A DNA stretch of 64,000 nucleotides from Rhizophagus irregularis (taxonomy: Eukaryota; Glomeromycota; Glomeromycetes; Glomerales; Glomeraceae): positions 746,501-810,500 of the forward strand of contig NC_089453.1 in assembly GCF_026210795.1 (NCBI RefSeq). Reading direction: 5' to 3'. The translations under genes and the position numbers were made by a program. Positions 1 through 64,000 of this stretch are shown in pieces. Numbering within the stretch: position 1 is the stretch's first letter; every line of letters starts with the position of its first letter. The notes below the pieces were generated by a model, which saw only the letters and a list, made by a program, of their open reading frames with translations, ran no database searches and was not told where the DNA came from.

Positions 1-8305
<8,305 letters not shown>

Positions 8306-9230
8306 GAGTATATATAATATTATATATATATATATATATATATTTTTATTTTTTTTTCTTTTGAAAATTTTTTGTGAATCAAAAAATTTTCTTGTACAGT
8401 AACTATTTTTAAATTTATAAAGTATATAGTTTAATAGGTTAATTTAGGGTTTATGGCTTATATATATAACATATATGAAAATATATGACAATTTTCCTTT
8501 TTTTTTTTATGTTTCGTTTTTTGTATTTTTTTTTCTTTTCTTTTCTTCACTTTGAATATACGTTTTCATCGTGAGGAAGAACATCGTGCCTAGGTCACGG
8601 TGTTTTTTTTTTCATCTTTTATTTTTCTGATTTTCTTTTAAAAATCAATCTCTGGCATTAAAAATTTCAAATAACTGGCAAATCTGAATTTTTTTATACA
8701 CTTACAATTTACTTTACTTTACACAATTATATATTATATTATATTTCTTTGCACACTATTTTGTTTGATCTATTTCTCTATTCTATTCTATTCAATGATA
8801 TTATATAAATTTCGTTTAAAACCTTTTTTTAATTGGGTTTTTTTTTTCGATCAGCACCCCCTTATTCGTTTTTTTTTATATTGCATTTTTTTATTATTAT
8901 TATTACTTTTACTTTATTATACTAGTTTTATTATATTTTCGATTTTTATTTTATTTACAAGCTGAGAAAAAAAACCTTATTATTCCTTTTATTATACTTG
9001 TAATAATTTGTGAATGATGATGGACGAAGTTGTTTATTAAAAAAAAAAAAATCCAAGATTTTACGAACAAGAAAGGAAGGAAGGAATAAAAGATTATATC
9101 CCTCCGTTTCTTTTTTGTTCATTAATTTTTCTAATCATTAATAATTTACATTGAACCGTTTTTTTTTTTTTTTATACAAAGTGTTTTATTATATACGTTT
9201 TTAATGTTAATAATATATATGAAATAAAAA
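8306..9230. other. 3' flank of the forkhead gene, AT-rich, no gene
   Basis: An AT dinucleotide run follows the stop codon (about 8325-8342), then T-rich sequence that probably includes the 3' UTR. Nothing else can be supported. Confidence 0.6.
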
Positions 9231-9264
9231 AAATAAAATGTAAAAAGTTTTAAACAATTTAAGT

Positions 9265-9430
9265 ATGAAATGAAAAGTATGATTAAGTATTGAAGTATGA
9301 TAGTATGTTTGGAGTATGTTTGGAGTAAGAGTATGTTAGAGTACGTTTGAGTATGACTTTGAGTATGTTTGAGTTATGACTTGAGTACGTTAGAGTATAT
9401 GATTGAGTCCGAGTTTTGAGTATGTTTTAC
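9265..9430. repeat. GAGTATGTTT minisatellite, degenerate
   Basis: Imperfect tandem copies of a roughly 10-13 bp unit of the form gagtatgttt or gagtatgac. It leads directly into the ACGT-rich arrays downstream. Confidence 0.6.
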
Positions 9431-9486
9431 TTTGGCGATGTCAGTTTGTGATATGATATGTGATGGAGGGATGGATAAGTTTCTTG

Positions 9487-9890
9487 GAGTTTTTTTTACG
9501 TTTCCAATAGTTTTTTAATAGTTTTTACGTTTTTTACGTTTTTTACGTTTCCATTGAGTTTCTTACGTTTCTTACGTTTCTTTCGTTTTTTACGTTTTTT
9601 TACGTTTCCATTGAGTTTCTTACGTTTCTTACGTTTCTTTCGTTTCTTACGTTTTTTACGTTTCCATTGAGTTTCTTACGTTTTTTACGTTTCCATCGAG
9701 TTTCTTACGTTTCTTACGTTTTTTACGTTTCCATCGAGTTTCTTACGTTTTTTACGTTTCCATTGAGTTTCTTACGTTTCCAATGGTTTTTTACGTTTCT
9801 TACTTTCCATTGAGTTACGTTTTTACGTTTCCGGTTTTACGTTTCCATTAAGTTTTTTACGTTCCACTAAGTTTCTTACGTTTCCAATAG
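9487..9890. repeat. ACGTTTC(T) minisatellite (T-rich strand)
   Basis: About 400 bp built from ttacgttt, tttcttacg and tttccattgag modules in variable order. The longer period 'tttccattgagtttcttacg' recurs at least five times. No coding sense. Confidence 0.85.
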
Positions 9891-9937
9891 TTAACAATCA
9901 ATCGTTAATTCAATCTTTGATTAACAGACGTGGTACG

Positions 9938-10235
9938 GAACAATGAAACGTGAAGAAAAATATAACGTGAAGAAAAACGTAACGTAACGTGAAGAAAAAT
10001 ATAACGTAACGTGAAGAAAAATATAACGTAACGTGAAGAAAAATATAACGTAACGTGAAGAAAAATATAACGTAACGTGAAGAAAAAATATAACGTGAAG
10101 AAAAACGTAACGTAACGTGAAGAAAAAATATAACGTGAAGAAAAACGTAACGTAACGTGAAGAAAATATAACGTAACGTGAAGAAAAACGAAAAACGTAA
10201 CGTAAAGGAAAACGTAACACGTAACGTGAAGTAAA
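9938..10235. repeat. AACGTAACGTGAAGAAAAAT tandem array (A-rich strand)
   Basis: About 300 bp of units of 20-22 bp combining aacgtaacgt with gaagaaaaa(tat). It sits 48 bp after the T-rich ACGT array and is roughly its complement in composition. Long open frames read on the minus strand are repeat artefacts. Confidence 0.85.
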
Positions 10236-10800
10236 GAAAAAATATAAATATAAATATAAATAAATAAATAAATATAAATAAATAAATATATACAGTATAT
10301 ATATATTGCAACGAAACTATCAATTTTAATATCAAAAAACTAAATTTCAATTAAATATCAAAAACTAAATTTCGAATTTCGATTAAATATCAAAAACTAA
10401 ATTTCAATTAAATAAAAATCTAAAAAGACGCGAAAACGAAAAAAGAAAGAAAAGGAAAACACGATCTATTTTTAGATATCTGACGTCTCACCAGTCGATC
10501 ATAGATTTACCATGCACATTTCTTTGACTCACTATTTTTAATCTCACCCTTTCTTTTCTCACACTCCCCTTAGGATTTGCAGGGTTAGGTTACTAGGTCA
10601 CTCTTTTTTTTTTGTCGCCAAAAGATTAACAATTAATAATTGTAGTTTCAAATTTGGAAATAATATTTTATCTAATATTATCTAATATTATTCTTGATAC
10701 TTTTACTTTACGATAATAATCACCAAAAATCAATCAATCAAAAGTTGTAAAAAGTAAAGATTAACTTTTTTTTTTATTCTTAAAAGTATAAATTATTTGA
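10236..10800. other. Gene-free interval
   Basis: Short aaata units (10235-10300) and a twice-repeated 'atcaaaaactaaatttc' motif (10330-10410). Nothing else is supported. Confidence 0.5.
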
Positions 10801-10809
10801 TAGTTAAAA

Positions 10810-11058
10810 ATGGTTTCTTTCAATATCAATTACGCCCAATCAATTAATCCTTTAGATTTTTGTGTTACGAAACGGATGGGTCATGGGATTGATTTTTATG
10901 TTCTTTGTCAATTAAATGATCAAACCGAATGGGATATCCGCTGGGATATCCGCTCCTGGATAAGAAAAAAAAACGGATCATTTACGAATTATACGATGAA
11001 AATCCGTAAGTTATCCAATAAATTTCGGCGATTCCCGTTCATTTATTGTCATAACTGA
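10810..11058 (+). CDS. Small hypothetical ORF, 82 aa
   Basis: The frame starts at ATG 10810 and contains mixed, non-repetitive residues, including a directly repeated WDIR (EWDIRWDIRSW) and a basic C-terminus. I do not recognise it. There is no signal peptide or membrane segment. In its favour are a composition less AT-biased than the flanks and an A-rich leader. Against it are its short length and the absence of a domain. It may be a relic of a larger gene. Confidence 0.3.
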   Translation: MVSFNINYAQSINPLDFCVTKRMGHGIDFYVLCQLNDQTEWDIRWDIRSWIRKKNGSFTNYTMKIRKLSNKFRRFPFIYCHN

Positions 11059-14000
11059 GTCAAGTAATTATTAAAAAAGAGTAATAAATATAATACCTGA
11101 TTAGAGAGGATAATTCCAAATAAAGTTTTCAATGTAATGTTTTTTTTTATGTACGTTATGTAATTAAATGAAGTAATGAGTTTCTTGATAACGCATCTTA
11201 AAAATCTTGTTTTTTCTTTACACAAAGTTATCTTTAATCAATAAAAAGCCATCGATCATCTTTATATTTTAAGTCTGTCTATTTAGTCTATTTAAGTCTA
11301 TCTATTTATTTTTATTATCCTTTATTTATTTATTTATTTATTTTATTTATTTATTTTATTTTATTTATTTTTTTTTTATTTATTTATTTTTTTTTAATAA
11401 AGAAAAAAAAGAAAAGGGGCAATTAAAATAAATGATCGAAAAAAATTATTTCATCATTCTTTTTTCTTAAAAAAAAAAAATATTTTATCATTTTATCATT
11501 TGATTATTTTGATTATTTTGATTATTTTCATTATTTTAAAATTATTTTTATTATTTTAAATTATTTTAAATTATTTTTAAAATTGGTTAAAAAAAAAAAT
11601 CAACTATTACTTTTTTTTATTTATACGAGATATTAACTGTTAATATAATATATAAAGTTTGGTGTGTACAGTATTTGGCGTTTTATCTAAGAGGTATTGG
11701 ACGACAAGTTATTTTGCTTTCTATGCAATGTAATTTTTCGGAACTTGTTTATTTATCGGCAGTTAGCATCAATCATTATTCTCGGGTTTATAACGGAAAG
11801 ATAATTTTTAATAATGTATTTAAAAAAAAAAATCACGCCTCAAAAAAAAAAAAAAAAATTTAATTAATTCATTTTTGGATTTTAATCTGGAAAAAAAAAG
11901 GAAGAAAAAAAAAAAAATTTTTTTTTTTTAATGATTTTCGAAAATGAATATTTTTTTTTTCTAAATAATTTAACTTTTTCAAGGAAAAAAAAAATGTTTT
12001 TTTCTTCTTTAAACTCTTTAAACTCTTTAAACGATCAAATAATTGAAATTTAATAAAAAATTTCAAAAAAAAATTCAAAATTTTTGAAGTATAAAAATTT
12101 ATAAATAAAAAATTTTTTTTTTCCCAATTTTTTTTTCCCAATTTTTTTTTTCCAAAAAAACCTTTGTATTGAAAAAAGGTTTTTGTGATAGAAGATCATC
12201 AATTTAATAAACATGTAAATATTGTAAATATGTAAATAAATTTTTTTATTATTATTATCCATATTTATTTTTTCCCTTTTTTTCCCCTTTCCATTTTTTT
12301 TCCTTTTCTCTCCATATTTTTTTTTTTTTTTTTTTTTTAAAGTTTTTCTATTTATTGTTCGGTGTTACCAAAGAAATAGGTGAGACGAACTGTCCATAAT
12401 GATAATAACGAATTTGGTTTAATCAAATAAAAATTTGGTAACTCTTTTTTATAAAATGTGTAACTTTTTCAAACTTTTTTCAGTTATTATAAGTGTGTCA
12501 CGATCTTGTCACTCTTTCCAGCTTAAGATTCCGTTACGCCGAGATACCAGTTGATACCATTTAAATATAATTTTTTCTTTTTTTCGAAGACATTAAAGTT
12601 TCTTCAGCTTTTTGTTTACAAAAAAAAAAGTTTTTAAAATAAAAAATAAAATAAAAATAAAAACATTTAAAAATTTTTTTTAACGAATGAAAGTCATATT
12701 ATTTTTATTATTATTATTATTTTTTTTTTCTTTGTTTGTTTCAAGTTTTTTTTTTCTTTATTTTTACAGTTTTACAATTTTACAGTTATACAATTCTACA
12801 GTACAATTCTACAGTTCTACAATTCTACAGTACAATTCTATCAAATTCTATAGTTCTACAGTAGTTCTACAATTCTACAGTTCTAACATTTTCTATAATT
12901 TTTTACAATTAAAAGAGATCTTTTTTTTTAAAAAAAAAAACTTCAGCCAAAAATTTACGCCAAATAAAAAAAAATCTTAAAACGAAAAACGAAACCCCCA
13001 ACAAATGGTCCAACTAAAGTTTCAATTCATTATAAATTAGGAAATACTTACTTTTTTTGATATCGTAAATGATATATATCAAACAGGAGGAGTTAATTAG
13101 AGTTAAAAGAAATAGAGAAACAGAGAATATAAACAACACATAACAGTACGTAACAGTACGTAACAGTCGTAAACACTCATAAACATTCATAAACATTCGT
13201 AAACAGTCTTAACAACAAAAACAACAAAAACAACAACAATAACAACAACAACAACAACATCAAACAATTATAATAATAATAATAATTTGAACCAGATTTA
13301 TTCCCATTATTAAAATATTACTAATCGTTTTCTTATCATAAAATTTGAATGAAAAATTGTTGCCACATAAATTTGAATGAAATCTCATATAATCAATCAT
13401 ATTAATCACATTAATCATATATTACGTATTGTCATCTATTGGTTTATAGGTTGTTTGTTTATGATAAAGTTTATTGGTGTTTCGTAAAAAAAATAAGGGG
13501 GGGGGTAAAAAAGGCTTAAAGAAGAACAATTGGTTTTTTTTTTATTTTTTTTTTGAAAGGAGAAGAAACAAAAATATAAAAAATTTCGGAAAAACTCATT
13601 GTGTAATGATAAACATTAAATATTAAACATTAGTACAAAATATATAAAGTATTCTTATTAAATACCAATGAGACTTATTTCGAGAGCGTGTATTCCACCT
13701 TTGGTTGTTTTTAAAAATAGTAAAAGTAAAAAAGAATCGTTGTTAACTTAATTATAACGATATATTGTAACCTAAATTAGGTTAATTACAACCTTTAATA
13801 TTATTATTATACATGACAATACAAAAAGTGAAATTTTTTTACTCCATGAAATGCACAACATTGTTTCACTTAAAAACCAATTAATTTAATGTACGTATTG
13901 TACTTTAAAAAATTCTTGCATTATCAAACGAATGCACAGACTTTTCAAATAGATATCTTTTTTTAATGAAGTTTAGATCTGAAAAATATTCCAACTTAAA

Positions 14001-14795
14001 ATTTTTTTAAGGGGGATAATGTAACCTCTGTAACCGCTCGGAGAATGTTGGAACAAAGAAATTTTTATTAATCATTGATGATAAGTAAAAAAAATGCATC
14101 ATAATCTTGATTTATTCTTGTTATGTATACTTTGTATTATAAAAACTGGTTTTTACTTGTTTATTGCATACCCATTAAACTTGGTCATACCTTTTTGCTT
14201 TCAGCCTACTGATTTTTTTGGCGGGAATTTCCGTGTTTATTCCGTGTAACATTCATGTTCTTTTTTATCCTTGGTAAAAAAAAAATCCTTTCTCTATATC
14301 ACGTGTTACGTGTGAAGTTTTTAATAATCGCGAATACCCCCCCGGCTATAATTTATCCCACGGAGATTAACAATCATGTAAATCCAGAATAAAACAAGAT
14401 ATTCGTCGGGCAGCTGTCAAAATTATATATATTTATATATTTTATATATACTTCATATATGATATTTTTATATTCCACAAATTTAAAAAAAGTTTAAGGG
14501 ATTTACTAATTTAATTAAATAAAAATTTTTAAAAACAAAATAACCATTTGTAGTATTAAAATCCGATGAAAACTTTTTTTTTTTTATTATTATTACTTGT
14601 TTGCTTATTTATATAAAAAAAGAGGAAATTTTTCGAAGGATCTGCATCGACATTTGCGACATTATGGGATGATCAAATAAATAAACCATCAAACGATGTT
14701 TTTGAACCCTATTATTTACTGAAACATATATATGGTTGATCATCAAAAAGAATTTTCATTCATTGTTATCTACTTTTCGTATTATAAGGGGTGAT
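11059..14795. other. AT-rich gene-free region with simple repeats
   Basis: TTTA-type runs lie at 11310-11395, ATTATTTT units at 11490-11585, mirror-like poly-A/poly-T blocks at 11825-12140, a CTACAGTTCTACAATT minisatellite at about 12775-12895, CAGTACGTAA and ATAAACATTC units at 13140-13200, and AAC triplets at 13205-13262. Open frames here are homopolymer-driven. No gene seen. Confidence 0.6.
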
Positions 14796-14935
14796 TATAT
14801 GATTATATGATTATATGTGTTTATATGATTATATGGTTATACGATATTATATGATTATATACGATTATATGGTTATATGATTATATGATACCACATGGAT
14901 TATACTGTATATGATTATATGATTATATGATTACA
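14796..14935. repeat. GATTATAT microsatellite
   Basis: Roughly fifteen imperfect copies of the 8-9 bp unit atgattat, with scattered G and C substitutions. Confidence 0.85.
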
Positions 14936-15349
14936 TGTCCTTTTTTTGGTGATTATGTTACAAATTTGGATCGAAAAATAAATATTTTATATAGGAATTT
15001 TACGAATATTTCTTACCAAGTTTAGAACTTGAAAAAAGGGGGGGAGGGATGAAATATGAAATTTTATTGTTTATTATCCTATTATCCTATCTACTATTTA
15101 TTATTTATTTATTTATTTTAAGAACCCGGTGAATTTTATTTATTATATTTTCCGTAATATTGAAATGAGAAACCGGTTTTTTTCTTTCATTAAAACAGGT
15201 TTTATTATTTATCAATAGTAAATTTTTGGTTAAAAAGAAATTTTTATAATAATCAAATAATATCATTATTGATTTATTATCCAATTTTTTTGGACTTCGA
15301 GTCTCTATGATGATCTCACATTACCTCACGTGCTATTTTTATTTGCAGA

Positions 15350-15645
15350 ACGAAAATCTTGTGAATGTGTAAATATGTGGAAAAGTGGAATCTTGTGAAT
15401 ATGTGAAATATGTGGAATCTTGTAAATATACAAAATCTTGTGATTATACAAAATCTTGTAAATATACAAAATCTTGTGAATATACAAAATCTTGCGAATA
15501 TGTGGAAAAGTGAATCTTGTGAATATGTGAAATATATGGAATCTTGTAAATATACAAAATCTTGCGAATATACAAAATCTTGCGAATATACAAAATCTTG
15601 TGATTATACAAAATCTTGTAAATATACAAAATCTTGTGAATATGT
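15350..15645. repeat. 18 bp tandem repeat (CTTGTGAATATACAAAAT)
   Basis: About a dozen units of 18 bp, with a diverged block (aatatgtggaaaagtg) that occurs twice, which points to duplication of a composite block. Because 18 is divisible by three the array stays open in frame and spells a YTKSCE-like repeat. I take this as a side effect of the period, not a gene. Confidence 0.8.
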
Positions 15646-15786
15646 GAATAACAAATTTAATAAAAATCTAAAATTATGGTATCCACGTCATTGTATACAG
15701 TAAATTGTATACAGTACACGAGCGAGCGATACGCAATTCTAAGAAATCAAACTTGAACAATTTGAAATACATCTTTTAATACATCG

Positions 15787-15928
15787 TTTATCGCCGTTTT
15801 CAAAATGATGTACGCAGTTAAATTTGAATAAACCGAAAACTGAACGAAATATGGACAAAAAACGGATGAAAACCGGGCGAATATTGGTATTCGAATATAC
15901 GTACACAATTTTGAAAACGGCGATAAAT
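15787..15928. repeat. Imperfect palindrome / small foldback element
   Basis: The left arm beginning tttatcgccgttttcaaaa is matched in inverse by the right arm ending ttttgaaaacggcgataaa. Pairing continues inward with mismatches for about 45 bp, leaving a spacer of about 50 bp. Likely a MITE remnant or a recombination-made palindrome. Confidence 0.75.
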
Positions 15929-16969
15929 ATAACCAATTTTTTATACAAGTACGAATATCAAAGATATTTTGACATGTAGATGGATGGTGTTTGGGAAATT
16001 TCCATTTGAAATTGAGATTTTTCAATAACTTTTTCAGCTAATCCATGTTAGAATAAAATGAGCGATTCTTTGAATTGAAATGCTTCAAGATCCGTTACCA
16101 ATCCGGTTAAGGTAAAAAGAATTGATAAGAGAACAAAGATGAGTAAAGTGATACGACCTTATTGAGTATTTTAGGAGTAAAAGTAAGTTAAAAAATGAAT
16201 TTTTATTTGAATTTACAATTTTTGAATTTTTGGAATTTTTTTTTTGGTCATATATTTTTAAATATCATCGTAAAAATATCATCTATTGATACTAGTATTT
16301 GATAGTAAAAGTAATATATTTAGAATTTTTTTTGAAACTTCGTGTCTTTAGACTTTTTTAGACTTATTATCATGATCTTTTGTGGCTAAATTTTCCATAA
16401 AAGTTATAGAAAGCCGGAATTGTCAAATTTTTAAGTCGGAAATTTTCTGATAATCTATTTATTTTAATCGTATATACTGTATATGTACAGTATTATTATT
16501 TATGAAATCCGTTAAAAAAATTCATTCGAAATAAGTGTATATATATATATATATATTATATTTTGGAAGGTAAAATAGCGTTTAATAATTGTTTGATTTA
16601 TTAATTGACGTTTACAAATTCTGTTGATAATATTGATGATAAATTTTAGCAGCTTAATGTAAATATATCTGCTACCGCAGTAAGGAAGAATTTTGTTATC
16701 GTAAAACAAATTTTTGCGGAATTTATAGATTAAAATATTATTCAAAGTTTATAAACTTATTTTTATCCAAAATTCGATTAAAATTTTAAAATAAAACAAA
16801 ATAAAATCATATTTTATTAGACTCAATCATTTATCATGTATAGTTTTCACAAAATTAAAACATTATTAACTAATCATTTACCAATTTTTAGTACTAATTT
16901 TTTGTCTCACAAATAATTAACCATGAGAATGTTAACCCGTAGACTCATTGAATAAGGGGATTAACGCAG

Positions 16970-17135
16970 TGTTGTACATTGGACATTGTCCGGCGATTTT
17001 TTGTGGACACGGACGTCCGAAAAATCCATGTCCGCGTCCATAGTCCGCGGACTCTCCGGACACAAGCTGTTAACTAGCGGATATGTACCGGACTGTACGG
17101 TCCGGGACTGTCCAATGTCCGTGTCCCATGACAAA
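16970..17135. repeat. GC-rich foldback sequence with reiterated GTCC/GGAC
   Basis: About 165 bp of far higher GC than its surroundings. Outer arms are cattggacattgtccgg and ccgggactgtccaatg; inside there are many short GTCCG/CGGAC inversions, including tccgcgga. A similar open frame can be read on both strands, as expected of a palindrome, so I do not call a gene. Probable MITE. Confidence 0.7.
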
Positions 17136-18540
17136 CACTGGATTACGATTAACGTAACCATAAAATTGACACCATTAACATTTCAGGACTTATGAATAAG
17201 AAATTACACTGACTCTCTCATCATCCCTCTATAAAAAAGTCTATAAAAAAAAAATAAACTAATTAATTAATTAATTCAAAAATTATTTTACATTATCTTA
17301 CCATTCAAATAAAACTGTCGGATCTTTCGTTGCTCTGCGCCGCGCTTCGCATGTTGCGACGACTCTATAATTTGTTGAGCGCGGCTGCTTCATTCTCAAA
17401 ATGAAAGCCATGGTATAATTGGCGGTTGACTTTACTTTTCTTCTTCCAGAACACAGAAAAAACCCAAAGACGAGGCTTAACGACTGGTAGCTTCATAGCG
17501 AATATGGCTACTGCCTACTGGTCACGATTGGATTTGTAACTTGAGACGATGAATCTGAAGTAGTAGTATCCTATAGCATTATTTAGAATTACCTATCTTC
17601 GTGTTCCTAATACATTAAGTTGACGCTGATTTTTTGTAATAATTCTATTTACAATAAACACAGGCGGTTATCCTGCAAAAATTGATAAGAGATATAAAAT
17701 TGCATCCTGTCAAATCAGTAATATTATTTTCTTATTATTTAATGCAGCACTTCGTTTCCAATAATAAATATTTATTTATTTACAGCCGTTTTCATAAGTT
17801 ATGGGACACTCCAACATTTTTGTTCAAAATTATTCGTAAAACTCGCTATATAATTTCTATCTTGTTTTGAATTTTACCGATGTCTCTCTGCATGTGATTT
17901 TGTGTAATAAAATATTTGTTAAAATATACATTTCTAATACAAATCGCGTCTCATATATCAATCTTATAAGCGGAGTAGCAATACCTTGATATTATGCACG
18001 TGTTTAAATCTCATTTTTTATTATAATCTCAGCTATAAAAAAATTATGAGTCATCTCGCAGAAAAAATTTTTTTCAATTTATCACTAAAAATCTAGATCA
18101 TGACGCAATTTTTTTATACTCTGACCATAGCAGACTCCGTGGGAAAAAAATCTTTTGTATGACATAATCTTTTTAATAGCTAACAAATTTATATAAAATA
18201 CCATCCTCTTTCTTATCATTTCCAACGTAGTAATTTCTACTTCGTAGTTTTTTTATCCTTTCCTTTAGTATTTTGTAATTTGAAACTTTTTATCTCGGAA
18301 CGAACAGTAATAAATTTTTTCGTGTTTAAGTTTAAAAAAAAATACAACAAATTTAATTTTCAGTTATAAACAATTTACTTTATTGGTTAAAATTATTTCA
18401 AACACTGTGTGAACAAAAAGTTTCTTTTTCAAAAATTATTTTATATTTGTTATATATATTTTGCTGGTTAAGACCTCTATCACATACTTTGGTGCGGTAT
18501 AGCCTATAGGACTTTGCTCTAAGTAAACTCGTCCTTAGTA
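17136..18540. other. Gene-free interval before the tandem array
   Basis: A GC-richer patch at 17318-17560 has local inversions such as gtagcttcata/tatggctac, but no tRNA fold or protein frame that I can defend. The rest is AT-rich. Confidence 0.45.
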
Positions 18541-20588
18541 TGATTTACAGGCGAAAATAAAAAGAGGTAAGAGACCGGTTCCTTACTAATAACACACGCG
18601 TCATCTCAGGATACCGAATCATTATAATTTAATGGTTAAATTATAATGAGGGTACCGCGAAATCTTCTCTTACATGGCAGGACCATGATAAGGATCCTCA
18701 TACGCATACTTTATTGGAGGTTGGAGGAAAGTATGTTAAGTGGGGTGGTTAGTATCTGATTGGCGGTCCCTAATAAGGGTGACGTTAAATTCCTTGATTC
18801 CTATTCGTTTTCTTGATAGATCTATTTATAAATTTCCTTTTGCTAATTGTCGTTACAGTGACCCGTGTTACTTATACATCGGTACTCTTTGATTTTATAG
18901 GTAATTTTCTGATAATCGGTAGATCCTAAGTCATATCATCTTTCTCCTTCTCTCTCACAGAATAGTGTTATCACTGCTATGCAAGGGCCCTTGCTAATTT
19001 ACATTCATGATTTTGTCCTGCTACTGTAATTCAACCATGTTCAAGATTATTCGGAAAACAAAAAAAGATCTAAAGAAAAGAGGACTTTTAGTAAAACATC
19101 TTTAATTGATTTACAGCCAGAAGTAAAACAAGGTAAGAGACCTGTTCCTTACTGATAACACATGCGTCATCTCAGGATACCGAATCATTATAATTTAATG
19201 GTTAAATTATAATGAGGGTACCGCGAAATCTTCTCTTACATGGCAGGACCATGATAAGGATCCTCATACGCATACTTTATTGGAGGTTGGAGGAAAGTAT
19301 GTTAAGTGGGGTGGTTAGTATCTGATTGGCAATCCCTAATAAGGGTGACGTTAAATTCCTTGATTCCTATTCGTTTTCTTGATAGATCTATTTATAAATT
19401 TCCTTTTGCTAATTAATCGTTACAGTGACCCGTGTTACTTATACATCGGTACTCTTTGATTTTATAGGTAATTTTCTGATAATCGGTAGATCCTAAGTCA
19501 TATCATCTTTCTCCTTCTCTCTCACAGAATAGTGTTATCACTGCTATGCAAGGGCCCTTGCTAATTTACATTCATGATTTTGTCCTGCTACTGTAATTCA
19601 ACCATGTTCAAGATTATTCGGAAAATAAAAAAAGATCTAAAGAAAAGAGGCCTTTTAGTAAAACATCTTTAATTGATTTACAGCCAGAAGTAAAACAAGG
19701 TAAGAGACCTGTTCCTTACTGATAACACATGCGTCATCTCAGGATACCGAATCATTATAATTTAATGGTTAAATTATAATGAGGGTACCGCGAAATCTTC
19801 TCTTACATGGCAGGACCATGATAAGGATCCTCATACGCATACTTTATTGGAGGTTGGAGGAAAGTATGTTAAGTGGGGTGGTTAGTATCTGATTGGCGGT
19901 CCCTAATAAGGGTGACGTTAAATTCCTTAATTCCTATTCGTTTTCTTGATAGATCTATTTATAAATTTCCTTTTGCTAATTGTCGTTACAGTGACCCGTG
20001 TTACTTATACATCGGTACTCTTTGATTTTATAGGTAATTTTCTGATAATCGGTAGATCCTAAGTCATATCTTCTCTCTCACAGAATAGTGTTATCACTGC
20101 TATGCAAGGGCCCTTACTACATTCATGATTTTGTCCTGCTACTGTAATTCAACCATGTTCAAGATTATTCGGAAAACAAAAAAAAGATCTAAAGAAAAGA
20201 GGACTTTTAGTAAAACATCTTTAATTGATTTACAGCCAGAAGTAAAACAAGGTAAGAGACCTGTTCCTTACTGATAACACATGCGTCATCTCAGGATACC
20301 GAATCATTATAATTTAATGGTTAAATTATAATGAGGGTACCGCGAAATCTTCTCTTACATGGCAGGACCATGATAAGGATCCTCATACGCATACTTTATT
20401 GGAGGTTGGAGGAAAGTATGTTAAGTGGGGTGGTTAGTATCTGATTGGCGGTCCCTAATAAGGGTGACGTTAAATTCCTTAATTCCTATTCGTTTTCTTG
20501 ATAGATCTATTTATAAATTTCCTTTTGCTAATTAATCGTTACAGTGACCCGTGTTACTTATACATCGGTACTCTTTAATTTTATAGGT
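18541..20588. repeat. Tandem array, 3.6 copies of a 552-567 bp hairpin-rich non-coding unit
   Basis: Units begin at 18541, 19107, 19674 and 20226 (lengths 566, 567, 552 and a truncated 363). Copies are almost identical except for the first 35 bp of unit 1. The 15 bp shortfall of unit 3 is explained by two small deletions. No frame of 60 codons is open in any unit. Each full unit carries perfect inverted repeats: 14 bp arms with a 3 base loop (18619-18649 in unit 1), CATGG/CCATG (18673-18687), CATACTTT/AAAGTATG (18705-18735), a GTCCCT/AGGG-GAC stem, and the 14 bp palindrome GCAAGGGCCCTTGC in units 1 and 2. The array is more GC-rich than its flanks. It may encode a structured RNA or be a satellite. 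I do not recognise it. Confidence 0.9.
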
Positions 20589-22943
20589 ATAAATCAGTAG
20601 ATCCCGCCAAATTCAGGTCGATATGATTGATAAAGTCAATAATTTTTTATCATCTTTAATTTCATTATATTTTATTATATTTTAAATATTAAAAATGATG
20701 ATTTTTGCAAACGTTTTTTAATTATTGCACACTTTCAACATTTTTAGTAAAAGATGTACAGTACATTAATAAAATAGCTGTTGATTAATTTAATTTTTGC
20801 AAAGTAAAAAATGTATATATATATAATGAATAATAATACATAGTTAAAAATTTACTATGTCTAATTAACAAAAATATTTACTAATATTCGGATATTTTTG
20901 CATTCTTATTAAATTCTAATAATTGATCTGTGTCAAGTTTTCGATATACTGTTTGAAGAAATCTTTTAATCATATCAAGATTCTTTCGCCCATCTTAAAA
21001 TATTACAAAATATACATTTTTTACTTGAGAATAATATATAGAGCTGAACTCTGTTTTATCCCGTCACTTGGTCTTTACATTATTAATAAATTTTCTTTTT
21101 CGGTATTATTTTTACTTTCTTAATGTTAAAATTAGTATATTGAGCATAAGAGAATGAATTAATTTTCGATAAATTTTTTTTTATCATTTTTTTTCGAAAA
21201 TAATTTGATAACTTAATGCTTTAATTGATACTTAGACTTATTCCTGTTTTATATTAAGAGTATGAAGAAGATAAAAGTGTTTCTAAAATAAAGTCGACAA
21301 CATAAAAGGAGGGTAAAGAGAGTAGAATAGTAAATTTTATTGACTGCTTGAAAATTTTTTTTTCATATACTGCATTAAATCCTTCTAGTATTGCTGGCAT
21401 TAGATGGTGTACCCGCGGTATCTTGTGCAGTGCGGTGCGATATTTTATGAAGAATATCGATATACTGTATATATATATGTATTTTAAAAAGAAACTTTTT
21501 TCCTTAGCTGTAGAAAGAGGAGGAGATGGAAGTAATCATACACACATTAAAGCATAGTTCCTGCACGACACTACTATTTCTTGTTTCTTGTCAGATTTGT
21601 ATAGTAACTACTTGACAACATTAGCCTTAATAGAATAACCATTTTTTTAGGAAGATAATTCTTGTTAACGACCATAATTCAGAAGGCCATTTTTAATAGT
21701 TAATATATAAAGTCTCTTATGCTACACCATATATATTAAGACCTAAATGTTAAAATTATTGGAGTTAATTATAAAAATTGCATAAACGGTCTCGTCAACC
21801 CGATAATATTATTATTGTATGATTAAACCAATTAAACTATATAGTTTAAATCATCCAATAATACAGGCAGCTGGAATGATACTTAGATCTCTATTAGTGA
21901 ATTTTTCTTTTTAGTTTGTTTTTGATCGTAAATGAAATATTATTGGGTACTCACTTCTGGGTTTAAAGGTTTGTCTTAATTTCTCACAAATTTGCTTAGA
22001 ATCTTTTGTACCCTTAAAATATCGTTTAAGATGAATCAATTAATGTCTTTATTAACGCTATATTATTTATAAGTTGGATAATAACCTATCCTCATGAAGA
22101 ATAGTTTAATTTGATAATATAATATTTTAAATGATAACAGCTATAAATAATTTTTATTATACAAATCACAGTAATTAATAATGTGGCTTATATCAAAAAT
22201 CCCATCTTTCTTTTCAATAGTATTCTGTATTTCGTAATTTTCCTCCTACAATTTTTTTTTACTATTATCACTTCTTTACACCTTTTGTTCTAAATATTTC
22301 TTATTACAATTGTATATAATTAACCATTAATTTTAAATCGTGATGATTTAACATTGTAGTTTCAGTTTTTTTTTTATTTGTAAATAGGTATAGGTGGTGG
22401 TGAGCAACTAAATGTTGGCCAATTCGGCCATTCCGTCCTAACAGCTTTTTTTTTTTAAAAAAAAAAATCGTTTTAAAGCCTAGCAAGTTAGGGAAAATAA
22501 AGTTTAAGTTAAAAAAGTGTTGTGCAAGTTTCGCATATAAAATATCTTTATGATGACGGTTTGATTTAACAATTCTAAAGATTACCGCAGATTTTCATAT
22601 CTGGAAAATTACATTTTTGCAGATTGCCACGGATTTTTGTATTGAAAAATTACAACGTTCTCCATTTTTTTTTAAAAAAATTGGCCGATTTTTGTTAGAA
22701 ATTATAAATTTCTATTTGTGATGCTGAAAATGATCTTACGCATTGTATCATATCGTATCGCCCAATGATCAAAAATAAGTGATAGATATTCCTTGCCCTT
22801 CTACTCTTTTCTCAATAGTATTTTTCGAGATCTACTCGAGAGCTGTTTTGTAACTTCTTTTATGAGCATTTACTGAGCCTTACGTTCTTTGTAAAGGTTT
22901 TTGAATCCTAAACGAATAATATCTCTCGATTTGATCTTCAGCC
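20589..22943. other. AT-rich gene-free region
   Basis: No convincing gene. A short palindrome lies at about 21806-21861 (attattg...caataat with ttaaactat/atagtttaa at the centre). Other frames are short and have no recognisable protein content. Confidence 0.5.
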
Positions 22944-24353
22944 TTAACAAATAATAATCGCATTATATAAATCGGGTAAATTGCCTGGATCCGAGATTTC
23001 AGATTGTGAAGCAGTGGTACTTTGCGCAGAACTTGGTGATGCTAACTCTTCGATAAGCTCTCTCAGCATAGAGGACTCGCCATCCTTATTAGATGATTTT
23101 TTGCTTCTTATTGGACGATTTTTTGGGTAAATCACGAGCGTTTTTTCTGCGCATCATTTTGAAGCCTGTTCTACTGGAATCGTTTCTAAATCATCGGCAG
23201 GTAGGACACTTTTTGCGTGGATTGTCAATGCAATCATAATGCACAGCATGTTTACAGGATAAAAGACAGTATCTTTCGGGAAATCTACATTTTGCATGTT
23301 AGATATGTTAAACGGCTTCGTTCACTTTCGGTTTGTTGATATATTGTATCCTCAACGCCTTTCATGGCATCTTCCTGTATCGTCGGTGAAATTAGGATAA
23401 ACTTTTCACCCATCAAGTTAGAAATAGCTTAATCAAGATGATTGCGAATCTCTCTAGTAAAAGTTGGAAATGGACACGCGCTTGGTATGGTAGCTAGAAG
23501 ATGTTTTTCGATGCAAAACCTATGAAAGCTATGACTAGTATATGATAATGTTGTAACGCTCCGAGAGGAAGTGTTAATTAAAATATCATTGTTACATTCT
23601 AGTGCTGGAACGTCAATACCTCTATTAGCTTTATCATTGAAGCTTTTAAGAATATTGTAACCCAGATTTCTAATATTAGAAATAGAGGGTTTATCAGATG
23701 AACTTTGTTAATTACCTTTGCAAATCAATAAAAGTGACCAAAGAGCTGAAGGATTAGCATATACATCCCCGTAACCCATCATGCGAATTAATGATTAGCC
23801 CCCAAAGATCCTCGGGGTGATTAAGCTGACTTATTTTGAAAACAATTTCTCGTTTCAGAATACGTTTTATTATTTTAAACGATGTGAGGAAAAAAGGGAC
23901 ATGACACTCAAAAAAATAAATACAAATCGAGTCCCTTGACCTTTCGATCTGCGGGACGAGAAATAGTAACAGAAATTTTGATATGAAAAAAAATATCACA
24001 TAATTCTGTTATCTTTCCGCCCTGAAAAAAATCATTTGGGGTAATAATCTGAATATATGTAATTCTCACGTCACACGGCCCTTATTCATTTCGGCAAGAA
24101 TTTTTCTGATATCATTCTCTGCGCATTTTTTCAGGTGATCGGATACATATGACCGGCCTATGCCACAATCGCGAACTTGAATGAACTGCAGGCAAGACAA
24201 TATTCCGTTCAAATGTTTAATTACTATTCCATTTGCTATGTAATTCATAATTCCATGTTTTCCTTTGCAAATAGGACATCCACCCATATTCAAATATTTT
24301 CTGCAGATGTGTGACGTCATAAAATCCAAAAAAATAATTACGAAAGTAGTCAT
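22944..24353 (-). pseudogene. Decayed zinc-finger (RING-like) protein gene
   Basis: Read from 24353 down, several frames carry protein-like sequence broken by stops and frameshifts. The first frame (24353-24066) has a Cys motif GCPICKGKHG, then a second CGIGRSYVSDHLKKCAEND block. The coding sense continues in another frame (about 24065-23950, NDFFQGGKITELCDIFF). Around 23560-23460 a Cys/His block reads SHSFHRFCIEKHLL then SACPFPTF, with RING-like spacing but lost cysteines. At 23310-23210 a second block reads CKHAVHYDCIDNPRKKCPTC, a good C-x-H-x3-H-x2-C...C-x2-C match followed by a stop. The acidic, Ser-rich tail (23135-22944) contains LRELIEELASPSSAQ. At least four disruptions are visible, so I call it a pseudogene of a fungal RING-like family. 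Joining all blocks into one ancestor is inference. Confidence 0.6.
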
Positions 24354-25366
24354 TTATTACGTCACGATATGGGCAGAACCTTCATTTAAAATATTTTATT
24401 GTGATAGATATATATTTTATTTTTATTTTTTAATCCATGTGAACAAGATTACAGAAAGATAGACAAGAACTAATTAAAATAAAAAAGTCAAACGCTATCT
24501 AAACTACGCTATAATCAAACCGCCCGAGAACGGTGCCATCCTGGTGCGAAAATATAAAAGAAACCGTGGAGGATCATTGTGATAGATATATAAAAAAAGT
24601 GCTAAGCTTCAAACTAAGAATTTCAAAATCACGTGATGCATCAATACGGCTGACATGTTTTAAATTCGAATCTTTGGATGTCCAGTCTTTTCAGACTTTT
24701 GATATAACCATTTAATTTTCAGTTATCAAAAATAACATAAATTTATATACCTAATTTATTGAAACACAATTTTTCATATGGAAAAAAAGACCATAAAACC
24801 TTTGATTGCAAAATTTGTACCTAGTAAATTTATTGATTAATATGCATCAGCTATTAAATGTGACAATAATTAACGTGAATTAGCGAAGTTGTATTCCCAA
24901 GATAAGTTGGAATATTATCTTACCTGCAAGCACTTCAAGCAATAAACTTAAGTTCAAACAGTCTAGTCATGCGGAATCGATCACCTGAAATGCGCAGTAT
25001 GATATTGCCGAAATAGGGCATGTTATGTGTGCGGCGGGAGTCAAAATTTTATTTTTTCTTATTTCTAAATCTTAAAATAATAATAATAAAAGTTGTTCTT
25101 TGTGATAAAATCTATGAATTTTATTAAGATTTGGTATGGCGCAGGAAATTTAATAACTAAGCGAAAATTTTTTTAAATCATTATATATTGTAATACACTC
25201 ATGTATTATTATGTTACAAAAACAGAAATTGTGTAATGACTGCATCAGGTAAAGATGTACTCCATAAGTATATTACACAAATTTTCGATATGATGACAGA
25301 CATGATGAAATTAATCATTTAATCACTTAACAAACTTTTTTCCCTAAGTATTCAAAGTATTCAAGT
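24354..25366. other. Interval with gene fragments
   Basis: An 18 bp motif attgtgatagatatata occurs at about 24400 and again at 24575. Around 24965-25000 lies one copy of a dispersed sequence of about 36 bp (atcgatcacctgaaatgc core) whose second copy is at 27095. Coding-like but broken text around 24880-25020 suggests a dead gene. Confidence 0.35.
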
Positions 25367-26186
25367 ATGTCTCAGTCTCAGTTTCCAAGGTCTCTTTTTT
25401 CCCAATTTACGGAAGACGAACTAAAAAAAATAAGCGAAAGCTATAAGTCTTCTGTAAACTGGACCGAACACAACAAGTGGCTCAAGGAAGGACAACCATT
25501 TGAGGAACACGAAGAAATCGAACTGTTTTACAAATGGATCTTCTCAGAGACAAGTATCAGCTGGTAAGTTTATTTATTTGTGTCTATTTTACTGCTTCAT
25601 TTATATATATATATGGCTAACTTTATTTTTTTTTAAGGGACCGAAATATGTAACGTTGACAGAAGACGAGAACAATCAATTGGAGTCAGACCTCGCCGCA
25701 GTGAAGGGAAGGCCAATCATAAGGCCGGGAAGAAGTGCTATTTTACAACTCCCTCCGCAAGATCCAAAGCCGAAGCTGTCACTTTTAACGACCGTGAACA
25801 TCGTGGTGAAGTTCCTAAATCCAAAAAAGTATCCGGTGCTAACAAGACATACAACGCAGATGCTAAAAGACTTAAATGATGCTGGTTTATTAAATGATGT
25901 CGTAGGTTTTTATATTAAGGCTAGAGTTAGGGAATTTAAAAATGGAGAAATACGTTTGAGTCCCAGTGTTGATATTTATGATATAGTTCCCAAAGGTTCA
26001 TATATGTATGCATTAGTATTACCTAAAGGTCAATATTTGATGTTGCGACATCTTCGTGAGGAGTGCTTCAAGCTTCAAGCTTCAAGTATTGGATCCGCGT
26101 TCAGATGCATTTCATTTTTTAATAATCACGATACCTATTCAGATTTTCTTTCAAATTTCTTTTCTAATAGGACATATAGTCCATAA
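25367..26186 (+). pseudogene. Hypothetical two-exon gene with a 1-base frameshift
   Basis: Exon 1 starts at ATG 25367 and reads a hydrophilic protein with FTEDELKKI and WTEHNKWLKEG. A clean intron (gtaagt at 25564, acceptor ending 25637) leads to an exon opening GPKYVTLTEDENN and running to a stop at 26186. The exon frames do not match across this intron. One missing base near 25548 would let exon 1 read SEDKYQL into GPKYV in phase 0, so I infer a recent deletion. Exon 2 has a basic, proline-rich start (KGRPIIRPGR) and a globular part (VNIVVKFLNPKKYPVLTRH...). The last 30 residues look unlike protein and may be intron read-through. I do not recognise the family. Codon usage and lower AT than the flanks support a formerly real gene. 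Confidence 0.55.
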
Positions 26187-26389
26187 TAACATTATTCTTG
26201 CTTTACTAATAACACGTATGAACCCTAATAATTTTTAAATAATCTTACATCTCTGCTATAATAAATATTTCCATTCTGCGTTTACATGATTTTCACTTTT
26301 TTACATGTAATAATTGAGGAAAAAACCAGTTGATCTTGACTGATCATTATGTTTTTTTTTGTAGGAAAGTGAGGAATATTGAATGATCG

Positions 26390-27150
26390 GATATTTTATG
26401 ATGCGATTGTGCTTGTGATCCTAATGGATGAAGAATTAGAGTATCTCTTCTCGAAACCATCACTTGACTTTAGTACTTAATTTTTCGGAATGATAGAGAG
26501 TTCTGCATTCTCACGTTATACACGCCTGGCGTTAGAGAAAAATTCCCTATAAAAAGACGTGACTTCAGTTAATTTATCAAATTATATTCATCAATGACAA
26601 TAGTACATTTTTATTCCATATGTCAAGTAAAACTATGGGCATCATTGATCCAGATTTTCGTGATGCGGTCAAAAATACATAATTTTCATGGATAAAGAAG
26701 TCGGTTCTTGGATCCAAAAATGGTGTACGAAAACATGCTTCTATTAAAGTGATAAAACAATCTTTTTTGCATTTTTTTTACTAATAATTATGACAAAACT
26801 GTTATTTGATAAACAAAATAAATCAATTTGAAATTAGTTTAAATTCTTTTCAATATTCTACTTCTATAAGTTCACTTTTATCCACTATGTGCAATTTTAT
26901 CGTGGTGCAATAGAGGGATCCAGAAAGTATTATACATTTCTAACAGATCACGATAGGTTGATTGGTGAAGAGCTATTGAGTCGTGGTATTCTATAGTGCC
27001 ATTTAAGCACTGCATGGCTAGATAATCTTATGAAAGAATGGAAGCAAACTCAACCCAATTTATATAAGTTTTCGCTTAGGCATCCTAAAAAACTCCGTCA
27101 TGTGAGATCGATCACCTGAAATGCACAGTACGATATCAGTATATCCGCTT
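26390..27150 (+). pseudogene. Unidentified decayed coding region
   Basis: Protein-like runs are separated by stops: EELEYLFSKPSLDFS at about 26420, MDKEVGSWIQKWCTK at about 26690, and a longer run at 26890-27110 that includes FYRGAIEGSRKYY, RLIGEELLSRGIL and TAWLDNLMKEWKQTQPNLYK. The runs share a strand but not a frame. No known domain. It may belong with the frameshifted gene at 25.4 kb or the fragment at 27.5 kb; this is inference. Confidence 0.4.
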
Positions 27151-27483
27151 CAATGAAAAATTTTTTTTCCTTTCCCAAGGTAAACGAAATTTCGCAACCC
27201 GCAAATACAATCTTGCAACTATGTAAATAAGCAAATAGAACGGGCATATTCACTATGTACCTCAGTGTGAAAAAGTGCCAGTGAAAATAATGGAGACGAA
27301 ACTTAGCAAAGCACCGGACGAGACATTACACAATTAACTTTCGGTTTAGGCTTAGCATTTACAAGAAGGCGTCTTCAGAGCTTGTAACTACTAATACATA
27401 GTTTCCCTTTCAAGGTTCTCGTTAGCGTCACGACCGATGAAACGGAGGTTAGGATGAAAACAATGAATATAGCGGGTTATTGA

Positions 27484-27717
27484 GTGGTACATAGAAAGGC
27501 TAAAAGAATGCTCGTCAAGGAAGTTACAAAACAGCTTCCAGGTGATCTCTCGAAAAATGCCATTGAGAAAAGAATAGAAAGGGGAAGAAAGGTTTATGAT
27601 TTATTTAGTGATATCTGTTTCATAATGCTTAATTCTTATATATATTTTATTTTTCTTATTGTTATAAGTTTAGTAAGTGTAGTTATATTAAGACATGATC
27701 GCATCTATAAAAAATGA
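27484..27717 (+). pseudogene. C-terminal fragment with basic IEKRIERGRKVYDLF motif
   Basis: The frame opens with VHRKAKRMLVKEVTKQLPG and the helix-like motif KNAIEKRIERGRKVYDLF, followed by a hydrophobic run (about residues 47-68) that looks like AT-rich read-through. There is no ATG at its start (GTG). The motif resembles a recurrent C-terminal segment of large repetitive gene families in Rhizophagus; that is recollection, not a search result. Probably a relic. Confidence 0.35.
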
Positions 27718-27920
27718 GAAATGGGTTTTTTATTAGTGAAATGGGTTTTTTCACATCTCTTTTACATAATTTTGTCAAGTGATCATCAATCAGATGATTT
27801 TTTGGTATTACAAAACAATTTTGAGTAACGAAAATTGTGAATAACTCTTTTTAATGTAATTAGCCCATATGCTTTAGTATTAATTAAGTTATATTTATCT
27901 TCAAAGCATGGAATTGATTT

Positions 27921-28104
27921 ACCCCAAGATTTCTAAGTAAAATTCTACCCCACGTGAACCGGTGATGTTTAATGGGCGTGAAAATAATTTTTTTCACCAC
28001 AAAATTTTCTGTCCCCAGAATACTCTATATGAAAAAATGAAAACGGTGGGGCGTGACACGGGTGACATTTTATGCAGGTCACGTGGGGTGAAAAATCTTG
28101 GGGA
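27921..28104. mobile_element. MITE-like element, about 184 bp
   Basis: Terminal inverted repeats begin ACCCCAAGATTT and end AAATCTTGGGG. Pairing continues inside with CACCCCACGTGA-type arms (ctaccccacgtgaacc and ggtcacgtggggtg). No coding capacity. A clear target duplication is not visible. Confidence 0.65.
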
Positions 28105-28610
28105 AGATCATATTCATTGGCCGATTGTTATTTGTTAAAAGAAATAGTTTATATTGTAAAGCTTGGAGTTAATAATATTTGAAATATAATAAATTTGTCT
28201 CTTTTGATCATAAAGCTATTATATAACAAAAGTATGGATTACGGATGGGTAGCGGGTGAGTTGACGCGCGGGTCAATCTAATTATTAGTTTTGGTGAAAT
28301 TTCTCTTTTAATAACGGTTTTTTTTCGTGTGAATTATCCAACAAAATTCTAATAACTCCTTATATGATAGAGTTTTATCATCCATGTGCGAGGATCAACT
28401 GTTGCTCTTGTCAGCATATTTATATCATGAATCAACAAAATTTTTTATGTTCAAACTTTTTAAAGTCCGAAGAACATAGTTTATAATAATTACAACAGAT
28501 GATATACAATTAACAATATATTAAAAAATTCCTGTACGTTGTATAAATTGTTGATTTGTTGTGTTACCTTTGCCCCTTTTAACTTTTTAACTTGTGCATT
28601 TTTATTTTGT

Positions 28611-28646
28611 CTTCTCGTGGTTCTTCTCGTGGTTCTTCTCGTGGTG
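28611..28646. repeat. Three copies of CTTCTCGTGGTT
   Basis: A 12 bp unit repeated three times in tandem, about 140 bp upstream of the BTB-BACK start. It could be a regulatory cluster or simple expansion. Confidence 0.7.
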
Positions 28647-28784
28647 AACCCTTAATATGGCGTCATCATAAGACAGGAATAGTATAAGTACAACATAGAA
28701 CAAATCTAAATTTATACGTAACATACGACTTATATAGGGTTTATAAAAAAACCCAATTTTGAATTATTTTTTTTTTTTCAAGAA

Positions 28785-29654
28785 ATGACATTAGCAAAAG
28801 ATTTAGAGATATTAATAAACAATCCAAAGTTTAGTGATATTGAAATTTTTTGTGAAAATGAAAAGAAATTATATGGTTGTAGAGCAATTTTAGCAGTAAG
28901 ATCCAATGTATTTTATAAACTACTTTATAATGGAAGGTATGAATCCCAAATTTCTTTTCCAAATATTAGTTCTTTTGGAATGGAGATTGTATTTGAGTAT
29001 ATTTATACGGGGTCAATTAAAGAAGAATCTTTAACAAAAGGCAATATACTTGAAGCTTTTTACGCTGCAGACTATTTTCAGTTATCAGGAATTCAGAGGA
29101 TTATTATTGTGAAAACTTACAAAGATACACTAGAAAAAAGTTGTAATGAAAACTATTCACCGGAAATATTGTCTAAACTTGCGGAGACAATACCATTAAC
29201 AGATGATAATATTTTTCTAAGTTCATTGGTTGATGCAATGGCAGTTATTCCGTTGAATACCATTGAATTTGGTCGATTGTCCATTAAAGGTCTTCGTTAT
29301 TTTTTATCTTGTACAGAAAAGCCTTTTACAACCCCAGAATATGAAGTTTTTCGATACAGTGCTATTCTTGCAGCGAAACAAGTTTCTGATGATGCATATA
29401 AATTTTTTATGGAACGGTTACCAACCTTAGAACAAATAGAACAAAATGAAAACTTATTACAACCAGAAATTAAATTTATTACCGATCATCAAAAAGTTGC
29501 TAAAGAACTGGAGCCTTTGACTGAATTTATTGATTTCAGGCGAATTAAGGGTCAAATATTGGTTGATATTATCGAGCCACTAGAAATTGTTCCAGCTAAA
29601 ATACTTTTAAAATCAAATGATTCCAATTTAAATAATAGATTATGTTTGGGATAA
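28785..29654 (+). CDS. BTB-BACK protein, C-terminal domain broken off
   Basis: Single exon, 289 aa, from the first ATG after a T-rich leader. Residues about 8-110 form a BTB/POZ domain: FSDIEIFCENEKKLYGCRAILAVRS, FYKLLYNGRYE and IVFEYIYTGSI are classic. A BACK-type helical region follows (about 118-215), ending near the conserved YEVFRYSAILAAKQV. BTB-BACK proteins usually act as substrate adaptors for cullin-3 ubiquitin ligases. The frame stops at 29652-29654 (TAA), exactly where relatives continue into a SPRY-like module. In a shifted frame the next 200 bp still read VWDKSAC and then EWDVIIEKACNDSWVRV, so the tail was lost by a frameshift. The protein may still work as a shorter BTB-BACK form. 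Confidence 0.85.
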   Translation: MTLAKDLEILINNPKFSDIEIFCENEKKLYGCRAILAVRSNVFYKLLYNGRYESQISFPNISSFGMEIVFEYIYTGSIKEESLTKGNILEAFYAADYFQLSGIQRIIIVKTYKDTLEKSCNENYSPEILSKLAETIPLTDDNIFLSSLVDAMAVIPLNTIEFGRLSIKGLRYFLSCTEKPFTTPEYEVFRYSAILAAKQVSDDAYKFFMERLPTLEQIEQNENLLQPEIKFITDHQKVAKELEPLTEFIDFRRIKGQILVDIIEPLEIVPAKILLKSNDSNLNNRLCLG

Positions 29655-29853
29655 ATCAGCATGTGAGATCAAATGTTATTATTAAGGATGTACAAGTAGT
29701 TTAGTAGGTGAAAGTGCTAGAGCTAAAAAAGCATTAGAAAATAATGATATTTTTGAATGGGATGTTATTATTGAGAAAGCTTGTAATGATTCTTGGGTTA
29801 GAGTATGTACATCAGAAAATTTCAATTATGAAATCTGGGCAGGTTGTGAATAA
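29640..29853 (+). pseudogene. Detached SPRY-like tail of the BTB-BACK gene
   Basis: Frame +1 relative to the upstream CDS. It reads DYVWDKSAC, then an in-frame TAA at about 29680, then GESARAKKALENNDIFEW, DVIIEKACNDSWVRVCTSEN and NFNYEIWAGCE before a stop at 29851. This matches the SPRY-like C-terminal half found on Glomeromycete BTB-BACK proteins, and it is cut short after the WAG motif. There are three lesions: a frameshift near 29640, an internal stop and a premature end. It gives good evidence of the ancestral length. Confidence 0.7.
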
Positions 29854-30998
29854 AATTCAGTTCAAACAAAATTATTTCCATCGCAACAAATTCAATGATT
29901 GATTGACTCTATTTCAAAAAAAAATTCATGATATATCTGAAAATTTAAAGCTTTTTATTGTAATTTATCTGTTTTTTGAGTGTTCAAGTCTAAAATCTTG
30001 CGATCAGTTAAATGTCTAATTAAATCAAATATTTTTTGATTTAAGGCCAATAAGGGACTTTTCTCATACCAATGAGTTAAATATAAATGATAAATACATT
30101 GCATCATGATATGTCACAATAATGTTTTTTGCTACGATAGTATTTTATCAAATATAATCGACATCAAAATGTTATTTATATCAAAAAAAAAAAAAGTAAT
30201 TCTTAAAAATAACGATAATCGTAAAAATTTACGTAAAAAAAAAGATATATGATTGTAGAGCAATGATTAAACTTGATCTTTAAGTACGTCTTCTTGTTCA
30301 AATTTTTTTTAATTATCTTAGTAAATGAAGACTGAATGTATTCAAGGTTCACTTTTGTATAAAAAAGTTAAAATGGGGGGACAAGATCTTAGGCTAAAAT
30401 CGAACTAGCCAAAGCAGGCATGCTCTCCAAGTAGAAATTTTATTACCGATCTACCTTCATAATAAGATACTGCAGACAAAATTTAGGAGATTAATATGAT
30501 CTATCCGATAATGTATATTAACGTTTCGAAATTTTCAAATAACAAAAAGCTTTCTAAGGTGAAAACTACAAAATCATTGTTAATTTTTTCTTTGATTTAA
30601 AGTCTATATTACTTATTACAGCCAGTTTCGAAAAATGTATTGAGTCGCTCACTTTCTCTGCCTTGTGTTCAACCTTGGTTGTGGTGCTTATCAAAAATTC
30701 ACGTTGCGTAGGAAGCTTACAAAAATTCAATCAATTTGCGATTTAGTTGCAAGATTTGATTTTTTTTTTTTTAGGTTCGATTAATCGGTTCCTTATAAAA
30801 AAAAGTTAAATTTAATCTGGAAAATCATTTTTGCAAATTTGGTCACATGTCATTAAAATAACAATTTTAATGTTGCACATAATACAGGGGAAAGGTATAA
30901 CTCTGGAAAATAGGGGTTCCTTTGACAACATGTAAGGTTGACGGTTGACCCATTCATTAATTATTCCTTTTTCTCTCTTACATTCTCGTGAAAAAATA
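29854..30998. other. Intergenic interval
   Basis: No gene. At 30370-30460 the minus strand has a T-arm-like hairpin (GCTAG, loop TTCGATT, TTAGC) but no complete cloverleaf. The last 150 bp precede the BTB-TLDc start. Confidence 0.5.
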
Positions 30999-32490
30999 AT
31001 GGATGATAAATTTTTACCAAAATTATCACAAAATTTGCTAGAAATTTTAAATGATGAAGAATATTATGATATTACAATTGAAGTTGGTAATGATCCTTAC
31101 GTAAAAATATTTCGTGCGCATTTGGTTATTTTACATTATCGTTCTCCTTGTTTAAAAAGAATTTTATCAACTAATAAAAAGAAAAATGATGGAAATATAA
31201 CACATATTAAATTACCAAATATTTTACCTGAAACTTTTCAAATAATTTTAAGGTATGATAAGAAAGAATTGTTAAATAACAAATAATTGTTATTTTTTAA
31301 AAACTTTTTTTGAATATCTGTATTTTAGATATATTTACGGTGGAAAAGTTCCTTTGAATGAACTTGATAGTTCAGATATAATTAAAGTCTTAATTGCCGC
31401 AAACAAACTTGGTCTTCAGGAGTTAATCACCTATTTACAATCATTTTTGGTTAAAAATAAAACAAATTGGATGGAACAAAATTTTGATTTGATACATCAA
31501 ACGAGCTTTGAAAATGATACTTTCTTAGAACTTCAAAATTATTGTGTTGATTTAATGTCCAAAGAACCAAATAAGATATTCAACACAAAAAAATTTTCCT
31601 CAATTCCAGAAAAACTTTTGATCTCAATAATTCAAAATGATAATCTTCAAATGGGTGAAGTTCAAGTTTGGGAACATGTGCTTAAATGGGGAGTTGCTCA
31701 AAATCCTGAACTTCCCTCCGATGTCACGAATTATTCGGATGATGATTTTAATACTTTAAAAAATACTTTACAACAATGCATTCCATTCATTAGATTCTAT
31801 AATTTAACTTCTAAAGAATTCTTAGATAAAATATTACCTTATGAACAAATTTTACCAAAGGAACTATATAAAGATTTATTAAAAGCTTTTATAAGTCTTT
31901 CAGATCCTAATAGCAAACCAAGTGATAAATCAAAACCTCGTATACCTAAAAAGATCGATTCAAAAAATATTAATTCAAAGATTATTACATTTCAACATAG
32001 TGAATTAATCTCAAAATGGATTGATAGATTAGAAATTACTGACATGTTAACTTCCTCATATGAATTCAATTTATTATTTCGCAGTTCTCGTGATGGATTT
32101 AATGCTAAAAAATTTCATGAATGTTGCGATAATCAACCTCGCACTGTAACAATTATTAAGGTGAAAGACAGTACCGAAATTCTTGGGGGATATAATCCAA
32201 TTGAATGGAAATCTATTGAATCTTATTATTATTCTTATAACATTACTAAAGATAGCTTTATATTCTCTTTTGATAATGATAGAATTGAAAATTACATTTT
32301 AAGTCGTACAATTAAAGAAAAAAAAGCCATAGTTAATAATTTTGATTTTGGACCATCATTTGGACCAAGTGATCTTGTTGTATGGGGATGGTTTGGTAGT
32401 TACGCTATGAAAGACTCTTATGAAAAACAGATTAGAAAAACAAAAGATAATTTTACAGTCGAAGAATGTGAAGTATTTCAAATTTTATAA
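30999..32490 (+). CDS. BTB-BACK-TLDc domain protein, two exons
   Basis: The model is join(30999..31252, 31329..32490), 471 aa. The start is the ATG that opens MDDKFLPKLSQNLLEIL; the frame is open 18 codons further up without a better start. The intron (76 bp, gtatga...tttag) splits an Arg codon just before YIYGG, a typical site in this family. The BTB/POZ domain covers about 10-120 (YYDITIEVGND, FRAHLVILHYRSPCLKRIL, YIYGGKVPL), the BACK region about 130-230 (WEHVLKWGVAQNPEL), a Ser/Lys-rich linker follows, and a TLDc domain spans about 300-471 (ITFQHSELISKWI, FNLLFRSSRDGFNAKKFHE, GGYNPIEW, GPSFGPSDLVVWG). BTB points to cullin-3 adaptor use; TLDc is linked to oxidative-stress resistance and V-ATPase binding. 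The family is strongly expanded in Rhizophagus. No defect seen. Confidence 0.95.
31253..31328 (+). other. Intron of the BTB-TLDc gene
   Basis: GT-AG intron of 76 bp. It is phase 2, and its removal restores the Arg-Tyr-Ile-Tyr-Gly-Gly junction conserved in the BTB domain. Confidence 0.9.
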
Positions 32491-34314
32491 GATTGATGTT
32501 TGAATTCTTTCCCTATGCTTTAATAATTATTATTAAATCTCAGCTCTCAACAAAGATAAGTCTATAGATACTGTATAATAGTGTATTATACAATAACGAC
32601 GCAGACACTCTCACGTTCTATTTATAAAGTATATAAAAATTATGATAAATAATTTTTAAATTCTTAAAATATGTAAACAATTAATTTTTATCATACTTTA
32701 TTTACTTTATTTAAAATAATTCATGTTGATTTGTGTATATATTAATTACATATCATATTGTGACATATTCCAATAAAAAGTATCTAGTAAAAAATATTTA
32801 GTATTAAAAAACTAAATCATTTTCATTTTTTTAACTGTTTAATTAATATTTAAATTTTTCTTAATCATAAACATACCTACCTTGTTGATCAAGTACGAAG
32901 TCTTTGGTCGTCACTTGACTTGGTCGATCAAGATCAGCCTCGTTTATAATTCATCTCGTTCATCTCATTTCCTTTAGTCTCCTTCCTCTCTTCCTCTACT
33001 CCTTTACTCCTTTTTTCTTTTTCTAATTTTTTTTGTGACCATTCTTTCACGGAATGTCTAAAAAAATTTACTTTTTTGATGTAAATACGCATAAAATAGT
33101 TGACATCAGACCAATTTGGTTGTAACATTAAATAAACAAAATGAAGAATGTAAAATTAAAATAGACTTATATTTAAATTTGTCAAAAATCTCAATATTCC
33201 TACTGTTCGTATACGTTAAACCATCCAGACTTTGTGCATCAGAAATCAGTAATATACACAATTACGGTAATGACACAAAAAAATTTTATTTGAGGTCAAA
33301 AAATTCTTTGTTTCATTCTACAATTAATATTATGTCTCATTAATATTATGTCTCATTAAGAAACTCCTTGCTAAATATAGTATAAATCGGTTTAGATCTT
33401 TCCTTTTTTATGTAAATCATCGAATGTCACACGCGTTATTCGACATTGCGGTGATATCAGTTATGCATATACTGTAATAGCATGTGGAAAATTTTAAATA
33501 AGATTTTATTGTATATTTTATAATTACAAATCTCCGTTTAAATATCGGAGTTATTTCATGAGGAAAATATGGGTAAAACAAGGATATTTAGGCGTCAAAG
33601 AATTGATAAGCATGATAATGTGTGTAGTAGATCAATTTACTTTTTTGTACTTCGATTCGACCTGATTTAGACGATTAACTTTTTTTTTTATGTCACTATT
33701 ATGGTTAAAGAAATGAAAGGATTGACATCTTTTGATGTTTTTTTTTAAAAAAAAAAATAACCTTTTTGCTATGTTACATTGGGTGATTGTTTCTATGAGT
33801 AATATGCAAAAGTTCGTTTCATGTTGTAATTATACAATAAATTCCCTTATTTACACTCATTTTTAAAATAAAATTTGTTTTTTTTTTATTGAAAATATGA
33901 AATTAGTGCGTTTAGTGCGTTCGTGATAATCTAAGTTGCGTGAGAAAATCTTCTTATCTGTTGTTTTTAAGTTTTTAATGTTGATTAAACAATGGTAAAC
34001 ATTTTTGCCGAATTTATTGCTATTTTTGGTTAATTTTGGCTGAAATTATTGCTAAATTTGATTGTTTTTGGCAGAAATTACCTTTCATTGGTTATTACCT
34101 TATTTTCTTTGTGTAATCGGTTTGAACTACCCTGACTCACCCGATGATTTATGTTTATCAGTTAAATATTACTATATTCGTTAACATCAAAGACAACAAA
34201 GATAGCCAATTTTTTTATATTTATTGGAAGAAATGACACAACTGAATTGTCCTTTGTCTTTTTTTTGGACCTAATTTCATTATTTTTTATTTTTTTTTAA
34301 AAAAATTATTCTTA
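32491..34314. other. Intergenic interval
   Basis: No gene supported. At 34010-34070 a repeated 'tattgctaaatttgattgtttttgg'-like text forms a short direct repeat. Mirror poly-T/poly-A lies at 33740-33760. The last 100 bp are a T-rich leader for the Kelch gene. Confidence 0.5.
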
Positions 34315-35946
34315 ATGGCTCGATTAATTTTCTACTTAGTTTTGTTCCTAACTTACGTTACGTTTTCGAGTGCTGCATATAATTTCTCTGCTTATGTTCC
34401 TCCTTCTATAGTTTTAAATGATAAATATTTCGTCGATGTTGAGCAAGAAATTCGAGTTGGATTTAGATTATTTGATGCGTCATCAGTAAACAAAGATTCA
34501 AATGTGATCAAGTATCAAAATTTACAATATACTACCAACACGCCAGATGTTAAATATCCTAGAGTAGTTGGCAATAAAAATAAATTATTCTTTTTTGGAG
34601 TGAACGGAAATGATGTTTTTGAATCAACCATAATGTTCTCGTTCGATATTAATGAAAAAGTCTGGAAAGAATTAAAAGATGTTAATATGCCATCACATTT
34701 AGATCCAAACCAAGAAGAGAATTTTGTCGGTCCTGATAATGATGGAAATGCTTATTTATTATATAACGACAATAATATTATGCTTACTTTTAACACTGAA
34801 ACATTGCAATGGAATGAATATTCTATTCAATCCTTCGTTCCAACCGGTTACGCTTACTATGTTTGGTATACTGCCACAATATTAACCGATGGAAATATTG
34901 CGTACATCGGAGGTAAAATTTTTTTTGCATTCTATTTAAACGCTTTAAATAATAATAAAATAATAATAAAATAATAATTTTCTTTTTTAAAGGTAAATTT
35001 TCTAATGGCACGGGTTACGTTGATGCTCCAATGAATCAGGTATATTTCATTTATAAGATTGTTTACTAAAATCCATCACTATTATTAAATATTTTTCTTT
35101 TTTCTTTCTTAGTTTTATACTTATAATACAAAAACCCATGCTTGGGCCGCTAAGGTAATTTTTTATCTCTCTCCCCATAATTATCAAAAAAAAAAGAGTA
35201 TTAACGTAATATATTTATAGTCCACCATTGGAACTACTCCTGGGCCAAGGAATAGCCATTCGGCCAGCTTAAGTAATTTACAATTTTTATCATAATTAAT
35301 ATTCTTTAAATTGATTTTATTAATTTACTCATGATAAAATTTTGTATATATATAGCTTCGGATGGTAGAATAATTATTTATGGAGGCGTTAATGCAAATG
35401 ACCAGCCAGCTTCCCCGTCATTAGCTGTATTAGATACTAATAAATATGAGTGGTCTGCACCTACTGAAAATAATCCAATTGGGTCATTATACTTAGCTCC
35501 TTCCGTAATAGTTAACGATTTGATGTTTTTATATCTTGGTAATTATCAGAAATGATTTTTGCATTAATTATTATATCAAAATATAACCAAAAAAAAAATA
35601 TTATTACAATTTTTTTCCTACAGGTGTTAATATTTCCTCGAACGTTCCTACTATTTTTAATAAAATATTTGTGCTCGATACATCAAGTTATACTTGGAGT
35701 AGTTTAGATCCCGTAGTAACCGATAGTGATGATAATATTTATAGTAATGGCAATAACCAATTAACCGCAGTTGTTGTAAATAAGAATGATCTCACGATGA
35801 AATTACTTATTCTTTTAATCGTAATTAGTTCTATACTTGTTTTGGCGATACTTGGAGCTACATTTTATAGATTGTATCGATCGAGACGTTTAAATTCTCA
35901 AATTAGTCCAAAGGTAATTGATAATTCCCATCAACAACCAGCTTAA
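34315..35946 (+). CDS. Kelch-like type I membrane protein, six exons
   Basis: The model is join(34315..34912, 34993..35039, 35113..35154, 35221..35272, 35356..35538, 35624..35946), 414 aa, with all introns GT-AG and all phases consistent. Residues 1-21 are a signal peptide (MARLIFYLVLFLTYVTFSSA). The ectodomain carries Kelch-type blades, marked by KLFFFGVNG, NIAYIGGKF and RIIIYGGVN, each followed by a Trp position (KVWKEL, LQWNEY, HAWAAK, YEWSAP, YTWSSL), as in a beta-propeller. Residues about 370-395 are a membrane helix (LLILLIVISSILVLAILGATF), then a short basic cytosolic tail (YRLYRSRRLNSQ). It should sit in the plasma membrane or a secretory membrane with the propeller outside. Ligand unknown. 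Exons 2-4 are only 47, 42 and 52 bp. The gene looks intact. Confidence 0.92.
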
Positions 35947-37380
35947 AGTCAAGTATAATTAACTTGTAGTTATAGTTTTCTTCTACGATGATTTTTTTAG
36001 TTGTTTTTTTTTAATGTATATACTGTATCATGTTTATTAGTTGTATACATATTATGTATGAAATATTGTAATAAATTTTGTTAAATTTGATTTTTTCTGT
36101 TAAAGTAAATATTATTATTAATAACACGACTCCGAAATTTATTGACGTCTGCAGCTGATTACATAACTTTTAATGCTCTAACGAATTAAATTTACAAATT
36201 CTAGAATGAAATGAAGATACTTGATTATCGTATGATATCATAACTCGATAATATTAATAATAACTCGGTTAAAATATCACCGAACTGTGACTGTTATTCC
36301 AAGATCATGTTCCATAGTTATTTACCTACAAATCACTAAAATACGCTGAGTCAATACTTCAAAATATAAATCAGTAAAATATAAAATACTAGCTGCCGGT
36401 TGTGTTCATAATATTTTAGTGTTAATTTTAAACAATATAGTTTGTTATTGAAATATTATAAAATGTATAGTTTATATTTTACTTTATATATAGCAATATT
36501 TTATTTTTACTTTTTATTTTCAACGTGAAAAAGCCACGGTACAAATTACATGGACACTATATATTAGAGCCAAAAGCAATTCCCTAAAACCGTAAGCTAA
36601 ACCGCCAGAAATTCCGACAATGACACCTTGGTTTAACGAGCAAAACGAACCCATGGCGGGACCTCCCTAAGGATACCACCCGAACCACAGTATAAATTTT
36701 AATAGTAATTTTATATATATGCCACGATTTGTCACGTGATCGGCGTGTAATGTTTTTATTGGTGTATATTATAGGTGCATTGAAAAAAAAAATGTTTTTT
36801 GTTAAAATTCCGCAGTAAATTTCATTTTTTTTTTTTTTATTTTGAGGAGCAAGGACCATGAGGTGGCCTCTATGGAAAGGTCTCCTCTTGACTACCTAAA
36901 GTCCTAAACATAGACCTCAAAGAGAGATGTGAGTGGCTAATAACAGAACTATATTACAGAAGTCTATACCCAACAGTTCAGCTTCCTTGCCTTTTCTTTC
37001 CTTCAACCTGGTCACTAAAGATCCAACTGACTCACAACCCTTTGACAAGAGTAATGAAAAGTTGAACTTAAGTTAGAATACTGTAAACAACATTTTCTAA
37101 ACCTTCACAACCTTCCAGTAAAAACTGGTTTATTCTCTATAGTGCCTCAAGCAAAGACCCAAAAATATATATATAAGAACTAAAAAAATCATAAAAATTT
37201 TCAAGCCAATGCTATGCTAAAAAGTAATAAGATTTTAATTGTATTTTTTCTCTTTTTTTTTTCTATTATGTACGTGCTTATATACTGATAATTTCTGGAA
37301 GGTTTTGTTTGTTATATAAATTTTTACCTATATGAAATTCCTTTTTTAAATAATTTTTTATAATACCCGTTAGAATTTTA
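35947..37380. other. Intergenic interval, possible repeat fragments
   Basis: GC-richer text lies at 36580-36690 and 36840-37030. I see no intact frame or tRNA. The stretches look like old repeats, but no second copy is present in this window. Confidence 0.4.
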
Positions 37381-37730
37381 TTGCCTATTATAGGGCATGG
37401 CTAAAACGAAGCTAATGTGGCTCAAAAAATTTTCCAGATTCCCCCAATGTGGTACATGTGGTAAAATATTTATCTGTGATACCCAGCCGGCATAACGTTG
37501 AGCCGTAGTTGAGCTTGTGAGGTCCTTTGTGGGTGTGGCAAGTGCTGGCACGGCACAAGCCTCACTATCACGAAGGACTGGCCCTACCACGCCACAGCGA
37601 CACTGTTGTGACGAGCTGGGCTACTGTAGGTAAATATTTTCCCGCTATGTGCCATCGAGAGAATCCAGTACAAAATTTTTTGAGCCACTGCAGCCCTGCC
37701 CTGCTTTAGCCATGCTCCTATTATAGTAAT
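37381..37730. mobile_element. GC-rich foldback element with about 110 bp inverted arms
   Basis: The left end (ttgcctattatagggcatgg) is matched in inverse by the right end (gccatgctcctattatagtaa). Arms pair further at gtggctcaaaaaatttt / aaaattttttgagccac and at taaaatatttatctgtgatacccagc / gctgggctactgtaggtaaatatttt. The core (37505-37600) is itself partly palindromic and very GC-rich. Open frames on both strands are the expected mirror artefacts. Non-autonomous element with no transposase. Confidence 0.8.
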
Positions 37731-39382
37731 TAACTAATATTATTATAATTTAGCTCTGAAAAAATACATACAGCTCATAGTAAAAAAATTTTTTCACCAC
37801 CTGACCTCTATATATATATTTTTGGATCCTTCTTAAACTATGAAAGCCTAGAGTCCTGGACTTTGGAAATTGTTTTACATACTTTGACATAATAGCAATA
37901 GCTTCACTTTATTATGCTTAGATATATGTCTAATAGGATTACCTGTCTTTTTTAGAAAGTATACATGAACATTTTGATAAACTATAAATTAATACAGTAT
38001 CAATTGATAAATATACTAATGTTTTACAAGTTTTCTAAAATAATCCAACTTCAAATCTAATTACAATTCCATTACAAAGTTACTTATAAAGCATTAGTAA
38101 TTTGTAAACTACTTCTTTTTTCTATTTTCCACTTTTTTCTTTTATTATATAGGTGCTTTGCAGTAAAAAGGGACGAAACTACTAAAAAAATTCAAATTTT
38201 CTTTTATATGCCAAAAATATTTTAAATGCTATAATTTGTTCAGATTTTACATTAATTCGTTTTTATTTTTTTTAGTAGTTTCATTCCTTACTATTGCAAA
38301 GTGCCCATATAATAATAATTAATAATAGACTTTTTAACATTTTTATATTACTATATATAATTATAAATAATAAAATTTTTTTCAATATCTGAGTTTATAT
38401 TATAAAAAGCTTTTTCATTTTTTTTTCTTATTTTCTTTATTTTATCTTAGATTTTTATATTTCTTTATGCATTCACTACTATAGTGACTAGTTTTCCATT
38501 ATTTAGTTTATTTTTACAAAGGATGGGTTTGTTAATTGGATTTTATATATTTTAATAATAAAAATAAAATAAAGATTGCAGAAGCATTGATTAAGGTGGA
38601 AAAGTCCAATAAATACAGTAGTATTTAATGTATTTTTAATATAGTTTGCATTTTTATATACTGTATACTATTTGCAAAATATGTTTAGCAAAAAAATATA
38701 ATAAAGTATATGGTATAGCATTTAAAATGAGTCATATAATAATCACATGATAGAATAAATATTCAACTGATAGATAAATTATAAACTGATTAAATATTAA
38801 CCAATAGATAATTATTTAACTAAAGAATAAATTATTAAAATATAATAAGATTAAAAGAATTGTTATAAAAAATTTATAATTATTTAATAAAATAATCATT
38901 ATAATGGAATTTAGTTAAAATAAATTATATTGAATAAAATAAAAATAAAAAATTATATTAGTAATAATAAATCATAATAAATTTAAATTTATCATTAATA
39001 ATTATAATTTATAAATAATCATTAATAAAAAGAAATTTTTAAAAGTTTTTAAAACCTTTTAAAATAATTAATTATGCATTTTAATTATTAATTAAATTAA
39101 TTAAATTTTAAGGTACTTTTAATTTTAGTGTAGTTTAGTAAATTAGAATGTATAAAAAGAGTTTTAAACTTAAGTTCAATAATTTTGCCTTAATATTTTC
39201 AAGAATATGGAATAGAAATAAATCAAATTATAATTATTATGATTATTTAAATATTATTAATCAGTATATAAAATTCATGTGTATAATGTACACATTTTAA
39301 TTTTTATGAGCATAATTTTTAAAAATAAATTTAATATTGTAAAATAAAAAAAATAAAAAAATACTGTATTCAATATATATAT
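37731..39382. other. Very AT-rich interval around the 38.1 kb MITE
   Basis: From about 38.3 kb the sequence is extremely AT-rich, with many short direct tandem motifs (aataaa, ttaatta). It may be the heavily mutated 5' part of the MULE element at 40-41.8 kb, but no protein text survives. Confidence 0.4.
38145..38312. mobile_element. MITE, about 168 bp
   Basis: Ends TTATATAGGTGCTTTGCA and TGCAAAGTGCCCATATAA are imperfect inverted repeats. The arms continue with gaaactactaaaaaaa / tttttttagtagtttc, giving roughly 47 bp arms around an AT-rich spacer. Confidence 0.75.
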
Positions 39383-39676
39383 GGCCAAGTAAATAAATTT
39401 ATTCGTTTCTCATAACCAGGCGGGTCATGTAAATGTTGCGAAAAGATAAAAAAATTTATTTTATTTGGTCATGTGATTTTGGTTTTGACCAATCATAATC
39501 ATAAAAAAATAATTTTTTTTTCCATCCGGTAACCCGGGCAAAAAATTTATTAAATCAACCAATCATCTTCTAGGAATCGGCTAAATTTTTTTTGAAAATA
39601 AATTTTTTTTCTGGGCGGCCAGGTCAAATTTAGCAATTTTTTTTCATGAGAAACGAATAATTTTATTTTTTTGGCC
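39383..39676. mobile_element. MITE, 294 bp, GGCCAA termini
   Basis: Terminal inverted repeats of 31 bp match at 28 positions (GGCCAAGTAAATAAATTTAT and onward to cgtttctcat; the right end is the inverse). The element is flanked by TAT on both sides, a possible 2-3 bp target duplication. The core carries GC-richer text (ccggtaacccgggc). It lies 5' of the MULE remnant. Confidence 0.8.
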
Positions 39677-40199
39677 TATTATAAACAATTTTAATATATT
39701 TAACATCACTATTAAATATGACTGTAGTAGTAAAGATTTTATTTGTTTATATAAAAAAATTTGTGTGATTTAATTTTATTTTATTAAATAATAATAATAA
39801 AATTTTTTTTACTTTCCTTTTTTTTAATTTTTAAAGTTTAGTGTTATTTTTTTTATATTGTAAATTTTAATAGTTTAATGAAAATTTCTTTAACAAATAC
39901 ATATATTATGGCTATAAAATATTTAAAGCATTATTTAAATTCATAAGTCATAAAACTAATAGTATTTTCAAATAGCTTAAAACATATAATAATTGTCATC
40001 AAAAATTTACTAAAAACAAAAAAAATCTGCTATAATAAATAATTAACTTGATATTTTAGAAATTATCAATATTAATTTTTTAAGTGAAGTAATTACAAAT
40101 CTTTTAAAAAATACATCATCAATAACTAAGAATTTATTAAATAAATGATATTAATTACTGCATAGAAGTTTTACTAAAAAATATTTATCTAAAAATTTT

Positions 40200-41790
40200 G
40201 GAATGATGGAGTATGAACTGCTCCACTTGGAAGTTTACCCGTACGATAGTTTCTAGCTAACTGGGATTTCAAACAAAGAAAAGAACAGGAACAATTTCAG
40301 GCTGTGCTTAAAGGAGAGTACATATATTACTATGTATATTTTATATTGGTCAAATATTGGAAATTAAAAATAAAATAAATGAACTGTTAGGTGTAAAAGG
40401 TAGTTAAAAAGTACATCCCAAATTATTAAACTTTGTAAAGAAATTAAATAGTATATTAAAGGAATTTTAATATAAATTAAAAATTAGTTATACAAAAATT
40501 CAAAAATGTTTTTCAAATATTATTAATTATTATAATAATTTAATAAATTTAATTTATACTATTTCTATATGATTAATTGAATTTATTAATATAAATTTAA
40601 TTGAAATATTATAAAAAATAATCAATTAGTACAAATATATACTTTATTTGAAGAAGCTATTTAGTTTTTAAAATATTTAATATTATGTTGTTGGTATAGA
40701 AATTTAATTTATGCATAATTATTAGTTGATTATTAAGAAGCAGCTTGTATTTTAAATACAAATATTGATAATATTTCTAATCATTTAAAATCTTTTAATA
40801 ATCATTTTAAAGAAATTTATATTAAACAATTTCAATGTTATTATGTATTAATACTTTATATATTTACTTAGTTTTATATATCACTTTTAATTCAGTAACA
40901 ACTTGAAAATGAACTTTCTCAATAAACAAATTAATATTTGTTAAATACTAATTAAAAATTGAATTATCATACTATTAAAGAAATTTATTATTAGTATACT
41001 TATTTTAAAGCTGATAAAGTGGATTATTCTGCAAAAAGAATTTTTATATAGATTAAATTAGAAACTTATAAATTTAATAGGACCTTACTTATAAGATAGA
41101 TCACCTTTAGGTTTATAGTAAAAATCATATATAAAATTCTTTGCAGATTCTACTATAAAAGGAAATTTTATATTATGTTGTTATAATTTTATCTCTTTTA
41201 GCTAATTAACCAATAGAATTTAAGAAAAAAGTAAAGTAAAAATTATTAATAAAGGGCCAATTTTTTACAGTGACCTTTATACAGGAAAAGCTACTTGCCA
41301 GTTGCCAATGTTCCAATATCTTGATTTTTAACACAAGGTAATGCATGTAAACATTTATATGCAGCAATTTTATATATTAATTGAATGCATTAACCACTTG
41401 GTAATTTTATCTACCTGAAATTAAATTACTAGCATAAGAAGAAATTCAATATTTTGAAGAAAAAATCTTAATAGGTAAATGTTCATTTTATTTATTTATT
41501 TAAATAGACTAATTTATAGATATTATTATTACAGATGATAATAATAATGAATCAATAGATAAATAAATGACTTTGATAATTGGCAATTAAAGAACATATA
41601 GATAAAACAAAATGATGAAGAAGTAATAGAATCTTTTCAAAGTTTAATTTGGAAAATATTAATTCCTTAGCTATTACTAAACAAAAATTTGTACACACAT
41701 GTTCTACTATTAAGAATACTATTAACTCCTTAAATGATGCATTCAAAATATTAATTTTTGATATTGAAGACAATTATAATGCATTTACTA
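40200..41790 (+). pseudogene. MULE-type transposase remnant with SWIM zinc finger
   Basis: Protein text survives in all three forward frames between many stops. At 40430 it reads SHPKLLNFVKKLNSILKEF, at 40990-41090 YTYFKADKVDYSAKRIFI and LETYKFNRTLL, and at 41290-41370 a SWIM finger: ATCQ-PMFQYLDF, then NACKHLYAAILYIN. The C-x-H half (TGT AAA CAT at 41346-41354) is intact; the second Cys of the C-x-C half reads Leu. After it come LPEIKLLA and EEIQYFEEK. SWIM fingers next to DDE cores mark Mutator-like transposases. The DDE core itself cannot be recognised. AT enrichment and dense TAA codons fit long decay. Dead copy. Confidence 0.65.
40205..40320 (+). repeat. Fragment shared (inverted) with 52.5-52.65 kb
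   Basis: The block reads APLGSLPVR, a stop, then FLANWDFKQRKEQEQFQAVL on the plus strand. The same protein text (GSLPVR, stop, FPANWNFKQRKEQERFQAVL) is found on the minus strand at about 52530-52640. Both carry the same in-frame TAG at the same codon, so either that stop predates the copies or the codon is a shared mutation hotspot. Confidence 0.8.
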
Positions 41791-42141
41791 AAGAAAAAGA
41801 AAATTAATGCAAAGTGATTAATGGAAAATTGTACAAAACGAATTTCAAAGTATACAATTTTACAAAAAACCATTAGCAAACCCCTATACAATTAATACTA
41901 TTACTAACACTAGTGAATTAATTTCACTTTCGCGGTTTTGCTTAGTAAAAACAAAGAAGACATGATTCATATAACATTTGACAATAAGGTATTAAATTTG
42001 TTTGTTATTTAATTATATTTCATTATATTCACATCCTTTTTCAATTTGAAGCTTATTACATTCTACCATGTAATTAATTTTTTTCTAGTTACAATTATAT
42101 ATATAACATGTTAAATATAAGTTAGTATAATAGTATAGTTA

Positions 42142-43103
42142 CAGTGCCCGGAAAAAAGTCACCGACCAGCAGTAAATTACGATAATCGGTATGAAAATAT
42201 CCTTCTATATAAAGTTTTTTTTTTAATAATTAACATGTCTTTTGTGTAATTGTCCAGAGCGAAGCGAAGGACAATATATGTCTACGCACTATGAAAAAAA
42301 AATCGATCACGTGAGTTTCTCTGTCCGCCACGTGATCGTCACCCAATGAAATCGGCAAATTTTAGTTTTTCGTTCCGGACTTACAACGGAGTAAGTAAAG
42401 TTGATCATCGAATTGAATTGCATCTACTTCAAAAATTTTATGAACTTTTGAAAAAAAATTGATTGCTATATTTTATGAGTTATTAAATAAATCAGATTTT
42501 TAATGAAAGATGTTTAGGTATAATATAACATTAAAAAATTCATGCTTCATTTTTTAAATAAAATTATTTATCGAAACTTTTGGCATATTTTTACGAAGTT
42601 TCATTAAAATCAATGAGGTGGATCAACTGTAATTTGCCGATCATTTGTCAATCATACTGACGCATAAATTCGGCCAATTTTTTTTCATGAAAACTTAGGA
42701 TTTTGATTATGATTTCTAGCTTTTTTTATTGTAATGAGAATTCAAAATCAATAATTTGTTCTTTAATTAAAATTTTATAAATAATTAATAGATACCAATC
42801 ATCTTTGTTAAATATGTGTAACTTACAAACTGTTTTGTCTATTTTTGATGATATTTTGCAGTAATATGTTACGAACTTTGATAAATAATTTTATTTAAAA
42901 ATGAAACATAATAAAACAACCCATAAAATATAGCAATCAATTTATTCAAATTTTTTAAAGTAGATGCAATTCAATTCGATGATCAACTTTACTAATTACA
43001 CAAAAGACATGTTAATTATTAAAAAAAAAACTTTATGTAGAAGGATATTTTCATAACAATTATCGTAATTTACTGCTGGTCGGTGACTTTTTTCCGGGCA
43101 CTG
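42142..43103. mobile_element. Tc1/mariner-like non-autonomous inverted-repeat element, 962 bp
   Basis: Both ends are CAGTGCCCGGAAAAAAGTCA in inverse orientation, flanked by TA on each side (42140-42141 and 43104-43105), the target duplication typical of Tc1/mariner. Pairing runs on for over 270 bp (ccgaccagcagtaaattacg, catgtcttttgtgtaatt, aaagttgatcatcgaattga, aattgattgctatatttta). The left arm holds about 140 bp (42250-42395) absent from the right arm, starting gtccagagcgaagcgaagg and containing CGATCACGTG/CACGTGATCG; it looks like a nested insertion. No transposase is encoded. Confidence 0.9.
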
Positions 43104-43940
43104 TATGTTGATTTATAATGTTTAGCTAATTACAAATGTACGATTTTATAAAGAAAATATTGTAACTTAACGCGTTTTTTTGCAAAAATATACGCGAAAA
43201 AAAGTATAAATATAATAATAAGTCACTTTATAAAAATTTTAAATAAAATTACTTGTAATATGGCGTTAGTTCACGCACTTTTTAACGAAAAAAAAAGAGA
43301 TTTTTTTTTTAACGTCGATTAAAATAGCACATGACCTAAAATTAGTATTATTCGTATAATAAAATTTAAAAATGTCAAATAAGCAATACCATAAAAGTAT
43401 AGTAAATAAACTTTTTAAGTGCGCATATTAAAAGTAGAATCACACAAATAATACTGCACCGATCATGTGAACATTCACTAATAAAGTGTATTTATTTGGA
43501 TCATTTATTTAATGATCGTACTAACCATAAAATTCAATATACAGTATGTATAATCGGACAAATGATATAGAATTGGCACATCTATAAAAAATTTTTTTTT
43601 TTACAAGATATAAATATAATTACATCAAAAAAATATTTGATCATAAAGAAAAAAAAGATTCTATTTAAGAAATATTGACTTCATTTTTAATTTAATGACG
43701 CTCATATCAAAAAAATATTTAATAAATATCTCTTTTTTTCGAAAAAAAAAGGAAAAAAAAATAGATTAAGAAAAATATATTAATAAAAAATATCTATTCC
43801 TTATAAAAAAATGAATAACATAAATTATTTCATATTAACTCACTTTACTTTGTGTAATTCATTCAACTGTTGAACGAGAAAGTAATAATTTTATATAAAA
43901 GAAACTATTGGTATTATGAGAAAAGAAGATTAATACAACA
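43104..43940. other. AT-rich gene-free interval
   Basis: No gene supported; simple A/T-rich text up to the small broken gene at 43.94 kb. Confidence 0.5.
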
Positions 43941-44283
43941 ATGAATTTAAAAATAATTTCCTTTTTTCCAAAAATTCCCGATTTTACATCTGGTGATGTA
44001 GTTAGGTTTACAGGAAAATTTCCTCTCAATGAGGAACCTCCTCATGATGATATTTTGGAGGTAATTTTTAATTTATTATTTATGTAAAAAATTAAATAAA
44101 TTAGATGCAGGTGATTTGACGATTAGTTCAATCTCTGTTTTTTTCATTGGTTACGTTATAAGACAAGTACAAGATGATGATGATTTATTTAAAAGTATCA
44201 AACTTAATGTTAATGAATTTGTTGGAAAGGGAAATGTTGCTGACAAATTTAATATAAAATGTAAGATACTTAAAAGCGAATGA
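43941..44283 (+). pseudogene. Small gene, two blocks, frames do not join
   Basis: Block 1 (43941-44060) starts at ATG and reads MNLKIISFFPKIPDFTSGDV then RFTGKFPLNEEPPHDDILE up to a good donor (gtaatt). Block 2 (44107-44283) reads AGDLTISSISVFFIGYVIR, then an acidic DDDDLF, SIKLNVNEFVGKGNVADKF and stop. The natural acceptor (ttag, ending 44104) leaves a one-base frame error. Either a base was lost or a small exon was missed. The balanced composition against AT-rich flanks suggests a real former gene. Family not recognised. Confidence 0.5.
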
Positions 44284-44970
44284 GAGAATTGATAATAAAG
44301 CGAAAAAATCCATAAACAGATTCTTTTTCTTAATATATTCTACATTATTACAAACAAAAACACAAATACAACAACTCCAATAAATAACATTAACTGAAAA
44401 AATATTAAAGATCGTGCCAACTTAATTCCTGACGCCACCCTAGTTCATTTTTATAAATCATTTATCATATTTAAGTCGACTAAAGATGAGCACTAGAATA
44501 AATACGATTTTGCAGGTCAAAGTTAAGAGTGTAACGAAAAGTCAATACATAAGAATTAGATGTTAAATGAAATATCTACATTTAATCTAATTATTGAGTA
44601 AAAAATGATTCTCTTTTAAATAAAGTATTAATCATAAATGGAGTCAAATCCCAGCGCATTTGATTAAGCTCAGATACTATATTATTAACGAATTGCGAAA
44701 TCAAACATACTTTATTTATTTTATTAAAAATATGTAATAACGATATTATTATTATTAATTCTAAAAATGTGTGTATTTTTTTTTGGTTGAACTGGATCCT
44801 TTATTATCAATGTTCATATTCTTGCCTTAAAGACTAATTAATTGCATACTGATACGACATACCCAGTTAGTCATCAAATATCTTAACGGCACTTCATGCA
44901 AAACCGAATAACCAGGCAACAAACAAGAAAAACTAAATTAAAAATAACTAGTTTTTTTTCCTATAATTTA
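44284..44970. other. Gene-free interval
   Basis: Nothing supported on either strand. Confidence 0.4.
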
Positions 44971-44974
44971 AAAT

Positions 44975-45520
44975 AAAAAAGTGTCAAAACCAAGGTTCAA
45001 GTAGAACTATATTCCATATTATTGCATCATTTTCTTCCTGTACACTTTTAACAACAATTTTTATATCTCCTTGTTCATCATAATCACGATCAGGTAATGC
45101 ATATAAATTATCATGAAAACGAAAATATTGAGGATATGTCCAAGAACTAAGAGTAAATCGTTGATTATTGTTATCAATATTATATGGTTGAAGATGTAAA
45201 TTTCATTTGTTTTATGTTGAATAGCTCGAAATTCTTTTTTATTGCTTCTTCCTCCCAAACTAACAATAGAAATACTGTTATCTCCATTCGGCTTAAGTAC
45301 TCAAACTTGTTCATATTGATTACCGCCATCTTTTTTAAAAAAAAATTAAGAATGGAGTAAATTTTATTTTATTTTGTTTTATTTACTTTATTTATCTTAT
45401 TATACTGTATGTAGTCAAGTCTCTGGAACACCAGTTCGAATTCAATCAAATAAAAAACCATATCTTCATTGGACAGCAGGTTCTTATAATAATGACAATT
45501 ATGATGATATTTTTTAACTG
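44975..45520. pseudogene. Broken lectin-like (ricin-B type?) gene with oppositely oriented pieces
   Basis: On the minus strand, 45335 down to 44980, two overlapping frames read DGGNQYEQV-VLKPNGDNSISIVSLGG, then LHLQPYNIDNNNQRFTLSSW and YFRFHDNLYALPDRDYDEQ, ending DIKIVVKSVQEENDAIIWN. On the plus strand, 45420-45515, a piece preceded by a good acceptor (tgtatgtag) reads GTPVRIQSNKKPYLHWTAGS. The style (PVRIQS..KPYLHW, VLKPNGDNSISI) resembles beta-trefoil carbohydrate-binding proteins. If they were once one gene, an inversion split it. Domain naming is tentative. Confidence 0.45.
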
Positions 45521-45559
45521 GTTTAGAAATATATCAAAATTAATTTCTTACTGTACTGA

Positions 45560-45760
45560 CTATCTTTATTTTCACATGAATAAACACTAGAACAATATTA
45601 ATTATTATCTTGGTAGCACATATTAATTTTTGACAAATCAATTCGTACATTACGAGCACGCTCATTGAATCCTGTGCACGAAAAAATTGGTATTTGTGGT
45701 AAAACTTGTTTTGGCATTTTATCTTTATCTTGTGTATACTGTGCATGGAACTTATATGAA
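45560..45760 (-). pseudogene. Unidentified gene fragment
   Basis: The minus-strand frame reads FHAQYTQDKDKMPKQVLPQI then PIFSCTGFNERARNVRIDLS and KINMCYQDNN before stops. It lies beside the lectin-like pieces and could be part of the same dead gene. No start, no domain. Confidence 0.35.
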
Positions 45761-46168
45761 GATCATTTTGTAAATACCGTATATCTTAATCACTTGATTA
45801 TGTATTTATGTTATGCAGAAATTGTATATAAAATCAAAATAACCTAGAACGGCAAAAAAGTGTAGTATGGAAAGTTAATCACTGTTCGAATGCGACAATA
45901 GATTTTTAAACTAATAATTAATCCAAAGTAACAGGCGCAGCGTAAGACATTTGATGAAAGTTCAGTCATCTGAAGCAGTATATTCAATGAAAAGGTAAGT
46001 TTCGCCAAATTTTGGGGCTTCGATAATCTAATATATTCGATAATCTAATATAACATAGTAATATGTTTCACAGAAGAATCGGATAATCGGATATAAAATG
46101 TAGCATTTGAATGGGACTTTGGTATCAATTATTGATATTGATAGTGTTGTTTAATAATTTGATTAATC

Positions 46169-48177
46169 ATGGAAGCAGATCTCACTAATCTCACTAATAG
46201 TTTTAGGCAATTCGAAAGTATAATCTATGACGCTCTCGAAAATGAACAATCTTCCATCGTTAAGGGGGTTAAATGGCACCTTGGAAATATGGAAACGGAA
46301 GAGGAAAATAAATCAATTCAATCATCTGGTGCAGATCCTGGTGCAGATAGGATTCCTGATAAAAATTATAAGAATTGGTCAACCAATATTCAATTTACGC
46401 CCAAATATACTTACTATCCAAGAAACCGTGAAGACATCATTAATTGTGTAAAAATAGCAAAAGAAGAAGGCTTAAAGATTCGATGTGCTGCTGAAGGGCA
46501 TACCTGGAGTTCGCTCTCAATGACACATAGCTTTTTGCTGATTTTAGATGAAAATTTATCAGACATTACAATAGAAAAGTATGATAATGGAGATTGGGTG
46601 GTTCATGCGGAAGCTGGTATATTATATGATTATATGATAATAATTGCAACTTAAATATTAATTGCGTTTCTATATTGGTTTATTTGTAAAACTAGGTGCG
46701 CAAATCTCGAAAATTGATAAGATCCTTAAGAAGAACGAACCGCCATTAACAATTGAGTCCATGACCGTTCTTGATACTGTCAGCATCGGAGGAGTTGTTG
46801 CAACTGGATCTCATGGTGCTAAAACTCAATCGAGAACAATTGCAGAACAGGTTGTTGGTTTGGAAATCGTTGATGCCAATGGTGATTTACGCAAATTCTC
46901 AGACGAAATTAACCCTGAAGAGATGGCGGCTGCACGTGTCAATTTAGGTAAGTGGATATACGGAACACAGCTAAAAAACACTCGTTTACGAAATTGTAAG
47001 TTATTAATAGTTTACTATTTAACCTCAATCACTCTGTAGGACTCTTGGGTATTATTTATAGGGTGTCCTTACGTGTTAAGCCAATGTATAACCTTCGAAT
47101 GAGCGATACTTACCCAAAATTGGCAACGTTTTCTAAAGAAGATCTTAAAAAACTTGTGATGGAATCTGATGGAGTTGAAATATTCTATTGGCCATTTAAT
47201 GCATCAAGTATTTATATAATAAGGATTATTTCGTTTCAAACAAGATTGCATCTTTTATCTTTAACTCTTTCCATTATTACCAGACAAATCAACTGATTCT
47301 TCTCAAGACAGTCTTATGGTAAAAAGATGGACAGAATCTACTGATGAACCCACTCTAAATAAACTTGAATTAGCTCTTTATCGCGCTGCACAAAAGGCTG
47401 CTACTTATTTTGCCAATTATTATTACAAACTGCTTATATTGGACCCGAATTCGACTCCATATTACACTCACTTGATTAGTTCAATTAAATCGCCAGAACG
47501 TGATATGGTATGGCAAGCGCCAGATGCAATTCATTATCAGGCTGGAATAGATAACATCCTTTGCCAAGATATGGAATTTGCTATTAAAGTTGACGATGAT
47601 TTTGGTAATGTCATCACAGAACTGAACTATATTGTTGATCAAGTATGTATTCATTTATATCTTGGGAATTTGATTCTTTTTATTATTTCTTATAGATTTT
47701 TAATGTACCACTCTCTTAATAGATTTATGCTTACCAAAAGGACAAGAAATTCCCTATCAATTTAACTGTTGAATTGCGGATTCTTAAAAGCTCAAAAGCT
47801 AACTGCGTACGATGAGGATCCTGAAGCTTACTATTTTTTCCCCGAAGTGCTTTCTATCAATGATACCAAATTCTATGGAGAATTTTGCCAAAATATTGCC
47901 AAACGATGGATTGATAAATATAAAGCAAGGTGATATAAACTATTCTGTTTTTTGGCGAACCAATGATATTAACAGACTTTTTTTAATGGATGGGCACTAT
48001 TGCACTAGACCACATTGGGCCAAATCTTGGGAAGATATTCCGAACATTAAAGATTATCTTCACGGGTTGCTAAAAGAACGCACCGAAAGATTTGAAAAAG
48101 TCCGCAAAAATTATGATCCAAATGGCATGTTTTTTGATAACGATTCTATCCGCTATGTATTTTATGGGTCACCATGA
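46169..48177 (+). CDS. D-arabinono-1,4-lactone oxidase-like FAD oxidase, frameshifted near the 3' end
   Basis: Exons 46169..46616, 46696..46947, 47040..47207 and 47284..47642 join cleanly (409 codons, GT-AG introns of 79-92 bp); exon 5 begins at 47723. It starts MEADLTNLTNSFRQFESIIY. The VAO-type FAD domain shows YYPRNREDIINCVKIAKEEG, RCAAEGHTWSS, VVHAEAG, TVSIGGVVATGSHG and EIVDANGD; an ALO-type domain follows and ends with TRPHWAKSWED, the family's HWAK signature, and stop at 48177. Relatives make erythro-ascorbate or related lactone products. Exon 5 reads INLTVELRILKSS, shifts +1 near 47795 into TAYDEDPEAYYFFPEVLSIN, then changes frame again near 47930 to reach NYSVFWRTND and HWAK. The second change could be a 46 bp intron, but the first cannot. 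Probably a recent pseudogene, or an assembly error in an A run. Confidence 0.8.
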
Positions 48178-48339
48178 TTGCACTGCTATGCCATGGGATA
48201 CAATGTAAAAGTGCTGCAGCACCCAATTGGCTCGTCATTATGGTTTTTATTAAAAAATTAAAAAAAAGTAATTAATAAAAATTCAATTGGTGTTAATATA
48301 TTCGACTGATTACAAATTATTTATACTTTAGCGTTATTG

Positions 48340-48480
48340 TTAAAGAAAATTGAGTTAAATGAAGAAATTAGTTCTAAAAATAAAGAATTTATTAAAATGT
48401 TTGAGAGAGCTGGACATTATTTCGATCAATTCGGTGATGCTGGCCATGTTACGTTGGGGTGCGCTCTTAACTATGTAAAT
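48340..48480 (+). pseudogene. Short gene fragment
   Basis: A run reads KKIELNEEISSKNKEFIKMF then ERAGHYFDQFGDAGHVTLGC before decaying. Lower AT than its flanks. Not recognised; there is no start or full domain. Confidence 0.35.
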
Positions 48481-49311
48481 CAAAACTATATCAAGTCGCC
48501 TAAGATTTTTATATAGTTAATATTTTAAAGTCTAAATTTGATAGACGAAATTTTAATAATAAATTACTATAAAAAAACAGCACATTTTTTTTTAGATGCA
48601 CAGATCGAACAATTTCTTCTTTCTCAAATATTTTCACATTTATTAGCTTCTTCAAACTATCTTTACAAAATTACGAAGCTATTTTTTACATTTACTGACA
48701 AATTATTTTTCAATTGGAATTTTAAGTAGTTTTTCTTTTTTGAGGTCTGATTTTTTTTAAGTATTTTATTATTAACACACAAAATGGCCTCGTAACTTTG
48801 CTAATAAAGTCATGTTCTTAATCTTAATATGCTTTTTTTCTCAAAGTACAGAATAGTTAAAACCACACATCTAATTGGGATGTGAAATATAATACAATGT
48901 GTACTTACAAATCATATAAACATCATTTTCAATTAAAGGAACGAAACAGTCAAAACTCTGTTTGTTGTCAGTTAAAATTTCAAAAGAAAATTTGGCAAGT
49001 TAAAGGAAGTGCGAAAACAAAAAAATGAGTCACTTCAGAAAATACAGCCTCAGCTATTTGGGCCTGATATCGCTTCAATTCTTATGCTTTGCTAAATTAA
49101 AAATATTTTTATATTTAAATTAACATTATTAAATTTAATTTATAATATTTGCATTGATAAATTCATTATTGTAACATTAAAATTTTTAACTCGTTATTAT
49201 TATAAAAAATCCTTAATTAATAATTTTTATTATATAACTTGATATAGTTTTGATTTACATAGTTAACAGCGCACGGCGCACCCCAATGTTACGTCGATTT
49301 ACATCACATTT
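48481..49311. other. AT-rich gene-free interval
   Basis: No gene supported. Confidence 0.45.
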
Positions 49312-49550
49312 ATGTCGATTATTAGGTGGGATTTTACGTAATCAGCGATTTATTCTCTTTGACCTGCGTCGAGGTGCGAACGCGGGTCAAGAATCACTAG
49401 TTGCTAGTTGCTGCATGTTTTATGATCAGATCGATGATGACAACAAATGTAAGACGAAATCACTCACTTTTGGGTCGATTAATAAGTGGAATTTTACGTA
49501 ATCAGCGATTTTGTTCTTTTTGACCCGCATCATGATGCAGCGCGGGACAA
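49310..49550. repeat. Duplicated block ending in GC-rich hairpins
   Basis: Two copies (49312-49375 and 49472-49535) share gtcgatta-taagtgg-attttacgtaatcagcgattt and ttctttttgacc(c/t)gc. Each is followed at once by a hairpin: TTGACCTGCGTC with GAACGCGGGTCAA in copy 1 and TTGACCCGCATC with GCGCGGGACAA in copy 2. Loops are short. No coding sense. Confidence 0.75.
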
Positions 49551-50150
49551 GATTATATATGTATATCACAAAAGTCGGTAAAATTAAATAACGTAAACTT
49601 GCACCTATGCCATGGTTGGTGTATCTCAAAGAAACATTAAGATAATACGTATGAACTTCAAAAGGATTGGGACAATGATGAACTCATTGCTTTTTTAAAT
49701 AATCAAAAGCTTTATTTTATATAGGAAGATACAAATTAAATTAGGGATGGATCTGTGCGCGTGATTTTAAGCCAATAAGAATAACCCAAGTAAATATTTT
49801 ATAACGGTATGAAGTGAAATACTCAGACGATGAATGGCTTTTAATAAGTAACCTTTATAATAAAGTTACAATCAGTACAAACCCATTGTTTAAGATCGTT
49901 GTTATAATTAAAAATTTTGTCTTTCTCAACGTATCTATTGCACCAACAACTGATTTCCTTTGAAACACATTTAACTTAGAAAAAAAAAATAAATATTAGT
50001 TTTTTAATATCGATATTCAATGAAATAAATAAATAAATAAATATTACTTACATATTTCGTCATTGCTAATGAAATCGCAACCTTTACATATCCATTCTTT
50101 TGATTGCATGTTAAAATTAAATTAAAAATACGCTCTTTATCTTCATACCG
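49551..50150. other. Gene-free interval
   Basis: A short aaat run at 50023-50043; nothing else supported. Confidence 0.45.
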
Positions 50151-50154
50151 TAAT

Positions 50155-50360
50155 TATCCCCTGTAAAAAATCTGATCCGTGTTTTATCTTTCCATGTTTT
50201 TTCCGTAAATGTATCATTTTCATGGAATTTATAGCCTTAAATCATGGAAATTTTCATCTCGCTAACACGGATATCCGTGAATGTATCATTTTCACGGAAT
50301 TTTTACGGAAGACACGGAGAAATAATGGAAATATTCGGATAAAAATTTTTTATAGGGATC
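50155..50360. mobile_element. MITE-like palindrome, about 205 bp
   Basis: Left end tatcccctgtaaaaaatctg and right end attttttatagggatc are imperfect inverted repeats. Inside, tccgtaaatgtatcattttc and ccgtgaatgtatcattttca form a direct repeat, and cacggat/atccgtg palindromes occur. No coding capacity. Confidence 0.65.
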
Positions 50361-50429
50361 GCAGTGACAAATGATTTCTTTTGAAAAACAATAAACTAAA
50401 AAGATAATATTAATAATAAATAAGGAATA

Positions 50430-50930
50430 GGAAACATTCCCTGACGCTGATTCTTTAGTGTAATAATATAATCTAAAAATTGTTATCCACATCGGAACTT
50501 CGCGGTGTCAGTTGACGTGGAACCGTGGTTCCAGAAGTGATGGTACCGCACGGTTCCAGTTAATTGATCTGATTAAATCGGGACAACAAATGATTCATTC
50601 CGTGATGCTGATTCTTTAGTGTAATAATAAAAATCTTTTTTTATCAAAAAAAAAATTGTTACCCACATCGGAACCACATGGTGTCTGCGGTGTCTGATGG
50701 TACCAGTTAATTGATCTGATTAAATAAAATGAATCAATAATTCATTCCCTGACGCTGATTCTTTAGGTAATAATATAATCTTTTTTTATTTAAAAATAAT
50801 TGTTATCCACATCGGAACCTCACGGTATCAGTTGATGTGAAACCGTACGGTTCCAGTTAATTAAACTGATTAAATAGGACGAATAAATGATTCATATCGT
50901 GATTCTGATTCATTTGTGTTTATTTATTTA
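50430..50930. repeat. Tandem repeat, about 147-161 bp unit, 3 copies plus a partial
   Basis: The landmark ctgacgctgattctttag (or close variant) recurs at 50441, 50602, 50749 and a weak copy at 50899. Each unit also holds ttgttatccacatcggaac, a palindromic ggaaccgtggttcc-type segment and ccagttaattgatctgatt. Units differ by indels, so the array is older than the 18.5 kb array. Confidence 0.85.
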
Positions 50931-52080
50931 TCATATGACCTAGAACCTCACTTTACCAACATACTTCAATAATTTATAACAGAGTTATGTATGTAATACT
51001 AGATCATTATAACGTAATCTATAATAAAGAAAATTTAAATTAATGAATCATAATAATAAAAATAGATAAAAAAAAATCTAATGAAATAAGTACGAGCTCA
51101 ACCAAATAATGAAAGTATTCCAACTTTTATCAGTTGCCTTTACTAAATGATTTATGGAAATTTGCTAATACCGTACAAGGCAGGTGCCTTGTATTGAAAG
51201 CATTCTATAAATTTACATGTAGCCCTAACTTTCTTTGTAATATATGCATTTCTTGTTTAGTTTACTGACTTCCTTTATCACTACTTCTTCGTGAGATATA
51301 TCTTTTGAATCAATAAAAATGCAAATATACTTGTAAAAATTAAAAAACGACTTGTATGCTTCAATTGAAGTATTAATTCTATGCAAATTATCATTAAAAA
51401 ATTGTTTTAAGCAATTTTTTATGTTATTCTTGTGAGGGAATATTCATCCTATAATTTTATCGAAAGATTTAGTTTTTGATTAAGAAATTTTACAAAAAAA
51501 ATAAAATATATACTTACGGATGATTGATTCATTAATGCACAATGATAAGCATATTGTAAAGATTCTATTATATCATTTTATGATATTTCCTTTCTTGCGA
51601 TAGTAAGATTACGAAATTTTGATGTTAACTATAATTTAAGATTTGTTACTAATAAATAGTAATATACAACTAAAATATATACCATCATCATAATCATCAA
51701 TTTCATCATCTCCATCTAATAAATTTTGTTTGGATGTCAAAAATTAGTTTGCAATGACATAAAAAAAAAAAGAATATACCTTTAAAAGTTGATTCATATT
51801 CATTTATTTTTTTCATTAGATCTATTAAACAATTATTTTTTGGTTTAAAATTCACTTGATACTTAAATAAAACATTTTTTTTTTTATTTATAGTATGTCT
51901 GGTCAAAACTTTATTAAAATTAAAATTGTAATGGTACAAAGATTACAAATATATGAAAGTTCACCACTTCCACTGTGCAATGAAAATGTCCAGGCACACT
52001 TGCATCAAATGATGCTTCACACCAAAAAGAAATAAAATGCAAACAAAAAATAAAATTGACAATGAAACCACCCTACAACT
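50931..52080. other. AT-rich gene-free interval
   Basis: No gene supported. Confidence 0.45.
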
Positions 52081-53585
52081 ACCACACTCCTAAAAATTAG
52101 GCCCCACTGATTATTCTGTCAAATTCCTCAAGATACTCCTAATTTTCTTAGCATCGATCTAATATCAGCTAAAACCATAAATTTGTCAATACTATCTAAG
52201 CTCTTGTTGGCTTGCTTAGTTTTCTTATGTTTCTTATCCGACTTAAGTGTATTAGTATTCTTCTGAGATACCTTAGAATCATCATCTTGCTTCACCTTCT
52301 GATGGCAATTCCTTCTTTACTTTAAGTTAGGAGTATAGTACCATTTCCAATCACCTGTAAATTCATTCAAGTTAAAAGTCTTACCAATAACTTTACCAAG
52401 TCACCCACAATTCATAGTAAGTAATCAACTTGCGGGTACCCTTATCTTGAATTAATTTAAATGCTTTACATTCAGTGGGTGTAAGTATAGAGTGAGCAAG
52501 GTTAGCCAGATATAGAGGGATGCAATAGTGGTAGAAGTAGGAACTCCTATTAAAACTGCCTGGAATCTTTCCTGTTCTTTTCTTTGTTTGAAATTCCAGT
52601 TGGCCGGAAACTATCTAACAGGTAGACTTCCAAATGGAGTAGTTTAAGCTTTACTATTCCATAGATCTATTTCCATCTCGTTGAGATTTACTGACATAGT
52701 AACTGTAGTGTATTTCTATTGCAATTAAAATTAATCACAATTACTCAACCCCAGGCTTGTAAGTGATTAAACACATTGAGTTAAGTCCATCTAAAAGGAA
52801 TGTCATATACTGTAATTTCACAAACATGATTTTTAACTTCCAGATTATATTCAATCATTACAATACTAATTGTTTTAGTCAGCTGGTATACTAGCTGGTT
52901 GTTTCTTAGAAGTCTTATAACTGGTACTAGTTGAACTAGTCTTTGAAATGAATGCAACTTTTTTCTTCTTTTTATTCATATTAGGAGAAGATAAGTTTGG
53001 TCTGCTGGAGTTACTATTTGAGTCCTGTTTAACTACTTCTGCATAAGAAACTCACTTGATTTCTTTTCCTTTAGGAGTAAAAGGAGTGGCTTCTGCTTTA
53101 AAAATCACAGGTAATACATCAATTTGTACTACTTTTTGCTTAATTTGTATTACATCCATATTTAATAATAATTGGTACTTATTGTAAGTAAAAATTTTCA
53201 TATCCATCGAAGTGTTTTCTGTAAAACTGGATGCGTAATTGGATTGTTATAATGACATCAACAAATTTTCCTTTCAAATTTTATCAACTTCCTGATCAAG
53301 TAAGAGTTGAAAATGTTAAGAGTACGTAAATACAATAAAGAGAAAGTAATAAAGTTTATTGAAATTTCTTACTTCAAAGATACTGAAAACATCTTGAAAC
53401 TCTGAATCTTCATCACTAGTAAGTTTAACAGTATTGACTATATGTGCTTCATTTATATCATCAGCATTGTATTCTCTTAGGTCAACCTTTAAAAATTCAA
53501 GAAAAGAACTATCTTTAAGGTTGTTAATAAGTTGTTTGACTTTTAAATAATCAACTTGTAATTTATTATTAGTGTCAGAAGCCAT
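52080..53585 (-). pseudogene. Decayed ORF of a repeat-associated hypothetical family
   Basis: It begins at ATG 53585 with an intact 72-codon block (MASDTNNKLQVDYLKVKQLI, then an acidic LREYNADDINEAHIVNT and DEDSEFQDVFSIFE). Below that the minus strand reads DQEVDKI, MDVIQIKQKVVQIDVLPVIF at 53160, EATPFTPKGKEIK, SYAEVVKQDSNSSRPNL, a Lys/Ser-rich part, then GSLPVR-stop-FPANWNFKQRKEQERFQ at 52640, and LYLANLAHSILTPTECKAFK to ELWVTW at about 52400. Stops and shifts interrupt it at least six times. The family is unknown to me. Its position just behind a MULE remnant on the same strand, and a second fragment beside the other MULE remnant, suggest an element-borne gene. Confidence 0.6.
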
Positions 53586-54280
53586 TTTTTAACAAAAAAA
53601 TTGCTAATAATTTTTTGGAAAAAAATGGTTTATGCAATTATCAAAAAGAGTTTCCCCTTTTAAATAAAACATATAGTGGCTTCCAAAAAAAAACGCACCA
53701 TCATTATATTTTAATTTATTTAATTATATTATTTATATATTTATCAATCATGTAAAATTGTATCAATATAATTTTTTTATATATATATAATATATTATAT
53801 GATCTTCATAATGCATGAATTTTAGTAATATTTTATAAACTAGATTTTTTTTAATTGTACAATTTTCATAAAAATTATAATGCGTTCTTTTTATCACTTT
53901 TAATACTTATAAAAAATTTGAATTTTTATAAAAATTAGCAATATGATTTTATAATAAATAAATGATAAATCAAATATAAAATAGTTCAAATTACTAATAA
54001 AATAAACTTAAAAAAAATTAATAATTTAATAATGGGTAAATTTAGATTTAACATTCCCGTATAATATTTAAATTTAACTATAAGATACAATATATATAAA
54101 TCTTACGGAAAAGGAAAAAAATAATTTCTCAAATTTAATTGGTACTTTAATTAACTTTAATTAGCTAATATTAATATAATAAAACTTTAAATTTTACACA
54201 TGATCTATAAACCTTTATTTAACAATAATTGCGATTCTACAATTTTTCAGTAAATTTTCCAAATTTACATGTTTACAATT
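53586..54280. other. AT-rich spacer between the two decayed ORFs
   Basis: Very AT-rich (53690-54250), no protein text, no clear repeat structure. Confidence 0.45.
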
Positions 54281-54289
54281 GCAATTTAC

Positions 54290-55060
54290 CATTCCTTTTC
54301 CTTCTCTTTTTACTTATTACCTGCACTCTTGTGAAAAGTAGCATTGTGCCTTATTCCATTACAAACATGACATTTGTATGAACCTTTAGTTTTAGGTATT
54401 TTTTGAGAATCCTGTACTTTTTCAACACTATTCAAATACCTTTATTTAGGTGGTCATCTTTTATTTGTAACTTTGTTTAGATTCTTCACAGTTTAGAAGT
54501 TTAATTCAATGTTAATATTATCTTCATTCCTTTAAATTTCATGAAAACTATTGAATATTTCACCAATAGAAGAGATAAATAGATAAACTGTACTATACGG
54601 TCAGTTAAACTGTACTGTACAAAAATATTTTAGCCAATCATAACTCTTGTATACTTTTCAAATTTTTTTTATTTATCGTACAATAAAATCTGATTGGTGA
54701 ATTCTCACTTCATACAGTACAGTTTAGCTAATTGTACAGTACAGTTTATATGTATACTCCAATAGAAGTAATACTGGCTACAGTAGAACTTTCATTAATA
54801 ACAGGTTTTTCATCAATAGTAGAAATTAACTGAATTTGAATTTTCATTAATAGTGAAAATTGCAAAACTCTCGTCAACTTCTTGATTAGATTTTCTTTTA
54901 ATATAATCTTGAAGAAAGATAGTTATTTCGTTATTATCTTACTCAATTGTAAGCAAAGTGACAGTTTGTGCTGAGATTCCCTAATTCCCTCTTAATAAAA
55001 GAGTTGCCACATCGAGTCAGCATTCTCATGAATAAATGTTAATATTAAATAAAGTTTGAC
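54290..55060 (-). pseudogene. C-terminal remnant of a MULE-type transposase with zinc knuckle
   Basis: From 55050 down, the minus strand reads HENADSMWQLF, a stop, EGIRESQHKLSLCLQLSK, KSNQEVDESFAIFTINENSN, TIDEKPVINESSTVASITSI, then after a MITE insertion KVQDSQKIPKTKGSYKCHVC with NGIRHNATFHKSAGNK and a stop near 54320. The C-x2-C...H Cys/His cluster after a basic stretch is typical of the tail of Mutator-like transposases downstream of SWIM. Several stops and frame changes; dead. The DDE part is not recognisable upstream. Confidence 0.55.
54593..54749. mobile_element. MITE inside the MULE remnant, 157 bp
   Basis: Ends ATAAACTGTACTATACGG and the inverse gtacagtacagtttat; a second inner repeat (gttaaactgtactgtac / gtacagtttagc) lies next to each end. 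It interrupts the transposase tail text, so it is younger than that gene. Confidence 0.75.
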
Positions 55061-56323
55061 CCTTTTTCAATAATGAGTACCAAATAAAGTTAGTAATACC
55101 AAACACGAAAAATATATAAAATAAACTTCAAACTTCAATAAATTCTCCATATTATTTCGAATTCCAATAATTCTTCTTACAAAAATTATATATATTTCAA
55201 CTTTTAAATTTTGATAATTTTCGTTACGAAAGTTTATATTTATTTCAACTTCCAAACTTCAATAATTCTTATTATGAAAGTTTATATTTATTTCATCTTA
55301 TAGGATCTCGAACAATACTAATACAACTTACATTTGAATTTGCGTAGAGTTTATATTAAAATTTTTCAAAAGTTGCATATTATAGGAGTATTTTCAAAAT
55401 TTCATTATTCTAAATACCCCTGTTTTTAATACAACCAGTAATTCGATTTTAATAAAATTTATATCATTAGATTGAGAGAATTCTAATGATAGTAAAATCG
55501 AATTCCTAGCTTTGATATTGACAGAGTTATATTATAAAATGTATTTTTACTTCAGTACTTAAAGTTTATTTACTTGTAAGTATCCTCATGACCTTATCTT
55601 ATCATTTACAATTTGCAAATATTAATTAAACCTTAGACAAACCATAAGTATGTTTATGATCAACTTAAGACTCTCCTATTAAATTAATTTCCAGTTAACC
55701 TGTTTAAGTGTTAAAGTTTTTTGGCTTTAATCATTAATAGGATAACAGTATAAATATTGTAAAATATTGTAGAACAATTTATAGTGTTACAATAGTATAG
55801 TGTTACAATAGTTTAGTAAAACATTAAAATGTATAAAAAGGCTGGGTTTGGATTTTGATCAGCTTTTAGCTTTTGGCTTAATAAATAAAATAATAATAAA
55901 ATATTAATTATTAAAAGTTATTTTAAATATGCTCATAATACACCTGAGAATTAATTAATATTAAATAATAAGTCCAGTGACGTAAAGTATGGCCAGTTTA
56001 ATTATTTGATATAAAGTTTATTTAATGTAAGGGAAAATATCAAAGTTTGAAAGTTAAACTTTAAGATTATAAAAGAAATAAAGAGTTGTTAAAATCTAAA
56101 CTAAGTATAACATTAAACTGAGTGATAATTAGTCTACTAATATGTGGCAGGTATCAGTGACAGCAGAACTGCTCTATATACTCTCAAAAGTCTTCTCAAA
56201 TTCATTCACATCTACAATTTATTATTACTTGTTTATGTCTACGATTTCAATCAATATTTAGTATTTCTTTCAGTTCATATTAGAGAATTGGGTATATGAA
56301 TATTTTGATTGCAAGTCCTCTGA
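55061..56323. other. Interval with minor repeats
   Basis: A block of about 60 bp ending in tttatatttatttcaact is repeated near 55200-55300. A hairpin with gattttaa/aaaatc and atcattaga/ttctaatgat arms lies at about 55445-55502. No gene. Confidence 0.45.
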
Positions 56324-56584
56324 ATGGAGTATTATAAGTTTTTGGAAGAATGCAGTATAGAAACATTCACTAATAAAAATGGTTATTATCTTACTTCTCT
56401 TGAGAGTATCATTGAAAAGAAGGATGGAAACAGCTGGTATGAAATCTGTGCCAAGTTAGTGTCGATCACTACTATAATAAGAAAGAGTGATGTTAATGGC
56501 AAGTTCAAGAATTTTTTTAAAAAATATAAAAAAATTGGTGGCGTGACTGAGATCTCCAGGATTCCTGTTCGTTCAAGTCTCTAG
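56324..56584 (+). CDS. Small hypothetical ORF, 86 aa
   Basis: From ATG, it reads MEYYKFLEECSIETFTNKNG, then an amphipathic part (SLESIIEKKDGNSWYEICAK) and a basic KFKNFFKKYKKIGGVT. There is no known domain, signal or membrane segment. The last ten residues lie in a local direct repeat (atctccaggatt), so the natural end may have been lost. It could be the first exon of the broken gene at 56.8-57.5 kb. Confidence 0.35.
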   Translation: MEYYKFLEECSIETFTNKNGYYLTSLESIIEKKDGNSWYEICAKLVSITTIIRKSDVNGKFKNFFKKYKKIGGVTEISRIPVRSSL

Positions 56585-56763
56585 GACGAGCTACGAAGCT
56601 AGTGTTGGGCGCATGCAATCTCCAGGATTGTCTGACGTTCAAGACTCTAGTTCGACCTAACACTTAGCCCTGTTGGAGCACGGATAATCTTCAGGTGAAT
56701 ATTACTAATTTACAAAATTTTACGCGTTAGAATTCTCGACCAGATCGTTCTTTCGAAAAGGAA

Positions 56764-56937
56764 ATGACTAATGGTACTTCAACCTCGATCAATTTTTATG
56801 GAGACTCTCAGAACAATAAGGACTTAATAATGTCAAGTGCAACTAAAAGGAAGTGCGTAACGAATATTCACACAATAATAAACGAAAAGTATCACAAGAA
56901 TCAAAGAAGAGGTGAGCAACAGTCACGTCAAAATTAA
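56764..56937 (+). CDS. Small ORF, 57 aa, possibly a first exon
   Basis: Reads MTNGTSTSINFYGDSQNNKD, then SATKRKCVTNIHTIINEKYH and KNQRRG. A donor-like gtgagc sits at 56912, inside the last codons. Composition is protein-like. A GC-rich tandem repeat follows at once and separates it from the frame at 57.2 kb. Confidence 0.3.
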   Translation: MTNGTSTSINFYGDSQNNKDLIMSSATKRKCVTNIHTIINEKYHKNQRRGEQQSRQN

Positions 56938-56959
56938 TTACCAAGATTTTAATATACCC

Positions 56960-57150
56960 AACGCGAAAGAGCATCTGCTGGTTGCTCTTGTGATGATCTG
57001 CTGGTTCGGGGTATGATCAGATGACTTTCGCCAAGCAAAGCATCTGCTGGTATGATCTGCTGGTTCGGTTGAAGTCTTACTTCATCTAAGCAAGAGCATC
57101 TGCTGGTTGCTCTTGTGATGATTTGCTGGTTCGGATGAAGTTGTACCCTG
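56960..57150. repeat. Tandem GATCTGCTGGTTCGG repeats
   Basis: Two copies about 118 bp apart of agagcatctgctggttgctc plus ttgtgatgat, with further gatctgctggttcgg units between. The core can form a hairpin (CAAGAGC, loop, GCTCTTG). Minus-strand frames across it are repeat artefacts. Confidence 0.75.
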
Positions 57151-57199
57151 CACCTATCACGAAAGTAGTCATGCTTGATGTATTTTTTAATTCTTTTAA

Positions 57200-57490
57200 A
57201 AAATAAATGAAATTTTCTCTCGCCCATCTGAAAATGATAATACGGATCATGAAAATGACGCTCCACAAGATGCACAAGACGATTACATGAAAGATCTGGA
57301 ATATTTTGACAAACTCGTAGATAATGTAGGTTTATCTTACATCGGAAGAGAGGAAGAACTTACACCACCATGTGGAACCATGGTAGCTAATAGTTGGAAC
57401 TCTTTCAAGATTGATGATATAATGATCGGATTACGATACTTCCTCTCGTCATATCACGAATCATCCGGAATAAAATTATTTATTCAATGA
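57200..57490 (+). pseudogene. Hypothetical protein fragment, about 95 codons open
   Basis: The frame is open from just after a stop at 57197 and reads NEIFSRPSENDNTDHENDAP, a Gln/Asp-rich part, then YMKDLEYFDKLVDNVGLSYI, GREEELTPPCGTMVANSWNS and FKIDDIMIGLRYFLSSYHES to a stop. The ATG at 57287 is internal. There is no acceptor between the upstream stop and the first codons, so the 5' end is missing or was displaced by the repeat. Not recognised. Confidence 0.4.
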
Positions 57491-58379
57491 AGGGTGTAGA
57501 CACGATAGTAATAGAATACAAAAGACAGCGGTCCATCAAAATTGATTTTATTTGTATCTATCAATAAAATAATTTTTCTTATTTTACACACTTGGTACGA
57601 AACTTACCCGTATGTACTCAATACTCAATAAACTTTACATGAATTATGTATTAATATAAATTCCTATCAATCTGATTTTCATGATGTGAACAAATCATAT
57701 AAAGTCTTTTTGTCTGCAAGTAAAACAAATCAAACTCGAAGTAAGACAAATCATACAGTAAGTCATATTATCTGGAACACAATGTGGGTGAGCGGGAGTA
57801 TAGAAACGCACGTAGACCTTTCTATTTCTTTGCATATGCAAATCGCCCATTTTTTCAGGTTCACTGATCGAGAAAATTTTGTAAATCGTTGGCATCTGAT
57901 TTTGTCGTATACATAAACGAATTCACAATTTTCACATCATACTTTGCGATACTGAAATCAAACATCGTAATAAATAGTACGGTAAAAGTGGAGCGAAAAA
58001 TTTTGGCTGTACTTTAATTCTTTAATGATTCGTTGCTAATCGCCGGAATCTATGTTATATTCAAAATCGCCCACTTTGAGCTTCTATTTTTTAATGTAAG
58101 CTTCAAGTGATGTATGGTAGTATTTAATAATGAAAGTTCATTACAAAAATCAAATACCTAATTTTGTAACTTGATTATTTATATAGGTTTGCTCTCGTAG
58201 ACCTTTAATTAATAAAATAAGCTTTATTATTTGTTAAAGAAATCCATACCCATGTCTCTTTATTCCACACTAATAAAAATATCAAAAAAATTTATGTTTC
58301 CTATTTTTCTAATAAAGAATCAATGTCCCCTAACTCCTCCTTAATAGTCAAGTCCGGTGTCTTACATATGGAAATGAAA
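57491..58379. other. Gene-free interval
   Basis: No gene supported; frames at 57.7-57.9 kb exist on both strands without protein character. Confidence 0.4.
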
Positions 58380-59165
58380 CAACATGTATTATTATTTGCA
58401 CATCCTTAAAACATAAGTCACAGTCTTATTTAATGGGTTATCCTGAATAAAGTTATCTACTGATTGTGACTGAAAGGTCATAGATCTCTTGATTGATGGT
58501 ACGTTAGTCTCTGAAATTTCACCAAATTTCTTATCCTTAAGAAATTTTCTAAATAAAACGGGTATCAATCTCTTTAAAATATAATAAATCACGAATTACA
58601 TGCTTTCTTGCTTGGTTCTGCAGGTCTAAATTTCATTTTGACTTCAGTTAAAAATCATGTAAATTTGATTGAAAATAATGAACCTAACTCTTATAATACC
58701 TTCAAATAGTGCCAACCGAGAAGTCATCAACCACAGCCTTTAGTTCTATAATGTAACCACCAACCATATCATATAATTTTTGCTTCTACCTCATTGATAC
58801 TACGCTTCTTATTCGATTCTCTAAGGTCGACGATATCCATTACAGGGTTTTTTTGTGCAAGACCATGAACTATATAAGCTAAAAATAATTGGTTACACCA
58901 CTATTTCCCTCTAGAACACAGAACTTACATTCAGTAATATACTTTCTATCATTAGCATTAAACCTTCTATTATCAAATGACAAAGCAGCGATAAAACTTA
59001 CCACTCACATTGTCCAATATTCAACTGCAAAATTAATTGCTTTTCCAAATTCGACATCAAAAGTACGAGTCCCTTGTATACCTTTGTACTTCTTCCTAGC
59101 TAGTGTAATTTTCCTCCTCTACCGATCACATGATAAGATTTTAGCCCAATCAACATAAATTAAAT
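58380..59165 (-). pseudogene. Unidentified decayed gene
   Basis: From 59160 down, the minus strand reads KYKGIQGTRTFDVEFGKAIN then FAVEYWTM at about 59090-59010, SFIAALSFDNRRFNANDRKY then ITECKFCVLEGNSGV at 59000-58895, and near the end IKRSMTFQSQSVDNFIQDNP. Frames change and stops intervene. No domain known to me. The plus-strand frame at 58889-59158 is its shadow. Confidence 0.4.
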
Positions 59166-61458
59166 TATTTATTTTAAAGAATGGTCAAGTCTTCATAAGG
59201 TTGAAGAATCTTTGGGGACGCTCTATGATTTAAGACGAGGAACCAATTGTCATCTGAAAATTCCCATATTAGGCGTGTAACCGTGTTCTATTTTCCACAG
59301 TCTCAATAAGAAGACGCTCATTACGGTATCGTTACTAACTAACAACGCCAGGAACAGTTAATTTCGCCAATATAGCAAGCCTACAAATGAGGTATTGAAA
59401 ACTTGACCAAAACATATGTACAGCAAACCATAATATCGTACCAGAAGCTGTTTGCAATGGTTTTTACAAGCTTATTCGGGATTCATTCAGGAGGAAGTAG
59501 ATTCTTCAGAAGTGAGGAGTTTATGATTGAGGTAAATCAAACTCAACATAAAACTGGACTCATATTCGGTGGTTAACAATGTGAGAAGGAAAATTGGTCT
59601 TATGAAAGAGTTTGAGCAACTTTAAAGACAATGGCAAAAAAATTAGTGGTTAAAAACTTAAAACTGATTATCCTAAAATTATTTATTGCATCACGATCGG
59701 CAAACATCACACTTTCTGATCAATAATTTAACAGACCGTTTCGAACAGTCTAAAAGTTGCACATAACTCCTAAATGCACGAAAAACCTGTGTTTCAGAAA
59801 TTCAAGCCGTCTTATTCATATCCTATTCAACAAAAATTGCACAAAGTGTAAATTTTATATGAATAGACCATTAGGAGAACACCTATCCATGATACATCGC
59901 AGAAGAAGTGTTGTTGAAGACGGATATTTCGGATGAAATATTACGCAATTTTAAAAAGTCATGATTATTTTTTTTGATTGCAGCTGTTCATTTGCAATTT
60001 CTGGATTACAAGCTAATAGATAATTTTTCTTTCAGGATGAGAATCACATTAGCAACCCACGATAAAATTATTGGCGGTTTTACTAAGAAGTGTTATCTAG
60101 TGCTACATGTTTCGCGCAGACGAACATTTCTATTCTATCCAGATTATCAATGGTTGGAGTAGGATCACGGAGTTAATGTTAGAGTAGCGTGGTCGGCAGA
60201 CATTAGTATGGCTTCGCTTTGTAAAGCCAATCTACATATCACTGTTACGAGCCAAATTATGTAATTTAATTTTTATGTTAGAATAGAGAAGAAAGAATTT
60301 ATATAGTCGTTAAACTCATATGGCGTTGATGATAGAGAATATCATCAAACACCTTTAGGTAGCATACAAAGCATTAAAATAGACGCATCACTAATGTTGA
60401 GATTTCAACTGGCTTAAGAAAAATATCATAAAAATAAGAGCTCGAACATCTAAACAATCACAATAGAAAATGAAATAAGCCATTTTTTTTTGGAAAGTAA
60501 TTTGAGTGATTTTTGGCCAAACCAACTACCTAGGGCATCTCCTTCAACAAGGCCATTATTTTCTATGTTTTATTCAGTTAATAAAGAGCATCATAGCGTT
60601 GATTAATTAATTATTATTATTTGAAAAAGTTCATTATTAAAGTCTTTTTTTCATGTTTTTTTTTTATTATAGATTTCGATTCTTTTTCATTATAATATAT
60701 ATATATGTATTATTTTCCGTGTCAATAAAACCGATCCCAGAGATCAACTTCACAACATATATTTGCATATATTTTGGATTGTACGGACGTTGATATCTGA
60801 GACATAGAATAATGACCTCTCCATATGATCGAGAATTTTTGAAAAATAACAGAATCAGATGCTAATCGAGCTTGCCTTTCAGAAGAGTTTGTGATCTTAT
60901 ACAACCTGGAATTGGAAAATGTCAAATTATCCGTATTGCAGCCGTAGCATAGCTTTTTTTTTTCAAACTTTCCCGCAAGTACTGGCTCAAGTTCCTATGG
61001 GTATGGGACGGGAACATGTCCCCGAACAGGACAGTATAGAACATTAAAAATCTTCTTGAACAATGTCTTACAACAACACGGCCTAAATGTATTTATTGAT
61101 CTAGATTTTCGTGATCATATTATCCTACGGTTAAAAATTCAATTCTTGGATTACTACAAATCGTATAAAAAAGAGGTTCAATTTTATTCACTACAATATC
61201 AAAGGCAGAAAAGAGATGGAATAATATCCGCCGATAATTCGAATTGGCAAAAATATTATCAGCTTGAAATCTGACCAAAGTCTTTGTCTTGATGTTTTGG
61301 TAAAAAACTTTTCATGCTATTGAATGGTAAAACCCTTTTTTAAAAACTTTGTTTTTTATACAGGACGAAAGTCATAATGAGTTTTCACACCATCTTGCAT
61401 ATATAAGTGGACACTTGACAGAATCAGCAATTCAAGTTGATGGATCAGTAACAAAAAG
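59166..61458. other. Region of short coding fragments
   Basis: Protein-like scraps occur at 59520-59650 (HKTGLIFGG, LKTMAKKLVVKNLKLI), 59974-60162 (AAVHLQFLDYKLIDNF) and 61056-61274 (plus strand, VLQQHGLNVFIDLDFRDHII then LQYQRQKRDGIISADNSNWQ). The IDLDFRDHI text resembles IDPDFRDAV at about 26650, which suggests scattered relics of one family. None is a supportable gene. Confidence 0.35.
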
Positions 61459-61645
61459 TATCGATAATATGATAACGAATATGATGATATTAATATTGAA
61501 GTTAGTAATGACTCTCATGTAAAGATATTTCACGCTTATGTGGATATTTTTTCTCGTTCTCCTTACTAGGATCCTTCACGCTTCATGATAATTTAACAAA
61601 CATTCCTCTACTTCCAACAATTAATAAAATTTATATTAAATAGGG
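61459..61645 (+). pseudogene. BTB domain relic
   Basis: Reads YDNEYDDINIEVSNDSHVKI then FHAYVDIFSRSPY and a stop. It aligns by eye with the BTB-TLDc gene here (YYDITIEVGNDPYVKIFRAH and LVILHYRSPC). A few more codons follow in a broken frame. Only the first third of the domain remains. Confidence 0.7.
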
Positions 61646-62385
61646 TCAAAGATTTTGAATTATAATGTATTATATAACTATTTTTAAAATGTTAAAAAAA
61701 AAATAATATGAAAAAGTTTATTCTTTAATAATAATAATTCTGATATAAAATCTATAAAATCACTTATTTTTATACTGAAAAGAAAACTACTATAAAACTA
61801 GTTAATATGATTGAATCCATCATACGGGAAGAAAAAGACATTGTTCATTGTGATCATTATAATTAAAAAGAATAATTTGATTGAATACTTCAAGTGTTGG
61901 TTCATATCTCAGTAATCTCACTACTAAAAATAATAAATAAATGATTTCTACAATAATAATAATCATTATATATTTATGAACCTTGATCAAACATATATAG
62001 AATTTGTACTGATTTGATCCAAGATGTTACTGCCACAGTGGCTTGGAAATATTCTCAAGATACACAACAAGTATCAACCATCTTGATTCTTCTCTTACAC
62101 ACTTCAGTTGGAAACTGTAATTGATATACTGTTATTATAACGCCACCAGGCGACTTATATTTTTCTATCAACTTTGAGGTGTTTAATAGTCCATGATGTA
62201 CCAACCTTATAGTAGGCCATAAACTAATTAATTATATAATTATTATTAGTTTAAAATTATCATATATTAGAAAAGTTAATATCAAAAAATAAATATTGAA
62301 GTAAATTACCTTTTCAAAAGATTGGGTAATTAAAAAATTTTTAAATATAACTAAAAATGAAAAGCAAAAGCACCTAGACATTGTA
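61646..62385. other. AT-rich interval
   Basis: No gene supported. Confidence 0.4.
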
Positions 62386-62389
62386 CTTT

Positions 62390-62842
62390 TTAGTGGTATC
62401 CGGACTTTTCGCTGAAAGTCCTTTTCACCGAAACTCATTTCCCCGAGTGGGCCATTTTGCCGAAACCATTTCGCCGAAGCGGACATTTCGCCGAAAATAT
62501 GGAATTTTTTTTCTTTTTTTTTGAGAAGACAAACGAATTATTTAATACATTATATTAAGTCACGTTTGTTTAAAAAAGAGAACAAAAATCATCATAAAAT
62601 GAAAATGAAATAGTTTAGAGAATTAGTACTTTGAGCGTGAATTGTTAATGATCAAGGAAATATGTTAATCACTAACATTTTCGGCGAAATGTCCTTCGAC
62701 GAAATGGACGATTTCGGGGAAAAGGATTCGACGAAATGTCCATTCAACGAAATGCACGTTCGGCGAAAATGTCCCTTCGGCGAAATAGTTTCAGCGAAAT
62801 GGTTTTCGGCGAAATGAACTTCGGTGAAACGTACTGTACCCT
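62390..62842. mobile_element. Foldback element built of TTCGGCGAA/TTCGCCGAA units
   Basis: The left arm (62395-62505) holds about six TTCGCCGAA-like units and the right arm (62680-62835) about ten TTCGGCGAA-like units, spaced about 12-19 bp and joined by fragments such as atgtcc, accatt and gttcat that also recur in inverse. The AT-rich middle (62506-62675) has no such units. The arms pair overall as inverted repeats. No coding capacity. Confidence 0.8.
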
Positions 62843-64000
62843 TTTTAGTATAATACAGTATTTTGGTATATCAGAATATATGTTGTTATGTGTATAAACC
62901 ATAATAAGAGGAAGTGAATAAACAGCAAGAAATGAATTTATGAAGTCAATTTTTGTTTATTTTGTAATATATTTCTTGTGGCACAGCAATGATTATCATT
63001 TTTGGGTCACTGCCTCAATATAATGCACATTTACCAAATTTTTATCGAAAGCGAAACAAAATATACTTTATCAATTAGCAATATTTTGCAATTTTCTTGA
63101 TTATAAATTATCTTTTTTTTAAAAAAAAAATCTCCTGGTTAAAACGCCACGAAATTATTCAACACGACTACACTAAAATACAACACAGTAGAACATAATT
63201 CAACTTCCTTTATTTGTAGGTGCATCAATGTAACGTGATTCGTGAAACTTTTTTAACTAAAAAAAAACGCATTTCTAATTCGAAAACTTAATAAATTTTT
63301 TTTAAAGTTCTGTCTAAATAACTTTAACTAAAGTCAATTACAAGATATTACTAAACTACACCGAATAGAAATTATTTCAAATTTTGGGAGGAAGTATTTT
63401 GCGGATTTATAGATCGACATGTGATTTGTACACTTGACCAAAAAAATGTTACATCTACTCGGGTATTTTGCTTACCTTTTATCAACTTTTTAAATATTCT
63501 GAAAATAACTATTTATAATGTGAGGTTCTTAATTTGGAAAGAAACACACGAGGATTAAATTTTCACAATTTTATGGCTAATCTGACCTCGACATAGTAAG
63601 TAACAGTTGGATCAGAATAAACTTTGAACCAGATAAAATATTAAAATAAAAATTCACTTTAATTTAAAGAATAATTTCGCCAAAAGAATTATGTAAAGAT
63701 TCTTATTAAGGTTGACAATTTAGTAAAAAGTTTAATTTCGTATTATAATAATTTGCTAAAGTGAAAGGCAAGAATGAACCATTGAATGGAAATTAATAAT
63801 AATGACAGAAATGAAAAATGAAAATTATATTTTAAGTCATATTGGTAGCTTATTGTTTTGATATAATATATTTCGAAATTAAATTATATATTTGATTAGT
63901 TGAGACTTGTGATGTTACACTAGATTATAAACACGTGCGTAATATTTTTAAGTCATACCTCAAAACAAATCGGTATGCTTTAGACGTGATTTGAATTGTG
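62843..64000. other. Gene-free interval to the window end
   Basis: AT-rich; nothing supported on either strand. Confidence 0.45.

Follow-up and report, generated by a model that had tools for sequence, protein, structure and literature searches.

A dispersed, locally tandem repeat with an intron-like core in the arbuscular mycorrhizal fungus Rhizophagus irregularis

Within the Rhizophagus irregularis genome (assembly GCF_026210795.1), a 64,000-nucleotide stretch of contig NC_089453.1 (positions 746,501 to 810,500, forward strand; hereafter the window, from whose first base positions are counted) contains four head-to-tail copies of one unit at 18541-20588, with start spacings of 566, 567 and 552 bp. 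What such an array might be is the question that this locus raises, a first-pass annotation having proposed either an array of structured RNA genes or a satellite kept uniform by recombination. The unit lengths given there (566, 567, 552 and 363 bp) and their coordinates match ours; the units are, as claimed, richer in GC than their surroundings (0.351-0.364, versus 0.268 and 0.244 for the two adjoining kilobases), and the array is indeed free of long frames, the longest one contained in it measuring 61 amino acids from stop to stop when frames of at least 45 amino acids are considered. The best preserved part of the repeat is a core of about 334 nt that extends from GTAAGAG to TTTTATAG.

The array, its hairpins and the structured RNA reading

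The units, cores and hairpins of the array are arranged as follows.

18541..19106, plus strand: unit 1, 566 bp
18567..18900, plus strand: core 1, GTAAGAG to TTTTATAG, intron-like, 334 nt
18619..18649, plus strand: AT-rich 14+3+14 hairpin, perfect in all four units (also 19185-19215, 19752-19782 and 20304-20334)
18705..18735, plus strand: 8+15+8 hairpin, perfect in all four units (also 19271-19301, 19838-19868 and 20390-20420)
18901..19132, plus strand: linker from core 1 to core 2, containing a 14-bp palindrome at 18981-18994
19107..19673, plus strand: unit 2, 567 bp
19133..19467, plus strand: core 2, 335 nt
19674..20225, plus strand: unit 3, 552 bp
19700..20033, plus strand: core 3, 334 nt, same sequence as the first core of a second array on this contig
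20226..20588, plus strand: unit 4, partial, 363 bp, stopping just past its core
20252..20586, plus strand: core 4, 335 nt

Elsewhere in the window, frames with BTB/POZ, BACK and TLDc domains and a forkhead domain divided between two frames lie at 28722-32490 and 6795-8305, and short-period tandem arrays at 9521-10235, 14792-14937 and 15371-15643.

Perfect inverted repeats had been described at fixed places in each full unit. This holds for the 14+3+14, 8+15+8 and 5+5+5 repeats, the last of which (CATGGCAGGACCATG) occupies the identical position in all four units; the 14-bp palindrome GCAAGGGCCCTTGC, on the other hand, is intact in two of the three full units and not in unit 3, and the partial unit 4 stops before reaching it. 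Stems of at least 14 with a short loop arose in none of 300 shuffles of unit 3, so hairpins of such length are unexpected by chance in such a unit, and four of the seven such stems in the 64-kb window are located inside the array.

Perfect hairpins in four of four units, exceeding what shuffles produce, are what would be expected of an array of structured RNA genes, yet the remaining evidence makes this proposal a very improbable one. In the covariance-model search that the annotation had suggested, no Rfam family matched at the gathering score anywhere in the whole 64-kb window; under relaxed settings (up to E 5) the only match near the array was GcvB on the minus strand, at 17.7 bits versus a gathering score of 42. 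The same search on six loci returned nothing in the repeat and one tRNA, a tRNA-Glu (CTC) gene on the minus strand at 1442-1515 of locus L046, approximately 670 bp from the second array. Folding energies of four copies are ordinary on the plus strand relative to shuffles (z -0.55, -0.02, +0.09 and +0.07) and slightly stabler on the minus strand (z -1.95, -1.10, -1.05 and -0.75). An RNAalifold consensus of 24 cores gave a covariation term of +1.18 and a two-sided change in 1 of 69 pairs, from sequences that are too alike for this comparison to have much power. Furthermore, the palindrome sits in the linker, which is complete only in the two arrays on this contig.

A tRNA-derived SINE was rejected as a candidate for want of a tRNA-like head, the only tRNA in the 6 + 20 loci being the tRNA-Glu gene of L046, outside the repeat; a short stretch in copy L017 has what we take to be a resemblance to a D-arm. 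A coding function of the core was likewise rejected given the frame-shifting indels among its copies, the widely shared frames being short and inside the core (six-frame ORFs of at least 40 amino acids from the loci, compared all against all, with the 60 most widely shared rows viewed).

Dispersed copies and their flanks

The repeat is dispersed. With unit 1 as query against 146.7 Mb in 32 contigs, the 40 candidates scored out of 50 yielded 52 matches; once merged, these mark at least 40 places that carry parts of the unit, spread over 20 of the 32 contigs. The core of copy L015 as query gave at least 44 matches (40 of 53 candidates scored). The second array, consisting of two units in inverted orientation, lies on the same contig roughly 51 kb away (C25:713680-714630), and among the matches listed it and the window array are the only ones to the whole 566 bp; all remaining matches among those listed are confined to unit positions 1-393, the dispersed portion being the first 390 bp or so of the unit. 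The linker occurs in full in these two arrays only, with two short pieces elsewhere, and linker remnants are found 3' of the core at C4:4209 and C8:3754. Tandem copies occupy 4 of the 40 places, namely the window array (four units), C25:714 (two), C9:3712 (two) and C10:3194 (two and the remnant of a third). Many copies are incomplete, either cut short or with internal deletions; the one at L054 is truncated, its match starting within the final bases of the core. Upstream of and into the match at L020 (1501-1827), a hydrophobic frame appears by eye to enter a truncated core and to find its stop in the hairpin, which makes L020 a possible exonised copy. Two of the 40 places, C16:2802017-2802145 and C16:2822017-2822145, have equal scores and are exactly 20,000 bases apart, reflecting either a duplicated stretch or a search artefact. 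Of two exact 21-mers taken from the core, one had no match in viral contigs and the other none in genome contigs searched as a prokaryote check.

These near-identical head-to-tail units resemble those of a satellite, but long arrays of many units are not seen, four units being the maximum among at least 40 places. By one account of reptile genomes (PMC10702118), SINE-derived satellites are similar in that a portion of a dispersed repeat has been amplified head to tail; here, unlike there, arrays have no more than four units and SINE features are not established. Within the arrays, the variant -GTCG is carried by cores 1 and 3 and the first core at C25:714, and AATCG by cores 2 and 4 and the second core at C25:714, an alternation that suggests the doubling of a dimer.

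Twenty intact cores of 328-335 nt are present at 14 loci, together with four further copies that have deletions. The aligned cores start with GT and finish with TAG, the GT...AG ends of spliceosomal introns, although these ends had partly guided the choice of copies; L020 and L024, both truncated, and L026, which the end pattern missed, stand outside the core set, L026 being part of the alignment and of the RNAalifold run. Judged from sequence, the core ends look like splice sites. They are shared with one of two introns predicted in a reading frame at L051, which end in TTTTATAG and TTCACAG, respectively. Unlike host spliceosomal introns in general, however, the core, of about 334 nt, is repeated and shared between loci, and its splicing is predicted from its ends.

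The copies occupy two main flank contexts, A and B, labels that we assigned locus by locus; second units (L018, C9b, W2, W4 and M2) have the linker as their own 5' flank. Around the window array the flanks are of type A.

17061..18540, plus strand: upstream A-type flank, common to the C9 copy (89% identity over aligned columns, many gaps)
18190..18199, plus strand: TATA-like motif TATATAAAAT
20587..21162, plus strand: downstream A-type flank, common to the C9 copy (92% identity over aligned columns)

The upstream A region at 17061-18540 recurs at C9 and, in fragments, at other loci, and a five-copy alignment of it gives no sign of coding, indels breaking the frame. The 5' end of the homology to C9 falls inside another repeat, a GTCCGG-rich one at 16966-17142 with copies of 83-94% identity on several contigs. 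A TATA-like motif similar to that in the window is present 240-380 bp upstream in 8 of the 12 A copies examined and also in L051-L053, in DNA whose AT-richness gives other matches too. L050-L053 carry pieces of the A upstream region in the absence of an intact core, and at L051 (1370-2500) an A-type promoter-like region is followed downstream by a frame of 377 amino acids, built from repeated Ser/Asn/Asp-rich units and still open where the stretch ends.

Core and flank histories

Cores are more alike than the sequence that adjoins them. When each core was set against the 60 bp on its 5' side or the 100 bp on its 3' side in four flank groups, represented by 11, 11, 5 and 3 chosen rows, the core was the more alike in 55 of 55, 55 of 55, 10 of 10 and 3 of 3 pairs, with mean identities of 92-95% for core and 68-79% for flank, pairs that are not independent and come from copies found with unit 1 as query, which favours similar cores. 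The same core also stands in different flanks: across 25 pairs of A and B copies (5 by 5 rows), cores are 94.6% identical and flanks 51% and 48%, the 3' flanks of L014 and L019 in this comparison being linkers. The contrast shrinks when the comparison is with the C9 copy, where cores are 97.0% and 98.5% identical and flanks, which have many more gaps, 89% and 92% over aligned columns; in the A group conservation is already climbing some 50 bp ahead of the core.

Distances between cores show little or no correlation with those between flanks. On the 5' side of the A group the Mantel r is 0.52 (p 0.02), or 0.36 (p 0.12) when limited to full-length copies, and on the 3' side it is -0.13 and -0.23. 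The core tree is similarly incongruent with context. Built from 21 rows (the 24 cores minus W3, which is identical to M1, and minus L025 and L027, which have large deletions), it requires 5 context changes, compared to 5.4-5.5 with shuffled labels, and a single B clade is rejected (p-AU 0.003). Of its 18 inner branches, only two are starred, the bootstrap having not settled, and each brings the two contexts together: one unites L010 (B) with L008 and L017 (A), the other L012 and L013 (A) with L014, L018 and L019 (B). This mixing of A and B, together with the rejected B clade, points to exchange between loci. In part it is accompanied by a shared linker (L013, L014 and the C10 copies), indicating that the exchanged tract can exceed the core. 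The two arrays on the window's contig offer a case at close range, in that the second has the same linker as the first and its first core is identical to core 3, while their distant upstream flanks are 67% alike, rising to 87% in the last 54 bp. One copy, L050, has the reverse pattern: what remains of its core is 70-75% like the window, and its 3' flank matches the A query at 96% over 72 bases. With respect to the satellite proposed in the first-pass annotation, the recombination said to keep it uniform is supported, since core haplotypes are common to different flanks and one core is identical in the two arrays; a large satellite is not, the amplification being local and reaching at most four units at the places found.

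One core in two flank contexts, with intron-like ends, could also be produced by a mobile intron, or introner, that inserts alone into unrelated sites. Yet of the 28 matches to a query of joined A flanks and the 16 to one of joined B flanks, none runs across the junction without the core. Neither a clean empty site nor a spliced copy thus came to light, and the core seems not to move alone; the flanks, moreover, mostly belong to a few related families. We therefore give this explanation the least credence of those considered, and the core probably belonged to the family before the family spread.

A better-placed competitor, though still an unlikely one, is a family of spliced long non-coding RNAs turned inside out, in which the core would be a conserved functional intron or the host of a small RNA and the exons would drift. 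snoRNA host genes provide a precedent for a conserved intron between drifting exons. Under this scenario one would expect the GT...TAG ends of the aligned cores (by which copies were partly selected), the TTTTATAG end of one of the two predicted L051 introns, the TATA-like motif upstream of 8 of 12 A copies and a core that outdoes its flanks in conservation. Set against these are the lack of an Rfam match at the gathering score, the ordinary plus-strand folding energy, the many truncated copies, and the fact that exchange between loci suffices for uniformity without function. That the at least 14 loci with intact cores make up such a family in its fullest form, each core being the intron of a non-coding Pol II transcript and the whole evolving concertedly as locally tandem intron-exon units, strikes us as somewhat more doubtful still.

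Origin of the repeat and its meaning

The explanation that we consider probable is an old, non-coding, dispersed repeat that is locally tandem and homogenised by gene conversion, and our best reading of the family is an uncharacterised one with promoter-like upstream sequence. At the window locus, a segment comprising core and linker would have been duplicated in tandem, probably giving a dimer first and then four units via unequal exchange. Cores at separate loci would overwrite each other through non-allelic gene conversion or recombination, and such overwriting would keep cores alike as flanks drift. Purifying selection on intact cores may act as well. A Pol II transcript could start from near the TATA-like motif at 18190 and have the core spliced out of it; more generally, it is possible that intact copies are transcribed and spliced, because they combine intron-like ends with a promoter-like upstream region. 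Neither terminal repeats nor target-site duplications nor a transposase were found for the repeat, whose ends, judged by eye, are not clear, so that a transposon ancestry is proposed rather than shown. Gene conversion as the process at work is likewise a proposal.

In a limited search of published papers, this repeat family was not met. Two thirds of the transposable elements of R. irregularis are described as unclassified in one report (Oliveira and Corradi 2024, PMC11075540), and the family is like those unclassified repeats in being dispersed and lacking a recognised transposon protein, a likeness drawn from their description. What has been described here is thus one uncharacterised repeat family in a genome whose transposable elements are, by that report, mostly unclassified, and it presents a small and tractable example, in an arbuscular mycorrhizal fungus, of dispersed loci exchanging sequence. 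Were the core in truth a spliced, functional intron, it would further provide a handle on non-coding RNA in arbuscular mycorrhizal fungi.
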